DNA of 64,000 nt, taken from NCBI RefSeq assembly GCF_020387415.1, contig NZ_JAGWCB010000018.1, forward strand, positions 186,001 through 250,000, read 5' to 3'. Shown here in pieces: positions 1-64,000 of the stretch. The translations under genes and the position numbers were made by a program. Every line of letters begins with the position of its first letter. The stretch's first letter is position 1. The notes beneath the pieces are model-generated. The model was given only the letters and a program-made list of their open reading frames with translations. It did no database searches and was not told where the DNA came from. The stretch comes from Ideonella benzenivorans (GTDB lineage: Bacteria > Pseudomonadota > Gammaproteobacteria > Burkholderiales > Burkholderiaceae_C).

Positions 1-1
1 G

Positions 2-415
2 TTCGACCCCTGGGTGTTCGAGCTGGAGGACGAAGACGGCGACGAGATGGACCCGCTGGCCACGGTGATGCCCTGGGCCGCCGGCTTCGCGCTGGCGATG
101 GAGTTCTTTCCGCAGCTGATGCGGCAGGACCCGCAGCAGGTGATGGAGCCGCTGGCCGCGATCTACCGCGCCTTCGATCCGGACGATCTGGAGGATGCCG
201 ACGAGCTGCTGGCGGCCATCGAGGAACTGGAGCCGCCGTCCGACCTGGGCGAGGCGGTGGAAGCCCTGGTCAGCAGCACGCTGCTGCTGGCTGACGTGAC
301 ACGCCCCCAGTCCGGCGCCTCCCGGCCCGCCGGCACCCGCCGCCCCGGCCCGCGGCCAGGCGGCGCCGGGGCGCGGCCGGCCGGTGGCAAGAAGCAGCCG
401 CGCCGCACCCACTGA
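2..415 (+). CDS. YecA/UPF0149 family protein (C-terminal part, truncated by window edge)
   Basis: The reading frame is open from the first bases and ends in TGA at 413-415; the true start lies upstream of the window, so the GTG at 14 is not taken as a start. The visible 137 residues begin FDPWVFELEDEDGDE and continue with a helical region (LATVMPWAAGFALAMEFFP) that is typical of the YecA/YgfB (UPF0149) family, followed by an acidic stretch (FDPDDLEDADELL) and a basic, Arg/Gly/Pro-rich tail ending KKQPRRTH. Some relatives carry a C-terminal SEC-C zinc motif; none is visible here, where the tail is instead basic and low-complexity. The function of the family is not settled. It is convergent with the Hsp70-like gene, which ends 40 bp downstream. 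Confidence 0.75.
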   Translation, partial: FDPWVFELEDEDGDEMDPLATVMPWAAGFALAMEFFPQLMRQDPQQVMEPLAAIYRAFDPDDLEDADELLAAIEELEPPSDLGEAVEALVSSTLLLADVTRPQSGASRPAGTRRPGPRPGGAGARPAGGKKQPRRTH

Positions 416-455
416 CCCGTCCTTCGGCGCAGCGCGGGGCCAAGGCCCCACCGCG

Positions 456-1772
456 TCACAGACCGCGGAACACCCGCTGCGCGTGCAGGCCCAGGCCCTG
501 GGCCACGGACGCCAGCCGGTCGCCCCGCACGGTGCGGGCATTCGGGTACGGCGCGGCAATGCGCTGCGCCAGCGGCGCCAGCCCGGTGGAGCCGCCGGTC
601 AGGTAGACGGCGTCGATCTGGTCCGGGCGCACGCCGGCCAACCGCACGGTTTCCAGCCCGGTCTGGACGATGCGCTCCAGATCCACCTCGATCGCCTCCA
701 GCGCCTGGCCCTCGCCCAGCACCGACTGCAGGCCGGCCTCGACGGCATCCAGCGCGATCGCCGCCTCGCGGCCCTCGGCCACCGCGATCTTCGCCGCCTC
801 GGCCTTGGACAGCAGCGCATGGCCCAGGCGCCGGTCGACGATGGCCATCAGCCGCTGGTGCAGGCGCGCATCGGCATAGAAGCTGCGCATGCCACGCAGT
901 TCCAGCACGCGCGGCAGCGCATAGACGGCGTTGATCAGGTGCCAGGTGGCCAGGTCGAAATAGACGCCGCTGGGCACCTCGCGCCCGACCGGCGCCGGGC
1001 CCTTGGCCTTGTAGCCGGCCAGCGGCAGGATGGCGGCCAGCTCCACATGGCGGTCGAAATCGGTGCCGGCCACATGCAGGCCGTGGCTGGCCAGGATGTC
1101 GTCGGCGCGGTCGATGCGGTCACGCCGCTCTGGGCCCACCCGCACCACGGAGAAGTCGGAGGTGCCGCCGCCGATGTCGGCCACCAGCACCAGCTGCTCA
1201 TGGGCCACCGTGGCCTCGTAGTCCAGCGCCGCGGCGATCGGTTCGAACTGGAAGCCGATCTCGGTGAAGCCGACCTGGCGTGCGGCGCTCTCCAGCGCGG
1301 CCTGGGCCTGCGCGTCGCGCACCGGGTCGTCGTCGACGAAGAACACGGGACGGCCCAGCACCGCGCGGGTGAGGGCATGGCCGGCTTCACGCTCGGCCAG
1401 GGATTTGAGGTGGCGCAGGTAGCCGGCGATCACCTCCAGAAAGGTGACCGCGTGGCCCTCGCCCAGGTCGGTGCTCTGCTCGATCAGCGAGGAGCCCAGC
1501 ACGCTCTTCATCGAGCGCATCAGCCGGCCCTCGACACCTTCCACATAGGCGCCCAGCGCGGCCCGGCCATACAGGCGCTGAGGCGCCTCGTCGGGCGCCA
1601 GGTCCTCCAGCGCGTAGAAGACCGCGGTCGGCATGGTGCGCTGACCGGGCTCCACCTCGACCAGATTCACCCGCTGCCCGGCCACAGGCAGCGCGATGGC
1701 GGAATTGGAGGTGCCGAAGTCGATGGCACAGAAGCCGGGAACAGGATGGCCAGAGGCAGGGACGTTCGTCAT
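456..1772 (-). CDS. yegD: Hsp70 family protein, YegD-like chaperone
   Basis: This 438-residue protein carries the actin-like ATPase fold of Hsp70. Phosphate 1 loop AIDFGTSNSAIALP lies near the N-terminus, phosphate 2 loop LVADIGGGTSDFSVV near residue 200, and the adenosine motif VYLTGGSTGLAPL near the C-terminus. The length matches E. coli YegD (about 450) and is much shorter than DnaK, so the substrate-binding domain and lid are absent. The start at 1772 places the P1 loop about 20 residues in; an in-frame ATG at 1808 would add 12 residues (MPQSPPDCACLV) and cannot be excluded. No J-protein or GrpE neighbour is present, so the partner is unknown. It is a single gene, followed downstream by the end of the UPF0149 gene on the opposite strand. 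Confidence 0.85.
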   Translation of the reverse strand: MTNVPASGHPVPGFCAIDFGTSNSAIALPVAGQRVNLVEVEPGQRTMPTAVFYALEDLAPDEAPQRLYGRAALGAYVEGVEGRLMRSMKSVLGSSLIEQSTDLGEGHAVTFLEVIAGYLRHLKSLAEREAGHALTRAVLGRPVFFVDDDPVRDAQAQAALESAARQVGFTEIGFQFEPIAAALDYEATVAHEQLVLVADIGGGTSDFSVVRVGPERRDRIDRADDILASHGLHVAGTDFDRHVELAAILPLAGYKAKGPAPVGREVPSGVYFDLATWHLINAVYALPRVLELRGMRSFYADARLHQRLMAIVDRRLGHALLSKAEAAKIAVAEGREAAIALDAVEAGLQSVLGEGQALEAIEVDLERIVQTGLETVRLAGVRPDQIDAVYLTGGSTGLAPLAQRIAAPYPNARTVRGDRLASVAQGLGLHAQRVFRGL

Positions 1773-1865
1773 GACAAGGCAGGCACAGTCGGGCGGGGAT
1801 TGTGGCACGCAGCCTGTGCCTGCCCCGGTGCCGCCCGGACGGTGCGACTGCCGCCGCGGGCCGCG

Positions 1866-3176
1866 TCAGCCCGCCAGCGCGACCTGCGGCTTGCCCGCGG
1901 GCAAGGCCTCACCGCAGAAACCGTAGGCCAGCTGCGGGCGCTTGCCGGTGATCAGCTCAGCCATGGCCTTGCCGGAGCCAGCGCCGTGGGTCCAGCCCAG
2001 GGTGCCGTGGCCGGCGTTGAGCCACAGGTTGCTGATCTTGCTGCGGCCGATGTAGGGCAGGTTGTTCGGCGTGCTGGGGCGCAGACCGGCCCAGAAGTTG
2101 GGCTCGCTGGTGTCGGCCACGCCGGGGAACAGCTGCTCGTAGCGGCGCACCAGCGCCGCGCAGCGGGCCTGCGAGGTGGCGCTGTCCAGACTGGTGTCCA
2201 AGCCGGCCATTTCGGCGGTGCCGGCCACGCGGATGTGATCACCCAGGCGCGAGATCGCCACCTTGGCACCGTCGTCCAGCAGGCTGACCATGCTGGCGGC
2301 CTCGGGCTTCTTCAGACGCATGGTGGCCGAGTAACCCTTGGCCGGGTAGATGTCCAGGTCAATGCCCAGCGGGCGCAGCATCGGCGCGGTGAACGAGCCC
2401 ATGGCCGCCACCACCTGATCGCCCGTCACGGTACGGGTCTGGCCGGTGGTGCGGTCCTTCAGGCGCACGCCAGCCACCGCATTGCCGCGCACATCGAAGC
2501 CCAGCACATCGTGTTCCCACAGGAACTTCACGCCGCGCTCGGCGCAACGCTGGGCCAGCTGCTGGGTGAAGACCTTGGCATCGCCGGATTCGTCGCTGGG
2601 CGTGTAGGTACCGCCAAAGATCTTCTGGCTCGAGTGGGCCAGGGCCGGCTCGATCTGGAGCACTTCCTCGGGGTTCAGCACGCGGCGGTCCACGCCGTAG
2701 TTGCGCATCAGCTCGCAGGCGGCGGCACCGGCCTCGAAGTCGTGCTGCGACGAGAAGAAGTGCAGGATGCCCTTCTCCAGGCGGTTGTATTCGATCTCGG
2801 TGGAGGCGAGGATTTCCTTCAGCGCGGCATGGCTGTACATGCCCAGCGAGACCAGCTGCTTGACGTTGCGGGCAAAGGCCGCGTCGTTGCACTGGGTCAG
2901 GAACTTCAGGCCCCAGCGCCATTGGTACGGGTCCAGGTGGGGGCGGAACAGCAGCGGCGCGTCGTCCTTGAACAGCCACTTGGCCACCTTCCAGGGCGCC
3001 TCGGCATTGGCCCAGGGCTCGCAGAAGCAGACCGAGATCTGCGCGCCATTGGCGTAGGTGGTCTCCAGCCCGGCATCGGGTTGGCGGTCCACGACCGTGA
3101 CCTCATGGCCTTCCTTGGACAGGAACCAGGCGGTGGCCGTGCCAATGATGCCGGCGCCGAGAACAGTGACCTTCAT
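1866..3176 (-). CDS. dadA: D-amino acid dehydrogenase, small subunit
   Basis: FAD-dependent oxidoreductase that deaminates D-amino acids (mainly D-alanine) to 2-oxo acids and feeds electrons to the respiratory chain at the inner membrane. The 436 residues match the 430-435 usual for DadA. The N-terminus has the Rossmann dinucleotide motif VTVLGAGIIGTATAWFLS followed by the acidic end of the second strand (VTVVDRQ), and the C-terminus has the DAO-family FAD segment (NAGHGTLGWTHGAGSGKAM). No alanine racemase (dadX) lies beside it, so D-alanine probably comes from elsewhere in the genome or from peptidoglycan turnover. The AT-rich gap upstream, 3177-3310, holds a perfect inverted repeat that may be its operator. 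Confidence 0.93.
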   Translation of the reverse strand: MKVTVLGAGIIGTATAWFLSKEGHEVTVVDRQPDAGLETTYANGAQISVCFCEPWANAEAPWKVAKWLFKDDAPLLFRPHLDPYQWRWGLKFLTQCNDAAFARNVKQLVSLGMYSHAALKEILASTEIEYNRLEKGILHFFSSQHDFEAGAAACELMRNYGVDRRVLNPEEVLQIEPALAHSSQKIFGGTYTPSDESGDAKVFTQQLAQRCAERGVKFLWEHDVLGFDVRGNAVAGVRLKDRTTGQTRTVTGDQVVAAMGSFTAPMLRPLGIDLDIYPAKGYSATMRLKKPEAASMVSLLDDGAKVAISRLGDHIRVAGTAEMAGLDTSLDSATSQARCAALVRRYEQLFPGVADTSEPNFWAGLRPSTPNNLPYIGRSKISNLWLNAGHGTLGWTHGAGSGKAMAELITGKRPQLAYGFCGEALPAGKPQVALAG

Positions 3177-3271
3177 GCCGCAACCTCGCGAAAAAATGAG
3201 TCCTGACGCCAGAGCGGCGCCTTGGGACCCATTCTGCGCAAAGCCGGGCCGGCAATGAAGATACTTTAATT

Positions 3272-3294
3272 AAATTCAGAGTCGATCTGAATTT
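3272..3294. promoter_or_regulatory. Perfect inverted repeat upstream of dadA, candidate operator
   Basis: AAATTCAGA at 3272-3280 is matched by its exact complement TCTGAATTT at 3286-3294, with a 5-bp centre (GTCGA). It sits in an AT-rich pocket (3251-3300) that stands out from the GC-rich surroundings, about 95 bp upstream of the dadA start and 17 bp beyond the uspA-type stop. Lrp/AsnC regulators such as DadR control dadA in other proteobacteria and favour AT-rich dyads, so an Lrp-type operator is the likeliest reading (inference). There is no T-tract on either strand, which argues against a terminator. Confidence 0.4.
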
Positions 3295-3310
3295 CTAATG
3301 TTTCGCCCGC

Positions 3311-3733
3311 TCAGCGGATCAGCAGCACCGGGGCGTCGCAGCCGGCCATGACCTTGGTGGCCACCGAGCCCAGCACCAGGTTGCCGAACGAGCCGTGCCC
3401 GTGCGAGCCCATGATCAACAGCTCATAGCCGCCCTTCTTGGCCTGGGCGGCGATCTGCTCCGCCGCCTGACCCACCTTGGCCACGAACTCGGCCTCGATC
3501 TTCTGCCGGTTGAAGAAGGTGCGGATGGGCTTGAAGATCTTCTCGGCCTCGTCCTCGTAATGGGACTTCAGCATGGCCTTGTCCAGCACCGCGGCGGCCC
3601 GCGGCGGCACAGCCGGCACCACGGTGATGACGGTGTATTGCTGCTGCCCCCCCAGCCACTCGTCGTGCGCGGCCAGGTAGGCCAGCATGCGCTTGGTGTA
3701 GGGGCTGCCGTCGACGGGCACGAGGATCTTCAT
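3311..3733 (-). CDS. Universal stress protein, UspA family
   Basis: A single-domain cytoplasmic Usp protein of 140 residues. It opens KILVPVDGSPYTKRML (first strand and ATP-contacting Asp) and has the nucleotide-binding signature near the C-terminus, GSHGHGSFGNLVLGSVATKV, matching G-2x-G-9x-G(S/T), so it belongs to the ATP-binding UspA subclass. Start: AGGAG at 3741-3745 stands 6 nt before the ATG at 3733 and only 1 nt before the in-frame ATG at 3739, so the inner ATG is preferred (MKILV). It is a monocistronic-looking gene between the metallophosphoesterase and dadA. No specific stress or partner can be assigned. Confidence 0.9.
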   Translation of the reverse strand: MKILVPVDGSPYTKRMLAYLAAHDEWLGGQQQYTVITVVPAVPPRAAAVLDKAMLKSHYEDEAEKIFKPIRTFFNRQKIEAEFVAKVGQAAEQIAAQAKKGGYELLIMGSHGHGSFGNLVLGSVATKVMAGCDAPVLLIR

Positions 3734-3818
3734 CGTCATCTCCTGTGAAGGGGTGAATGGTCAGTGTGGCAGGGCCACCTTGGGCATTCTTGCCCAGGAT
3801 CAAGCCAGTGCCCAGGGC

Positions 3819-4595
3819 TCAGACCTCGATCAGCCGCCCAGGTTCAAAGCCATCGGCCTCGCCCTTGGCGGCCAGGCCGCGCGCCTGGCAGACCACCCGC
3901 GCCGGGGCGCGGCCGGGGCGTTCGATGCGGTAGTCGTGCCGGCAGTGCAGGTGGCCGTGCAGCCACAGGTCGGCGCGCGGGATCAGGTCGTCGTCGGCAT
4001 TGCAGAAGCTCGCCGTCCCCGGCTGCCGGCCGTAACGCGGATCGGCGCTGCGCAGGCTGGGCGCAAAGTGAGTGATCACCACCGTGGCCTCCCAGGCCCC
4101 TGGCGCCGGGCGCATCAGCGCGGCCTCCAGCCAGGCCCGGTCGGCCAGGCCGGCAGCGCGCACCGCCTCGGGGTCGAAGACCGCACCGCCGCGGGTGCTC
4201 TGCTGCACCCGGGTGAAGTAGCTGGCCGCACGCATCGCGCGCTCGCGCTGGGCCGGGCCGAAGAGCTCGAAGTCGCTCCAGCGCACCGTGCCCAGGAAAC
4301 GCACGCGCCGGCCGTCCGCGCCGGTGCGCACCGTCTCGTCGTGCTCCAGCAGGGTGATGCCCAGCTCGGCGCAGCGCGCACGCAGGCCCGCCAGGGCCTC
4401 GTCCACGTCGCGGCGGTCGAACTCATGGTTGCCGGGCACGAAGAGCACCGGCACCGGCCAGTCGGCAAAACGCGCCAGCCCGTCCCAGGTGGCATCCACA
4501 TCGCCGGCCAACACCAGCAGCTCCGCGCCGGGGGCCGGCGTGGGGTCGAAGGTCTCGGTTTCGAGGTGCAGGTCGGACAGGAGCTGGAGGCGCAT
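3819..4595 (-). CDS. Calcineurin-like metallophosphoesterase
   Basis: Predicted cytoplasmic dinuclear-metal phosphoesterase of 258 residues. The metal-ligand motifs of the calcineurin-like fold appear in order: LQLLSDLHLE (D-x-H), LVLAGDVDATW (GD), LFVPGNHEFD (GNHE), VVITHFAP (single His) and LWLHGHLHCRHDY (GHxH). The open frame runs far upstream in antisense to pckG, but homology begins at MRLQLLSD, so ATG 4595 is used. Substrate is unknown; this compact branch includes phosphodiesterases and protein phosphatases. It lies 38 bp downstream of pckG on the same strand and may be read with it. Confidence 0.87.
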   Translation of the reverse strand: MRLQLLSDLHLETETFDPTPAPGAELLVLAGDVDATWDGLARFADWPVPVLFVPGNHEFDRRDVDEALAGLRARCAELGITLLEHDETVRTGADGRRVRFLGTVRWSDFELFGPAQRERAMRAASYFTRVQQSTRGGAVFDPEAVRAAGLADRAWLEAALMRPAPGAWEATVVITHFAPSLRSADPRYGRQPGTASFCNADDDLIPRADLWLHGHLHCRHDYRIERPGRAPARVVCQARGLAAKGEADGFEPGRLIEV

Positions 4596-4633
4596 GGGCG
4601 GCAAGTGTCGCCCATGCCGGCTCGGTCGCGGCT

Positions 4634-6499
4634 TCAGCGGACCAGCGCAGCTTCCAGCTTCAGCTTGGTGGCGCTCAGCTCGGCCGGCAGGTGGTAGGCC
4701 AGCTTGTCGAACAGCTCCTGGTGCAGGGCCAGCTCGTCCTTCCAGGCGGCCGGGTCGGCGTCGATGATGCTGTCGAACTGGGCCTTGGAGAAGTCCAGGC
4801 CGGTCCAGTCCAGGTCCTCGTAGCGCGGGCTGATGCCGAAGAAGTGGCCTTCGCCCTGGGCCTGGCCCTCGATGCGGCCGATCATCCACTTCAGCACGCG
4901 GGCGTTGTCGCCATAGCCCGGCCAGACGAACTTGCCGTCGGCGCCCTTGCGGAACCAGTTGACGCAGAAGATCTTGGGCAGTTGGGCGCCCTCGCCCTCC
5001 AGCTTGTGCTCGATGTCGAGCCAGTGCTGGAAGTAGTCGCTCATGTTGTAGCCGCAGAAGGGCAGCATGGCGAAAGGGTCGCGGCGCACCACGCCCTGGG
5101 CGCCGAAGGCGGCGGCGGTGGTCTCCGAGCCCATGGTGGCGGCCATGTAGACGCCCTCGGTCCAGGTGCGGGCCTGGGTCACCAGCGGCACCGTCGTGCT
5201 GCGGCGGCCGCCGAAGATGAAGGCGTCGATGGCCACGCCCTTGGCGTCGTCCCAGGCCGGGTCCAGCGCCGGGTTGTTGGTGGCGGCCACGGTGAAGCGC
5301 GAGTTCGGGTGGGCGGCCTTGGCGCCGGTTTCCTTGGCGATCTGCGGCGTCCAGTCCTGGCCCTGCCAGTCGATGGCGTGGGCCGGCGGCTCGCCGTCCA
5401 TGCCTTCCCACCAGACGTCGCCATCGTCGGTCAGCGCGACGTTGGTGAAGATCACGTCCTTCTTCAGCGACTCCATGCAGTTCGGGTTTGTCTTGAAGTT
5501 GGTGCCCGGGGCGACGCCGAAGTAGCCGGCTTCCGGGTTGATGGCGTACAGGCGGCCATCCTTGCCCGGCTTGATCCAGGCGATGTCGTCACCGATGGTG
5601 GTGACGGTCCAGCCGCCCAGGGCCGCCGGCGGGATCAGCATGGCGAAGTTGGTCTTGCCGCAGGCGCTGGGGAAAGCCGCGGCGACGTGGTACATCTTGC
5701 CCTCGGGACTGGTCACGCCCAGGATCAGCATGTGCTCGGCCAGCCAGCCCTGGGTGCGGCCCATGGTGGAGGCGATGCGCAGCGCGAAGCACTTCTTGCC
5801 CAGCAGCGCGTTGCCGCCGTAGCCCGAGCCATAGGACCAGATCTCCTGGGTCTCGGGGTAGTGGACGATGTACTTGGTGGTCGGGTTGCAGGGCCAGGCG
5901 GTGCTGTCCTTCGCCCCCTCGGCCAGCGGCGCGCCCACCGTGTGCACGCAGGGCACGAAGTCGCCATCTGTGCCCAGCAGGTCGATCACGGCCTTGCCCA
6001 TGCGGGTCATCAGCTTCATGTTGACGGCCACATAGGCCGAGTCGGACAGCTCCACGCCGATGTGGGCGATGGGCGAGCCCAGCGGGCCCATGCTGAAGGG
6101 AATGACATACAGCGTGCGGCCGGCCATGCAGCCCTTGAACAGGGCCTGCTCACCGGTCTGCAGCAGCGCGCGCATCTCGGCCGGGGCCATCCAGTTGTTG
6201 GTGGGGCCGGCGTCTTCCTGCTTCTGGCTGCAGATGAAGGTGCGGTCCTCGACCCGCGCCACGTCAGACGGGTCGGAGCAGGCCAGGAAGCTGCCCGGCC
6301 GCTTGGGCAGGGCCTTGAAGGTGCCCGCGTCCACCAGGTGCTGGCACAGGCGGTCGTACTCGTCCTGGCTGCCGTCGCACCAGTAGACATCCCGCGCCTG
6401 TGTCAGGGCCGCGATCTCGCGCACCCAGGCCAACAGGCGGGCATTCTTGACGTAGGCCGGAGCGTTCAGCGACACACCGGAAGCGGCAGGATGGTTCAT
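4634..6499 (-). CDS. pckG: Phosphoenolpyruvate carboxykinase (GTP)
   Basis: Converts oxaloacetate and GTP to PEP, CO2 and GDP, the entry step of gluconeogenesis from TCA intermediates. The protein has 621 residues, normal for the GTP-dependent family (about 600-620). Clear signatures are the kinase-1a phosphate-binding loop with the reactive cysteine in [16 protein letters not shown], the metal-binding region [13 protein letters not shown], and [17 protein letters not shown] 6499 ([14 protein letters not shown]) begins just before the conserved N-terminal region; the open frame extends to 6601 but that extension is Pro-rich and unlike the family. The gene fits with amino-acid catabolism elsewhere in the window (gdh, putA, dadA). 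Confidence 0.95.
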
Positions 6500-6656
6500 G
6501 GGCAGTCCAGGCAAGGGGGGAATGGGAATCCCGGGGTCGGGCGGGCCAGTGTACTGAGCGGGCAGCGCGTGCGAATCGGGGGAATCATGCAAAGCAAGCA
6601 TGGCGGCATGCGGGCCATTTCCCGACCGACCCCCAAAGCGCTGCAGGCTGGATCTA

Positions 6657-6675
6657 AATGAGACATAATCTCATT
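6657..6675. promoter_or_regulatory. Fur-box-like inverted repeat upstream of feoA
   Basis: AATGAGA (6657-6663) and its exact complement TCTCATT (6669-6675) flank CATAA, giving a 19-bp dyad close to the Fur consensus used in Burkholderiales (AATGAGAAT-n-ATTCTCATT type). The centre includes CATAAT (6664-6669), which would serve as a -10 box, so Fur-Fe(II) bound here would block RNA polymerase. It lies 30 bp before the feoA start, in the divergent gap with pckG. Confidence 0.65.
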
Positions 6676-6704
6676 CACGTTCCACCAGCATTGGATCTTG
6701 CGCC

Positions 6705-6953
6705 ATGTTGTTGTCCCAATTGCCCACGGGCACCCGCGCCGTGGTTGACCGCCTGGAAGCGGCCAGCCCGGTGATCGATGACGGCACGCTGCTGCGGCTG
6801 GCCGAGCTCGGCTTCCTGCCGGGCGAGCCGGTGCAGATCGTGCAGCGGGGCCCGGGCGGCCGCGAACCGCTGGCGGTGCAGGTGGGCGACACGCTGTTCG
6901 CCCTGCGTCTGGTGGAAGCCGGCTGCGTGGCGGTGACGCCCGCAGCGGCCTGA
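6705..6953 (+). CDS. feoA: Ferrous iron transport protein A (FeoA)
   Basis: An 82-residue SH3-like cytoplasmic protein needed for full activity of the FeoB transporter. The family pattern is visible: an N-terminal segment (LSQLPTGTRAVVDRL), the helix-turn LLRLAELGFLPGEPVQIVQRGPGG and the C-terminal beta strands (LAVQVGDTLFALRLVEAGCVAV). The length is standard for FeoA. The feoB ATG follows 11 bp after its stop, so the two form an operon, preceded by a Fur-like site that predicts induction under iron limitation. Confidence 0.93.
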   Translation: MLLSQLPTGTRAVVDRLEAASPVIDDGTLLRLAELGFLPGEPVQIVQRGPGGREPLAVQVGDTLFALRLVEAGCVAVTPAAA

Positions 6954-6964
6954 GGAGCGTGGCG

Positions 6965-8869
6965 ATGAGCGAGACCGTGGCCGCCACCCTGGGCGAACTC
7001 AAGGGCCGCGCCCCCAGCGTCGCGCTGGTGGGCAACCCGAACTGCGGCAAGACCGCGCTGTTCAACCTGCTGACCGGCGCACGCCAGAAGGTGGCCAACT
7101 ACGCTGGCGTAACCGTCGAGCGCAAGATGGGCCTGCTGCGCTTGGCCGATGGCCGTTCGGTGTCGGTGATCGACCTGCCGGGCACCTACAGCCTGCGCCC
7201 GGCCACGCTGGACGAGCAGGTCACGCTGGAGGTCATCGAAGGCCGGCGCGCCGGCGAGGACGTGCCCGACCTGATCGTGGCCGTGGTGGATGCGACCAAC
7301 CTGCGCATGAACCTGCGCCTGGTGCTGGAGCTGCGCGCGCTGGGCCGGCCCATGCTGCTGGCCCTGAACATGGCCGACGTGGCCCGGGCCCGCGGCCTGG
7401 CCATCGACACCAAGGCCCTGGCCGAAGAGCTGGGTTGCCCGGTGGTGGAAACGGTGGGCGTGCGCAACGATGGCCATGCCCAGTTGCTGGCCCAGCTGGG
7501 CCCCAGCCTGGACGCGGCCGCCCGCCAGCACACCCCGGCCTGCATCAACGTCAGCGAGACCTCGCTGAACAACGTGCTGGCCTTGCAGCAGCAGGTGCGC
7601 CGCATCCTGGAGCGCGTGCTGCCGCCCACGCCGGCGCAGCCCCGGTTGGACGCCCGGCTGGACCGCTGGGTGATGCACCCGGTCGCCGGCCCCATCCTGC
7701 TGGCCGTGCTGCTGTTCATCGTCTTCCAGGCGGTGTTCTCCTGGGCCAGCGTGCCGACCGACCTGATCGACAACGGCATGAAGACCCTGGGCGGCTGGGC
7801 CAGCGAGCACCTGAGCGCCGGCCCGCTGCGCAGCCTGATCGTGGACGGCGTCATCGCCGGTGCGGGCAGCGTGCTGGTCTTCCTGCCGCAGATCCTGATC
7901 CTGTTCGCCTTCATCCTGGTGCTGGAGGATTCGGGCTACCTGCCACGCGCGGCCTTCCTGCTGGACACCCTGATGGGCAAGGTGGGCCTCTCGGGCCGGG
8001 CCTTCATCCCGCTGCTGTCGTCCTTCGCCTGCGCAGTGCCGGGCATCATGGCCACGCGCACCATCACCAACTGGCGGGACCGGCTGGCCACCATCATGAT
8101 CGCGCCAATGATGACCTGCTCGGCCCGGCTGCCGGTCTATGCGCTGCTGATCGGTGCCTTCGTGCCCGACCGCTCGGTGGGCCTGTTCAACCTGCGCGGC
8201 CTGACGCTGTTCGCGCTGTACGCCGCGGGCGTGCTGGGCTCGCTGGTCGTGGCCTGGGTCTTCAAGCGCCTGTGGCTCAAGAGCCGCTACCAGCCGCTGA
8301 TGCTGGAGCTGCCGCCCTACCGCCTGCCTAGCCTGCGCAACCTGGCACTGGGGCTGTGGGAGCGGGCTCGCATCTTCGTGCACCGCGTGGGCACGATCAT
8401 CTTCGCGCTGACCGTGGTGCTGTGGTTCCTGGCCACCTACCCGGCCCCGCCGGACGGGGCCACCGGCGCCGCCATCCAGTACAGCTTCGCCGGCCAGCTG
8501 GGCCGCCTGCTCGAAGTCATCTTCGAGCCCATCGGCTTCAACTGGCAGATCGCGATCGCCCTGGTGCCCGGCATGGCCGCCCGCGAGGTGGTGGTGGGCG
8601 CGCTGGGCACGGTCTACGCCCTGTCGGCCGCCGACGATGCGGTGGCCCAGGCGCTGAGCCCGGTCATCGCCCACAGCTGGTCGCTGGCCACCGCGCTGTC
8701 GCTGCTGGCCTGGTTTGTCTTCGCCCCGCAGTGCATCTCGACGCTGGCCACCGTGCGGCGCGAGACCAACTCCTGGCGCTACCCGGTGATCATGGCCATC
8801 TACCTGTTCGCGCTGGCCTATCTGGCGGCGTTCATCACCTACCACGTGACGGTCGCGCTGACCGCCTGA
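6965..8869 (+). CDS. feoB: Ferrous iron transporter FeoB
   Basis: Inner-membrane Fe(II) permease with an N-terminal GTPase domain. G motifs are clear: G1 VALVGNPNCGKTALFN, G3 DLPGTYSL and G4 LALNMADVA. The membrane part contains the two Gate repeats: FLPQILILFAFILVLEDSGYLPR followed by CAVPGIMATRTI, and the second at VPGMAAREVVVG. At 634 residues it is shorter than E. coli FeoB (773), with a shortened C-terminal end, as in many betaproteobacteria. Start: AGGAG at 6953-6957 lies 7 nt before ATG 6965; the in-frame GTG at 6959 is too close to the SD. It forms an operon with feoA upstream and the small Cys-rich gene 21 bp downstream. Confidence 0.95.
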   Translation: MSETVAATLGELKGRAPSVALVGNPNCGKTALFNLLTGARQKVANYAGVTVERKMGLLRLADGRSVSVIDLPGTYSLRPATLDEQVTLEVIEGRRAGEDVPDLIVAVVDATNLRMNLRLVLELRALGRPMLLALNMADVARARGLAIDTKALAEELGCPVVETVGVRNDGHAQLLAQLGPSLDAAARQHTPACINVSETSLNNVLALQQQVRRILERVLPPTPAQPRLDARLDRWVMHPVAGPILLAVLLFIVFQAVFSWASVPTDLIDNGMKTLGGWASEHLSAGPLRSLIVDGVIAGAGSVLVFLPQILILFAFILVLEDSGYLPRAAFLLDTLMGKVGLSGRAFIPLLSSFACAVPGIMATRTITNWRDRLATIMIAPMMTCSARLPVYALLIGAFVPDRSVGLFNLRGLTLFALYAAGVLGSLVVAWVFKRLWLKSRYQPLMLELPPYRLPSLRNLALGLWERARIFVHRVGTIIFALTVVLWFLATYPAPPDGATGAAIQYSFAGQLGRLLEVIFEPIGFNWQIAIALVPGMAAREVVVGALGTVYALSAADDAVAQALSPVIAHSWSLATALSLLAWFVFAPQCISTLATVRRETNSWRYPVIMAIYLFALAYLAAFITYHVTVALTA

Positions 8870-8890
8870 TCTGCCTTGGGAGAAGCTGCC

Positions 8891-9139
8891 ATGCTGCAAC
8901 ATGTGATCGTGGCCCTGATCGTGCTCGGAGCTGGTCTGTACGCCAGCTGGACCCTGCTGCCGGCGGCCCTGCGCCGCCCCCTGGCCCGTCGGCTGCTGCG
9001 TGTTGCCCCCAATGCGGGCTGGCTGCGCAAGGCCGCCCGCAGCGCCGGGGGTTGCGGCGGCGGAGATGGCTGCTGCGGCTGCAGCAGCGACCCTGCGCAA
9101 GCCAAGCCGGTGACGCTGCACCGCCTGCCTCGGCACTGA
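8891..9139 (+). CDS. Small FeoB-associated Cys-rich membrane protein
   Basis: An 82-residue protein with one N-terminal membrane helix (LQHVIVALIVLGAGLYASWTLLP), a basic segment (RRPLARRLLRVAP) and a Gly/Cys-rich tail with four cysteines (CGGGDGCCGCSS). Such proteins are recurrently encoded after feoB in proteobacteria (FeoB-associated Cys-rich / DUF6587-type) and may take the place of FeoC; a role in iron binding or redox control is inference. Start: GGGAGAAG at 8878-8885 precedes ATG 8891 by 5 nt; the TTG at 8876 is not needed. It is the third gene of the feo operon. Confidence 0.8.
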   Translation: MLQHVIVALIVLGAGLYASWTLLPAALRRPLARRLLRVAPNAGWLRKAARSAGGCGGGDGCCGCSSDPAQAKPVTLHRLPRH

Positions 9140-9154
9140 CCCGGCCTGGCCTGC

Positions 9155-9172
9155 ACGGGCCATGGGGCCCGT
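9155..9172 (+). terminator. Hairpin after the feo operon, possible terminator
   Basis: ACGGGCC (9155-9161) and GGCCCGT (9166-9172) can form a 7-bp GC-rich stem with an ATGG loop, 16 bp past the last feo stop codon. No U-tract follows, so if it ends transcription it does so inefficiently or with help. Confidence 0.35.
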
Positions 9173-9301
9173 CATCGGGCTGCCCTGCCCGCCCTTCAGA
9201 CTTGGGGGTTTCTCGTGATGGCGCGCTCCTGCGGGACACGCGAGCATCACACCGCACGATCGTTCGTGTACACAAGAAACCTCCAGGGAAGGGGAAACAC
9301 C

Positions 9302-10189
9302 GTGAAGCAGGCACGCCGAGGGAGATGGGCATTCGCTGTCCTGGCCGCGATGGCCGTCGGGGGCGCCGCCCTGGCCACCAACCATTCGCTCTGGGTCAAT
9401 GGCCGTGGCGGCGGCGGGTTGGCCGGCAACTACGCCGACTTCACCTACTGGGGCCCGTCTTCCACCGCTGCAGGTGTGAACAAGAAGGCCGTCAATTGGG
9501 ACGGCTACAACCACATCTCGGACCAGAACTACCTGATCCGCAACGCGCTGGACTGCTACTGCACCGGCAGCAACTGGTGCTACATCGCCGCCCACAGCGC
9601 CGGTGACCTGATGATCGGCTACACGCTGGCGATGTACGGCGGCAGCAGCCGCACCATCACCAATGCCAGCCCCAACAGCTCGGGCGTCTGTGGCGCCAGC
9701 GGCGCCGGCACCCAGACCGGCTGGAATATCAAATGGGTGGACATCGCCGCCGGGGCCGCTGGCGGCAGCGAGCTGTCCGATCTGGGGGACTGGGCGACCT
9801 CCGAGCCGCTGGTGTCGGACCTGAAGACCACCACCGCCCGCGCCCTGTACGACCACAGCAGCACCCGTGCCACCTGGTTCTACATGTACGCCGGCGCTTC
9901 CGGCACGCTGTACTCGGCCGCGCTGCCTGGCCAAGACGACGAGGCGGTGGCCTACCACTCCTCGGGCGGCGTCTCGGGCAGCAGTGGGGCCTCGTTCTGC
10001 AACCCCAGCGACTGGCTCTGCAACGACCTGACGTTGGGCACGGCGGCCAACGAGGGAGGCCGTGCCAAATGGGGCTACCACTCGGTCAAGTTCCGCGACG
10101 ACAACGAGGCCTACAACCACTACACCAACGGCAACTGGGCCGGCGTGGTGTCGCTGGTGCGCACTGACATGGTCAACAACGCGCGCTGA
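9302..10189 (+). CDS. Secreted protein of unknown function, possible serine hydrolase fold
   Basis: A 295-residue protein that I cannot place in a named family. GTG 9302 is preferred: an AAGGGG-type SD (9290-9296) stands just upstream, and the resulting N-terminus (KQARRGRW then FAVLAAMAVGGAALA) is a good Sec signal peptide with cleavage after ALA. The mature part is rich in Gly, Ser, Asn, Trp and Tyr, has cysteine pairs (DCYCTGSNWCY, SFCNPSDWLCND) and a nucleophile-elbow-like AAHSAGDLMIGY, with late Asp and His residues (FCNPSD, AKWGYHSVKF) that could complete a triad. Hydrolase activity is only a suggestion. It is co-directional with the next secreted gene, 18 bp downstream, implying an operon. 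Confidence 0.75.
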   Translation: MKQARRGRWAFAVLAAMAVGGAALATNHSLWVNGRGGGGLAGNYADFTYWGPSSTAAGVNKKAVNWDGYNHISDQNYLIRNALDCYCTGSNWCYIAAHSAGDLMIGYTLAMYGGSSRTITNASPNSSGVCGASGAGTQTGWNIKWVDIAAGAAGGSELSDLGDWATSEPLVSDLKTTTARALYDHSSTRATWFYMYAGASGTLYSAALPGQDDEAVAYHSSGGVSGSSGASFCNPSDWLCNDLTLGTAANEGGRAKWGYHSVKFRDDNEAYNHYTNGNWAGVVSLVRTDMVNNAR

Positions 10190-10207
10190 GCGCCCCAGGG
10201 TCTGGCG

Positions 10208-11398
10208 ATGCGCGCACGTGTCTGGATGGCGCTGGGGGCGGGCCTGCTGGCCGGTGGCCTGGGCTGGTGGTCGGCGGGTGCGGCGCCGGGGCCGGGCGAG
10301 CCCACGCCCTCCGCCGTGGCCGCGGCGCCCGCCCTGCCCGCCTCCAGCGCGTCCCGAGCGCCCTACAGCGCCACGGGGCTCAGGCAACGCGACCGCCGTC
10401 TGGCCCTGGCCCAGGAGCGGCTGGAACGGGCCCAGGAGACGTTGGCCAGCTACCGCCAGGCCACGGTCTACCCGCCGGAGTCGCGCCCGCTGCGCGAGCA
10501 CCCGGACCAACTGCGGCCCTTCGCCCCCATCCAGCAGAGCCTGCCGCTGCGCCGCCCCGGCCAGAACCCGGCCTCCGGTGTGCACATCGTCACCACCCAG
10601 GAAAAGGTCTTCGCCAGCGGGGCCGAGACGGTGAAGCTGACCGTGGCCGCGGTGGACGACAACGGCCAGCGCCTGGCGCTGACCATCCCCCGCGCGGTGG
10701 CCTTCGACCTGCCCGACCCACGCCAGGCCGCCGGCCGCCCGCAGGTGGCGATCGACTTCAACGACGCCGGCCTGGGCGCCGACCTGCTGGCCGGGGACGG
10801 CACCCACAGCGCCCTTCTGGCACCGTCGCTGCAGGGCTTTGCCGACTACGCCGGCACCGTGCGCGTGCAGGTGGAGCTCAACCAGGACGGCCGCAGCGGG
10901 ATGGTGTCCTTCGACGTGGTCTACCAGCCGCTGGTGCCCGCTGAATGGAGCGGCATCCGCGAATCGGTGCTGAACGGCTCGCTGGTCTTCGACCTGCAGG
11001 CGCAGGTGCGCCAGGCCGGGCGCTACGTGGTCAACGCGCGGGTGGTGGACGCCCGCGGTCAGCCCCTGGCCCTGCTCACCTTCAACGATGAGGTCGGCAC
11101 GGGCGCCCAGCGCTTTCGTCTGACGCTGTTCGGCCGACTGATCCGCGATGCCCAGCCCGGCTTCCCGCTGCGGCTGCAGGACGTGGAAGGCTTTCTGCTG
11201 CTGCCCGATCAATTCCCCGACCGGGCCATGCTGCCGCGGCGCGCCGGCGTGGTGTACACCTCGCAGCGCTACGCGCTGGACCGCTTTTCCGATGCCGAGT
11301 GGCAGAGCGAGGAACGCAGCCGCTACCTGACCGAGTACCAGAGCGACGTGGACCGGGCCAGCCAGGACCTGGCCGGGCTGGGCGGCAGCGGGCCCTGA
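10208..11398 (+). CDS. Secreted protein with beta-sandwich region, partner of upstream gene
   Basis: A 396-residue protein with an N-terminal export signal (RARVWMALGAGLLAGGLGWWSAGAAPG), a short coiled-coil-like stretch (residues about 60-85, RQRDRRLALAQERLERAQETL), and a beta-rich region. The segment NDAGLGADLLAGDGTHSALLAP resembles the motif of Ig-like extracellular repeats found in choice-of-anchor X proteins (A-D..AGDGxYS); two further strand-rich repeats follow (YVVNARVVDARGQPLALL, PLRLQDVEGFLLLPDQ). The C-terminus is polar and helical. I do not recognise a specific function. It begins 18 bp after the upstream secreted gene, so both are probably made together and act outside the cytoplasm, perhaps as a complex (inference). 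Confidence 0.75.
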   Translation: MRARVWMALGAGLLAGGLGWWSAGAAPGPGEPTPSAVAAAPALPASSASRAPYSATGLRQRDRRLALAQERLERAQETLASYRQATVYPPESRPLREHPDQLRPFAPIQQSLPLRRPGQNPASGVHIVTTQEKVFASGAETVKLTVAAVDDNGQRLALTIPRAVAFDLPDPRQAAGRPQVAIDFNDAGLGADLLAGDGTHSALLAPSLQGFADYAGTVRVQVELNQDGRSGMVSFDVVYQPLVPAEWSGIRESVLNGSLVFDLQAQVRQAGRYVVNARVVDARGQPLALLTFNDEVGTGAQRFRLTLFGRLIRDAQPGFPLRLQDVEGFLLLPDQFPDRAMLPRRAGVVYTSQRYALDRFSDAEWQSEERSRYLTEYQSDVDRASQDLAGLGGSGP

Positions 11399-11432
11399 CA
11401 CCCCATTGCCGCCGGGGCCGGGCCCGCACCCG

Positions 11433-11438
11433 CACAAT
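11433..11438 (+). promoter_or_regulatory. -10-like box (CACAAT) abutting the MOSC gene
   Basis: CACAAT ends 6 bp before ATG 11445, so a transcript started from it would be essentially leaderless. No convincing -35 is seen. Confidence 0.3.
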
Positions 11439-11444
11439 GCGGGC

Positions 11445-12038
11445 ATGAGAGTCCTGAGCGTGAACGTGGGCACCGCGCGGCCGGTGCAGATCGGCGGCCG
11501 CACCGTGATGACGGCGATCGTCAAACAGCCCCAGCCCGGCCCGGTGGCCATCGGCCCGATGGGGTTGGCCGGCGACGAGCAGGCCGACCCCACGGTGCAC
11601 GGCGGCCTGTCCAAGGCCGTCTACGCCTACCCCAGCGAGCACCTGCCCTTCTGGCGCACCGTGCGGGCCCAGGCCCGCGTGGCCGGCTGGGACGCCGAGG
11701 TGCCGCCCGGCCTGGTGGGCGAGAACCTGACGCTCGAAGGCCTGACCGAGCGCCAGCTGTGGATCGGCGACCGGCTGCACCTGCCCGAGCGCGAGGGCCA
11801 GCGTGCGGTGCTGGTGGTCAGCGAGCCGCGCCAGCCCTGCTTCAAGTTCAACGCGGTGATGGGCTTTGCCCAGGCCACCAAGATGATGGCCCAGTCGGGC
11901 TTCTGCGGCAGCTACTTCGCGGTGCTGCAGCCGGGCTGGGTGCAGGCCGGGGATGCCATTGAGCTGGAACCCGGCCCGCGCGAGCTGGCCCTGCCCGACC
12001 TGTTCCGGGCCAAGATGCACCGCAACAAGGTCGATTGA
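11445..12038 (+). CDS. MOSC domain-containing protein (YiiM-like)
   Basis: A 197-residue stand-alone MOSC protein. MOSC domains come from molybdenum-cofactor sulfurases and bind a sulfur-carrying cysteine; stand-alone YiiM-type members help reduce N-hydroxylated compounds. Visible features are the N-terminal strand VLSVNVGTARPVQ, the PMGLAGDEQADPTVHGG motif with the conserved His-Gly-Gly, GENLTLEGL, and the conserved cysteine in SEPRQPCFKF. ATG 11445 is chosen because homology begins at once (MRVLSVNVG). It has its own short upstream region and is convergent with the old yellow enzyme gene, so it seems monocistronic. Confidence 0.88.
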   Translation: MRVLSVNVGTARPVQIGGRTVMTAIVKQPQPGPVAIGPMGLAGDEQADPTVHGGLSKAVYAYPSEHLPFWRTVRAQARVAGWDAEVPPGLVGENLTLEGLTERQLWIGDRLHLPEREGQRAVLVVSEPRQPCFKFNAVMGFAQATKMMAQSGFCGSYFAVLQPGWVQAGDAIELEPGPRELALPDLFRAKMHRNKVD

Positions 12039-12050
12039 GCCGATGCGCGC

Positions 12051-13151
12051 TCAGCCCAGGGTCGGGTAGTCGGTGTAGCCGTGGGCGCCACCGCCATAGA
12101 GCGTGCTGGCGTCCAGCGGGTTCAGCGGCGCGTCTTCGCGCAGGCGCCGGCCCAGGTCCGGGTTGGCGATGGCCGGCTTGCCGAAGGCCACCAGGTCGGC
12201 CGCACCGCTTTCCACCGCTGCGATCGCCATCGCCCGGTCATAGCCGTTGTTGACCATCCAGGCCACGCCGCCGAAGGCCGCCCGCAGCGCGGCATAGTCG
12301 AAGGTGATGCCCTGGTCGGACAGGTCGCGCGGGCCGCCGGTGGCGCCCTCGACCACGTGCACATAGGCCAGCTTCAGCGGGGCCAGCACGCCGGCCACCG
12401 CGCCGAACAGGGCCTGGGCGTTGCTGTCCTGGCCGATGTCGTTGGCCGGGGTGACCGGCGACAGGCGGATGCCGGTGCGGTCGGCGCCGATCTCGGCCAC
12501 GATGGCTTCGGCCACCTCGCGCAGGAAGCGCACCCGGTTCTCGATCGAGCCGCCGTAGGCGTCGCTGCGGTCATTGCAGCTGTCGCGCAGGAACTGCTCG
12601 ATCAGGTAGCCGTTGGCGGCATGGATCTCCACGCCGTCGAAGCCGGCCTCAATGGCGCAGCGCGCGGCGTGGCGGTAGTCCTGCACCGTGGCGGCGATTT
12701 CTTCCACCGTCAGCGCGCGCGGCGCCGAGGTGGGCGCGAAGCCCCCGGCGATGTAGGTCTTGCTGTTGGCCGGCTTGCGGGTGGAGGACACCGGCGCCGC
12801 GCCGCCGGGCAGCAGCGAGCTGTGCGAGATGCGGCCCACATGCCAGAGCTGCACGACGATCTTGCCGCCCTCGGCGTGCACCGCGTCGGTCACCTTCTTC
12901 CACGCGGCCACCTGCTCGGGGGTGTAGATGCCCGGGGTGTCGAGGTAGCCATGGGCCATCGGGCTGATCGGCGTGGCCTCGGTGATGATCAGGCCCATGC
13001 CGGTGGCCGGCTTGGCGCGCTGGCGGTAGTACGCGACCATCAGGTCGGTGGGCACCTGGTTCGTCGCCCGGTTGCGGGTGAGCGGCGCCATCACGACGCG
13101 GGTGTCCAGCGCGATCGCGCCGGCTTGGAAGGGGGTGAAGAGCTTTTGCAT
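12051..13151 (-). CDS. nemA: Alkene reductase, old yellow enzyme family (NemA-like)
   Basis: FMN-dependent NAD(P)H oxidoreductase that reduces activated C=C bonds and nitro compounds, acting in detoxification of electrophiles. The 366-residue length and order of motifs match NemA/YqjM-type enzymes: N-terminal FTPFQAGAIALDTRVVMAPLTR (FMN and substrate barrel start), VVQLWHVGRISH, the substrate-binding pair in GVEIHAANGYLIEQFL, the downstream DAYGGSIENRVRFL, and the C-terminal phosphate-binding region (LVAFGKPAIANPDL). No TetR-type nemR repressor is next to it. It is divergent from rlmJ, with 62 bp between the starts. The exact subgroup and therefore the symbol are less sure than the family. 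Confidence 0.9.
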   Translation of the reverse strand: MQKLFTPFQAGAIALDTRVVMAPLTRNRATNQVPTDLMVAYYRQRAKPATGMGLIITEATPISPMAHGYLDTPGIYTPEQVAAWKKVTDAVHAEGGKIVVQLWHVGRISHSSLLPGGAAPVSSTRKPANSKTYIAGGFAPTSAPRALTVEEIAATVQDYRHAARCAIEAGFDGVEIHAANGYLIEQFLRDSCNDRSDAYGGSIENRVRFLREVAEAIVAEIGADRTGIRLSPVTPANDIGQDSNAQALFGAVAGVLAPLKLAYVHVVEGATGGPRDLSDQGITFDYAALRAAFGGVAWMVNNGYDRAMAIAAVESGAADLVAFGKPAIANPDLGRRLREDAPLNPLDASTLYGGGAHGYTDYPTLG

Positions 13152-13174
13152 GCCGGCAAGCGTAGCGACACCGG

Positions 13175-13180
13175 TACAGT
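13175..13180 (+). promoter_or_regulatory. -10-like box (TACAGT) upstream of rlmJ
   Basis: TACAGT lies 33 bp before the rlmJ ATG in the divergent gap with the old yellow enzyme gene and is followed by GCGG, a context repeated at several other starts in this window. No good -35 is visible. Confidence 0.3.
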
Positions 13181-13213
13181 GCGGGATTGATCTGATCCGA
13201 AAGAACCCACCCG

Positions 13214-14101
13214 ATGCTGGCCTATCGACACGGCTTCCACGCTGGCAACCATGCAGATGTGCTAAAGCACCTGGTGCTCACGCGCGTGCTGCGCTACCTG
13301 CGCGAGAAGGACAAGCCCTTCCGCTACATCGACACCCATGCGGGTGCCGGCGGCTACCTGCTCAAGGGTGCCCAGGCCCAGAAGACGGCCGAGTACCGCG
13401 AGGGCATTGGCCGGCTGTGGAGCCGTGCCGACCTGCCGCCGCTGACCGCGGACTATGTGCGCCTGGTGCAGGAGTTCAACCTGCAGCCCGGCGAGGACGG
13501 CCAAGCCCCGGTGCTGGAGAAGGGCATGACGCCGCCGCTGGCGCTCTACCCCGGTTCGCCCTCGATCGCCCGGCAGCTGATGCGCAGGGGCGATTCGATG
13601 CGCCTGTTTGAGCTGCACCCGTCCGACGCGCGCACGCTCAGCGCCCACTTCGGCGGCAACAAGCATGTGCAGGTGCTCAACGAGGATGGGTTTGCCGGCC
13701 TCAAGGGTCAGGTGCCCCCCACACCGCGCCGGGCGCTGGTGCTGATGGACCCCTCCTACGAGCTGGTGCAGGACTACGGCAAGGTGGTGACCAGCCTGCG
13801 GGAGGCGGTGCAGCGCTTCGCCGAAGGCGTCTACATGGTCTGGTATCCGCAGGTCAGCCGGGTGGAGGCGGTGCAGTTGCCCAAGCGCCTGACCGCCCTG
13901 GCCCCCAAGGGCTGGCTGCATGTGCGGCTGACGGTGGCCCAGCCCGATCCGCAAGGCTTCGGCCTGGTGGGCAGCGGGGTGTTCATCCTGAACCCGCCCT
14001 GGACGCTGCACCAGGAGCTGGCCGCCGAACTGCCCTTCCTGGTGGATGCCCTGGCGCAGTTCGATGGCGCCAGCTACCTGATCGAGGAACAGCCAGCCTG
14101 A
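13214..14101 (+). CDS. rlmJ: 23S rRNA (adenine(2030)-N6)-methyltransferase
   Basis: Transfers a methyl group from SAM to N6 of A2030 in 23S rRNA. The N-terminus LAYRHGFHAGNHADVLKHL is diagnostic of RlmJ (YhiR). The methyltransferase core is complete, with the D-P-P-Y-type catalytic motif present as MDPSYE (residues about 175-180), as in RlmJ members, and RYIDTHAGAGGYL as the SAM loop. The 295-residue length is slightly above E. coli RlmJ (280). It is monocistronic and convergent with the unrecognised gene ending at 14118. Confidence 0.93.
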   Translation: MLAYRHGFHAGNHADVLKHLVLTRVLRYLREKDKPFRYIDTHAGAGGYLLKGAQAQKTAEYREGIGRLWSRADLPPLTADYVRLVQEFNLQPGEDGQAPVLEKGMTPPLALYPGSPSIARQLMRRGDSMRLFELHPSDARTLSAHFGGNKHVQVLNEDGFAGLKGQVPPTPRRALVLMDPSYELVQDYGKVVTSLREAVQRFAEGVYMVWYPQVSRVEAVQLPKRLTALAPKGWLHVRLTVAQPDPQGFGLVGSGVFILNPPWTLHQELAAELPFLVDALAQFDGASYLIEEQPA

Positions 14102-14117
14102 GGCGGCCCGGGCTGCC

Positions 14118-14891
14118 TCAGCTCGGATGGCGCCAGCGGGCGCGCAGCCGCGCCAGCCAACCGGTGGCGCTCGGTGTGGCCGAGGCTGGTGCCGCATCCG
14201 GCTCAGCCCCGGTCGGCACGGGATCGTCCTCCGGCAGGCGCCTCAGCAGGCCCTGGCGGTCCATCTCGGCCAGAAAGGCGCCACACTCCGCCTCGCTCAC
14301 GTTGCTCAGGGCCGCCAACGCCGACAGGCGCAGCGAACGCGACATCAGCAAACTGGCCAGGCGCGGCAGGTAACGGTGTCCCGTCAGGCTGTCTGGCTTG
14401 GGCCAACGCTGCAGGCGGTAGAGCTGGCCCGTGTCCGTCCAGGCGCCGTGCATGCTCTGCGGAGGCCGGGACGATGGGCGGTGGGTGGGCGAAGGGGCAG
14501 CCACACGGGTGTCCGTTCGTGCGTCCTGGGCACGGTGCCAGGCGGGTGGGCCGGCAGGCCGCCGCCGTGGCGGCTGACGCCGTTCCACCTCGCACAGCAG
14601 CGCCAGCAAGGCCTCCGGCTGCAGCGGTTGCGCCAGCGACAAGCCCACGCCGGGCGACGCGCCGGGGGCGTCCAGCCAGACCAGGCTCACCGGCGGCGCC
14701 ACGGCCGGCAGGGGCAGGCCCCGCGGCAGCAGCAGCACATCGGCCTCCTGGGCCGGCCCGAGGATCCAGTGCGCCTCGGTGCGCCCGGCCAGCCGCTCCA
14801 GCAGCTGGCGCAGCTGCGCCAGCACGGTGTGGGACACGGCATGCCCCGCCAGCACGCAAAACCGGGGCGGCGTGACACGCGGCCGTTCCAT
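14118..14891 (-). CDS. Unrecognised protein, possible pseudo-receiver plus winged-helix-like end
   Basis: A 257-residue protein with no family I can name. The N-terminal 115 residues alternate strands and helices as in a receiver domain (PRFCVLAG, ADVLLLP, VSLVWLDAP, LAQPLQPEALLALLCEVE), but the phospho-acceptor Asp and the conserved Lys (here LAQPL instead of the usual K-P) are missing. A Pro/Arg-rich linker (about 120-160) leads to a compact helical part (YLPRLASLLMSRSLRLSALAALSNVSEAECGAFLAEMDRQGLLRRL, in parts) that looks like a helix-turn-helix or winged helix. Start: GAGGA lies 5 nt before ATG 14891. It starts 8 bp after the aqpZ stop, so the two are co-transcribed. A degenerate response regulator is an inference. 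Confidence 0.6.
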   Translation of the reverse strand: MERPRVTPPRFCVLAGHAVSHTVLAQLRQLLERLAGRTEAHWILGPAQEADVLLLPRGLPLPAVAPPVSLVWLDAPGASPGVGLSLAQPLQPEALLALLCEVERRQPPRRRPAGPPAWHRAQDARTDTRVAAPSPTHRPSSRPPQSMHGAWTDTGQLYRLQRWPKPDSLTGHRYLPRLASLLMSRSLRLSALAALSNVSEAECGAFLAEMDRQGLLRRLPEDDPVPTGAEPDAAPASATPSATGWLARLRARWRHPS

Positions 14892-14899
14892 GGAGGTCC

Positions 14900-15598
14900 T
14901 CAATCGGCCAACACCCCGCGGTACACCAGCCCCCCCAGCACGGCCCCCGCCAGCGGGGCAACGAAGAACAGCCAGAGCTGCTGCAGGGCCCACGGCGCGG
15001 CGAACAGCGCAACCCCCAGCGAACGGGCCGGGTTGACCGAAGTGTTGGTCACCGGGATGCTGACCAGGTGGATCAGCGTCAGTGCCAGCCCGATCGCAAT
15101 CGGTGCGAAGCCGGCCGGTGCACGGGCATCGGTCGCCCCCAGGATCACCAGCAGGAACATCGCCGTCAGCACGACCTCCGTCACCAGTGCCGCCGCCAGA
15201 GAATAACCGCCGGGGGAATGCTCGCCATAGCCATTGGAGGCAAAGCCCCCCAGGCTGCCGACATCCGCCTTGCCACTGGCGATGAAGTACAGCACCGCCC
15301 CCGCCAGCACGGCGCCGACCAGTTGGGCCACGATGTAGGACTGGAGCCGCCCCACCGGGAAGCGGCCCGCCACCCACAGCCCGACCGAGACCGCCGGGTT
15401 GAAATGCCCGCCCGACACATGGCCCACTGCGTAGGCCATGGTGAGCACCGTCAGGCCGAAGGCCAGCGCCACACCGGTGAAGCCGATGCCCAGGCCGGGA
15501 AAGGCGGCGGCCAGCACCGCACTGCCACAGCCACCCAGCACCAGCCAGAATGTTCCCAGGCATTCGGCGCCCAGGGCTTTGTAAAGAGGGGTCGTCAC
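14900..15598 (-). CDS. aqpZ: Aquaporin Z
   Basis: Inner-membrane water channel of 232 residues with six membrane helices. Both NPA boxes are present: [12 protein letters not shown] in the first half and [11 protein letters not shown] in the second. The selectivity filter appears to be of the water-specific kind (Phe in the first half, His in [18 protein letters not shown], Arg after the second NPA), as in AqpZ rather than GlpF. The N-terminus [25 protein letters not shown] matches AqpZ closely, including the Cys in GGCGSA. It is the first gene of a probable two-gene unit with the downstream unrecognised protein; why they are coupled is not clear. Confidence 0.95.
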
Positions 15599-15730
15599 AG
15601 TCCTTGCTCCCAGCAGTTGATTGCGGGCCGCAGCCTAGGGACCGGGCGGGCCAAGGGCCATCCCTCACCGGAGCGGGCCGTGATCGATGTCACCATCGGG
15701 TCTGTCACGCTTGGCAACACTGCAACAGAG

Positions 15731-16930
15731 ATGAGAACTCCGCACATCCCTCCGCCACAGGATGGTGGCCCACTGAGCGGCCTGAGGGTCGTTGAACTGG
15801 GCCAGCTGATCGCCGGCCCCTTCGCCGGCAAGACCCTGGGCGATTTCGGCGCCGAGGTCATCAAGGTGGAGCCCCCGGGCAGCGGCGACCCGTTGCGCCA
15901 GTGGCGGGTGGTGCAGGACGGCACGAGCGTCTGGTGGCAGGTGCAGAGCCGCAACAAGGCCAGCGTGGTGCTGGACCTGCGCACCGAGGCCGGCCGGGCC
16001 GACGTGCGCCGCCTGATCGACGAAGCCGACGTGCTGATCGAGAACTTCAAGCCCGGCACGCTGGAGAGGTGGGGCCTGGGTTACGACGAACTGGCCACCA
16101 CCAACCCCGGGCTGATCATGCTGCGCATCAGCGGTTACGGCCAGGACGGTCCCTACCGCGACCTGCCCGGCTTCGCCGTGGTGGCCGAGGCCATGGGCGG
16201 CCTGCGCCATCTGATGGGCGAGCCCGGCCGCCCGCCGGTGCGCGCCGGCGTCAGCCTGGGCGACACCCTGGCCGCGCTGCACGGCGTGATCGGCGTGCTG
16301 CTGGCCCTGCAGGCCCGTGCCAAGTCCGTCAACGCCGAGGCGTCCAAGGGCCGCGGCCAGGTGGTGGACGTGGCCCTCTACGAGGCCGTCTTCAACTGCA
16401 TGGAGAGCCTGCTGCCCGAGTACAGCGCCGCCGGCGTGGTGCGCCAGCCCGCGGGCACGGCCCTGCCGGGCATCGCCCCCAGCAACGCCTACCGCTGCGC
16501 CGACGGCCAGGTCGTCATCGGTGGCAACGGCGACAGCATCTACAAGCGCCTGATGGCCGCCATCGGCCGCAGCGACCTGGGCGAAGCCCCCGACCTGGCC
16601 CACAACGCCGGCCGCGCCGCCCGGGTGGATGAGATCGACGCGGCCATCACCGCCTGGACGGTGCAGCGCCCGGTGGCCGAGGTGGTGGCCACGCTGCAGG
16701 CGGTGAGCGTGCCGGTGGGCCGCATCTACACGGTGCAGGACATCGCCGCCGACCCGCACTACCAGGCTCGCGGCATGATCCAGCAGATCGTCACCGCCAG
16801 CGGCCAGACATTGGACGTGCCTGGCATCGTGCCCAAGCTCTCTGCCACGCCGGGGGCCATCCGCACGCTGGCGCCGGCGTTGGGGGAGCGTCACCCGGCC
16901 GCCGCCCACCGCGCCCCTTTCGCGGACTGA
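15731..16930 (+). CDS. CaiB/BaiF family (class III) CoA transferase
   Basis: Predicted to move CoA between carboxylic acids through an aspartyl-CoA thioester. The 399-residue protein has the family's start (LSGLRVVELGQLIAGPFAG), GAEVIKVEPPGSGDPLR, the segment SRNKASVVLDLRTEAGR, and the catalytic Asp probably in the DLPGFAVVAEAMGG region near residue 150-155. C-terminal motifs such as VPVGRIYTVQDIAADPHYQARGM are typical. ATG 15731 is used, as the long frame upstream overlaps aqpZ in antisense. No acyl-CoA dehydrogenase or other pathway gene lies nearby, so the substrate cannot be given. Confidence 0.9.
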   Translation: MRTPHIPPPQDGGPLSGLRVVELGQLIAGPFAGKTLGDFGAEVIKVEPPGSGDPLRQWRVVQDGTSVWWQVQSRNKASVVLDLRTEAGRADVRRLIDEADVLIENFKPGTLERWGLGYDELATTNPGLIMLRISGYGQDGPYRDLPGFAVVAEAMGGLRHLMGEPGRPPVRAGVSLGDTLAALHGVIGVLLALQARAKSVNAEASKGRGQVVDVALYEAVFNCMESLLPEYSAAGVVRQPAGTALPGIAPSNAYRCADGQVVIGGNGDSIYKRLMAAIGRSDLGEAPDLAHNAGRAARVDEIDAAITAWTVQRPVAEVVATLQAVSVPVGRIYTVQDIAADPHYQARGMIQQIVTASGQTLDVPGIVPKLSATPGAIRTLAPALGERHPAAAHRAPFAD

Positions 16931-17139
16931 AGTCTCCACCCGGGGGCTCCCTCGCCGGAGGGATGACCGACCGGACTGAAGCTGGAACAGTCGCAGTCCG
17001 CATCGGTCGTGCGGCCTCCGTGACCGCCCGGACCTGCGTCGTACCCGCCCGATCCTGCTTCGTGCAGGCTCGCCCCCGCCCCCGCAGTACGCACGAGCCT
17101 GCTCTCGACACCGAGACCGCGCTCCAGGAGATGACCGTG

Positions 17140-18333
17140 ATGCCCTCGTTCCACACCGCCACCCAGCTCGCCCGTGGTCTGCTGAGGGCCACCGTCCTGG
17201 CCACGCTGGGCATGCTCTCGGTGGCCCAGGCGGCGCCGGTCAGCCAGTTCAACGACCTGACGGCCGCCGTCGGCGCCGGCTTTGGCAACCCCTCCAACCG
17301 CTATGTGTGGAGCCTGACGCGCACGGACAGCGGCGCCCTGCTGGTCGGCACCAAAAACGTGGGCCCGGCGCGCGACAGCGCCGGCAAGCTCGTGGCCGGC
17401 GGTGGTGAACTCTGGCGCCGCGATGCCGGCACCGGCCCATGGCGCAAGGTCCTGAAGGCCCCCAAGGACACCAGTGGCTTCCGGGGCCAGGCAATCTACC
17501 AGGGGCAGCTCTATGCCGCCACCGAAGGTGATGCCGGCCTTCTCCTCTACCGCAGCGCCAACGACGGCCTGACCTGGTCCTTGGTGAACAGTGGCCCGGG
17601 AAGTGACCCCCAGAACACCTCGATCCGCACCTTTGCCGAGCTCAATGGCCTGCTCTACGCCGGCACCGAGAATGCCAGCGGCGGCCAGCTGTGGCAGTAC
17701 GACGGCACGACCTGGACCCGGGTGACCACGGTGACGGACACCTCGATCGCGGTGCTGAGCGTTTTCCAAGGCCAGCTCTATGCCGGCACCTGGAACAGTT
17801 CATCCGCCTTGGACCTCTACCTGCTGAGCGGGAGCGCCCTGGTCAACATCACGCCCACCAACCCGCTGCCCAGGGGCAATGCCGGTGTGATGCGCCTGCA
17901 GGAGTTCAACGGCCAGTTCTACCTGACCACGTCGAACTACTGGAACGGCTTCGCCATCCTGCGCTCGGCCACGCCTGCGGTCCCCGGCGCCTGGCAGCTG
18001 ATCACCGACGATGGGTTCGGGAACCCCGAGAACACCTATGGCTGGTCCACGGCCATCCACAACGGCGTGCTGTACCTGGGCACCTACACCGACGACACGG
18101 TGCGCACCAACGACGTCCAGGGGAAGGGCAGCCTGTACTACACGACCACCGGGAACCCAGGGGACTGGCACCTGCAGGTCTCGGACGGCTTCGGCTTCCC
18201 TTACACCTGGGGCGTGCGCAACCTGCTGAGCACGCCGGAGGGCCTGCTGCTGGGCACCGCCACCGACTTCTACGTGAGCAACGGCGAGGCCGAGCCCTAC
18301 GGCATCGGCTGCCGTCTGCTGCTGGGCCAATGA
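17140..18333 (+). CDS. Secreted protein with seven propeller-type repeats
   Basis: A 397-residue exported protein of unknown role. AGGAG at 17126-17130 directs the start to ATG 17140 (9 nt) or GTG 17137, not the abutting ATG 17131. The signal peptide ends in LSVAQAAPV, cut after AQA. The mature chain repeats a strand motif of the form G-x-LY-x-GT seven times: GALLVGTKN, GQLYAATEG, GLLYAGTEN, GQLYAGTWN, GQFYLTTSN, GVLYLGTYT and GLLLGTATD, spaced 40-60 residues, which indicates a seven-bladed beta-propeller. Comparable folds bind ligands or proteins outside the cell. No enzyme residues stand out. The 209-bp gap upstream (16931-17139) shows no other feature that I can identify. Confidence 0.78.
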   Translation: MPSFHTATQLARGLLRATVLATLGMLSVAQAAPVSQFNDLTAAVGAGFGNPSNRYVWSLTRTDSGALLVGTKNVGPARDSAGKLVAGGGELWRRDAGTGPWRKVLKAPKDTSGFRGQAIYQGQLYAATEGDAGLLLYRSANDGLTWSLVNSGPGSDPQNTSIRTFAELNGLLYAGTENASGGQLWQYDGTTWTRVTTVTDTSIAVLSVFQGQLYAGTWNSSSALDLYLLSGSALVNITPTNPLPRGNAGVMRLQEFNGQFYLTTSNYWNGFAILRSATPAVPGAWQLITDDGFGNPENTYGWSTAIHNGVLYLGTYTDDTVRTNDVQGKGSLYYTTTGNPGDWHLQVSDGFGFPYTWGVRNLLSTPEGLLLGTATDFYVSNGEAEPYGIGCRLLLGQ

Positions 18334-18381
18334 CCCCGCGCCGATCGGCTCGCGGCGGCAGGATCGGCTATCTTCAGGGAC

Positions 18382-20367
18382 GTGCACCACCTTCCACGCC
18401 CTTTTTCCATCCCCCCCTGGGCCGCCAGCGGCCTGCTGGCGTTCTGTCTGCTGACGGCAGGCTGCCTGCCCGGGGCGGCCCGGGCCGCCCCTGAACGGGC
18501 GCCAATCCAACTGGCGGTGGACGCCACCGACCTGGCCCACCGCGTGCTGCAGGCCCAGGAACAGCTGCCCCTGCCCCCTGCCCCCGAAGCCCGGCAACTG
18601 AAGCTGTCCTATCCGCGCTTCCTGCCGGGTGCGCACGGCCCTTATGGCGACGTGAGCCGGCTGGCCGGGCTGACCATCACCGCGGCCGGCCAGCCGCTGC
18701 GCTGGCAGCGGGACACAGTGGACACCCACGCCTTTCTGGTGGACGTGCCGGCCGGCGTGGATCGGCTGGACCTGCGGCTGCAGTACATCGCGCCGACCCG
18801 GCGCAGCAACGAGCGGGTCTCCATCACCCGCAGCCTGTTGAACGTGGAGTGGGAGACCGTGCTGCTCTACCCGGCGGACACTGCCGCCAGCACGCTGCGG
18901 GTGCACAGCCGGCTGAAGCTGCCCCCCGGCTGGCAGCAGGCCAGCGCCCTGCGTGGCCCCCATGGCCACGCCGCCCCGGCGGCCGATGCGCAGGGCTGGT
19001 GGGACTATGGCGAAACCTCGCTGGAGACGCTGGTCGATTCGCCCGTGTTCGCCGGTGCGGTGCTGCGCCGCGTGGCGCTGGATGCTCCCGGCACCGCTGC
19101 ACCGGTGACACTCAACCTGCTGGGCGACGACCCGGCCGCGGTGGCGGCCAGCCCGGCCCAGCTGGAGGCCCACCGGGCGCTGGTGCGCCAGGCCGACCGG
19201 CTCTTTGGCAGCCGGCCCTTCCGGCACTACGACTTCCTGCTGGCCCTCTCGGACGAGTTCGGCGGCATCGGGCTGGAGCACCACGAGTCCAGCGAAAACG
19301 GCGCCGAGGCCAGCTACTTCACCGACGACTGGGACCGCGCCATCCGCGCCCGCGAGCTGCTGCCGCACGAGTACGTGCACGCCTGGAACGGCAAGTTCCG
19401 GCGCCCGGCCGATCTGTGGACCGCCCACTACAACCAGCCCATGCGCAACAGCCTGCTGTGGGTGTACGAAGGGCTGACCCAGTACTGGGGCCATGTGCTG
19501 AGTGCCCGGGCCGGTCTGTCCACGCCGGAGCAGGCGCGCGACCGCCTGGCCGGACTGGCCGCCGAGCTGCAGGCGCGCTGCGGCCGGTCCTGGCGCAACC
19601 TGCAGGACACCACGCTGGACCCGACCGTCGGCCCCGGCCACGACCCGGAATGGGAGGACTGGCAACGCAGCAGCGACTACTACGACGAGGGCCTGCTGCT
19701 GTGGCTGGACGTGGACACGCTGATCCAGGACCTGAGCCACCACCAACGCTCGCTGGACCACTTCGCCCGGTCCTTCTTTGGCAGCCCGCCCACCCCCCAT
19801 GCCGACGGCAGCATCCGACCCTCGGTCTACGATGTCGAGACGCTGGTGCAGGCACTCAACACGGTGCAGCCGCACGACTGGGCCGGCTTCTTCCGCGACC
19901 GACTGGAGGGCCATGATGGCCGCCACCTGCTCGACGGGGTGGAGCGCAGCGGCTGGCGGCTGGTCTGGTCGCCCGAGGAAAGCCGCTATGCGCAGAACGA
20001 GCGCGGCGGGAGCGGCCCCGAGGGGGATGAGCGACCGCAGGATCTCGCCTTCTCGCTGGGCCTGCGGGTGACCAGCGACGGCAAACTCGACCAGGTGTAC
20101 TGGGACAGCCCGGCGTTTCGCGCCGGGCTGGCACCGGGCATGACCCTGGTGGCCGTCAACGACCGGGCCTACAAGCCCGAGCGCCTGGCCGCCGCCGTCA
20201 CCGCCAACCGCCAGGGCCAGGGCCAGGCCCCACTGCATCTGCTGGTGCGCGATGGCGACCTGTTCCTGCACCCGGTGATCGACTGGCAGGGCGGCCTGCG
20301 CTACCCGCGGCTGGAACGCCTGGGCAGCAAGCCGGACCGGCTCGCTATCATCTACCGAGCACGTTGA
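18382..20367 (+). CDS. M61 family glycyl-aminopeptidase-like metalloprotease with PDZ domain
   Basis: A 661-residue exported zinc peptidase. GTG 18382 follows AGGGA closely and gives a signal peptide whose hydrophobic core ends in LLTAGC, so it may be a lipoprotein, although Thr at -3 is not ideal. After an N-terminal beta domain comes the catalytic gluzincin domain: ALSDEFGGIGLEHHESSENG, the zinc motif LLPHEYVHAWNGKFRRP (HExxH) and the third-ligand region SLLWVYEGLTQYWG. A PDZ domain closes the protein (DLAFSLGLRVTSDGKLDQVYWDSPAFRAGL, in parts, then GMTLVAVND). All catalytic residues are intact. It probably trims N-terminal Gly/Ala from peptides in the periplasm. It is followed by the GSCFA gene, whose ATG is 20 bp past the stop. 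Confidence 0.9.
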   Translation: MHHLPRPFSIPPWAASGLLAFCLLTAGCLPGAARAAPERAPIQLAVDATDLAHRVLQAQEQLPLPPAPEARQLKLSYPRFLPGAHGPYGDVSRLAGLTITAAGQPLRWQRDTVDTHAFLVDVPAGVDRLDLRLQYIAPTRRSNERVSITRSLLNVEWETVLLYPADTAASTLRVHSRLKLPPGWQQASALRGPHGHAAPAADAQGWWDYGETSLETLVDSPVFAGAVLRRVALDAPGTAAPVTLNLLGDDPAAVAASPAQLEAHRALVRQADRLFGSRPFRHYDFLLALSDEFGGIGLEHHESSENGAEASYFTDDWDRAIRARELLPHEYVHAWNGKFRRPADLWTAHYNQPMRNSLLWVYEGLTQYWGHVLSARAGLSTPEQARDRLAGLAAELQARCGRSWRNLQDTTLDPTVGPGHDPEWEDWQRSSDYYDEGLLLWLDVDTLIQDLSHHQRSLDHFARSFFGSPPTPHADGSIRPSVYDVETLVQALNTVQPHDWAGFFRDRLEGHDGRHLLDGVERSGWRLVWSPEESRYAQNERGGSGPEGDERPQDLAFSLGLRVTSDGKLDQVYWDSPAFRAGLAPGMTLVAVNDRAYKPERLAAAVTANRQGQGQAPLHLLVRDGDLFLHPVIDWQGGLRYPRLERLGSKPDRLAIIYRAR

Positions 20368-20387
20368 TCTTCGAAGCCCCCTGCACC

Positions 20388-21476
20388 ATGACAACTGCAA
20401 CGCCACCGGCCACCGAACATCCCTATCGGGCCCAGCCCGCCAGCGCGTTCTGGCGCCAAACGGTGCAGCAGCATCACTTTCTCGAGATCCCCTCCTGGTA
20501 TCGGAAGAAATGGCCCATCGGCCAGGCTGCAGTGGCCACGGCGGGCAGTTGCTTCGCGCAGCACATTGGCCGACATCTTCGTCGACAGGGCTTCAACTTC
20601 CTCGATGCCGAACCAGCCCCTCCGGCACTCCCGGAAGCTCGGACTGCGGACTATGGGTACGGCATCTATTCAGCCCGGTATGGCAACGTCTACACAACGC
20701 GCCAGTTGCTGCAACTGTTGCAGCGGGCCTTGGGCGAGTTCCACCCCCACGACCTCTCTTGGCAGCAAGCCTCGGGCGCAGCATCCGGATTCGTAGACCC
20801 CTTCCGACCGACGATCGAGCCTCCGTTGCCCTCGCCAGAGGCGGTGCATGCCAGCCGGACATCCCATCTCTACCAGGTGGCGCGCCTGCTGGAGAAGACC
20901 GAGGTCTTTGTCTTCACGTTGGGACTGACCGAAGCCTGGCTGGACCGTCGTGACGGCGCGGTGTTCCCGATCTGCCCTGGCACGCATGGTGGTCAATTCG
21001 ATCCGGCCCTCCACCGATTCGAGAACTTCGGCTTTTCGGAGGTACTGAGCGATCTGCAGGGCTTCATGGATCGGGCCCGCAGCATCCGGCCAGGCATGCG
21101 CTTTCTTCTGACGGTGAGCCCCGTCCCACTGGCGGCGACCGCCACCGATCAGCAGGTGGCCGTGGCGACCAGCTATTCGAAATCCGTCTTGCGCGCCGTG
21201 GCCGGCCAACTGGCCCAGACCCATGACTATGTCGACTATTTCCCCTCCTACGAAATCATTGCGTCGCCTGTGATGCGGGGGAACTTCTATGGACCGGATG
21301 CACGGACGGTTGTGAGCGCGGGCGTGGAGCATGTGATGCGCGCGTTCTTTGCCGAGCACGAACCACCGGCCGCACCCAATACTTCCTCGGAAGTGCCGGC
21401 GCCAGAGGAGAAGGAGGAAAAAGTCATCTGCGAAGAAGCCCTGCTGGCCGCTTTTGGCCCTGGAAGCCAGCCATGA
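20388..21476 (+). CDS. GSCFA domain-containing protein
   Basis: A 362-residue protein with the family-defining motif ATAGSCFAQHIGRHL about 60 residues in. GSCFA proteins are related to SGNH hydrolases and often occur in polysaccharide modification loci, but no activity is established for most. Other conserved parts are YGYGIYSARYGNVYTTRQLLQLL, the central FTLGLTEAWLDRRDGAVFP and the late YDYFPSYEIIASP-like segment (DYVDYFPSYEIIASPVM). A charged tail follows (APEEKEEKV). ATG 20388 is chosen over TTG 20364, which overlaps the preceding stop. Third codon positions carry visibly more A/T than neighbouring genes. Its last four bases (ATGA) overlap the next start, so translation is coupled. Confidence 0.85.
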   Translation: MTTATPPATEHPYRAQPASAFWRQTVQQHHFLEIPSWYRKKWPIGQAAVATAGSCFAQHIGRHLRRQGFNFLDAEPAPPALPEARTADYGYGIYSARYGNVYTTRQLLQLLQRALGEFHPHDLSWQQASGAASGFVDPFRPTIEPPLPSPEAVHASRTSHLYQVARLLEKTEVFVFTLGLTEAWLDRRDGAVFPICPGTHGGQFDPALHRFENFGFSEVLSDLQGFMDRARSIRPGMRFLLTVSPVPLAATATDQQVAVATSYSKSVLRAVAGQLAQTHDYVDYFPSYEIIASPVMRGNFYGPDARTVVSAGVEHVMRAFFAEHEPPAAPNTSSEVPAPEEKEEKVICEEALLAAFGPGSQP

Positions 21477-22219
21477 CCAAGACGCGGATCCTGATCAGTG
21501 GCGACAGCCACACTGGCCCCCTGGCGATGGGACTGGCTCAGTGGCGGGGCAGGGAGGACCTGACGGCGCTGGACCTGCGCATCCAGGCGCTGGGCAGCGG
21601 ACACCTCCTCCCCGGCCCTTTCTTTGAAGACCGGGGCGACCATGTAGAGATCGTCCAGGCAGAGTACAAGGACCGATGCCCGCGCCTGCCACCCCTGCCA
21701 GCCCATTTTGACTGGATCGGTTTCAGTGGCCCACTGCACAGCATGCGACTGTGGAGCAAAGACTGGACCCGCCACAAGCCCATCGGCCTCCCCGTGGGTG
21801 ATGAACCCGACGACCCTGCACTGCACCGCGTGTCGATCGGCCTGATTCAGCAGATCATCGACGATGACGTGGCACAGCAACTGGCCATGCTCAGCGCGCT
21901 GCGCCGCCACCATCGCGTGTTCGTGATGGAGGCGCCGGCCCCGTTTCGGGCCCACCCCGCCGTCAACAGGAATGGGGCCAGCACGGTGCTGTGTCTCAAC
22001 CAGCTTTACCGTGCCCGGGTCACCCAGCAGCTGGAGGCACGGGACATCCCTGTCGTCTCAATGGAACCAGACTGGCTGACCCCTGAGGGTTTTCTGCGGC
22101 CCCGGTTCAAATCCACGGCAGCCGGAGACCACCACCACGGCAACGCAGACTTTGGTGAAGCCATGCTGAAGCGCATGGCGCAGGTTCTCGGTCTGCGCAC
22201 CAGCACCCCCTCCCCTTGA
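21473..22219 (+). CDS. SGNH/GDSL-hydrolase-like protein coupled to GSCFA gene
   Basis: A 248-residue protein with the outline of an SGNH hydrolase: a first block RILISGDSHTGPLAMGL (Ser nucleophile in G-D-S) and a last block with D-x-x-H in AAGDHHHGNADFGEAM. The middle blocks (Gly and Asn oxyanion residues) are harder to place; GFSGPLHSMRLW and VMEAPAPFRAHP are candidates. Family members deacylate or transfer acetyl groups on sugars. It overlaps the GSCFA gene by 4 bp and shares its lower-GC codon use, so the two were likely acquired and function together, perhaps on an exported glycan (inference). The downstream gene is on the opposite strand. Confidence 0.7.
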   Translation: MTKTRILISGDSHTGPLAMGLAQWRGREDLTALDLRIQALGSGHLLPGPFFEDRGDHVEIVQAEYKDRCPRLPPLPAHFDWIGFSGPLHSMRLWSKDWTRHKPIGLPVGDEPDDPALHRVSIGLIQQIIDDDVAQQLAMLSALRRHHRVFVMEAPAPFRAHPAVNRNGASTVLCLNQLYRARVTQQLEARDIPVVSMEPDWLTPEGFLRPRFKSTAAGDHHHGNADFGEAMLKRMAQVLGLRTSTPSP

Positions 22220-22247
22220 GGCCCATCGGGGCCACACCGCCAGCCGT

Positions 22248-24401
22248 TCAGCCCAGCCCCATCATCGGATCGCTGACACTGTGCTGGCCGTTCTCCAAAC
22301 GGCCGGCGGCACGCCGGCTCCAGCCGTCCAGCTGCTCGACGGTGAACTGCAGGTCATACCAGCCCTGGGAGCCGGCCAGGCCCGGGTTCCAGCTGACGCG
22401 GCCACCGGGCGGCACCGAGAACAGCCAAGGCCCGTCCGTGCGGTAGGCCAGCGCGGTGATGCGCACGGTGGCTGCCACGCTGCCCAAGTTCTGCAGCGTG
22501 ACCTGCAGGATCTTGCCACTGCTGGGCCGCGGGGCCACCCGGGCCTCCACCACCGGCACGCTGGCGCGGCGGGCCAGGCTGCCCACGAAGGCCCGGTGCC
22601 AGCCGTTCGGGCCCAGCACCCACAGGTCGTAACGGCCAGCGCTGCTGCGCAGGTCCCACTGGCCCTGCAGGCGCTGACCGGCGCCCACGGTGTAGCGGCG
22701 CGGCTTGCGGTTCAGGTGCAAGCGGTCGTAGACGTGGAACACCGCGCCCACATCCCCCGCGTTGACAAAGTCCAGCAGCAGACGGTGGCCAGCGGCATCG
22801 GGCGTGGCGTCCGCCGCCAGGGCGTAGGGCAGCGCGCGCGAGGGCCGGGTGCCGGCCGGCTGCACCGGCAGGGTCTGCTGCTCCACGCCGGGCACCTTGA
22901 CCTTGGGCATCGCCTCCTGCTGGGCGCGCAGCGCGTCCACCGCCTCCTTGGTCAGCACCGGCAGGCTGGGCAGGGCCTCGTTGTTCGGGTTGACGAAGTT
23001 GAAGGCCGAGCTCAGGTCGCCGCTGACCGTGCGGCGCCAGGGGCTGATGTTGGTCTCCACCACGCCAAAGCGGGTCTCCAGGAAGCGGATCACCGAGGTG
23101 TGGTCGAAGACCTGCGAGTTGACCCAGCCGCCCCGGCTCCAGGGCGAGAGCACCAACATCGGCACGCGCGGGCCCAGGCCGTAGACGCCGCCGTCGGGCT
23201 GCGGCTGGCCACTGGTGCCGGCCGGCGCCGGGTGGGTGAAACGCTCGGCGCTGACGTCGCAGGTGCTGGCGCCCGCTTCGCTGCCGTTGCGGTTGAGCGA
23301 GGGGGCGGCCGGCGGCGGCAGGTGGTCGAAGAAGCCGTCGTTCTCGTCGAACATCACCAGCAGCACGGTCTGGCTCCAGATCGCCGGGTTGGCGGTCAAT
23401 GCGTTGAGCGTCTGCTCCACGTACCAGGCGCCCTGGGCCGGGCAGGAGGGGCCGGGGTGCTCGCTGTAGGTGGCCGGCGCCACCACCCAGGACACCTGCG
23501 GCAGCGTGCCGGCGGCAATGTCGTCGCGCAGCGCCTGCAGAAAGCCGCCGTCGGGCATGGTGTTGGCGATGCCCTTGCCCAGCGGGTTCAAGCTCTCCAT
23601 GGCCGGGGTGTAGGGCAGGTAGGGGGAGCCGTCGGCGTTGTTGCCGATGTCCAGGTTGGCCTGGCGGAAGGCCACGAAACCGGCCAGCGGGTTGTCGGTG
23701 AAGTTGTCCGGCAGGTTCTGGTAGAGCTTCCAGCGCACGCCCGCGGCCTGCAGGCGCTCGGCATAGCTGGTCCAGTTGTAGCCACTGCTGGGCGCGGCCA
23801 TGCCATCCCATTCGTTGACCACCGCCACCACGCCGGCCGCGCTGGCGCCATTGCTGCCGGTCCACAGGAACAGGCGGTTCGGGTTGGTGCCGCCAGTCAG
23901 GCTGCAGTGGTAGGCGTCACAGACGGTGAAGGCATTGGCCAGCGCGAACTGGAAGGGCAGCTCGGCCTGGGTGTAGTAGCCCATGGCCGTGTTGGTCTTG
24001 AACAGCGGCCAGTGGGTCATGCGGCCGTGGTCCCAGGCCCACTGCGCATCCTTCCAGGAATGCGGCGTGCCACCGGCGCGCTGGGCGTTGCCGCTGCTGC
24101 TGTCCAGGTGGTAGGGCAGCACGGTGCGCGCCCCGTTGCTCTGCTGCCAGACGCTCTGGCCATCGGGCAGCGGGATGGTGAAACGATCGCCAAAGCCGCG
24201 CACGCCCGGCAAGGTGCCAAAGTAGTGGTCGAAGCTGCGGTTCTCCTGCATCAGGATGACCACGTGGGCCACGTCCTGGATGCTCTTGGCCACGTTGCGG
24301 GCCGGGATGGCCAGCGCGCGGGCGATGGCGGGCGGCAGCGCAGCGGTGCCGGCCGCAGCGGCGGCCCCTTGCAGAAACTGGCGACGGTCGACGGTGCTCA
24401 T
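22248..24401 (-). CDS. plcN: Phosphocholine-specific phospholipase C (non-hemolytic type), Tat-exported
   Basis: A 717-residue secreted enzyme of the PLC / acid phosphatase-like family that cleaves phosphatidylcholine to diacylglycerol and phosphocholine. It starts with a twin-arginine signal (STVDRRQFLQGAAAAAGTAALPP). The catalytic region has HVVILMQENRSFDHYFGTLPGVRGFGD, DAYHCSLTGGTNPNR, and VMFDENDGFFDHLPPP, all diagnostic of this family. Two C-terminal DUF756 domains follow (from about residue 510). The length agrees with P. aeruginosa PlcN/PlcH (690-730). Phosphate regulation is common for such genes, but I see no clear Pho box in the 139-bp divergent gap (24402-24540). The symbol is by similarity. 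Confidence 0.9.
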   Translation of the reverse strand: MSTVDRRQFLQGAAAAAGTAALPPAIARALAIPARNVAKSIQDVAHVVILMQENRSFDHYFGTLPGVRGFGDRFTIPLPDGQSVWQQSNGARTVLPYHLDSSSGNAQRAGGTPHSWKDAQWAWDHGRMTHWPLFKTNTAMGYYTQAELPFQFALANAFTVCDAYHCSLTGGTNPNRLFLWTGSNGASAAGVVAVVNEWDGMAAPSSGYNWTSYAERLQAAGVRWKLYQNLPDNFTDNPLAGFVAFRQANLDIGNNADGSPYLPYTPAMESLNPLGKGIANTMPDGGFLQALRDDIAAGTLPQVSWVVAPATYSEHPGPSCPAQGAWYVEQTLNALTANPAIWSQTVLLVMFDENDGFFDHLPPPAAPSLNRNGSEAGASTCDVSAERFTHPAPAGTSGQPQPDGGVYGLGPRVPMLVLSPWSRGGWVNSQVFDHTSVIRFLETRFGVVETNISPWRRTVSGDLSSAFNFVNPNNEALPSLPVLTKEAVDALRAQQEAMPKVKVPGVEQQTLPVQPAGTRPSRALPYALAADATPDAAGHRLLLDFVNAGDVGAVFHVYDRLHLNRKPRRYTVGAGQRLQGQWDLRSSAGRYDLWVLGPNGWHRAFVGSLARRASVPVVEARVAPRPSSGKILQVTLQNLGSVAATVRITALAYRTDGPWLFSVPPGGRVSWNPGLAGSQGWYDLQFTVEQLDGWSRRAAGRLENGQHSVSDPMMGLG

Positions 24402-24507
24402 GACATTCCCCTGGTGTGTGTCGGCATCGGAAGCGTCCGCAGCATGCCCGCGCCGCAGGTCAGTTTTGTGGCGGCCCCGCCTGCAGACTAGGGGGTCAGC
24501 CTGCCGC

Positions 24508-24513
24508 TACAGT
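24508..24513 (+). promoter_or_regulatory. -10-like box (TACAGT) upstream of the MFS gene
   Basis: TACAGT followed by GGGG, 27 bp before ATG 24541, in the gap shared with the phospholipase gene. No matching -35 is evident. Confidence 0.3.
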
Positions 24514-24540
24514 GGGGCCTCCCTCGCCCACCCCCACCCC

Positions 24541-25890
24541 ATGCCCCGCACGCCCTCCAGCCAGTTCGACCTGCTGCGCCAGCGCCGCTTCGCGCCCTTC
24601 TTCTGGACCCAGTTCCTGGGCGCGATGAACGACAACGTGCTGAAGTTCGCCTTCACGGTGCTGGTGACCTACCGGGTCGCGGTGGACTGGCTGCCCCCCG
24701 CGCTGGCCGGGCTGGCCATTGGCGCGGTGTTCATCCTGCCCTTTCTGCTGTTCTCCGCCACCGCCGGCCAACTGGCCGACCGGCTGGACAAGGCCCGCGT
24801 GATGCGCATGGTGAAGAACCTGGAGCTGGCCATCATGGCGCTGGCGGCCTGGGGCCTGTGGCAGGGCTGGATCGCGCTGCTGCTGGGCTGCATCTTCCTG
24901 ATGGGCCTGCACAGCACGGTGTTCGGCCCGGTGAAGTACGCCTACCTGCCCCAGCACCTGGACGAGCGCGAGCTGACCGGCGGCAACGGCCTGGTGGAGA
25001 TGGGCACCTTCGTGGCCATCCTGCTGGGCAATGTGCTGGGCGGGGTGCTGGCCAGCCTGCCCGAGGGCAGCGTGCCCAGCAGTGCCCAGGCGGTGGCGCT
25101 GGCCGGCCTGGCCCTGGCCGCGCTGGGCCGCTGGGCGGTGCAGCATGTGCCGACCAGCCCGCCCGACGAGGCGGGCCTGCGGCTGAACTGGAACCCCTTC
25201 TCCGAGACCTGGCGCAACCTGCGGCTGGCCCACCAGCAGCCCACGGTGTTCCGCGCCCTGCTGGGCATCTCCTGGCTGTGGTTCTTCGGCGCGGTCTTCC
25301 TGGCGCAGTTCCCGGCCTATGCCAAGGACGTGCTGCATGGCGACGAGCAGGTGGCCTCGCTGCTGCTGGTGGTGTTCTCGGTCGGCGTGGGCACTGGCTC
25401 GCTGCTGTGCGAGCGGCTGAGCCACCGTCACGTCGAGATCGGCCTGGTGCCGCTGGGCGCGCTGGGCATGGCGCTGTTCGCCGCGCTGCTGGCCTGGGCC
25501 TCGGCCCATGCCCCCCTGCCCGCGCTGCGGTGGGGCCTGGCGGACTTCCTGGCCCAGCCCCGGCATGACCTGCTGCTGGTGCTGCTGTTCGGGCTCTCGC
25601 TCTCGGCCGGGCTCTACAGCGTGCCGCTGTACGCGCTGGTGCAGTGGCGCGCGCCGGCCACGCACCGGGCCCGCATCATCGCGGCCAACAACATCCTCAA
25701 CGCCCTCTACATGATCGCCAGCGCCCTGATCGTCGGCGCGCTGCGCTCGGCCGGCGCGACGATCCCGCAGGTCTTCGGTCTGCTGGCCCTGGCCAGTGTG
25801 GCGGTGACACTGGCCCTGTTCCTGCGCGAACCGGACTACCTGCGCCACACCGGGCGCTGGCTGCGCACCGGGCGCGGTCCAGCGGAATAG
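24541..25890 (+). CDS. MFS transporter, LplT-like lysophospholipid transporter
   Basis: Inner-membrane carrier of 449 residues with about 12 hydrophobic segments. The N-terminal sequence RFAPFFWTQFLGAMNDNVLKFAF, the loop TAGQLADRLDKARVMRMVKNLEL and MGLHSTVFGPVKYAYLP are characteristic of LplT, which flips lysophospholipids inward for re-acylation. In E. coli LplT works with the acyltransferase Aas; in several betaproteobacteria the two are fused, but here the protein ends after the MFS part with no acyltransferase domain. Its neighbour on the other strand is a phospholipase C, so a link to phospholipid turnover is plausible (inference). ATG 24541 begins directly at family homology. Confidence 0.87.
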   Translation: MPRTPSSQFDLLRQRRFAPFFWTQFLGAMNDNVLKFAFTVLVTYRVAVDWLPPALAGLAIGAVFILPFLLFSATAGQLADRLDKARVMRMVKNLELAIMALAAWGLWQGWIALLLGCIFLMGLHSTVFGPVKYAYLPQHLDERELTGGNGLVEMGTFVAILLGNVLGGVLASLPEGSVPSSAQAVALAGLALAALGRWAVQHVPTSPPDEAGLRLNWNPFSETWRNLRLAHQQPTVFRALLGISWLWFFGAVFLAQFPAYAKDVLHGDEQVASLLLVVFSVGVGTGSLLCERLSHRHVEIGLVPLGALGMALFAALLAWASAHAPLPALRWGLADFLAQPRHDLLLVLLFGLSLSAGLYSVPLYALVQWRAPATHRARIIAANNILNALYMIASALIVGALRSAGATIPQVFGLLALASVAVTLALFLREPDYLRHTGRWLRTGRGPAE

Positions 25891-25935
25891 GCGACCCCGA
25901 GGGCGTGGCGCGCGGAGCAGCCGGGCAAGCCGGCC

Positions 25936-27318
<1,383 letters not shown>

Positions 27319-27379
27319 TCGGTCTGCACCCGGTTGACAGTGGTTGTGTCCGGCCCCCGTGGCCGGCCCTCCACCTTTC

Positions 27380-27406
27380 AGGGGCCCTTCGGGGCCCCTC
27401 TTTTTT
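27380..27406 (+). terminator. Rho-independent terminator of argG
   Basis: AGGGGCCC (27380-27387) pairs with GGGCCCCT (27392-27399) around a TTCG tetraloop closed by C-G, the extra-stable UUCG hairpin; T-C-T6 (27399-27406) follows. This is a textbook intrinsic terminator on the plus strand. The convergent membrane-protein gene ends 10 bp beyond it. Confidence 0.95.
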
Positions 27407-27415
27407 GAGCGCCGC

Positions 27416-27919
27416 TCAGCGGCGGCGCCACCCGGCCTTCACCTGGGCCACCAGCGCCCGTGCCAGGCGCCATGGCGCGCTGGCGCGCACCCTCTGCAGC
27501 AGCGCGGCCTTCCAGGGCACCCAGCGGTCGTGCCAGCGCGCGAACCAGGCCAGCTGCATCAGCGCGGGCCGGGTCAGCGTGAAGAGCCGGGCCACCAGGG
27601 CCGTGCCGCCCAGCTTGGCGGCCACGATCACCATCAGCCCCAACACCGCATGGCCACGACCCACAGCCCATAGCGCCAGCAGCTTGACAGGCAGCAACGC
27701 CAGCGTGGGCAGGGCGAACAAGGCCAGCGCCCCGTAGGGCGGCAGACGCCGCACCCAGGCCTCCAGCTGCCGGAAGCCCGGCCAGGCCCCGAGCCAGGCC
27801 AGCAGCCGTTGCAGCGTGTCCCAACCCCATTCCTCGAACAGGATCAGCAGCGCCAGCGGCCACTGCCACAGCGCGCGCAGCAGGGCCCGCAGCGCCGAGG
27901 GGTTCTGGGACTCGGGCAT
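27416..27919 (-). CDS. Unrecognised membrane protein
   Basis: A 167-residue protein with at least two hydrophobic stretches (LWQWPLALLILFEEWGWDTLQRLLAWLGAW and YGALALFALPTLALLPVKLLALWAVG, in parts, then HAVLGLMVIVAAKLGGTALVARL) and a basic, Trp-rich C-terminal end (RASAPWRLARALVAQVKAGWRRR, in parts). It looks like a small integral membrane protein with an amphipathic cytoplasmic tail. I do not recognise the family. Its ATG lies 5 bp after the stop of the large SNF2-like gene on the same strand, so they form an operon. Confidence 0.75.
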   Translation of the reverse strand: MPESQNPSALRALLRALWQWPLALLILFEEWGWDTLQRLLAWLGAWPGFRQLEAWVRRLPPYGALALFALPTLALLPVKLLALWAVGRGHAVLGLMVIVAAKLGGTALVARLFTLTRPALMQLAWFARWHDRWVPWKAALLQRVRASAPWRLARALVAQVKAGWRRR

Positions 27920-27924
27920 GCGGC

Positions 27925-30222
27925 TCAGACCGCGGCGGCCTCCGCTGCCGGCGTGGCGTCAGGCGTGGCGCTGGGCAGCTGCAGGCAGGCGGCCAGGTCG
28001 GCCAGCCAGGTCTGCAGCGCCGCCCCGTGGCGCAGGCGCCCCGTGCTCACTGGGGCAGCCGGGGCCTCGCTCAGGCCCGCCGTGGCGGCCCGGGCGGCCA
28101 GCTGGGCCTGCCGCCGGGCGGCCAGGCCGTCCTCGGGCAGAAGCTGCCAGACCGGCACCGCGCGCTGGCCACGCGGCAGGCGCAGGCGCTGCAGCCGGCG
28201 CTCACGCAGGGCCTCGTCCCAGGGACGGTCCAGGTGGATCACCAGCGGCGCCTGCGGCCCGGTGGGGATGCGCGGCTCGCTGCCGGGCAGGCCGTCGGCC
28301 ACCAGCAGCAGGCTGGGGCCCTCGGCGTCGCGGAAGGCACGCAGCACCGGGTCGGCCTCGCGGTGGGCCGTGGGCAGCACCTGGGCCTGCCAGCCGCCCT
28401 CGGCCAGCCACTCGGCCCAGGCCGGCATGTCCTCGGCGGCCTCGGGCTGGGCGAACAGCACGACCCGCGTGCGGCCCGCGGCGCGGGCCTCGCTCAGCAG
28501 GTCGGGCAGCACAACCAGCGCGGCCTCGCGCTCGGCCGCCTCGGCCTGGGTCAGGCTGGTCTTGAGCAGCAGCTGATCGCTGTCGGACAGGAAGCCGCTG
28601 CGCTGCCAGCGCACCAGCAGCGGGCTGAGCGCCGCCAGCGCCTGGTCGTGCCGGGCCCGGCTTTCCTCGTGCCAGGGGCAGCTGCGGTCCTGCGGTGCCC
28701 AGGCCGGCCATTGCTCGGCCACCTCGGCCCAGTGGCGTTGCAGCAGCAAGGGGCCCAGTGCCTCGGGCGTGGCCTCGGCCAGGCCCTGGGCCAGCGCGCC
28801 GCTGCCCAGGCGGTCCAGCCGGGTCAGCCAGGCTTCGGCGGCGGCCGGCTCGGCCTGCAGCGCGTCCTCGGCCGCCAGCACCCACAGCCAGGGGCTGTCG
28901 GTGGCGGACTCGGCCGGCAGCGGCTGCCAGCCGTCGCGCTGGTCGACGATCAGCACCTCCACGCCGGCGGTCGGCCAGGGGTCGGTGGGCGCCAGCAGCT
29001 GCACCTGGGCGTCCTCGCCCAGCGGGGCCAGCAGCGCCTGCCAGCGGGCCCGCCGGGCCTCGTCGGTCGAGGCGCCCAGGCGCAGCGCCAGGCTGCGGGC
29101 GCCAAAGTGACGTTGCACCAGCTGCCAGGCCAGCGCCAGCTCCCGGTCGGGCGCCAGCTCGGCGGCATCGGCCAGCAGGCAGGCGCCCGCGCAGGCGGCG
29201 AAGAAGGCCGCTTCCAGCTGGGCCGGACGCGGTGTCAGCGGGCCGGCCGCGGCACCAGCGAAATGGGCGGCCTCCAACCCCTGCGGGAAGCAGGCCTCCA
29301 GGTGGGTGATGCGCTGGCGCAGATCACCCTTGAGGGCCAGCTGGCGCCAGACGGCATCCTCCACCACCAGCGGGTGGCCGCAGCGGGCGGCCAGCGCCAG
29401 CAGTTCGTCCAGCGCCTCAGGGCCGCCCGGCGTCAGGCGGCCGTCCGCCCCCTGCCAGCGGGCCACCGCCTGGCGCAAGGTGTCCGGGCAGCCCCGGCCG
29501 GCCGTCCACTGCAGGCGGCGGGGGCCGCCCTCGGCGACTGCCACCAGCGCCAGCGTGCTGGGCGTGGGCGGCAGCGGCGCCGCCGCAGGGGTGGGTGCCG
29601 GAGACGCGGCCTCGACCGGCGCGGCAGGCAGGTCCTGCGCCGGCGGGGCCTCGACCACCACCGGGGTCGGCTCAGCCTCGGTCGGCACGGGCGATGTGGC
29701 GGGTGCGGCCGCGCTGGGCACTTCAGGCGCCACCGGGACCGGTGCGGTCGCTTCCGCCGCCACGGCAGCCGGGGCCGGGGTCTCGGTTGGCAGCGCGACC
29801 AGCTCGGCGGCAGGCGTCTCGGTCGCCGGCGCGGCGGCCCGCGCCCGGGTGCCGCGGGTGCTTTTGCGCGCGGCCGGGCGGGCCGGCTTGGGTGCCGGTG
29901 CGGCGACATCGGCCACGGCGTCCGCAGGCGTCACGGCCTCGGCCACCGCCTCGGGCTCGGCCACCGGGACGGCTGCTGGCTTGGCGCGGGTGGACTTCTT
30001 CGCCGCCACACGCGGCTTGCGGGCGGCCGGAGTGGTCGCCTCAGCCTCCACCGCGGGTGGGGCGGCGGCCGTCTTGCGCTTGCGTACCGGGGCGGGGGTC
30101 GCCTCGGGGGTGGGCGTGGTTTCAGGAGGGGTATCGGGGGTCGAGGCCGCGGTGGGCGCGGCCGTCAGCGGCGCGTCGTCGGCCGGTGCGGCGGCGCGGC
30201 GGCGCCGGGAGGTGGTCGCCAT
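27925..30222 (-). CDS. Large protein resembling a catalytically dead SNF2-family helicase
   Basis: A 765-residue protein. Residues 1-225 are Ala/Pro/Val-rich with basic islands, including repeated KSTR motifs (AAKKSTRAKPAA, AARKSTRGTRARAA) like histone-H1 tails. From about 235 the sequence can be lined up by eye with bacterial SNF2 ATPases, but the motifs are erased: the region expected to hold D-D-x-G-x-G-K-T reads LLADAAELAPDRELALAW (349-366), the DEAH-like box reads VLIVDQRDGW (423-432), motif III reads LWVLAAEDALQ (446-456), motif V LLLVADGLPGSEP, and motif VI keeps its outline, VIHLDRPWDEALRERRLQRL (661-680). PLLLQRHWAEVAEQWP resembles the PLLLRRTK block. The frame is intact, so a structural or regulatory pseudoenzyme is likelier than a decaying gene. 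The SNF2 link is from memory of the family, not a search. Confidence 0.7.
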   Translation of the reverse strand: MATTSRRRRAAAPADDAPLTAAPTAASTPDTPPETTPTPEATPAPVRKRKTAAAPPAVEAEATTPAARKPRVAAKKSTRAKPAAVPVAEPEAVAEAVTPADAVADVAAPAPKPARPAARKSTRGTRARAAAPATETPAAELVALPTETPAPAAVAAEATAPVPVAPEVPSAAAPATSPVPTEAEPTPVVVEAPPAQDLPAAPVEAASPAPTPAAAPLPPTPSTLALVAVAEGGPRRLQWTAGRGCPDTLRQAVARWQGADGRLTPGGPEALDELLALAARCGHPLVVEDAVWRQLALKGDLRQRITHLEACFPQGLEAAHFAGAAAGPLTPRPAQLEAAFFAACAGACLLADAAELAPDRELALAWQLVQRHFGARSLALRLGASTDEARRARWQALLAPLGEDAQVQLLAPTDPWPTAGVEVLIVDQRDGWQPLPAESATDSPWLWVLAAEDALQAEPAAAEAWLTRLDRLGSGALAQGLAEATPEALGPLLLQRHWAEVAEQWPAWAPQDRSCPWHEESRARHDQALAALSPLLVRWQRSGFLSDSDQLLLKTSLTQAEAAEREAALVVLPDLLSEARAAGRTRVVLFAQPEAAEDMPAWAEWLAEGGWQAQVLPTAHREADPVLRAFRDAEGPSLLLVADGLPGSEPRIPTGPQAPLVIHLDRPWDEALRERRLQRLRLPRGQRAVPVWQLLPEDGLAARRQAQLAARAATAGLSEAPAAPVSTGRLRHGAALQTWLADLAACLQLPSATPDATPAAEAAAV

Positions 30223-30247
30223 GGGGCGAGAGCTTCCGTGGTTGGTG

Positions 30248-30280
30248 AAAAAAACACCCGCGCGGGCCCGGTCGGGCCGG
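30248..30280 (-). terminator. Probable terminator of tgt
   Basis: Read on the minus strand, a GC-rich region able to pair (GGCCC with GGGCC around GACC, then CCC-GCGC-GGG) is followed directly by a run of seven T (30254-30248). It lies 20-50 bp after the tgt stop and before the SNF2-like gene. The stems are short, so the exact hairpin is uncertain. Confidence 0.5.
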
Positions 30281-30300
30281 CGGCGGGCGGGGCGGGTTCG

Positions 30301-32140
<1,840 letters not shown>

Positions 32141-32142
32141 GC

Positions 32143-32161
32143 CCGCCGACCGGGTCGGCGG
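32143..32161. terminator. Bidirectional hairpin between convergent genes
   Basis: CCGCCGA (32143-32149) pairs with TCGGCGG (32155-32161) around CCGGG. It fills the 24-bp gap between the stops of the YigZ-like and cytochrome c genes, so it could serve both. There is no T-tract on either strand. Confidence 0.5.
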
Positions 32162-32164
32162 ACC

Positions 32165-32623
32165 TCAGTTCGCGTCGTCCAGCGACAGGATCCAGCGCAC
32201 CACCAGGCGGGCGTCGTCCTCGCTGATGGCGATGCGGTTGGCCGGCATGGCCAGACCGGTGACCTGGTACTTCCAGTGCGGGTCGTAGGGGTTGGAGCCG
32301 CCCAGCACGGTGCGGGTCAGCCGGGCCAGCGCGCCCTCGTCGTGGCGGTACTTGGTGGCCACGTTGCGCCAGGCCGGCGCGATCGGCGGGCGCGGCGCGG
32401 CGGTGGTGGCGGCCGCCTCGTCGTCCCCTTCGTCCTCATCTTCCGGCCGCGGGTCGATCTGGTGGCAGCTGAAGCAGCCCGAGGCCTGGGCCACGCGCTC
32501 GGCCTTGGCCGCGTCGACGGCCGGGCCTGCCGCCTGGGCCGCGCCCATCCACAGCGCGGCCGTCAGCACACTCAGGCGCAGCAGCGGGAGGGTGTGGGTC
32601 GGGCGGGTGGCAGCAGCAGTCAT
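32165..32623 (-). CDS. Periplasmic monoheme cytochrome c with acidic insertion
   Basis: A 152-residue exported cytochrome c. After a signal peptide (LLRLSVLTAALWMGAAQAAG) the heme motif is CFSCH, and a distal Met is in GLAMPANRIAISEDDARLVVRWIL, the arrangement of class I cytochromes of the c551/c552 type. Unusual is a strongly acidic insert right after the heme motif (RPEDEDEGDDEAAA) followed by a Thr/Ala/Pro linker, lengthening the loop between heme and fold. Redox partner unknown. Start: ATG 32623 is used because the longer frame (ATG 32662) only adds residues before a normal signal peptide. It is convergent with the YigZ-like gene; queA ends 53 bp upstream on the same strand. Confidence 0.85.
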   Translation of the reverse strand: MTAAATRPTHTLPLLRLSVLTAALWMGAAQAAGPAVDAAKAERVAQASGCFSCHQIDPRPEDEDEGDDEAAATTAAPRPPIAPAWRNVATKYRHDEGALARLTRTVLGGSNPYDPHWKYQVTGLAMPANRIAISEDDARLVVRWILSLDDAN

Positions 32624-32675
32624 GGCGGTGGGCAGGGTCGGCAGTGGAACAGCAGGCCGCAAGCTTACCCCGGGC

Positions 32676-33776
32676 TCAGCGGCGGTCCAGCAGCATGGCG
32701 TCGCCGTAGCTGAAGAAGCGGTAGCGGGCCTCCACCGCGTGGCGGTAGAGCGCCATGATGTGGTCGTGGCCGGAGAAGGCGCTCACCAGCATCATCAGCG
32801 TGCTCTTGGGCAGGTGGAAGTTGGTGACCAGCCGGTCCACCACCCGGAAGCGGAAGCCCGGGGTGATGAAGATGTCGGTCTCGCCCCGGCAGGCCCGGTC
32901 CAGGCCCTCGCGGCTGCCGGTCTGCACCGCGGCCGACTCCAGCGCGCGCAGCGTGGTGGTGCCCACCGAAACGATGCGCCCGCCCGCGGCGCGGGTGCGG
33001 GCGATGGCGTCCACCGTGGCCTGCGGCACCTCGAACCATTCGCTGTGCATCTTGTGCTCGGCGATGTTCTCGGTGCGCACCGGCTGGAAGGTGCCGGCGC
33101 CCACGTGCAGGGTGACCTGGGTGCGTTCAATGCCGCGGGCGGCCAGCGCATCGAGCACGCCCTGGTCGAAGTGCAGCGCGGCGGTGGGTGCCGCCACGGC
33201 GCCGGGTCGGGCGGCGAAGACGGTCTGGTAGCGGGTCTCGTCCTCGGGCGCGTCGTCGTGCGTGATGTAGGGCGGCAGCGGCACGTGGCCGTAGTCCTCC
33301 AGCAGCGTGAAGGGGTTGCCCGGCACGCGCAGGTGGAACAGCGAGCCGTCCGGGCCGCCGCGGCCCAGCACCTCGGCCTCGAAGCCCTCGCCATGGTCGG
33401 TGCCCAGGCGCACGGTGCTGCCGGGCTTGGGCGACTTGCTGGCGCGCACATGGGCCAGCAGCTCGCCGGGCTCGTCGGTGGCCGTGGGCAGCACGCGCTC
33501 CACCAGGGCCTCCACGCTGCCGCCGGTGGCCTTCTCGCCATGCAGGCGGGCCTTGATGACGCGGGTGTCGTTGAACACCAGCAGGTCGCCGGGGTTGAGC
33601 AGCGCGGGCAGTTCGCGGAAGACGCGATCGACCGGCCGGTCGCCGCGGCCATCCAGCAGGCGTGCGGCGCTGCGTTCGGCCGCCGGCTGCTGGGCGATCA
33701 GTTCGGGGGGGAGGGGGAAATCGAAATCGGCCAGGGTGTAGGCCGAGGCCCGGACGGGCTGGGAATCAACAGGCAT
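32676..33776 (-). CDS. queA: S-adenosylmethionine:tRNA ribosyltransferase-isomerase
   Basis: Builds epoxyqueuosine on preQ1-modified tRNA by transferring and isomerising the ribosyl part of SAM. The 366-residue protein has the family hallmarks: [26 protein letters not shown] near the N-terminus (in parts), [42 protein letters not shown], and the C-terminal [22 protein letters not shown] 33776 leaves a short N-terminal extension ([19 protein letters not shown]) that is plausible. It acts with tgt, also on the minus strand, though the two are not adjacent here. Confidence 0.97.
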
Positions 33777-33863
33777 GGCTTGCAGGCTTGACCGGCCTTC
33801 AAGAGTGAACGGGCCCGTATTGTTCCACGCGGGCGGGAAGCCCTGCGTCCACCCGGGGGAGTG

Positions 33864-34022
33864 TCAGGCGGTCGGCGGCGCCACCGCCGGCGTGCTGTCC
33901 TCCGGGCCGGCGGCCGACCGCTTGTCGGAACGGTCCCAGGCCCAGGCCAGCGCCAGCGCGACCAGCACCACCAGAGACAACCAGAACATCAAACGGCCAA
34001 AGACCCGCAGCGCGATCACCAT
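33864..34022 (-). CDS. Small single-pass membrane protein
   Basis: A 52-residue candidate between queA and recG: a hydrophobic helix (LMFWLSLVVLVALALAWAW) followed by a charged, Pro-rich tail (DRSDKRSAAGPEDSTPAVAPP). ATG 34022 has GGA 5 nt upstream; ATG 34028 is also possible. Nothing is encoded on the other strand here, and the composition is that of a real membrane peptide, but there is no family evidence. The rest of the 34029-34185 gap holds nothing I recognise. Confidence 0.45.
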   Translation of the reverse strand: MVIALRVFGRLMFWLSLVVLVALALAWAWDRSDKRSAAGPEDSTPAVAPPTA

Positions 34023-34185
34023 GAACATCCATTTCTGCAGCGGTGCATCCGGCGCCCGCTGTTGGGTGCGCGATTGTCGCCCCAGCCTGTGACGGAAGGC
34101 CGCAGCGCACCGCCGACAAGTGAAAAAAAGTGTCAGGGGCTGTGGCGCCGCGACCCCAATCCGGCGGCGCGGCGAGAATTCGTTC

Positions 34186-36297
34186 ATGCCCGAGGCCTCT
34201 CTTCCCGCCACGCCCGCCGCCCCTGCGAAGCCGCGCTCCGGCCCGGTCAAGGCCCTGGAACGGCTGGGCCTGACCACCCCACTGGCCCTGGCCCTGCACC
34301 TGCCGCTGCGCTACGAGGACGAAACCCGCCTGACGCCGCTGCGCGAGGGCCGGCTGGGCCTGCCGCTGCAGACCGAGGGCGTGGTGACCGAATGCAAGGT
34401 GGAGCTGCGCCCGCGCCGCCAACTGGTGGTGCGGCTGCAGGACGAGGCCGGCGACGAGCTGGTGCTGCGCTTCATCCACTTCTACCCCTCGCACCAGAAG
34501 ACGCTGGCCCCGGGCGCGCGGGTGCGGGTGCGCGGCGAGCTGCGCGGCGGCTTCTTCGGCCGCGAGATGGTGCACCCCACCTTCAAGGCGGTGCAGGACG
34601 GCACGCCGCTGGCCGCCTCGCTCACCCCCGTCTACCCCACCACCGCCCAGCTGCCCCAGGCTTATCTGCGCAAGGCGGTGGCCGCCGGCCTGGCCCGCGC
34701 GCCGCTGGACGAGGTGCTGCCCGCCGGCAGCGTGCCCGCGGGCCTGCCCACGCTGCGCGATGCGCTGCACTTCCTGCACCACCCGCCGCCCAAGGCCCAG
34801 TTGGCCACGCTGGAAGACCACAGCCACCCGGCCTGGCAGCGCCTGAAGTTCGAGGAACTGCTGGCCCAGCAGCTCTCGCAGATGCAGTCGCGCCGCGAGA
34901 GGGCCCTGCTGGCCGCCCCCGCCCTGCCCGCCCGCCCCGGCGGCCTGCACGAGCGCCTGCTGGCCCAGCTGCCCTGGGGCCTGACCCGGGCCCAGCACCG
35001 CGTGTGCGAGGAGATTGCCGCCGACCTGGCCCAGCCCCAGCCCATGCACCGGCTGCTGCAGGGCGATGTGGGCGCGGGCAAGACGGTGGTGGCCGCGCTG
35101 TGCGCCGCCATCGCCATGGACCAGGGCTGGCAGTGCGCGCTGATGGCGCCCACCGAGATCCTGGCCGAGCAGCACTTTGCCAAGCTGGTGCAGTGGCTGG
35201 AGCCGCTGGGCATCACCGTGGCCTGGCTGACCGGCAGCCGCAAGGGCAAGGCGCGCCAGGCCATGCTGGCCAAGGTGGCCAGCGGCGAGGCCCTGCTGGT
35301 GGTGGGCACGCACGCGGTGATCCAGGACGACGTGGTGTTCTCCAAGCTGGGCCTGGCCATCGTGGACGAGCAGCACCGCTTCGGCGTGGCGCAGCGGCTG
35401 GAGCTGCGGCGCAAGCTGCGCGCGCAGACCGACGACGGCCGGCCGCTGGAGCCGCACCTGCTGATGATGAGCGCCACGCCCATCCCGCGCACCCTGGCCA
35501 TGACCTACTACGCCGACCTGGAGGTCTCCACCATCGACGAGCTGCCGCCCGGGCGCACGCCCATCGTCACCAAGGTGTTCGCCGACAGCCGGCGCCACGA
35601 GGTGATGGAGCGCATTGGCGAGGAGGTGGCGCGCGGCCGGCAGGTCTACTGGGTCTGCCCGCTGATCGAGGAGAGCGAGAACGACGACGACAGCCGCGGC
35701 ACGCCGCTGTCGGAGCTGAGCAACGCCACCGCCACCCGCGAGGACCTGGCCCAGGCTCTGCCCGGCGTGGAGGTGGGCCTGCTGCACGGCCGCATGCCGC
35801 CCGCCGAGAAGGCCGCGGTGATGGCGCGCTTCTCGGCCGGCGAGCTGCAGGTGCTGGTGGCCACCACGGTGATTGAGGTGGGCGTGGACGTGCCCAATGC
35901 CAGCCTGATGGTGATCGAGCATGCCGAGCGCTTCGGCCTGGCCCAGCTGCACCAGCTGCGCGGGCGGGTGGGCCGCGGCAGCGTGGCCAGCGTCTGCGTG
36001 CTGCTCTACGGCACGCCGCTGTCGGACAGCGGCAAGCAGCGCCTGAAGGCCATGGTGGAGACCACCGACGGCTTCGAGATCGCCCGGCGCGACCTGGAGA
36101 TCCGCGGGCCGGGCGAGTTCATGGGGGCGCGCCAATCGGGCGATGCGCTGCTGCGCTTTGCCGACCTGGCCGAGGACGCGCCGCTGCTGGCCCGCGCCCG
36201 CAGCCTGGCCAGCCAGCTGCTGGACCGCCACCCCGCGGCGGCCCGCGCCCAGGTGGCGCGCTGGCTGGGCGCCCGCGCCGAATTCCTGAAGGCCTGA
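34186..36297 (+). CDS. recG: ATP-dependent DNA helicase RecG
   Basis: Branch-migration helicase that rescues stalled replication forks. The 703-residue protein has the N-terminal wedge/OB region (LPLRYEDETRL, LVVRLQDEAGDELVLRFIHFYPSH in parts), then superfamily 2 motifs: Walker A RLLQGDVGAGKTVVAALCA, LMAPTEILAEQHF, VGTHAVIQDDVVF, the DExH box IVDEQHRFGVAQRLEL, MSATPIPRTLAMTYYADL and the C-terminal GLLHGRMPPAEKAAVM, ATTVIEVGVDVPNA and RLGLAQLHQLRGRVGRG-like segment. ATG 34186 is preferred over an upstream in-frame ATG (34120) as homology starts after it. In related bacteria recG is next to oxyR; here two protease genes lie between. Confidence 0.96.
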   Translation: MPEASLPATPAAPAKPRSGPVKALERLGLTTPLALALHLPLRYEDETRLTPLREGRLGLPLQTEGVVTECKVELRPRRQLVVRLQDEAGDELVLRFIHFYPSHQKTLAPGARVRVRGELRGGFFGREMVHPTFKAVQDGTPLAASLTPVYPTTAQLPQAYLRKAVAAGLARAPLDEVLPAGSVPAGLPTLRDALHFLHHPPPKAQLATLEDHSHPAWQRLKFEELLAQQLSQMQSRRERALLAAPALPARPGGLHERLLAQLPWGLTRAQHRVCEEIAADLAQPQPMHRLLQGDVGAGKTVVAALCAAIAMDQGWQCALMAPTEILAEQHFAKLVQWLEPLGITVAWLTGSRKGKARQAMLAKVASGEALLVVGTHAVIQDDVVFSKLGLAIVDEQHRFGVAQRLELRRKLRAQTDDGRPLEPHLLMMSATPIPRTLAMTYYADLEVSTIDELPPGRTPIVTKVFADSRRHEVMERIGEEVARGRQVYWVCPLIEESENDDDSRGTPLSELSNATATREDLAQALPGVEVGLLHGRMPPAEKAAVMARFSAGELQVLVATTVIEVGVDVPNASLMVIEHAERFGLAQLHQLRGRVGRGSVASVCVLLYGTPLSDSGKQRLKAMVETTDGFEIARRDLEIRGPGEFMGARQSGDALLRFADLAEDAPLLARARSLASQLLDRHPAAARAQVARWLGARAEFLKA

Positions 36298-36317
36298 GCA
36301 CAGGCTCACGGGACGAT

Positions 36318-36333
36318 CCGGGTTTTCACCCGG
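36318..36333 (+). terminator. Short hairpin after recG, weak terminator candidate
   Basis: CCGGGT (36318-36323) and ACCCGG (36328-36333) pair around TTTC, 21 bp after the recG stop. The following GCTTCGTT has only a loose T content, so termination here is uncertain. Confidence 0.35.
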
Positions 36334-36359
36334 GCTTCGTTACGCCCATACACACCTTC

Positions 36360-36375
36360 CTGTCAGCTCTGACAG
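36360..36375. promoter_or_regulatory. Palindrome upstream of first M4 protease gene
   Basis: CTGTCA (36360-36365) and TGACAG (36370-36375) form a perfect 6-bp dyad with a 4-bp centre, 132 bp before the protease ATG. It could be an operator; no protein can be assigned. Confidence 0.3.
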
Positions 36376-36506
36376 GTCCCCCCCTGTGTAGGGGATGCCT
36401 CGCCGGGTGGCCAGCCTCTGACACTGCGCATCGGCCATCCGCCGTGATCCGGACGTGGTGGCCGAAGCGCACAACACCACCCACACCCACAAGGACATTC
36501 CACTCC

Positions 36507-38069
36507 ATGACGAACTTTGCCCTTCGCGCCGTGGCCGCCGCGGCCCTGGCCCTCACCTTGGGCGCGCCCGCCCTGGCCGCCGTCCCGGCCGCCGATCACC
36601 CGGCCGTGCAGCGCGCGCTGGCCCACCTGGGCGGCACCGCCTTCCAGGCCGCCCACAACTCCGGCCGGGACAGTTTCGTCGCCCGTGACCTGGTGGTCGA
36701 CGCCGACGGCACCGAGCATGTGCGCTTCGAACGCACCCACGCCGGCCTGCGTGTGATCGGGGGCGATCTGGTGGTGCACAGCCAGGCCGACGGCCGCTTC
36801 AACGGCGTCAGCCAGACCCTGCGCAACCTGATCCAGATCGACCTGAAGCCGGTGGTGCTGGCCAAGGCCGCCAAGGGCGAGGCCCTGGCCCAGTTCGGCG
36901 CCCAAAACGGCGCGGTGCAGTCGGCCGAGCTGGTGGTCTACGCCCGCGAAGGCAAGCCCCAGCTGGCCTGGGACGTGCGCGTCAACGGCGTGCGCACCGA
37001 TGGCACGCCCAGCCAGGCCCACCTGATCGTGGCCGCTGCTGACAAGACGCTGCTGGACCGCTGGGACGACATCCAGACCATCGACGACGTCGGCACTGGC
37101 AAGACCCTGTACTCGGGCAACGTGAGCCTGCACGACCAGCTCAGCGGCTCGACCTACACCCTCAAGGACAGCACCCGCGGCAACCACTATGTGGTGACCA
37201 TGAACAACGGCACCAGCACCGAAACCACGCTGACCGGTGCCGACAACATCTGGGGCAACAACGCCGAGTCGAGCAGCGAGACCGTCGCCGCCGACGCCGC
37301 CTACGGTCAGAACATGACCTGGGACTACTTCCTGAACACCTTCGGCCGCAACGGCATCGCCAACGACGGCAAGGGCGCGTACTCGCGCGTGCACTACAGC
37401 AGCAACTACGACAACGCCTACTGGAGCGACAGCTGCTTCTGCATGACCTACGGTGACGGCAGCACGCTCAACCCGCTGGTGTCGCTGGATGTGGCCGGCC
37501 ATGAGATGACCCACGGCGTCACCTCGCGCACCGCCAACCTGACCTACTCGCGCGAGTCGGGCGGCCTGAACGAGGCCACCTCTGACATCATGGGCACCAT
37601 GGTGGAGTACTACGCCAACAACGCCAGCGACACGCCCGACTACCTGATCGGCGAGGAGCTCTACAGCACCGCCGGCAAGGCCCTGCGCTACATGGCCCAG
37701 CCCAACAAGGACGGTGCCTCGGCCGACTGCTGGTACTCTGGACTGCGGCTGCTGGACGTGCACTATTCGTCCGGCCCGGCCAACCACTTCTTCTACCTGC
37801 TGGCCGAGGGCACCACCGCCGGTTCGCCATCCAAGACCTGCGTCTCGGGCAACAAGAAGACGGCCTCTGGCACGGGCACGCTGACCGGCATCGGCCGCGA
37901 CAAGGCGGCCAAGATCTGGTACCGCGCGCTGACGGTCTACATGACCTCCAGCACCACCTACGCCGGCGCCCGCACGGCCACCATCTCGGCCGCCACCGAC
38001 CTGTACGGCGCCTCGTCGACGACCGTGGCCGCGGTGAAGGCCGCCTGGTCGGCCGTGCTGGTGAACTGA
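36507..38069 (+). CDS. Secreted M4 (thermolysin-like) metalloprotease, copy 1
   Basis: A 520-residue preproenzyme. A signal peptide (TNFALRAVAAAALALTLGAPALA) is followed by an FTP/PepSY propeptide (RDLVVDADGTEHVRFERTHAGLRVIGGDLVVH, in parts) that acts as chaperone and inhibitor. The catalytic domain has the zinc motif VAGHEMTHGVTSRTANL (HExxH), the third ligand in GGLNEATSDIMGTMVE and the catalytic His in DVHYSSGPANHFFYLLAEG. Several cysteines (DSCFCMTYGDG, DCWYSG, SKTCVSG) suggest disulfides. Start: AAGGA (36491-36495) lies 11 nt before ATG 36507. It is paralogous to the next gene and probably arose by tandem duplication. Substrates are likely extracellular proteins. Confidence 0.92.
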   Translation: MTNFALRAVAAAALALTLGAPALAAVPAADHPAVQRALAHLGGTAFQAAHNSGRDSFVARDLVVDADGTEHVRFERTHAGLRVIGGDLVVHSQADGRFNGVSQTLRNLIQIDLKPVVLAKAAKGEALAQFGAQNGAVQSAELVVYAREGKPQLAWDVRVNGVRTDGTPSQAHLIVAAADKTLLDRWDDIQTIDDVGTGKTLYSGNVSLHDQLSGSTYTLKDSTRGNHYVVTMNNGTSTETTLTGADNIWGNNAESSSETVAADAAYGQNMTWDYFLNTFGRNGIANDGKGAYSRVHYSSNYDNAYWSDSCFCMTYGDGSTLNPLVSLDVAGHEMTHGVTSRTANLTYSRESGGLNEATSDIMGTMVEYYANNASDTPDYLIGEELYSTAGKALRYMAQPNKDGASADCWYSGLRLLDVHYSSGPANHFFYLLAEGTTAGSPSKTCVSGNKKTASGTGTLTGIGRDKAAKIWYRALTVYMTSSTTYAGARTATISAATDLYGASSTTVAAVKAAWSAVLVN

Positions 38070-38167
38070 CCCGTCCCTGCGGGTTGTCCTCATCCCCTGG
38101 GGTAGGGATGGGCCGGTGCGGACCCCGGTCCGACACTGGCCCGCACCCCACCCCGGGGACCTTCCAC

Positions 38168-38192
38168 CAGAGGCCGCCCTCCGCGGCCTCTG
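38168..38192 (+). promoter_or_regulatory. 10-bp-stem hairpin between the tandem M4 genes
   Basis: CAGAGGCCGC (38168-38177) pairs perfectly with GCGGCCTCTG (38183-38192) around CCTCC, 30 bp before the second protease ATG. With no T-tract it may be an mRNA-stability or attenuating structure, or an imperfect terminator for copy 1. Confidence 0.45.
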
Positions 38193-38222
38193 GCGCTCCA
38201 TGATTCCTTTCGTCGATTCACC

Positions 38223-39788
38223 ATGAAACCCACCGTCCTGCACCTGGCCGCGCTGGCCACCCTGACCGCCTGCCTGGCCCCCGCGGCCCTGGCGGCCCAG
38301 CCTGCCGCCGGCCATCCCGCCGTGGCCCGCGCGCTGGCCCATCTGAAGGCCCAGGCCGGTCTGGTGGCCGGGCAGGACGACTTTGTCGCCCGTGACCTGG
38401 TGGTCGACGCCGACGGCACGGAGCACGTGCGCTTCGACCGCACCTTCCGCGGCCTGCGCGTGCTGGGCGGGGACGTGGTCGTGCACGAGAGCGGCCGCGG
38501 CCTGCTGCGCGGCCTGAGCCGCACCTTCGGCGGGGCCCTGGCACTGTCGACCACCCCGGCGCTGGCCGCTGACGGTGCGGCCACCTTCGCCAAGGGCCGC
38601 TTCGAACACCGCAACGCCCAGGTCGCCCGCAAGGAACTCGTGGTCTATGCCCGCAACGGCCAGCCCCAGCTGGCCTGGGACGTGCTGGTGACCGGCGAGC
38701 GGGCCGACCAGACCCCCAGCCGCATGCACTTCATCGTCAGCGCCGCCGGCAAGAAACTGCTGGACGGCTGGGACGAGATCGAGAACACCGACACCACCGT
38801 CACCGGCCACACCCTGTTCAGCGGCAGCGAAACCCTGCACGCCGACAAGAACAAGCGCGGCGTCTACACCCTGGTGGATGCCACCCGGGGCGGCCACAAG
38901 GTCGTGACGATGAAGAACACCAAGCTGATCGAAGCCGCGGTCAAAAGCAGCACCGCGTCCTTTGGCGACAGCACGCTGAGCGACACCAACACGGTGGCCG
39001 CCGATGCCGCCTACGGTCAGAACATGACCTGGGACTACTTCCTGAACACCTTCGGCCGCAACGGCATCGCTGACGATGGCGCAGGCGCCTATTCCCGCGT
39101 CCACTACGGCAAGAACTACGTCAACGCATTCTGGAGCGACGACTGCTTCTGCATGACCTATGGCGACGGCAACACCACCCAGGGCTACTACCCGCTGGTG
39201 GCGCTGGACGTGGCCGGCCACGAGATGACCCACGGCGTGACCTCGCGCACCGCCAACCTGACCTACTCCGGCGAGTCGGGCGGTCTGAACGAGGCCACCT
39301 CCGACATCATGGGCACGATGGTCGAATTCTTCGCCAACAACCCCAATGACACGCCCGACTACCTGATCGGCGAAGAGATCTTCGTGCAGCCAGGCAACGC
39401 CCTGCGCTCGATGGTCCAGCCCAGCAGCGATGGCTATTCGGCCGACTGCTGGTATTCGGGTCTGGGCAGCCTGGACGTGCACTACTCGTCGGGCGTGGCC
39501 AACCACTTCTATTACCTGCTGGCCGAAGGCACCACCGCGGGTGCGCCGTCCAAGACCTGCGTGGCCGGCAACACCAAGAAGGCCACCGGCACCGGCACCG
39601 TCACCGGCATCGGCCGCGACAAGGCCGCCAAGATCTGGTACCGCGCGCTGACGGTCTACATGACCTCCAGCACCAACTACGCCGCCGCCCGCACGGCCAC
39701 CGTCTCGGCCGCCACCGACCTGTACGGTGCCGGCTCGGCCGAAGTGGCCGCCGTGCAGACCGCCTGGACCGCCACCAACGTCAACTGA
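38223..39788 (+). CDS. Secreted M4 (thermolysin-like) metalloprotease, copy 2
   Basis: A 521-residue paralogue of the upstream protease with the same layout: signal peptide (KPTVLHLAALATLTACLAPAALA), FTP/PepSY propeptide, and M4 catalytic domain with VAGHEMTHGVTSRTANL, GGLNEATSDIMGTMVE and DVHYSSGVANHFYYLLAEG, all active-site residues intact. The propeptides differ much more than the catalytic domains, and two blocks of DNA (65 nt from 39006 and 49 nt from 39627) are identical to copy 1. It begins 153 bp after copy 1 and ends before a strong terminator, so the two may be expressed together or separately. Confidence 0.92.
   Translation: MKPTVLHLAALATLTACLAPAALAAQPAAGHPAVARALAHLKAQAGLVAGQDDFVARDLVVDADGTEHVRFDRTFRGLRVLGGDVVVHESGRGLLRGLSRTFGGALALSTTPALAADGAATFAKGRFEHRNAQVARKELVVYARNGQPQLAWDVLVTGERADQTPSRMHFIVSAAGKKLLDGWDEIENTDTTVTGHTLFSGSETLHADKNKRGVYTLVDATRGGHKVVTMKNTKLIEAAVKSSTASFGDSTLSDTNTVAADAAYGQNMTWDYFLNTFGRNGIADDGAGAYSRVHYGKNYVNAFWSDDCFCMTYGDGNTTQGYYPLVALDVAGHEMTHGVTSRTANLTYSGESGGLNEATSDIMGTMVEFFANNPNDTPDYLIGEEIFVQPGNALRSMVQPSSDGYSADCWYSGLGSLDVHYSSGVANHFYYLLAEGTTAGAPSKTCVAGNTKKATGTGTVTGIGRDKAAKIWYRALTVYMTSSTNYAAARTATVSAATDLYGAGSAEVAAVQTAWTATNVN
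39006..39070 (+). repeat. 65-nt block identical to 37296-37360 in the paralogous protease
   Basis: Comparing the two protease genes base by base, 37296-37360 and 39006-39070 are identical over 65 nt (encoding AAYGQNMTWDYFLNTFGRNG and flank). A second block, 37908-37956 and 39627-39675, is identical over 49 nt. Silent sites are also unchanged, which suggests recent duplication or gene conversion in these blocks. Confidence 0.85.
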
Positions 39789-39824
39789 GGCCCCGGCCCG
39801 CCTGGGCCGTCTGCCCCCTGCACC

Positions 39825-39850
39825 GCCGCGGCCCGTCCGCGGCTTTTTTT
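39825..39850 (+). terminator. Rho-independent terminator after the M4 protease pair
   Basis: GCCGCGG (39825-39831) pairs with CCGCGGC (39837-39843) around CCCGT, followed by seven T (39844-39850). It lies 37 bp after the stop of copy 2 and 36 bp before oxyR, isolating the two. Confidence 0.93.
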
Positions 39851-39874
39851 CGCACCGCCCACCCCACGCGCCGG

Positions 39875-39880
39875 CACAAT
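39875..39880 (+). promoter_or_regulatory. -10-like box (CACAAT) abutting oxyR
   Basis: CACAAT ends 6 bp before ATG 39887, the same arrangement as before the MOSC gene, implying a leaderless or nearly leaderless message. Confidence 0.3.
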
Positions 39881-39886
39881 CCGGCC

Positions 39887-40810
39887 ATGACCCTGACCGA
39901 ACTGCGCTACATCGTCGCGGTCGCCCGAGAGCGCCATTTCGGCCGGGCGGCCGAGGCCTGCCACGTCTCCCAGCCCACCCTGTCGGTGGCCATCAAGAAG
40001 CTGGAAGAGGAGCTCGACGTCAAGATCTTCGAGCGCGGCAGCAGCGAGGTCAGCCTGACCCCGCTGGGCGAGGCCATCGTGCGCCAGGCGCAAAGCGTGA
40101 TCGAGCAGGCCCAGGGCATCCGCGAGATCGCCCAGCGCGGCAAGGACCCGCTGGCCGGCCCGCTGCGCCTGGGCATCATCTACACCATCGGGCCCTACCT
40201 GCTGCCCGAGCTGGTGCGCCATGCCATCGACCTGACGCCCCAGATGCCGCTGATGCTGCAGGAGAACTTCACCGTCAAGCTGCTGGACATGCTGCGCACC
40301 GGCGAACTGGACTGCGCCATCATGGCCGAGCCCTTTCCCGACACCGGCCTGGCCATCGCAGCGCTCTACGACGAGCCCTTCATGGTGGCCGTGCCCGCCG
40401 GCCATCCGCTGGCCCAGCGCGAGGCCATCAGCTCCGAGGAACTCAAGCGCGAAACCATGCTGCTGCTGGGCACCGGCCACTGCTTTCGCGACCATGTGCT
40501 GGAGGTCTGCCCCGAGTTCGCTCGCTTCTCCAGCGACACCGAGGGCATCAAGAAGAGCTTTGAGGGCTCCTCGCTGGAAACCATCAAGCACATGGTGGCC
40601 TCGGGCATGGGCGTGACGGTGGTGCCTCGGTTGTCGGTGCCGCGCGAGCCGCAGCCCCACCTGGCCTTCGTGCCCTTCAAGGTCCCGGTCCCGTCGCGTC
40701 GGGTGGTGCTGGCCTGGCGCCGCAGCTTCACCCGCTACGAAGCGATCGCCGCACTGCGCAACGCGATCTACGCCTGTGAACTGCCCGGCGTGACCCGTCT
40801 GACCGCGTGA
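39887..40810 (+). CDS. oxyR: Hydrogen peroxide sensing regulator OxyR (LysR type)
   Basis: A 307-residue LysR-type regulator. The N-terminal winged helix (LTELRYIVAVARERHFGRAAEACHVSQPTLS, in parts) binds DNA; the C-terminal domain contains the peroxide-sensing pair in LLLGTGHCFRDHVLEVCPEF, corresponding to Cys199 and Cys208 of E. coli OxyR, so disulfide activation should be conserved. It is followed at 146 bp by katG, whose upstream region has an OxyR-type site, making katG its obvious target. A strong terminator upstream separates it from the protease genes. Confidence 0.96.
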   Translation: MTLTELRYIVAVARERHFGRAAEACHVSQPTLSVAIKKLEEELDVKIFERGSSEVSLTPLGEAIVRQAQSVIEQAQGIREIAQRGKDPLAGPLRLGIIYTIGPYLLPELVRHAIDLTPQMPLMLQENFTVKLLDMLRTGELDCAIMAEPFPDTGLAIAALYDEPFMVAVPAGHPLAQREAISSEELKRETMLLLGTGHCFRDHVLEVCPEFARFSSDTEGIKKSFEGSSLETIKHMVASGMGVTVVPRLSVPREPQPHLAFVPFKVPVPSRRVVLAWRRSFTRYEAIAALRNAIYACELPGVTRLTA

Positions 40811-40843
40811 GTCCCAGCCCCTGCCAGGCTGTGGGTCGGGTCG

Positions 40844-43097
<2,254 letters not shown>

Positions 43098-43125
43098 GCC
43101 CCCCTAGGTTGTCACCCCGGCTGGG

Positions 43126-43131
43126 TACACT
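43126..43131 (+). promoter_or_regulatory. -10-like box (TACACT) upstream of the kinase gene
   Basis: TACACT ends 12 bp before ATG 43144 (9 bp before the GTG at 43141), predicting a nearly leaderless transcript. It occupies the 46-bp gap after katG. Confidence 0.3.
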
Positions 43132-43143
43132 CCAGACGCCGTG

Positions 43144-45342
43144 ATGACCGAGCCCGCCCCCTCGCCCGCCCACCGTTACCGCCTGCAGAATCTGCTGGGC
43201 CAGGGTGGTGCGGGCCAGGTGCAGGCGGCCTGGGACACGGCCCTGGACCGCCCGGTGGCGATCAAGACCGTGCCGCGCCAGACCGGCGTGGACGGCTGGC
43301 GCGAAGCCCGCCTGACCGCCCGCCTGCGCCATCCAGCCTTCGTCGCCATCTACGAAGCCTGGGAGGATGGCGACCAGGTGCACATCGTGATGGAGCGGGT
43401 GCCCGGCCAGACCCTCAAGCAATGGCTGCTGGAGAACGGCCCCGTGCCGGTCCCGGTGGCTTGCGGCTGGCTGCAGCAGCTGGCCCTGGCCCTGGCCGAG
43501 GCCCATGCCCAGGGCTGGGTGCATGGCGACCTGAAGCCCTCCAACCTGATGCTGGAGGTGGCACCGACCCGGCCGGGCACCGCCACCGCCACGACGACGC
43601 CCCAGACCCGGGTGCGGGTGCTGGACCTGGGCATTGCCCGCCCCGTCGATCCGCTGGCCACCCAGACCCTGGCCTCCCCCGCCGCCCAGGCCGGTACCCT
43701 GGCCTACATGGCGCCAGAGCAGCTGCGCGGTGAGCCGCCCAGCCCCGCCAGCGACCTCTACAGCCTGGGGCTGGTGCTGCTGCAATGCCTGCTGGGCCAC
43801 CTGGGCGACGGTGAGCAGCCCAGCCTGGCCCAGGCCTGGCGCCGCCTGCAGGGCGACTGGCCGGACTGGGCCCTGGGCCAGCCCGAGGACCGCGAGCGCG
43901 TCGCCCAGTGGCCCGAGCGCCTGCGCCAGCTGCTGAGCCAGCTGCTGGCCACGGAGCCCGCCCGGCGCCCGGCCGGCATGGCCGACGTGGCCCAGACCCT
44001 GGGCGACATCGCGGCCGGGACGGACACCGGCCCGACCGCGCCCGCCACCCCACCCGTGGCCCCCGCCCTGCGCGCCCGCCGGTGGTGGCCCGCGGTCGCC
44101 CTGGGCGGCGTTCTGCTGCTGGCGGGCGGCGGTGGCGCGGCCTGGTGGTGGCAAGGCCCGGGGGCCGCCCCGACGGCGGCGCAGACGCTGTCCCGGTTGC
44201 AGCAGGCCGAAGCCTGGATCAACGAGTTCGACGATGCGGATTCGCTCGACCGCGCGGTGGCCCTGCTGTCACAGCTGACCCGCCAGGCCCCCCGCAGCGC
44301 ACCGGCCGCGGCCCTGCACAGCCTGGCGCTGAGCCTGCGCCACTGGCAACGCTCAGGCCCGGATCCGGACCGCGATCTGGCCGAGGCGGACCGCTGGGCC
44401 CGCCAGGCCCTGGCGCTGGACAGCCAGCTGGCCCGGGCCCATCTGGCGCAGGCCATGGCCTGGTCCGGTCAGAAGCGTTCCGAAGAGGCGCTGGCCGAAT
44501 TCGAGCGGGCCCGCCTGCTGGACCCGCAGGACGTGCTGGTCGTGGCCTGGTATGCCACCGAGCTGGACAGCCAGGGCCGCCTGGACCAGGCCCAGGCGCT
44601 GCTGGAACCCGCCCTGGCCGTGCACCCGCTGGCCACCCCGCTGCTGGACGAATGGGGCACGCTGCTGTTTCGCCGCGGCGACTATGCGCGGGCGGAGGCC
44701 GCCTTCCGGCAAAGCCTGGCCGCCAAGCCCACCGGCAGCGTGGCGGCCTTCAGCCTGAGCGGCATCCTGATGATGCAGCAGCGCCTGGACGAGGCACAGG
44801 GCGTGCTGCAGACCGCCCTGCGGGTGCGGCCGCACTACAAGCTCTACCAGAACCTGGGCAGCGTGATGGCCCTGCGCCAGCGCTGGGCCGAGGCAGCCGA
44901 GGCGGCCCGCCAGGCCCTGGCCCGCTGGCCCGCCCGTTACCCCGATGCCGATGCGCAGGCCAACCTGGCCGAGGCCCTGATGCACCTGCCCGGTCAGGAG
45001 GCTGCCGCCCAGGACGCCTGGCGCCGGGCCTTGGCCACGGCCCAGCAGCAGGCCAGCGCCCACCCCGGCAACCCGGGCTGGACCTGGCGGCGCGGGCTGT
45101 TCGCCGCCCGGCTGGGCCTGCGCGACGAGGCCCTGGCCGCCAGCGCCGAGGCGTTGCAGCAGGCCCCGCGCGATGCAGAGGTGCTGTACTACGCCGCCCT
45201 GTCCCACGCCCTGGTGGGCGAGCCGGCCAAGGCGAAGACGCTGCTGCTGCAGGCCCTGGCCCAGGGCTTCCCGCGCGACATGGTCCAGGCGGAACCGGCC
45301 CTGGCGCCGCTGCTGCCGGCGGCCCCGGCGCACCGCCCCTGA
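43144..45342 (+). CDS. Transmembrane Ser/Thr protein kinase with C-terminal TPR repeats
   Basis: A 732-residue Hanks-type kinase. The cytoplasmic N-terminal domain has the Gly-rich loop LLGQGGAGQVQAAWD (18-31), catalytic Lys41 in VAIKTV, Glu55 of helix C, the catalytic loop VHGDLKPSNLML (Asp129), the Mg loop LDLGIARP (Asp161) and MAPEQL (190-193). All essential residues are present; HGD in place of HRD and DLG in place of DFG are tolerated variants. A membrane helix follows near 310-330 (WWPAVALGGVLLLAGGGGAAWWW, in parts). The outer part is built of TPR-like repeats (for example ARAHLAQAMAWSGQKRSEEALAEF, in parts) that would bind a protein or peptide. GTG 43141 is an alternative start. It heads a signalling cluster with an FHA/sigma-54 regulator. 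Confidence 0.9.
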   Translation: MTEPAPSPAHRYRLQNLLGQGGAGQVQAAWDTALDRPVAIKTVPRQTGVDGWREARLTARLRHPAFVAIYEAWEDGDQVHIVMERVPGQTLKQWLLENGPVPVPVACGWLQQLALALAEAHAQGWVHGDLKPSNLMLEVAPTRPGTATATTTPQTRVRVLDLGIARPVDPLATQTLASPAAQAGTLAYMAPEQLRGEPPSPASDLYSLGLVLLQCLLGHLGDGEQPSLAQAWRRLQGDWPDWALGQPEDRERVAQWPERLRQLLSQLLATEPARRPAGMADVAQTLGDIAAGTDTGPTAPATPPVAPALRARRWWPAVALGGVLLLAGGGGAAWWWQGPGAAPTAAQTLSRLQQAEAWINEFDDADSLDRAVALLSQLTRQAPRSAPAAALHSLALSLRHWQRSGPDPDRDLAEADRWARQALALDSQLARAHLAQAMAWSGQKRSEEALAEFERARLLDPQDVLVVAWYATELDSQGRLDQAQALLEPALAVHPLATPLLDEWGTLLFRRGDYARAEAAFRQSLAAKPTGSVAAFSLSGILMMQQRLDEAQGVLQTALRVRPHYKLYQNLGSVMALRQRWAEAAEAARQALARWPARYPDADAQANLAEALMHLPGQEAAAQDAWRRALATAQQQASAHPGNPGWTWRRGLFAARLGLRDEALAASAEALQQAPRDAEVLYYAALSHALVGEPAKAKTLLLQALAQGFPRDMVQAEPALAPLLPAAPAHRP

Positions 45343-45435
45343 CCGAGGTCGGCGCCCAACCCACCCTCAAGATCGACCGTTCGTGCACCGATGAATCCTG
45401 GACCGGCCCCTGCGGCCCCATCAGGATCCTTGAAC

Positions 45436-45969
45436 ATGAGCGACACCTCCGATCACAGCTACCTGCTGCGCGTCAGCTTCGACGCCGACCAACTGGGCAA
45501 CGAACTGGTCTGGGCCATCACCGACGCCGACCCGGGTGAGCCCAATGCCTTTCGCCGCACCGGCTGGGCCGCGGGGGGTCTGCAGTTCCTGCAGGGCGAC
45601 ACGCTGGCCGTCGAGGTGGTGGGCTATGGCCGGCCCGAGACCTTTGCCGGCTTCACCATCACCGATGCGACGCTGATCACGCTGCCCGCGCCCTACCTGC
45701 GCCCGCTGTTCTCGCCTTCGCCGTTCGATGTCGATCAGGCCACCTTCGACCTGGACGACTTCCAGCCCACCAGCTGCGTCGTGGCCCAGGCCCTGAAGAT
45801 CTGCACCGCCCACCATCCTGGCCCCCTGACGGTGGTCGAGTCCCAGGGCATCTGGAAGTTCTCCTTCGTCGTGACGACGGAGATCCAGCGTGTGGACGGC
45901 AGCGTCGAAACCCGGGTCTTCAGCTTCGACCCCATCATCGCGGTCGGCAAGGACTGGCCCGGCGCCTGA
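45436..45969 (+). CDS. Unrecognised beta-rich protein in the kinase cluster
   Basis: A 177-residue acidic protein without signal peptide or membrane helix, rich in alternating strands (SYLLRVSFDADQLGNELVWAI, LQFLQGDTLAVEVVGYG, GIWKFSFVVTTEIQRVDG, in parts). I know no family for it. ATG 45436 is favoured over ATG 45391 (which adds a Pro-rich lead); AGGA is 8-12 nt upstream. It lies 93 bp after the kinase gene on the same strand and converges with the 96-aa orphan gene, so it may be transcribed with the kinase. A role as kinase substrate or effector is guesswork. Confidence 0.7.
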   Translation: MSDTSDHSYLLRVSFDADQLGNELVWAITDADPGEPNAFRRTGWAAGGLQFLQGDTLAVEVVGYGRPETFAGFTITDATLITLPAPYLRPLFSPSPFDVDQATFDLDDFQPTSCVVAQALKICTAHHPGPLTVVESQGIWKFSFVVTTEIQRVDGSVETRVFSFDPIIAVGKDWPGA

Positions 45970-45979
45970 AGAGCCGGAC

Positions 45980-46270
45980 TCAGGCCAGTTCCAACACGAA
46001 GCCGGGGGCCAGCCCCCCCGGCTCGGCGGCCCGTACCGTGATCACCGCCTTGCGGTCGGACACCAGCAGCTGCCGCGTGGTCACGCCGCCGATCACCGCC
46101 ACCACGGCATAGGGGAGGGCGTCATCGTCCACCGGCGGCGCGCCCCAGGGCAGCCGCAGCGTGCCATGGGGCGGCAGCCGGGCCAGCACCTGCTCGCCCC
46201 GGGTCACGATGACATGGACAAGATGGGCCGTGGTGTTGCACAGGGTCAGGGCACACATGCGAAGCGACAT
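45980..46270 (-). CDS. Orphan 96-aa protein, likely sigma-54 dependent
   Basis: A small protein (MSLRMCALTLCNTTAHLVHV at its start) predicted to be mostly beta strands, with a Gly/Leu/Pro-rich middle (RLPPHGTLRLPWGAPP) and no signal peptide. No family recognised. Support for its being a real gene comes from its upstream DNA: a -24/-12 sigma-54 promoter ends about 37 bp before the ATG, with phased palindromes farther up. The divergent gene is itself a sigma-54 activator. The start lacks an obvious SD. Confidence 0.72.
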   Translation of the reverse strand: MSLRMCALTLCNTTAHLVHVIVTRGEQVLARLPPHGTLRLPWGAPPVDDDALPYAVVAVIGGVTTRQLLVSDRKAVITVRAAEPGGLAPGFVLELA

Positions 46271-46306
46271 GGCAGGTCGTCAGTGAGGGGCAGAGGCCCT
46301 TTGCTC

Positions 46307-46322
46307 TACAAACACCGTGCCA
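46307..46322 (-). promoter_or_regulatory. Sigma-54 promoter (-24/-12) for the 96-aa gene
   Basis: Read on the minus strand: TGGCAC (46322-46317), five bases GGTGT, then TTGTA (46311-46307). The -24 hexamer and the spacing are exact against TGGCAC-N5-TTGCW; only the C of the -12 GC is a T. Predicted transcription start is near 46297, about 27 bp before ATG 46270. Confidence 0.7.
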
Positions 46323-46381
46323 GGCCGTTACCATCGCCAAACGCCTGCCCGCAGGCCATTTCGGGCCTGCCGACCCCTCTT

Positions 46382-46429
46382 TGACACGTCACCCCCGGGT
46401 CTGACGCGTCAACTCCGCGAACTGACACG
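46382..46429. promoter_or_regulatory. Three phased TGACRCGTCA repeats, candidate activator-binding sites
   Basis: TGACACGTCA at 46382-46391 and TGACGCGTCA at 46402-46411 are both palindromic decamers; a third, half-conserved TGACACGCCC begins at 46423. The copies start 20 and 21 bp apart, two helical turns, so they lie on one DNA face. They are 85-130 bp upstream of the predicted sigma-54 start and 12 bp before the GTG of the activator gene, so they may act as enhancer for the 96-aa gene and as autoregulatory operator for the activator. Confidence 0.65.
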
Positions 46430-46440
46430 CCCCACCTTCC

Positions 46441-48045
46441 GTGACGCCCACCCCGGCCGACGACCTCACCCAGACCTTCACCGAGACGGTCAACGAGCGC
46501 CCCCAGGCCCCGATCTGGGTCCTGACCCTGTTGTGGCACCCGGACCTGCAGCGGGTCGGCGAGCAAACCCCGGTGCCGCAGCCCGGCACCCTGGCGCTCA
46601 ACCGCTACGGCCCCGTGTTCGCGCCGCTGCAGCCCGCCTCGGCGCCAACCGAGACCGACTGGGCCCGCCCGCTGCTGCATGCCAGCGTCTCCCGCGCCAG
46701 CCTGCAACTGACGCTGGGAGCGGACGGCATCACGCTGACGCCCGAGGACGCGCGGGTGCATGCCGAGGTCCAGGGCCGCCTCCTGGCCGGCCCCCTCACC
46801 CTGCCCTGGGACGCGGCCACGCACGGCCTGGTGATCCAGCTGGGCCGACGGGTGCTGCTGTGCCTGCACACCACCCGCGCGCTGCCGGTCACGGCCGACC
46901 CTCAGCTGCTGGGCGTCAGCTCGGCGATGGAGACCCTGCGCCGGCAGGTGCGGCGTGTGGCCGCCTCGCCGCTGCCGGTGCTGATCCGGGGCGAATCCGG
47001 CACCGGAAAGGACCTGGTGGCCCAGGCCCTGCACCGACTGGGCCCGCGCGCGACCGGCCCCTGGGTCACGGTGAACATGGCCACCCTCAGCGAGGGCCTG
47101 GCCGCGGCCGAACTGTTCGGCGCGACCCGGGGCGCCTACACCGGTGCCCAGGTGGCCCGGGCCGGACTGTGGGCCCAGGCCGATGGCGGCAGCCTGTTCC
47201 TCGACGAGATCGGTGACTGTCCGCCCTCGGTCCAGCCGATGCTGCTGCGGGTGATCGAGAGCGGCGAATTCCGCCCCGTCGGCGCGGCCAAGCCCCTGGT
47301 CAGCCGGGCCCGGCTGATCGCCGCCACCGACCGGCCGCTGGAAACCAGCGGCTTCAACCTGCCCCTGCTGCGGCGGCTGCAGACCTTCACGCTGGCCACG
47401 CCCGCGCTGCGCCACCGGCGGGAGGACCTGGGCGTGCTGGCCCGGCAGGCCTGGCTGGCCACCGGCGCCGCACTGGACAGCCTGGCCGAAGCGCCGACCG
47501 AGCTGGTGCGGGCCCTGTGCCTGCACGACTGGCCCGGCAATGTGCGCCAGCTGGAACAGGCCATGCGCCGACTGGCGCTGGACCACTCGGCCGGCCTCTG
47601 GCCCTCGGTCGAGGGCCTGCTGGGCGAAGCGCTGCGGCTGCCCGGCGGCACGACACCGGCCGCCCCGGCGGCGGCGCCCGCCGCACCCACCGTGACGCCA
47701 CCCGAGGCAGCAGCGCCGGCCCCGGAGCCGCCCCCCGCACGGGCCTGGCACAGCACCGCCGCGATCGACCGCGCCGCCCTGCTGCAGGCCCTGGACGCCC
47801 AGGGCTGGCAGCTCAAGGATGCCGCCCAGGCCCTGGGCATCTCCCGGCCCTCGATCTACAACCTGATGGCCCGGCTGCTGGACGCCCCCAACCCCGAAAC
47901 CCTGCCGCCCGAGCGGCTGCAGGCCCTGCTGGCGCAGCCCGGCGTCACGCTGGCCGAGATGGCGCGCGACCTGCAGGTGCCGCGCGAGGCGCTGCGCCGG
48001 CGGCTGCGCACCCTGGGTCTGCCGCGGCCGCCCGACGAGGGCTGA
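46441..48045 (+). CDS. Sigma-54 dependent activator with FHA-like sensor and two HTH regions
   Basis: A 534-residue enhancer-binding protein. Residues about 50-145 look like a degenerate FHA domain (LNRYGPVF, VSRASLQLTL, VIQLGRRVLLCLH), which would recognise phosphothreonine. The AAA+ core has Walker A GESGTGKD (184-191), the sigma-54 contact loop GAYTGA (231-236; Tyr replaces Phe, an accepted variant), Walker B SLFLDEIGD (251-259) and WPGNVRQLEQ (364-373). A Pro/Ala linker leads to a Fis-type HTH (LKDAAQALGISRPSIYNLM) and a second HTH-like stretch (LAEMARDLQVPREALRRRL) at the C-terminus. GTG 46441 is used; no strong SD. The kinase encoded 3 kb upstream is the likely partner. Confidence 0.9.
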   Translation: MTPTPADDLTQTFTETVNERPQAPIWVLTLLWHPDLQRVGEQTPVPQPGTLALNRYGPVFAPLQPASAPTETDWARPLLHASVSRASLQLTLGADGITLTPEDARVHAEVQGRLLAGPLTLPWDAATHGLVIQLGRRVLLCLHTTRALPVTADPQLLGVSSAMETLRRQVRRVAASPLPVLIRGESGTGKDLVAQALHRLGPRATGPWVTVNMATLSEGLAAAELFGATRGAYTGAQVARAGLWAQADGGSLFLDEIGDCPPSVQPMLLRVIESGEFRPVGAAKPLVSRARLIAATDRPLETSGFNLPLLRRLQTFTLATPALRHRREDLGVLARQAWLATGAALDSLAEAPTELVRALCLHDWPGNVRQLEQAMRRLALDHSAGLWPSVEGLLGEALRLPGGTTPAAPAAAPAAPTVTPPEAAAPAPEPPPARAWHSTAAIDRAALLQALDAQGWQLKDAAQALGISRPSIYNLMARLLDAPNPETLPPERLQALLAQPGVTLAEMARDLQVPREALRRRLRTLGLPRPPDEG

Positions 48046-48115
48046 GCCCCCCCGGCCCCACCCGTGGCCCCGCGCACGCTAGACTGCCCCAACCTCCCGT
48101 TCTGCACCGCCCCCC

Positions 48116-48763
48116 ATGAGTGACCTCCCCGCCGACCTCTACACCGAACCGCGCGACATCGACGTCAACACCCTGGCCAACCTGGGCCCGCTGGCCCCGA
48201 TGGCCGGCGTGTGGGAAGGCACCCGCGGCCTGGACGTGAAGCCCAAGGCCGAGGGGCCGAAGAAACAGGCCTATGTCGAGCGCATCGAGCTGCAGCCGAT
48301 CGACCCGCAGACCAACGGCCCGCAGCTGCTCTACGGGCTGCGCTACCACGTGCATGTCACCAAACCCGACCAGGTCAAGACCTACCACGACCAGGTGGGC
48401 TACTGGCTGTGGGAGCCGGCCACCGGCGCGCTCATCCACACCCTGACGATCCCGCGCGGCGAGATCGCGATGGCTGGCGGCACCGCCACCCCCGATGCCA
48501 CCTCGTTCGAGCTGGTCGCCACCCAGGGTCTGGACACCTTCGGCATCTGCTCGGCCCCGTTCCTGAACGAAGCGTTCAAGACCACCTCGTTCCGCATCCA
48601 GGTGACGATCCACCCGGATGGCCGCTGGGGCTACGAGGAGGACACGGTGCTGCAGATCCGCGGCCAGGCCGAGCCCTTCCACCACACCGACCGCAACCTG
48701 CTGCACAAGGTGGGCGAGCCCACGCCCAACCCGCTGTGGGCCGCGGCGCTGGCGAAGGCTTGA
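48116..48763 (+). CDS. Nitrobindin-like heme-binding beta-barrel protein
   Basis: A 215-residue protein of the FABP-like/THAP4-type heme-binding family. The signature glycine-tryptophan motif is LAPMAGVWEGTRG (about residues 26-38), followed by a barrel whose strands include YVERIELQPID, QLLYGLRYHVHVTKP and LIHTLTIPRGEIAMAGG. A proximal His is expected near the C-terminus (EPFHHTDRNLLHKV). Homologues bind ferric heme and react with NO or peroxynitrite. It lies 70 bp after the sigma-54 activator on the same strand; a functional link is not shown. A TAGACT box at 48080 may be its own -10. Confidence 0.85.
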   Translation: MSDLPADLYTEPRDIDVNTLANLGPLAPMAGVWEGTRGLDVKPKAEGPKKQAYVERIELQPIDPQTNGPQLLYGLRYHVHVTKPDQVKTYHDQVGYWLWEPATGALIHTLTIPRGEIAMAGGTATPDATSFELVATQGLDTFGICSAPFLNEAFKTTSFRIQVTIHPDGRWGYEEDTVLQIRGQAEPFHHTDRNLLHKVGEPTPNPLWAAALAKA

Positions 48764-48772
48764 CGCGCCCCG

Positions 48773-48778
48773 GATAAT
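48773..48778 (+). promoter_or_regulatory. -10-like box (GATAAT) upstream of prfC
   Basis: GATAAT lies 29 bp before ATG 48808, in the 44-bp gap after the nitrobindin-like gene. A TTGACG at 48760 is only 7 bp upstream of it, too close to be its -35. Confidence 0.3.
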
Positions 48779-48807
48779 GGCGGGTTTCGCCCACCGCTTC
48801 GCCCGCC

Positions 48808-50436
<1,629 letters not shown>

Positions 50437-50448
50437 GCGCCCGGCGCG

Positions 50449-51624
50449 TCAGGCCAGCACCGCCTCGTCGGGCTGGTCCTGAAAGCGCGTGAGGATCTGT
50501 TCGGCCTCTGCGCGGCCGGCCCGCAGCGCGGCCACGCAGTCGGCATCGAGCTGCCCGGCCGCCACCATCTCGTCCAATGTGGCCAGGGCGGTGTCGACTG
50601 GCTGCGGCCCCTTGTAAACCCGCCGGCTGGACAGGGCATCGAAAATGTCGGCCACGGTGACGATGCGGGCCGCCAGCGGAATCGCCTCGCCGCGCAGGCC
50701 GCGCGGGTAGCCGCTGCCGTCCAGGAACTCATGGTGGCAGGCCACCAGCTGGCGCAGGATGTCGATGCCGGCCACGCTGCCCAGCTGGAAGTCCTGGATC
50801 AGGCGCTCGATCATCTCGCTGCCCAGGTCCACGTGACGCTGCATCTGCTGGCGTTCCTCGGGCGTGAAACGGCCGGGTTTGAGCAGCAGGGCATCGGGCA
50901 CGCCGATCTTGCCGATGTCGTGCAGCGGGGCGAACAGGAACAGCAGCTCGATGAACTCGTCCTCCAGCCCGTGGCGGGCGGCCAAACCTCGGGCGATCAG
51001 CCGGACGTAGCGCGCCATGCGGTCCAGGTGGGCGCCGGTCTCCACGTCGCGCAGGTGGGCGAAGTCGCGCGCCACCCGCATCGAGCCCACCAGGGCCTGG
51101 ATCGCCGTCACCTCGTGGCTGATCATCATGCCCACCAGCTGGGCGTAGACCTGCAGCTGGGCCACCACCGCCTCGGTGAACAGGCCGGCGGTGCGGGAAT
51201 CGAAGAACAGAAAACCGTCCAGCTCGCCGCCGCGCTGCAGCAGCGGCACCGTGTAGGAGGACAGATAGCCCTGCTCGCGCACCCAGCGGCTGTGCTGGCT
51301 GTCGCCGGGCAGTTCGTCCGGGATGTGGTGGATCACCCGGGTCTGCGCCGCCTTTGCCAGCGCCAGCAGGCTGGGGCTGGCCGACAGCGGGTACTGGTAG
51401 GTCCGCAGCGGCTCATTGCCCAGCGTGCTGTTGACGAAGGTCTTGAGCATGTCGTCCTGCGGATCGTAGAGTGCGCAGGCCATGCGGTCCACCGCCGGCA
51501 CGATGCGCCGGATCTGCTCATGCAGGGCGCCGATGCGCTCGCCCAGGGAGGCGGTGCGGGCCGCGGCGATGGCCCAGGGACGGGCACCGGGTGTCGGGGC
51601 GAACGTGAGGTCGGACAGGTTCAT
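50449..51624 (-). CDS. GAF-HD-GYP protein, probable cyclic-di-GMP phosphodiesterase
   Basis: A 391-residue cytoplasmic signalling protein. The N-terminal half resembles a GAF sensor (RMACALYDPQDDMLKTFVNS, VPLLQRGGELDGFLFFDSR). The C-terminal half is a full HD-GYP domain: the HD pair in PLHDIGKIGVPDALLLKPG, VACHHEFLDGSGYPRGLRG (the HHE...GYP signature), and VADIFDALSSRRVYK. Such enzymes hydrolyse c-di-GMP to GMP, affecting motility and biofilm. ATG 51624 is preferred, since the 28-residue lead from 51708 is Pro/Gln-rich and unlike the domain. It is monocistronic. Confidence 0.92.
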   Translation of the reverse strand: MNLSDLTFAPTPGARPWAIAAARTASLGERIGALHEQIRRIVPAVDRMACALYDPQDDMLKTFVNSTLGNEPLRTYQYPLSASPSLLALAKAAQTRVIHHIPDELPGDSQHSRWVREQGYLSSYTVPLLQRGGELDGFLFFDSRTAGLFTEAVVAQLQVYAQLVGMMISHEVTAIQALVGSMRVARDFAHLRDVETGAHLDRMARYVRLIARGLAARHGLEDEFIELLFLFAPLHDIGKIGVPDALLLKPGRFTPEERQQMQRHVDLGSEMIERLIQDFQLGSVAGIDILRQLVACHHEFLDGSGYPRGLRGEAIPLAARIVTVADIFDALSSRRVYKGPQPVDTALATLDEMVAAGQLDADCVAALRAGRAEAEQILTRFQDQPDEAVLA

Positions 51625-51745
51625 GCAGGGATCGGGCAAGGCTTGGAACGCGGGCGGGCCCCAGGATCCTCCCTGGGCATGGCCCCTCAGCGTCTGTATC
51701 GGCGCCACCGGCGGGCAGTTGAGCCGTGGTCCCCTGCGGTCCGGC

Positions 51746-52099
51746 TCAGGCCATCAGATCGAGCGAGCTGCCGGGCTGCAGACCGACACGACGGGCCAGC
51801 CCGGGCCGCAGACGCAGCACCGAAGCCGCCTCCTGGCAGCGCGCCACCCGCCACGGCGGCAGGCGCGGCACCACCTTCAGCACCACCCCGTCGGCCCGCA
51901 GGAACACCACGTCCACCGCCCCACGGGCGCCCCAGGTGTGCACCCAGTGGCAGGGGCGCAACCAGCTGCCACACAGCACGCCGCCTCCCTGCTGGCGTGG
52001 CGCGGCCCAGGGCCACAGCCAGCGGCGCACGGCACCTTCACGCCGCACGACCCGCTGCGTGGGGCGTCCATCGATGCAAAGCTGGATCCTGGCAGACAT
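51746..52099 (-). CDS. DUF192 family protein
   Basis: A 117-residue protein with the DUF192 core: a conserved CHWVHTWGARGAVDVVFL (with the family's C-x2-T..M/W..D pattern), the strand VVLKVVPRLPPWRV and the C-terminal beta-barrel end ARRVGLQPGSSLDL. The family occurs near secretion and pilus genes, but its function is unknown. The start is ATG 52099 (MSARIQLCIDGR); upstream codons in frame are low-quality. The AT-richer 52100-52240 gap upstream holds no element I can assign. Confidence 0.8.
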   Translation of the reverse strand: MSARIQLCIDGRPTQRVVRREGAVRRWLWPWAAPRQQGGGVLCGSWLRPCHWVHTWGARGAVDVVFLRADGVVLKVVPRLPPWRVARCQEAASVLRLRPGLARRVGLQPGSSLDLMA

Positions 52100-52240
52100 G
52101 GTGTGTGAGAGCTCCGCGGCGTGGGGTGGGGACGGGCGGTGGGGCGCCGCCGCGCTCAGCTTAGGGCGTGATGCATGCCATGCGTGTTTCCTGCGTGTAA
52201 TCGAGCCCACAAATGGCGACAAACGCAGCCGCCGCCCCCG

Positions 52241-53083
52241 TCAGGGCCTGGGCTGACAGACCCACTCGGTGCCGTCTTCGTTGAAGGAGAAGCTGACAAA
52301 GGGGGCCCCCGGCCCCAAGCGCCGTTCGACATGGAAGTTGGCACCATCGCCCCACTCCACCCCGCCGTTGACCTGCTGGTCGGCCAACTGGCTGCCCAGG
52401 CTCACCACGCGCAGGGCCTGACCCGGCGCCTGCCAAGGCAGCGCCCGGCCATTGAGCACCACCGCCTGGGACGTCACGCTGAAGCGGGCCTCCCGGTCCC
52501 GCCCTCCTGATCGGCGCCCCGTGTGGCAGAGCCCCTGCACGGTGCGGCCCCCGGTGTCATACAACTCGGCGAACAAGCTCCCTGCGGCCTCTGGCTGGGC
52601 GACGATGCGGGCCTCACGGAGGTCCAGGTCGCCACAGCGGCGGCCCTGGCTCACCTGGCCGGAGCCGCGCCCGATCTCGACGCCGGCTTCGCGGAAGCTG
52701 TCATCGGTGCTGGCCAGGCGCGCCAGGCGCTCGTCCGTGCTGACCTCCAGGTAGAGCTGGCGGGCCTGCAGGTCCAGCGTGAAACTGAACGCGCCGGCCG
52801 GGTCGAACAAGGCCATATGCTCCGGGCCGACCACTATCTGCCCGTCGGGCGTGATGCGCAGATCGCCCGCCACCGGGGCCAGCCCGTCCGGGTTGGGCTG
52901 CACCTGGCAACTGGGGCTGGCATAGCGCCCAGCGAACAGGCCCGCCACGCGCTGCTGGAGCCGTACCGGGTCCTCGGCCAGCGGGGCCGCGGCAACCGCC
53001 CCCGGGACCATCCCCCCGCCCAACAGACACAGCACGCCGAGGCGTGCCGGGAAGAACGTGCGCCACCAAGAGGTCTTTGCCAT
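52241..53083 (-). CDS. Exported protein of unknown function
   Basis: A 280-residue protein with a Sec signal peptide ([29 protein letters not shown], in parts; cleavage after VAA or AAA). Mature part is beta-rich with six cysteines ([28 protein letters not shown] among them), which hints at disulfides in the periplasm. A segment [25 protein letters not shown] (in parts) and [21 protein letters not shown] are notable but not family-defining for me. ATG 53083 is chosen to give a signal peptide. It is divergent from ubiA. Confidence 0.75.
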
Positions 53084-53142
53084 CCCGGAATGGTATCGGG
53101 CCCGCCCCGGCGGACAGGGGCGTGGCCGACAGCCGGGCACGG

Positions 53143-53148
53143 GATAAT
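53143..53148 (+). promoter_or_regulatory. -10 box (GATAAT) abutting ubiA
   Basis: GATAAT is centred in CGGGATAATCCCG, 9 bp before ATG 53158, so a transcript begun from it would have a leader of only a few bases. Confidence 0.4.
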
Positions 53149-53157
53149 CCCGCCGTC

Positions 53158-54063
53158 ATGACCACCGCCGCCCCCCCCTCCCGTCTCTCGCTGTACCTGG
53201 ACCTGATCCGCTGGGACCGCCCGGCCGGCTGGCTGCTGCTGCTGTGGCCCACGCTGTCGGCCCTGTGGATCGCGGCCGACGGCTTTCCCGGCTGGCATGT
53301 GCTGGCGGTGTTCACGCTGGGCACGATCCTGATGCGCAGCGCGGGCTGTTGCATCAACGACGTGGCCGACCGCGAGTTCGACCTGCACGTCAAGCGCACC
53401 GCCCAGCGCCCGGTCACCAGCGGCGAGATCCAGCCCAAGCAAGCGCTCACGCTGGGCGCCGTGCTGGCCCTGGTCTCCTTCGCGCTGGTGCTGACGACCA
53501 ATGCCGCCACGGTCTGGCTGTCGGTGCCGGCGGTGGTGGTGGCCTCGCTCTACCCCTATGCCAAGCGGGTCATCGCCATGCCGCAGGCCGTGCTGGGTGT
53601 GGCCTACAGCTTCGGCATCCCGATGGCGTTCAGCGCCGTCCAGGGCGGGCAGGACTGGCGCCTTTCGGCCATCGCCGCCGCGGTGCCGCCGCACGCCTGG
53701 TGGCTGGTGCTGGGCAACATCTGCTGGGTGCTGGCCTATGACACCGAGTACGCGATGGTCGACCGCGATGACGACCTGAGGATCGGCATCAAGACCTCCG
53801 CCATCACGCTGGGCCGCCACGACGTCAACGGCGTGATGACCTTCTACGCGCTCTACCTGGGCCTGTGGGCCTGGGTGGGCTGGCGCCTGGGCCTGGCCTG
53901 GCCCTATCTGGCCGGCATCGCGGTGGCGGCGTGCCAGGTGGCCTGGCACTGGTGGCTGATCCGCAGCCGCTCGCGCGAGGGCTGCTTCAAGGCCTTCCGC
54001 CTCAACCACTGGGTCGGGGCGGCGGTGTTCGCCGGCACGGTGCTGGCCGGCTGGGTGCGCTGA
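53158..54063 (+). CDS. ubiA: 4-hydroxybenzoate polyprenyltransferase
   Basis: Membrane enzyme that attaches the polyprenyl chain to 4-hydroxybenzoate in ubiquinone synthesis. The 301-residue protein has several membrane helices and both Asp-rich motifs: [20 protein letters not shown] (NDxxDRxxD) and [18 protein letters not shown] (DxxYA..D..DD). The N-terminus [20 protein letters not shown] is the usual UbiA opening. ATG 53158 fits; the open frame upstream overlaps the divergent gene. It is convergent with proC, 4 bp apart, a pairing frequent in Burkholderiales. Confidence 0.95.
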
Positions 54064-54067
54064 GCGC

Positions 54068-54901
54068 TCAGGCCTTGCCGAATTCCTCGCCCAGCTCCTT
54101 GGCCCGCTCGGCCGCCGCGTGCAAGGCGCGGACAAAGGCCAGCTTGACGCCCCGGGCCTCCAGCGTGCTGATGGCCGCGTAGGTCGTGCCGCCCTTGGAG
54201 GTCACGCGCTGGCGCAGCACCTCGGGGGTCTCGCTGGACTGCGCCGCCAGAGCGGCCGAGCCGGTGAAGGTCTGCTGGGCCAGCGTGCGCGACTGTTCCG
54301 CGCTCAGGCCCAGCTCCACACCCGCCTGGATCATCGCCTCCAGCAGGTAGAAGACATAAGCGGGGCCAGACCCCGACAGCGCGGTCACCGCATCCAGCTG
54401 GGCTTCCTTGCCCACCCACAGCAGCTGGCCCGTGGCCGCCAGCACCTGCTCGACCTGCAGGCGCTCGTCCAGCGTCACGGCCGGGCTGGCGAACAAGCCG
54501 CTCATACCCTGGCCGATCAGGGCCGGGGTGTTGGGCATGGCCCGCACCACCCGGGCGCTGCCGGTGGCCTGGGCCACCGCAGTGCTGGGGATGCCCGCCA
54601 TGATGGACAGGTGCAACGCCTGGCTCACATAGGGCGCACAGGGAGCCACCGCCGCCTGGAACACCTGCGGCTTGACCGCCCAGACCACCACCCCGGCCGC
54701 CGACAACGCCGGGCCGGCCGCCGATTCGGCCTGCACACCCAGTTGGGCGCGCAGGCGCAGGGCCTGCTCGGACGAGGGCTCGATCACCAGGATCGTCGAC
54801 GCCGGATGGCCGGAGCGGACCAGCCCGCCAATGATGGCGCTGGCCATGTTGCCGCCCCCGATGAAGGCGATGGTGGTGTTCAAAGGAGTACTGCTGCTCA
54901 T
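54068..54901 (-). CDS. proC: Pyrroline-5-carboxylate reductase
   Basis: Reduces 1-pyrroline-5-carboxylate to proline with NAD(P)H, the last step of proline synthesis. The 277-residue protein has the N-terminal Rossmann motif IAFIGGGNMASAIIGGL, VVRAMPNTPALIGQGM in the middle, and the C-terminal signature LSGSGPAYVFYLLEAMIQAG ... GGTTYAAISTLE. ATG 54901 is used, because the frame continues upstream antisense to gdh with no homology. It balances putA, which degrades proline, also in this window. Confidence 0.96.
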   Translation of the reverse strand: MSSSTPLNTTIAFIGGGNMASAIIGGLVRSGHPASTILVIEPSSEQALRLRAQLGVQAESAAGPALSAAGVVVWAVKPQVFQAAVAPCAPYVSQALHLSIMAGIPSTAVAQATGSARVVRAMPNTPALIGQGMSGLFASPAVTLDERLQVEQVLAATGQLLWVGKEAQLDAVTALSGSGPAYVFYLLEAMIQAGVELGLSAEQSRTLAQQTFTGSAALAAQSSETPEVLRQRVTSKGGTTYAAISTLEARGVKLAFVRALHAAAERAKELGEEFGKA

Positions 54902-55018
54902 GGTGGTCCAGTGTATGAGCTTCTGTGCCGGCATGCGGCCCGGCACAGATCGCGATGGGCCTGCAGGGCTCATGCGCATCTTGCATAACGTGGCCGACAC
55001 AGGCCGGGGGGAACGCCC

Positions 55019-55024
55019 TACAGT
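55019..55024 (+). promoter_or_regulatory. -10-like box (TACAGT) upstream of glutamate dehydrogenase
   Basis: TACAGT lies 72 bp before ATG 55097 in the divergent gap with proC. No good -35 at the right distance. Confidence 0.3.
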
Positions 55025-55096
55025 CCGCTCCCATGCGGCGCGGGACAGCTCATGAGGCCCACCTGCGGCACGCAGCCAACGATGGAGACACGTTTC

Positions 55097-56371
55097 ATGA
55101 TTTCCGATCTTTCCTACGTCCACCCCTCGCCCGAGAGCCCCTGGCTGACCTATCTGTCGCAGGTCGACCGCGTGCTGCCCTACCTGGGCCCGCTGTCCCG
55201 CTGGGCCGACACCCTCAAGCGCCCCAAGCGCGCGCTGATCGTCGACATCCCGATCGAGCTGGATGACGGCACCATCGCGCATTACGAGGGCTACCGGGTG
55301 CAGCACAACCTTTCGCGCGGCCCCGGCAAGGGCGGCGTGCGCTACCACCCGGATGTCACGCTGGAAGAGGTGATGGCCTTGGCGGCGTGGATGAGCATCA
55401 AGAACGCCGCGGTGAACCTGCCGTTCGGCGGCGCCAAGGGCGGCATCCGGGTCGATCCCAAGCAGCTGTCGGTCAAGGAGCTGGAGCGCATGACGCGCCG
55501 CTACACCAGCGAGATCGGCATCATCATCGGCCCGCAGCAGGACATTCCGGCACCGGACGTGAACACCAACCCGCAGATCATGGCGTGGATGATGGACACG
55601 TACTCGATGAACACCGGCACCACCGCCACCGGCGTGGTCACCGGCAAGCCGGTGCACCTGGGCGGCTCGCTGGGCCGCGTGAAGGCCACCGGCCGCGGCG
55701 TGTTCGTCACCGGCCGGGAAGCTGCCCGCCGCATGGGCCTGGACCTGAACGGCGCGCGCGTCGCGGTGCAGGGCACCGGCAACGTGGGCGGCTCGGCGAT
55801 GGAGCTGTTCGCCCAGGCCGGGGCGAAGATCGTCGCCGCGCAGGACCACACTGGCGCCATCTACAACGCCCACGGCCTGGACATGGCCGCGCTGCAGCCC
55901 TGGCTGAAGGAGCACGGCGGCGTGGCCGGCTTCCCCGGCGGCGAGCGCCTGGGCCACGAGGAGTTCTGGGACACCGACTGCGAGATCCTGATCCCGGCCG
56001 CGCTGGAAGGCCAGATCACGGCCGACCGGGCCCGCCGCCTGAAGGCCAAGCTGGTGCTCGAAGGCGCCAACGGCCCAACGCTGCCAGGGGCCGACGACAT
56101 CCTGGCCGAGCGCGGCATCCTGGTGGTGCCCGACGTGATCTGCAACGCCGGCGGCGTGACCGTGTCCTACTTCGAGTGGGTGCAGGACTTCAGCTCGTTC
56201 TTCTGGACCGAGGACGAAATCAACCTGCGGCTCGACAAGATCATGGTCGGCGCCCTGAAGCGCATCTGGGACGTGGCCGACCAGCACAAGATCACGCTGC
56301 GCACCGCCACCTTCGCGGTGGCCTGCGAGCGCATCCTCGAAGCCCGGCGCGAGCGCGGCCTCTACCCCTGA
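55097..56371 (+). CDS. gdhA: Glutamate dehydrogenase (Glu/Leu/Phe/Val family)
   Basis: Interconverts glutamate and 2-oxoglutarate plus ammonia. The 424-residue size and sequence fit the catabolic, hexameric NAD-type branch found in Bacillus and Burkholderiales. Visible are the substrate-binding [21 protein letters not shown] (in parts), the catalytic-Lys loop [29 protein letters not shown], and the Rossmann motif [16 protein letters not shown]. Start: GGAG at 55084-55087 is 9 nt before ATG 55097 ([11 protein letters not shown]); ATG 55082 would add five residues. It fits an amino-acid-burning lifestyle together with putA and pckG. The gdhA symbol is used loosely. Confidence 0.93.
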
Positions 56372-56386
56372 CCGGCCTGCCGGCGC

Positions 56387-57439
56387 TCAGACCTGCACGA
56401 CCAGGCCGGGCGTGCCGGCCTGCAGCGAGCCCACCACGCTGGCGGCCTCGAAGCCGCCGGCGTGGAACACCGACAGCACCCGGTCCAGCTCGGCCGGGGC
56501 GCAGCTGACCAGCAGGCCGCCGCTGGTCTGCGGGTCGGTCAGCAGCGTGCGCTGCCAGGGGGCCATCTCCGCGCCCCCCGCCACGCTCACCTGGGCGCCA
56601 TAGCCGGTCCAGTTGCGGCCGGAAGCGCCGGTGGCGATGCCTTCCTGCGCCAGCGCGGCCACTCCGCCGATCAGCGGCACCTTCGCCCAGTCCACCGTGG
56701 CCTGCAGCTTCGAGCCCCGGCAGATCTCCAGCAGGTGGCCGGCCAAGCCGAAGCCGGTGACGTCGGTCATCGCGTGCACGCCCTCGAGCTGGGCCAGTTC
56801 GGTCCCCACCCGGTTGAGCAGCGTGGTGTAGTGCACCATCTGCCCGTAGCCGGCGGCGTCCAGCTTGCCCTTCTTCAGCGCGGCCGACAGCACGCCCACG
56901 CCCAGCGGCTTGCCCAGCACCAGCACATCACCCGCCTGGGCGTCGGCATTGCGACGCACCCGCTTCGGATGCACCAGACCCAGGGCCACCAGGCCGTAGA
57001 TGGGCTCCAGCACGTCGATGGAGTGGCCGCCGGCGATCGGCACGCCCGCCTCGCGGCAGACACTGGCGCCGCCTTCCAGGATCTGGCCGATCACGGCCAG
57101 CGGCAACTTGTCCAGCGGCATGCCGACGATGGCCAGCGCCAGGATGGGCCGCCCCCCCATGGCATAGACGTCGGACAGCGCGTTGGTGGCCGCGATGCGG
57201 CCGAAGTCGCGCGGGTCGTCGACAATCGGGGTGAAGAAATCGGTGGTGGCCACGAGGGCCTGCTCATCGTTCAGACGCCAGACGGCGGCATCGTCGCTGG
57301 TCTCGATCCCGACCATCAGTTCGGGCGGGATCACGCCCGGCGCCGTGCGCGACAGGATGTCGGTGAGCACCCCGGGCGCAATCTTGCAGCCGCAGCCGCC
57401 GCCGTGTGAGAAACGGGTGAGTTGAATGGGCGTGTCCAT
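56387..57439 (-). CDS. selD: Selenide, water dikinase (Cys form)
   Basis: Makes selenophosphate from selenide and ATP. The 350-residue protein has the active-site loop SHGGGCGCKIAPG with Cys at positions 16 and 18 and Lys19, so it is the cysteine rather than the selenocysteine form. ETSDDAAVWRL and TDFFTPIVDDPRDFGRIAATNALSDVYAMGG (in parts) form the ATP and metal site. ATG 57439. It is divergent from selU with 69 bp between starts, a usual pairing when selenophosphate is used for tRNA 2-selenouridine. No selA or selB is in the window. Confidence 0.96.
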   Translation of the reverse strand: MDTPIQLTRFSHGGGCGCKIAPGVLTDILSRTAPGVIPPELMVGIETSDDAAVWRLNDEQALVATTDFFTPIVDDPRDFGRIAATNALSDVYAMGGRPILALAIVGMPLDKLPLAVIGQILEGGASVCREAGVPIAGGHSIDVLEPIYGLVALGLVHPKRVRRNADAQAGDVLVLGKPLGVGVLSAALKKGKLDAAGYGQMVHYTTLLNRVGTELAQLEGVHAMTDVTGFGLAGHLLEICRGSKLQATVDWAKVPLIGGVAALAQEGIATGASGRNWTGYGAQVSVAGGAEMAPWQRTLLTDPQTSGGLLVSCAPAELDRVLSVFHAGGFEAASVVGSLQAGTPGLVVQV

Positions 57440-57508
57440 GCCAGGGGTCCTGTGTCGCCGCCGTGCGGCGAATCTGAATGCAGCATTGTGCCGCCGGGAG
57501 ATCCGGCC

Positions 57509-58591
57509 ATGACGATGCAAGGGCGCATGCCCTTTCCCCACGATCCGGTGGGCCTGGACGACCTGGGGCAGTACGACACCCTGATCGATGCCCGCTCGCC
57601 GGCCGAGTTCGCCGAGGACGCGATCCCCGGTGCGATCAACTGCCCGGTGCTGGACAACGACGAACGCCGCATCGTCGGCACGCTCTACAAGCAGGTCGGC
57701 GCCTTCGAGGCGCGGCGGGTGGGCGCGGCCATGGTGGCTGCCAACCTGGCCCGCCACCTGCGCGGCCCGCTGGCCGACAAGCCCGCCGGCTGGCGCCCTC
57801 TGGTCTACTGCTGGCGCGGCGGCCTGCGCAGCGGCTCGATGGTGACCTGGCTGCGCATGGTGGGCTGGCCGGCCGTGCAGCTGCGCGGTGGCTACAAGAC
57901 CTGGCGCACCCACGTGATCGAGCGCATCGACGCCCTGGCGCCGCAGCTGCCGCTGCGGGTGCTGTGCGGCCCCACGGGCAGCGCCAAGACCGCCATCCTG
58001 CAGGCCGCGGCCCGGGCCGGCGCCCAGGTGCTGGACCTGGAAGGCCTGGCCGCCCACAAGGGTTCGGTGCTGGGGGCGGTGCCGGGGGTTGAACAGCCCT
58101 CGCAGAAGGCCTTCGAGACCCGGCTGGCCCTGGCGCTGGCCGGCTTCGACCTGGGCCGGCCGGTGTTCGTCGAGGCCGAGAGCCGCAAGATCGGCCACAT
58201 CGCCCTGCCCAACGCGTTGGTGGACCGGCTGCGCGAGAGCCCCTGCCTCACGGTGCAGGCGCCGGCGGCGGCGCGGCTGGAGTACCTGCTGCGCGACTAT
58301 GCCTACCTGGGACGGGACGGCGCCCAGCTGGCCGACACCCTGGGCCGGCTGCACGGGCTGCTGGCCAACGACACCCTGGCCCGCTGGCAGGCCTGGGCCC
58401 GCGCCGGCGAGCTCGCGCCGCTGTTCGAGGCCCTGATGCGTGAGCACTACGACCCGGCCTATGCCCGCTCTCAGCGCGGCAACTTCCTGCGCATCGCCGA
58501 CGCCCTGCCACTGCCCACCGAGCGGCTGACGCCCGAGGCGATCGACGCGCTGGTGCCCACGCTGCGGGCGCTGGGCGGCGACGCGGCCTGA
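57509..58591 (+). CDS. selU: tRNA 2-selenouridine synthase
   Basis: Also called MnmH/YbbB. Converts 2-thiouridine at tRNA position 34 to 2-selenouridine through a geranylated intermediate, with selenophosphate from SelD. The 360-residue protein combines a rhodanese domain with the catalytic Cys in LVYCWRGGLRSGSM and a P-loop ATPase-like domain with LCGPTGSAKTAILQ. Homology begins at VGLDDLGQYDTLIDARSPAEF, so ATG 57509 is chosen; GGGAG (57496-57500) precedes it by 8 nt. Convergent with putA. Confidence 0.95.
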   Translation: MTMQGRMPFPHDPVGLDDLGQYDTLIDARSPAEFAEDAIPGAINCPVLDNDERRIVGTLYKQVGAFEARRVGAAMVAANLARHLRGPLADKPAGWRPLVYCWRGGLRSGSMVTWLRMVGWPAVQLRGGYKTWRTHVIERIDALAPQLPLRVLCGPTGSAKTAILQAAARAGAQVLDLEGLAAHKGSVLGAVPGVEQPSQKAFETRLALALAGFDLGRPVFVEAESRKIGHIALPNALVDRLRESPCLTVQAPAAARLEYLLRDYAYLGRDGAQLADTLGRLHGLLANDTLARWQAWARAGELAPLFEALMREHYDPAYARSQRGNFLRIADALPLPTERLTPEAIDALVPTLRALGGDAA

Positions 58592-58628
58592 ACCGCGCCC
58601 CGACGCCCTGCCAACGCCCCTGGCGGAT

Positions 58629-61600
58629 TCAGTGCCCGCCGGCCAGCAGCGCCGCGTTGCCGCCGGCCGCCGCCGTGTTGATGGTCACGCACTGCTCGGC
58701 GCAGAAGCGGTAGAGGTAGTGCGGCCCGCCGGCCTTGGGGCCGGTGCCCGACAGGCCCTCGCCGCCGAAGGGCTGCACGCCCACCACGGCGCCGATCATG
58801 TTGCGGTTGACGTAGACGTTGCCGATGCGGGCCTGCGCCGCCAGGCGCTCGGCCCGGCTGTCGATGCGGGTCTGCAGGCCGAAGGTCAGGCCGTAGCCCA
58901 GGGCGTTGATCTGGTCCACCAGCGCGGCCGGGTCACCCGACCAGCGCACCACGTGCAGCACCGGGCCGAACAGCTCCTGCTGCAGCTGGCCCACGCTGGC
59001 GAGTTCGAAGGCCACCGGCGCGACCAGGCGCGGCACGGTGGCCCCGACCGGCAGCGGCGTCTCGCCGATCAGCGTGGCCTCGCGGCGCAGCCGGGCGATC
59101 TGGGTCTGCAGGTTCTGGAAAGCCTCGTCGTCGATCACCGGGCCGACATCGGTGGCCCAGTCGGCCGGGTCGCCCAGGCGCAGCTCCTGCATGGCCCCGC
59201 GCAGCATGGCGAGGATGCCGTCGGCCACGCCTTCGTGCAGGCACAGCAGGCGCAGGGCCGAGCAGCGCTGGCCGGCCGAGCGGAAGGCGCTCTGCACCAC
59301 CGCGTCGACCACCTGCTCGGGCAGGGCGGTGGAATCGACCACCATGGCGTTGAGGCCGCCGGTCTCGGCGATCAGCGGCACGATGGGGCCGTCCTTGGCG
59401 GCCAGCGTGCGGTTGATGATGCGCGCCACCGCGGTGGAGCCGGTGAAGCACACGCCGGCCGTGGCCGGGTGGGCCACCAACGCGGCGCCGGTCGTCTCGC
59501 CCGGGCCGTGCAGCAGCGCCAGCGCATCGGCGGGCACGCCGGCCTCGTGCAGCAGGGCCACCATGCGGGCGGCCACCGCGGGGGTCTGCTCGGCCGGCTT
59601 GGCGGCCACCGCATTGCCGGCCACCAGCGCGGCCACCACCTGGCCGGTGAAGATGGCCAGCGGGAAGTTCCAGGGGCTGATGCAGACGAAGACGCCGCGG
59701 CCGTGCAGGCGCAGGGTGTTGCGCTCACCGGTGGGGCCGGGCAATTCCTGCGGCTGCAGGCGGGCCTGGGCCTGCTGGGCGTAGTAGCGGCAGAAGTCCA
59801 CCGCCTCACGCACTTCGGAAATGGCATCGCCCAGGGTCTTGTGGGCCTCCTTCACCAGCAGACCGCAGAACTCGGGCAGGCGGGCTTCCAGCGCGTCGGC
59901 GGCACGGCGCAGCACCGCCGCGCGCTCGTCCACCGGCCGGTGGGCCCAGCTGGCCCAGCCCTGGCCCAGGCGCTGCATGGCGTCGGCCACGTCGGCCTCG
60001 CCGGCCAGCGGCACGGCGTCCACCCGGGTGGCGGCGATGGCGGTGGCCAGGGGCTGGCGGCTGTCCAGGCCGGTCGGGTCCACGCCGGCCGCGTTGGGCC
60101 GCTCGGTGCCATAGAGGTCCCGCGGCAGCGGCAGGCCTTCGGCCGGGCCGGCACCGTCGTGCGCCTCCAGCAGCGGCGAGCGCAGCAGCTCGGCCGGGGC
60201 CACGCTCGGGTCGGCCAACTGGTGCACGAAGGAGGAGTTGGCGCCGTTTTCCAGCAGGCGGCGCACCAGGTAGGCCAGCAGGTCGCGGTGCTCGCCCACC
60301 GGGGCGTAGACGCGGCAGGACACGCGCGGGTCTTTCAGCACCTCGCGGAACACGCCATCGCCCATGCCGTGCAGGCGCTGCAGCTCGAAGTCCTGGCCCG
60401 GCACCGCGCCGGCCTGTACGGCCATCTGCAGCAGGGCGGCGATGGTGCCGGCGTTGTGGCCGGCGAACTGCGGGAAGATGACGTCGCGGTGCGCCAGCAG
60501 GGCGCGGGCGCAGGCCAGGTAGTTCACATCGGTGTGCGGCTTGCGGGTGAAGACCGGGTAGGCCGGCAGGCCCATCTCCTGGGCGCGCTTGACCTCGCCG
60601 TCCCAGTAGGCGCCCTTGACCAGGCGCACCATGAAGCGCAGCCCGTGGCGGCGGGCGATGGCGGCCACCTCGTCCACCACTGCCAGAGCACGGGTCTGGT
60701 AGGCCTGCACCGCCAGGCCGAAGCCGCGCCAGCGCGGCAGGGCCGTCGCGATGCGCTCGGCCAGGGCGTCCAGCAACTCCAGCGACAGCTCCAGCCGGTC
60801 CACCTCCTCGGCGTCGATCGTGAGGTTCATGTCCGCGGCGGCGGCCTGCTCGATCAGCGCCCAGACCCGCGGCAGCAGCTCGGCGAAGACCCGCTCGCGC
60901 TGCGCGTCCTCATAGCGGGAGAACAGCGCCGAGAGCTTGATCGAGATGCCGTCGCGCCCTTCCGGCCCCGTGGCCATGCCACCCTGGCGACGGGCGATCG
61001 CGGCGATGGCCGCCAGGTAGTCGGCCTGGTAGCGCGCGGCATCGGCCTCGGTGCGGGCGCCCTCGCCCAGCATGTCGTAGGAAAAGCGCAGCTGCGGCTG
61101 GGCCTTGCGCTGCTTGTCGGCTTCGCCCAGGGCTTCCTCGATGGTGCGGCCGAGCACGAACTGCCGACCCAGCAGCTGGATGGCCCGCACCGTGGCGGCC
61201 ACCACGCTGCGCGCCCCCAGCCGGGCCAGCAGGCCGGAGGGCTCTCCCGCCCCCGGCAGGAACTTCTGCGACATGGCCAGCGCCGTGGCCGACAGGCCAG
61301 CCAGCATGCCGCCGCTGCCGTCGTTGGCGCTGAAGTCGGCCCGGCCGAGTTGGTCGGCCGTCAGCGCCACCGCCGTCTCCACGTCGGGCACCCGCAGCAG
61401 GGCCTCGGCCAGCCGCATCAGCGCCAGGCCTTCGGGCCGCGAGATGGGGTACTCGCGCAGCAGCGACTCCATGGCCCAGAACGGCGCCGGCTGGGCCCGC
61501 ACGGCCTGCACCCAGGGCGTGGCGACGGCAATCGCAGCCGCCCAGTCCAGCCCGCTCCCCAGCCGCGCCCGGGCCGCGGCCAGGGCCTGGACCTCCGGCT

Positions 61601-61661
61601 GGTACGGAAATGGCAGGCGTTGCCGCTGAGGCGGCACGGAGAAATCAGCGAAAGCGTTCAT
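58629..61661 (-). CDS. putA: Bifunctional proline dehydrogenase / P5C dehydrogenase
   Basis: Oxidises proline to glutamate in two steps. At 1010 residues it is a class A PutA that lacks the N-terminal ribbon-helix-helix domain, so it cannot repress its own gene. The proline dehydrogenase barrel (about 170-470) has DGISIKLSALFSRYE, FMVRLVKGAYWDGEVK and VYAPVGEHRDLLAYLVRRLLENGANSSFV (in parts). The aldehyde dehydrogenase part has ISPWNFPLAIFTGQ, the general base in AETGGLNAMVVD and the catalytic Cys in SAGQRCSALRLL. Stop at 58629. The divergent Lrp-type gene is the probable regulator. Confidence 0.96.
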   Translation of the reverse strand: MNAFADFSVPPQRQRLPFPYQPEVQALAAARARLGSGLDWAAAIAVATPWVQAVRAQPAPFWAMESLLREYPISRPEGLALMRLAEALLRVPDVETAVALTADQLGRADFSANDGSGGMLAGLSATALAMSQKFLPGAGEPSGLLARLGARSVVAATVRAIQLLGRQFVLGRTIEEALGEADKQRKAQPQLRFSYDMLGEGARTEADAARYQADYLAAIAAIARRQGGMATGPEGRDGISIKLSALFSRYEDAQRERVFAELLPRVWALIEQAAAADMNLTIDAEEVDRLELSLELLDALAERIATALPRWRGFGLAVQAYQTRALAVVDEVAAIARRHGLRFMVRLVKGAYWDGEVKRAQEMGLPAYPVFTRKPHTDVNYLACARALLAHRDVIFPQFAGHNAGTIAALLQMAVQAGAVPGQDFELQRLHGMGDGVFREVLKDPRVSCRVYAPVGEHRDLLAYLVRRLLENGANSSFVHQLADPSVAPAELLRSPLLEAHDGAGPAEGLPLPRDLYGTERPNAAGVDPTGLDSRQPLATAIAATRVDAVPLAGEADVADAMQRLGQGWASWAHRPVDERAAVLRRAADALEARLPEFCGLLVKEAHKTLGDAISEVREAVDFCRYYAQQAQARLQPQELPGPTGERNTLRLHGRGVFVCISPWNFPLAIFTGQVVAALVAGNAVAAKPAEQTPAVAARMVALLHEAGVPADALALLHGPGETTGAALVAHPATAGVCFTGSTAVARIINRTLAAKDGPIVPLIAETGGLNAMVVDSTALPEQVVDAVVQSAFRSAGQRCSALRLLCLHEGVADGILAMLRGAMQELRLGDPADWATDVGPVIDDEAFQNLQTQIARLRREATLIGETPLPVGATVPRLVAPVAFELASVGQLQQELFGPVLHVVRWSGDPAALVDQINALGYGLTFGLQTRIDSRAERLAAQARIGNVYVNRNMIGAVVGVQPFGGEGLSGTGPKAGGPHYLYRFCAEQCVTINTAAAGGNAALLAGGH

Positions 61662-61756
61662 GGCAGTAGAAACCTGACTGGATGATTTCTCAGCTTATGT
61701 CGACAATCAACGCACGAGATTCGGCGTTTTACTGATTTATTGGAGTTTTCAAAGGC
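61662..61756. promoter_or_regulatory. AT-rich divergent promoter region of putA and the Lrp-type gene
   Basis: The 95-bp gap is far richer in A/T than its surroundings (for example TTTTACTGATTTATTGGAG near its right end), as expected for Lrp binding and two divergent promoters. I could not pick a single convincing -35/-10 pair or a clean dyad. Confidence 0.5.
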
Positions 61757-62248
61757 ATGAAAGCCACTTTGGAGTCAATTGATCAAGACAAAGGGCTGGA
61801 CAAGACCGATTTGCGCATCCTGCGGGTCCTGCAACGGGACGGGCGCATCAGCAACCTGAAGCTCGCCGAGGAGGTGCACCTGTCACCCACCGCGGTGCTC
61901 GAACGGGTCAAGCGGCTGACCCGCGAGCAGTACATCCTGGGCTACGAGGCCCGCCTGAACCCGGCCAAGTTGGGCGCCGGGTTGATGGTGTTCGTCGAGG
62001 TGCTGCTGGACCGCACGGTGCACGACGTGATGGATGCCTTCCGGGCGGCCGTGCAAGTGCGGCCGGAGATCCTGGAGTGCCACCTGGTGGCCGGCGGCTT
62101 CGACTACCTGCTCAAGACCCGGGTGTCGGACATGGCGGCCTACCGCACCTTCGTCGGCGAGGTGATCTGGACCCTGCCCGGGGTGCGCGAGACCCGCACC
62201 TACGCGGTGATGGAGGAGGTCAAGAACACCACCGCGCTGGATTTCTGA
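61757..62248 (+). CDS. Lrp/AsnC family regulator, probable PutR-type activator of putA
   Basis: A 163-residue regulator with an N-terminal HTH (LDKTDLRILRVLQRDGRISNLKLAEEVHLSPTAV, in parts) and a C-terminal RAM ligand domain (PEILECHLVAGGFDYLLKTRVSD). Its length equals that of Lrp itself. In alpha- and betaproteobacteria a divergent Lrp-type gene (PutR) activates class A putA in response to proline, and this arrangement is the same. The start ATG 61757 lies after the AT-rich promoter region. It might also act on dadA, whose upstream dyad is AT-rich (inference). Confidence 0.92.
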   Translation: MKATLESIDQDKGLDKTDLRILRVLQRDGRISNLKLAEEVHLSPTAVLERVKRLTREQYILGYEARLNPAKLGAGLMVFVEVLLDRTVHDVMDAFRAAVQVRPEILECHLVAGGFDYLLKTRVSDMAAYRTFVGEVIWTLPGVRETRTYAVMEEVKNTTALDF

Positions 62249-62444
62249 GCCCTCTAGGGATGTCGCGCACGTCACACCCGCCGGGGTGATGACGCCCCGG
62301 GCGGTGATCGGGAGCATGGGGTCCGCGTTCTTCCCTCATCGCCTGCAGTCGAGGCCCGTCATGCGCTCCTGGTTGACCCCGAACCCCGCTTCCCGCGCGC
62401 CACAGGGTGAGCGCGCAGTCCACGAAGCAAACGAAGGTGGCTGG

Positions 62445-62579
62445 ATGGATTCCAGCCTGGATCTGCAAAGCGGCCTGTCGGTCGAGGAAGTGCCGCTGGA
62501 CCCGGACGACCCGGCCTGGACAGGCTGGTTCTGCGACGGGCCCGAGCTGCCCGCCGCCCCGCCCGGTCCGCAGCCCTGA
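62445..62579 (+). CDS. Possible small acidic protein (44 aa)
   Basis: A short frame from ATG 62445, preceded by AAGGTGG, encodes an acidic peptide with DDPAWTGWFCDGPELP near the end. It occupies the gap between the Lrp-type gene and yggS. The longer frame from 62286 is less likely. The rest of 62249-62444 shows only a weak CACCC/GGGTG hairpin near 62275. Evidence for expression is slight. Confidence 0.35.
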   Translation: MDSSLDLQSGLSVEEVPLDPDDPAWTGWFCDGPELPAAPPGPQP

Positions 62580-62585
62580 ACGGGT

Positions 62586-63287
62586 TCAGGCCGCCGGCCG
62601 GGGGCGCGCGCCGAAGATGGCGGTGCCGATGCGCACCAGCGTCGCGCCTTCGAGCACCGCGGCTTCCAGGTCGGCGCTCATGCCCATCGACAGCGTGTCC
62701 AGCGCCAGGCCCTCGGCCCGCAAGGCCTCGAAGGCCTCGCGCAGCCGGCGGTGCGGCGCGCGCTGGGCCGCCAGCCCGTCCACGGGCTCCGGGATCGCCA
62801 TCAGGCCACGCAGCGCCAGCCGCGGCAGGGCCGCCACGGCCCGGGCCAGCGCCGGCAGTTCATCCAGCGTGACGCCGCTCTTGCTGGCCTCGCCGCTGAT
62901 GTTGACCTGCAGGCAGACCTGCAGCGGCGGCAGCCCCGCCGGCCGCTGCTCGGACAGCCGCTCGGCGATCTTGAGCCGGTCCACCGAATGGACCCAGTCG
63001 AACTGCTCGGCCACCACCCGGGTCTTGTTGGACTGCAGCGGGCCGATCAGATGCCATTGCAGCTGCGGCCGCAGATCGATCAGGGCCTCAATCTTGGCCA
63101 GGGCCTCCTGCACATAGTTTTCGCCAAAGGCGGCCTGCCCCGTCGCATGGGCCTCGCGCACGGCCTCGGCCGGGCAGGTCTTGCTGACCGCCAACAGCAT
63201 CACGCTGTCGGCCGGACGGTGCGCGGCGGCACAGGCGTCGGCCAGGCGGCGACGCACTTGTTGTAGGTTCTGCGCGATACTGACCAT
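62586..63287 (-). CDS. yggS: PLP homeostasis protein, YggS/PLPBP family
   Basis: A 233-residue TIM-barrel protein that binds pyridoxal phosphate and keeps its level and amino-acid balance steady. Features: LLAVSKTCPAEAVREAH with the PLP-binding Lys, FGENYVQEALAKI, WHLIGPLQSNKTRVV, and the C-terminal LSMGMSADLEAAVLEGATLVRIGTAIFG (in parts) with the phosphate-binding residues. ATG 63287 starts at homology (MVSIAQNLQQVRRRL); the frame upstream is antisense to pilT. It is divergent from pilT, a conserved pairing in proteobacteria. Confidence 0.95.
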   Translation of the reverse strand: MVSIAQNLQQVRRRLADACAAAHRPADSVMLLAVSKTCPAEAVREAHATGQAAFGENYVQEALAKIEALIDLRPQLQWHLIGPLQSNKTRVVAEQFDWVHSVDRLKIAERLSEQRPAGLPPLQVCLQVNISGEASKSGVTLDELPALARAVAALPRLALRGLMAIPEPVDGLAAQRAPHRRLREAFEALRAEGLALDTLSMGMSADLEAAVLEGATLVRIGTAIFGARPRPAA

Positions 63288-63348
63288 GATTGTGCGAGCA
63301 TAAACGACGCCCCGCCCCGGGCGCCCAGGGAACCCACACCACCACGCC

Positions 63349-64000
63349 ATGGACATCACCCAGCTGCTGGCCTTCTCGGTCAAGAACAAGGCCTCGGACC
63401 TCCACCTCTCCGCCGGCCTGCCGCCGATGATCCGCGTCAACGGGGATGTGCGTCGCATCAATGTCGAGCCGCTGAACCACAAGCAGGTTCACGCGATGGT
63501 CTACGACATCATGAACGACGTGCAGCGCAAGCACTACGAGGACACGCTGGAGTGCAACTTCAGCTTCGAGGTGCAGGGGCTGGCCCGTTTCCGGGTCAAC
63601 GCCTTCCACCAGAACCGCGGCGCCGGCGCGGTGTTCCGGACCATTCCGTCCAAGATCCTGACGCTGCAGCAGCTCAACTGCCCGCCGGTGTTCGGCGATC
63701 TGGCGCTCAAGCCGCGCGGTCTGGTGCTGGTGACCGGCCCGACCGGCTCCGGCAAGTCGACCACGCTGGCGGCCATGGTGGACCACCTCAACGAATCCGA
63801 GTACGGCCACATCCTGACGCTGGAAGACCCGATCGAATTCGTGCACGAATCCAAAAAGTGCCTGGTCAACCAGCGCGAGGTGGGCCCGCACACGCACAGC
63901 TTCTCGAACGCGCTGCGCGCCGCGCTGCGCGAGGACCCGGACGCCATCCTGGTGGGCGAATTGCGTGACCTGGAAACCATCCGACTGGCCCTGACCGCCG
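63349..64000 (+). CDS. pilT: Type IV pilus retraction ATPase PilT (cut by window end)
   Basis: The first 217 residues of PilT are present; the frame is open at the window edge. PilT powers pilus retraction and twitching motility. The N-terminal PAS-like domain (DITQLLAFSVKNKASDLHLSAGLPP, in parts) is followed by Walker A TGPTGSGKSTTL (129-140), the Asp box ILTLEDPIEFVH and the start of the His and Walker B region (LREDPDAILVGELRD). About 130 further residues would be expected. It is divergent from yggS, 61 bp apart; pilU normally follows. Confidence 0.96.
   Translation, partial: MDITQLLAFSVKNKASDLHLSAGLPPMIRVNGDVRRINVEPLNHKQVHAMVYDIMNDVQRKHYEDTLECNFSFEVQGLARFRVNAFHQNRGAGAVFRTIPSKILTLQQLNCPPVFGDLALKPRGLVLVTGPTGSGKSTTLAAMVDHLNESEYGHILTLEDPIEFVHESKKCLVNQREVGPHTHSFSNALRAALREDPDAILVGELRDLETIRLALTA

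Follow-up and report, generated by a model that had tools for sequence, protein, structure and literature searches.

The SF2 helicase-like domain of XPF/Rad1 lacks the catalytic motifs and is used for binding; it is fused to a nuclease and is not of the SNF2 type. The PriA protein of Deinococcus radiodurans is described in PMC4504706 as a pseudohelicase that matches the Walker A and Walker B motifs poorly and is kept by its host, and the biochemical assays reported there show that it binds DNA and interacts with DnaB. Yeast Utp25 has a helicase fold with non-functional motifs and a disordered N-terminal region, is proposed to act as a cofactor or scaffold, and is called, in the 2022 paper that describes it, "only the second proposed pseudohelicase", after Deinococcus PriA (PMC9539457). 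Our searches of the open-licence PMC literature found no case of an SNF2 pseudoenzyme, and a search of the same literature for Snf2 in Ideonella likewise gave no such case. The Variovorax "snf2" biofilm proteins, reported as small secreted proteins of 102 aa (PMC7494200), were judged unrelated by size alone. Here, we describe a gene (gene X) from a 64,000-nucleotide stretch of the genome of Ideonella benzenivorans (the window), which appears to encode an SNF2-derived pseudoenzyme. As far as the two papers describe their proteins, PriA differs from gene X in not being an SNF2 protein and in having the Walker Lys changed to Arg instead of a wholesale replacement (PMC4504706), and Utp25 differs in being eukaryotic, essential and of DEAD-box RNA helicase origin (PMC9539457).

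The intact SWIM-SNF2 orthologues (e.g. L021/G044) resemble gene X in their family N-terminal region, two-lobe core, block after motif III and (R/Q)W(R/Q)xxGxLSD-type segment, and in occurring as one copy per genome where scored, a figure that covers only the best two or three candidates in each genome. Unlike gene X, they keep GLGKT, DEAQ, TGTP, QRIGR and the SWIM zinc ligands; their tail is short, and their core carries a net positive charge. The curated models closest to the intact relative L021 are NCBIfam NF053675 (pilus expression-regulating Snf2 helicase) and NF058637 (SCO1167 family helicase); both match at E about 1e-67 with 226–229 bits, far under their cut-offs of 1100–1200. The Pfam SWIM model scores 13.2 bits on L021, below its threshold of 19.6.

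Gene X occupies positions 27925..30222 on the reverse strand and reads from ATG to TGA through 765 codons with zero internal stops, the frame without stop or shift that an earlier, sequence-only reading of this DNA had described. Upstream, across a 78-bp gap, lies tgt (30301..31446), encoding tRNA-guanine transglycosylase (Pfam TGT, E 5.2e-159), and 5 bp downstream is a small gene of 167 aa (27416..27919) that is hydrophobic by eye and has no Pfam match; the three genes share one strand. Residues 1–222 of gene X (29557..30222, reverse strand) form a low-complexity Ala/Pro tail with Lys/Arg patches and two KSTR motifs (residues 76–79 and 120–123). The SWIM ligands, which intact relatives carry in that N-terminal part, are absent from it. 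Residues 223–765 (27928..29556, reverse strand) comprise an eroded two-lobe SNF2 core together with the family's own N-terminal region. The segments named in the sequence-only reading lie where it had put them, all on the reverse strand: ACFPQG (residues 310–315), the former Walker A loop, now ADAAELAPDRE (residues 351–361; 29140..29172), the former DExx box, now VDQRDGW with Asp kept and Glu lost (residues 426–432; 28927..28947), PLLLQRHWAEV after motif III (residues 491–501; 28720..28752), and the former motif VI region, VIHLDRPWDEALRERRLQRL (residues 661–680; 28183..28242). A further segment, RWQRSGFLSDSDQ (residues 538–550; 28573..28611, reverse strand), is well conserved in the clade to which gene X belongs, labelled Ideonella-type (n = 7 rows, one of which, L004, is a Burkholderiales MAG). 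The gene X protein matches 0 Pfam families at E ≤ 1, SNF2-rel_dom and Helicase_C included, and is unmatched in NCBIfam at E ≤ 1; it exemplifies a class of genes missed by standard models. An anti-phage module was rejected, as PADLOC gave 0 matches for the gene X protein; the matches of intact L021 to DpdE, ZorD, DrmD and similar proteins cover its ATPase region and are taken to reflect the shared SNF2 domain.

The kinship of gene X with SNF2 ATPases emerged from profiles. A sequence search of the PDB with the single protein gave one match, which was unrelated (E 1.6), and the Ideonella-type profile by itself reached SNF2 chain 1z5z at a nonsignificant E of 0.025. When seven Ideonella-type sequences were aligned with five intact SNF2 sequences by hhalign, the probability was 99.8 with E 1.1e-28 over 467 columns, which span the family N-terminal region through lobe 2 and thus both RecA lobes; the kinship is therefore not a matter of chance. 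A 17-row profile (A2), mostly of eroded and some partly intact sequences, matched CHD1, CHD4, SNF2, ISW1 and RapA chains in the PDB with E down to 3.3e-24. At E ≤ 0.1, SNF2-rel_dom was found in 12 and Helicase_C in 14 of the A1 members (n = 23). An AF2 model built from the seven sequences was of moderate confidence (pLDDT 65, pTM 0.44), and its first Foldseek match was the Sulfolobus SNF2 core 1z63 (E 1.3e-9, 477 columns). By title, 43 of the 50 Foldseek rows listed are SNF2-type proteins (remodellers, CSB/Rad26, Mot1, Rad54 and RapA), and the others are six XPB entries, two of them at ranks 2 and 4, and one Dicer. XPB represents another SF2 helicase family, not SNF2. The TM-scores among the rows listed are low (0.2–0.36), so the placement of the lobes in the model should not be trusted. 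Nevertheless, hhalign and, on this model of moderate confidence, Foldseek both find two RecA-like lobes in SNF2 order, and the predicted structure is not unlike RecA lobes. Profile kinship, structural matches and the motif table thus agree with the SNF2 origin proposed from the sequence alone, and descent of gene X from SNF2 proteins is virtually certain.

In the alignment, ADAAELAPDREL of gene X fills the columns of GDEMGLGKTIQA in the intact relatives, and the GxGKT of motif I is gone. VLIVDQRDGW aligns to LVIADEAQRI, with loss of DEx(H/Q), and RRLQRLRLPRG aligns to QRIGRVHRMGQ, where the first and second arginines (R1 and R2) of the QRxGRxxR pattern are kept and Gln and the third (R3) are replaced. 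Motifs I, II, III and V are replaced in gene X. The sequence-only reading had correctly located the ruined motifs I, II and III within an open frame, but its statement that all catalytic motifs were erased goes slightly too far: 7/7 Ideonella-type sequences still have the Asp of motif II and, in motif VI, the arginines R1 and R2 out of three. Their retention might speak for a still-active ATPase with displaced or unorthodox motifs, a reading that is highly improbable given that Walker K, Walker T and the motif II Glu, the key residues whose loss defines a pseudoenzyme, are replaced in the same 7/7. Displacement of the motif within the protein was rejected, since a scan of the whole sequence found neither GK[ST] nor G-x4-GK anywhere; where an orthologue still has GKT, the motif sits in its canonical position. 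Judged by these residues, the gene X protein is almost certainly devoid of ATPase activity and would neither bind nor hydrolyse ATP, nor translocate on DNA. The motif table, hhalign and the tree all place gene X among the descendants of a catalytic family. Here, we propose that gene X encodes an SNF2 pseudoenzyme maintained by selection, whose orthologues in related genera are fully intact in some cases and half-eroded in others, a reading to which we give a probability of roughly 0.7. Within its order, gene X is likely orthologous to a SWIM-domain SNF2 ATPase but no longer a motor.

The relatives of gene X were traced by searches of several genome sets. With the single protein as the query, 24 of 150 genomes of the same taxonomic family matched, and this set included eroded copies, intact SNF2 proteins and intermediates; 18 of the genomes hold members of the gene family and six hold other SNF2 proteins. 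Profile A2 reached further and placed the gene family in 51 of 399 sampled genomes at the cut-off of at least 158 bits, which was set by us, the next match scoring 137 bits. Matches below the cut-off start at about profile position 98–124 and are SNF2 proteins without the family N-terminal region. According to the motif table (56 sequences, whose motifs range from intact through partial to erased) and the tree, 16 of the 51 genomes are intact-type, counting the fragment G351 with motif I visible and little more, and 35 are eroded; the copy of G392 is split over contig ends. In an order-level search, 10 of 300 genomes matched at E ≤ 1e-42, namely the window's genome, G070 and eight genomes outside the taxonomic family. 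GLGKT and DEAQ are present in seven of these eight (the strict QRIGR pattern in 4/7), and the eighth, L199, has two TAG codons inside the match that make its motifs unreadable by script. Because seven of the eight outside matches carry both motifs, the intact state is probably ancestral, and eroded copies were seen only inside the taxonomic family of the window.

The fragment G351 and the split gene of Ideonella sp. B508-1 were left out of the trees and group counts, and G392, at a contig edge, was kept in the trees with its missing motifs scored as gaps. A tree inferred without the motif columns separated 15 intact from 39 eroded rows at 100/100. The Walker Lys is K in 15/15 intact sequences and in 5/5 of clade g12, K in two and R in two of the four g59 sequences, L, M or Q in 7/7 of g14/77, Q or H in 16/16 of the "big" clade, and P or I in 7/7 of the Ideonella-type. 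The motif II Glu is present in the intact clade (15/15), g12 (5/5), g59 (4/4) and mostly in g14/77 (5/7), and is absent from the "big" (0/16) and Ideonella-type (0/7) clades. The first Arg of motif VI is kept in all eroded clades except g12, in which the columns of motifs V and VI consist partly or entirely of gaps; the third is found in 14/15 intact sequences (the other being a gap), 3/4 of g59 and 1/7 of g14/77, and in none of g12 (0/5), "big" (0/16) and Ideonella-type (0/7). The SWIM zinc ligands (CxC...CxH) show another distribution, with 15/15 in the intact clade, 15/16 in "big", 7/7 in g14/77, 1/4 in g59, 0/5 in g12 and 0/7 in the Ideonella-type. Erosion is thus clade-specific: one clade kept GLGKT and DEPQ and lost motifs V and VI, a second lost the Walker Lys and mostly kept DE, and the clade of the window lost nearly all. 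The copy of G143 retains GLGKT and DEPQ and lacks motif VI.

In the careful tree, the Ideonella-type groups with g14/77 and "big" at 92/96, and a clade of Ideonella-type and g12, which synteny hints at, is not rejected (p-AU 0.312). The fewest changes of the Walker Lys on the best tree are two, which by inference become three losses if the Ideonella-type and g12 belong together. With outgroups included, the tree does not resolve the backbone inside the gene family, and long branches come together. The members of the gene family have no common genomic neighbourhood. The Ideonella-type and g12 copies adjoin tgt, the small downstream gene or both: G155 and G367 have only tgt beside gene X, G157 has an extra gene between tgt and gene X, and G151, G011 and B508-1 have only the small gene, gene X running off the contig end in G151 and G011. 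In 23 genomes of the "big" and g14/77 clades, the gene has a second common location, close to a gene for a DEAD-box RNA helicase; the remaining clades are found at neither site. Taken jointly, these patterns tip us slightly towards the view that a whole bacterial SNF2 subfamily passed from DNA motors to non-catalytic scaffolds in stages and via different routes. One lineage may have lost the machinery of lobe 2 while its ATP cleft stayed, and others may have given up the Walker Lys but retained either the DE box or the SWIM zinc finger; the charge of the core would have been reversed in all of them, and most would have grown a long low-complexity tail.

Selection on the core was estimated as dN/dS by the Nei–Gojobori method with bootstrap intervals, using 15 pairs that were picked by us from the tree and not at random. 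Core dN/dS was 0.12–0.51 in the 13 eroded pairs of close relatives, with all bootstrap intervals below 1 (highest upper bound, 0.66) and third codon positions changed most, and it was 0.17 and 0.20 in the two intact pairs. The orthologue search and dN/dS called for in the sequence-only reading thus gave signs of selection in 13/13 eroded pairs, and a pseudogene remnant as the main reading is rejected on these values. In the window's lineage (G000), core dN/dS was 0.51 against G153 and 0.49 against G157, and for the G000–G153 pair the neighbours gave 0.12 (tgt), 0.17 (argG) and 0.24 (the small downstream gene). Because the intervals lie below 1 and gene X has 0.51 versus 0.12–0.24 for its neighbours, the core is constrained, but more weakly than the neighbours in this lineage. 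The tail had a higher dN/dS than the core in 11/13 eroded pairs (tail, 0.21–0.65), where tails begin at the upstream stop and may take in some untranslated codons.

The two G000 pairs, with values near 0.5, and the G143/G240 pair, with 0.42, could also reflect a decaying gene that lost its function along with the ATPase and whose frame has so far escaped disruption; this would apply especially to the lineage of the window. The distribution in the genus points the same way, as the gene is present in only 8 of 16 genomes and was not found in the other eight by a genus-wide search. In six of the genomes (G076, G154, G159, G160, G162 and G163), the DNA around and after tgt has no match to the family profile above noise; whole-genome profile searches of G076, G154 and G163 also gave no family-level match, and the absence from G159, G160 and G162 beyond the tgt region is that of the genus-wide search. 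Furthermore, the Ideonella-type clade has lost SWIM and has a variable tail, and in the draft genome of B508-1 the gene is split over two contigs. Against decay stand the 13/13 pair intervals below 1 and the loss of the Walker Lys in whole clades with open frames, "big" spanning seven genus codes; a neutral gene would be unlikely to stay open so long. Moreover, the SWIM zinc ligands persist in 22/23 members of two eroded clades ("big" and g14/77). Decay therefore seems unlikely to us, and the pattern of substitutions suggests that gene X is very probably maintained by selection.

What a maintained protein of this kind might do is suggested by the charge of its core. The mean core net charge is +6.6 (3 to 10) in intact sequences, −15.3 in the Ideonella-type, −11.0 in g12, −11.1 in g14/77, −10.5 in g59 and −12.4 in "big"; every intact row is positive and every eroded row is negative, none of the latter being above −3. 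Lysine accounts for 2/543 residues of the core, near the low end of the 41 predicted genes of the window (minimum 0.33%, median 1.95%), an observation on which nothing is built. Motif Ia and V columns touch DNA in SF2 enzymes, and in gene X they are eroded. The turn of the core from positive to negative argues against simple DNA binding by the core, and the "DNA-bound" role given in the sequence-only reading is not upheld for this part of the protein. The tail requires a separate judgment. That reading called it basic, which is true of local patches; residues 1–222 as a whole contain 8 Lys, 14 Arg and 22 Asp plus Glu and have a net charge of 0. A DNA-bound tail is nonetheless possible for gene X.

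An ATP-independent clamp or nucleoid protein that coats or bridges DNA by means of an SNF2 shell and an H1-like tail would draw on the tails of the g14/77 clade, which are Lys/Ala/Pro-rich with a net charge of +41 to +61 in 7/7, and on the lengthening of the tail from a median of 63 aa in the intact clade to 191–352 aa in the eroded clades (rough lengths, as tails were started at the first ATG). The PriA of D. radiodurans, which is described as lacking ATPase activity and still binding DNA (PMC4504706), offers a parallel. However, the negative core of every eroded row and the tails of the Ideonella-type, at −8 to +5 (n = 7) with net 0 in gene X, make such a clamp rather improbable. A protein scaffold is preferred over a DNA clamp because of the negative core, and for the gene X protein we consider this role an even bet.

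We propose that the gene X protein would be a static scaffold of two lobes whose role is to hold a partner protein. Contact would be made mainly by surfaces remote from the dead ATP cleft, and the long Ala/Pro/Lys tail would serve as a tether, possibly to nucleic acid. The favoured contact surfaces would be the RWQRSGFLSDSDQ region and the PLLLxRxxADVAxQWPAW segment that follows motif III. In the Ideonella-type clade, mean pairwise identity is 0.77 in the block after motif III, which contains PLLLQRHWAEV and is the best conserved of the measured regions, and 0.72 both in the RWQRSGFLSDSDQ region and in the lead-in before motif I, versus a core mean of 0.53, 0.33 in motif Ia and 0.39 in motif III; motifs Ia and III are at 0.97 each in intact members. 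However, conservation does not lie cleanly away from the cleft, because the motif VI (0.66) and motif I (0.55) columns of the Ideonella-type do not fall below the core mean, and when all eroded rows are taken together, the block after motif III (0.45) and the RWQRSGFLSDSDQ region (0.46) are less conserved than the lead-in (0.65) and the N-terminal region (0.52).

The partner might itself be an ATPase, gene X then being the allosteric half of a pair with an active SNF2 protein or another cellular ATPase. The genome does have one Pfam SNF2 match, with GLGKT and DEAQ present (C20:88977-89813), the kind of paralogue that the sequence-only reading had suggested looking for, but it lies on another contig and falls outside the gene family (104 versus 575 bits with profile A2). 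A regulatory pseudoenzyme is plausible, and this specific pairing is unlikely. With the scaffold as the preferred role, gene X probably represents a motor that was converted into a building block without catalysis. If this is true, there is an SNF2 family whose orthologues, found singly in each genome where scored, are intact, half-dead or dead, and it forms a natural series from motor to scaffold with living intermediates. Such a series would show the order in which the motifs fall and would allow testing which job of an SNF2 motor needs no ATP.

The sole Pfam SNF2 match in the genome of the window (locus L001, G000 C20:88977–89813) belongs to a 1435-aa frame. Both GLGKT and DEAQ are present in this SNF2 protein, which falls outside the family of X, the 765-aa SNF2-derived pseudoenzyme. 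In the window, an open frame of 1235 codons (28027–31734, plus strand) lies antisense to X and the upstream tRNA-guanine transglycosylase gene (tgt), and is most likely a by-product of the high G+C content. X is adjoined by a small gene (27416–27919, minus strand), whose 167-aa protein had no match in Pfam. This gene is located beside the X homologue in most of the tgt-linked copies and was found in 11 of the 16 Ideonella genomes searched, including four without X.

In Ideonella sp. B508-1, the two halves of the X homologue are on separate contigs (L003:1–1334 and L228:3124–4276), and an unrelated membrane-protein-like frame precedes the second half. The split reflects either a rearrangement or a misassembly; G158 is apparently the same genome as that of L003.

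In 23 genomes (L126–L144 and others), the eroded gene occupies another conserved address, near a DEAD-box RNA helicase gene. In the two loci read (L131 and L126), it is immediately preceded by a gene that appeared pabB-like by eye. The eroded relatives L128, L131, L135, L137, L138, L139, and L141 have H1-like Lys/Ala/Pro tails (net charge, +41 to +61) and retain the SWIM zinc ligands.

As to the tgt-linked relatives, the motif table indicates that L149 (G143), L167 (G240), L172 (G367), and their kin retain the Walker lysine and DEPQ, with motifs V and VI mostly gone. Judging from these sequences, proteins of this type are possibly ATP binders without a motor.
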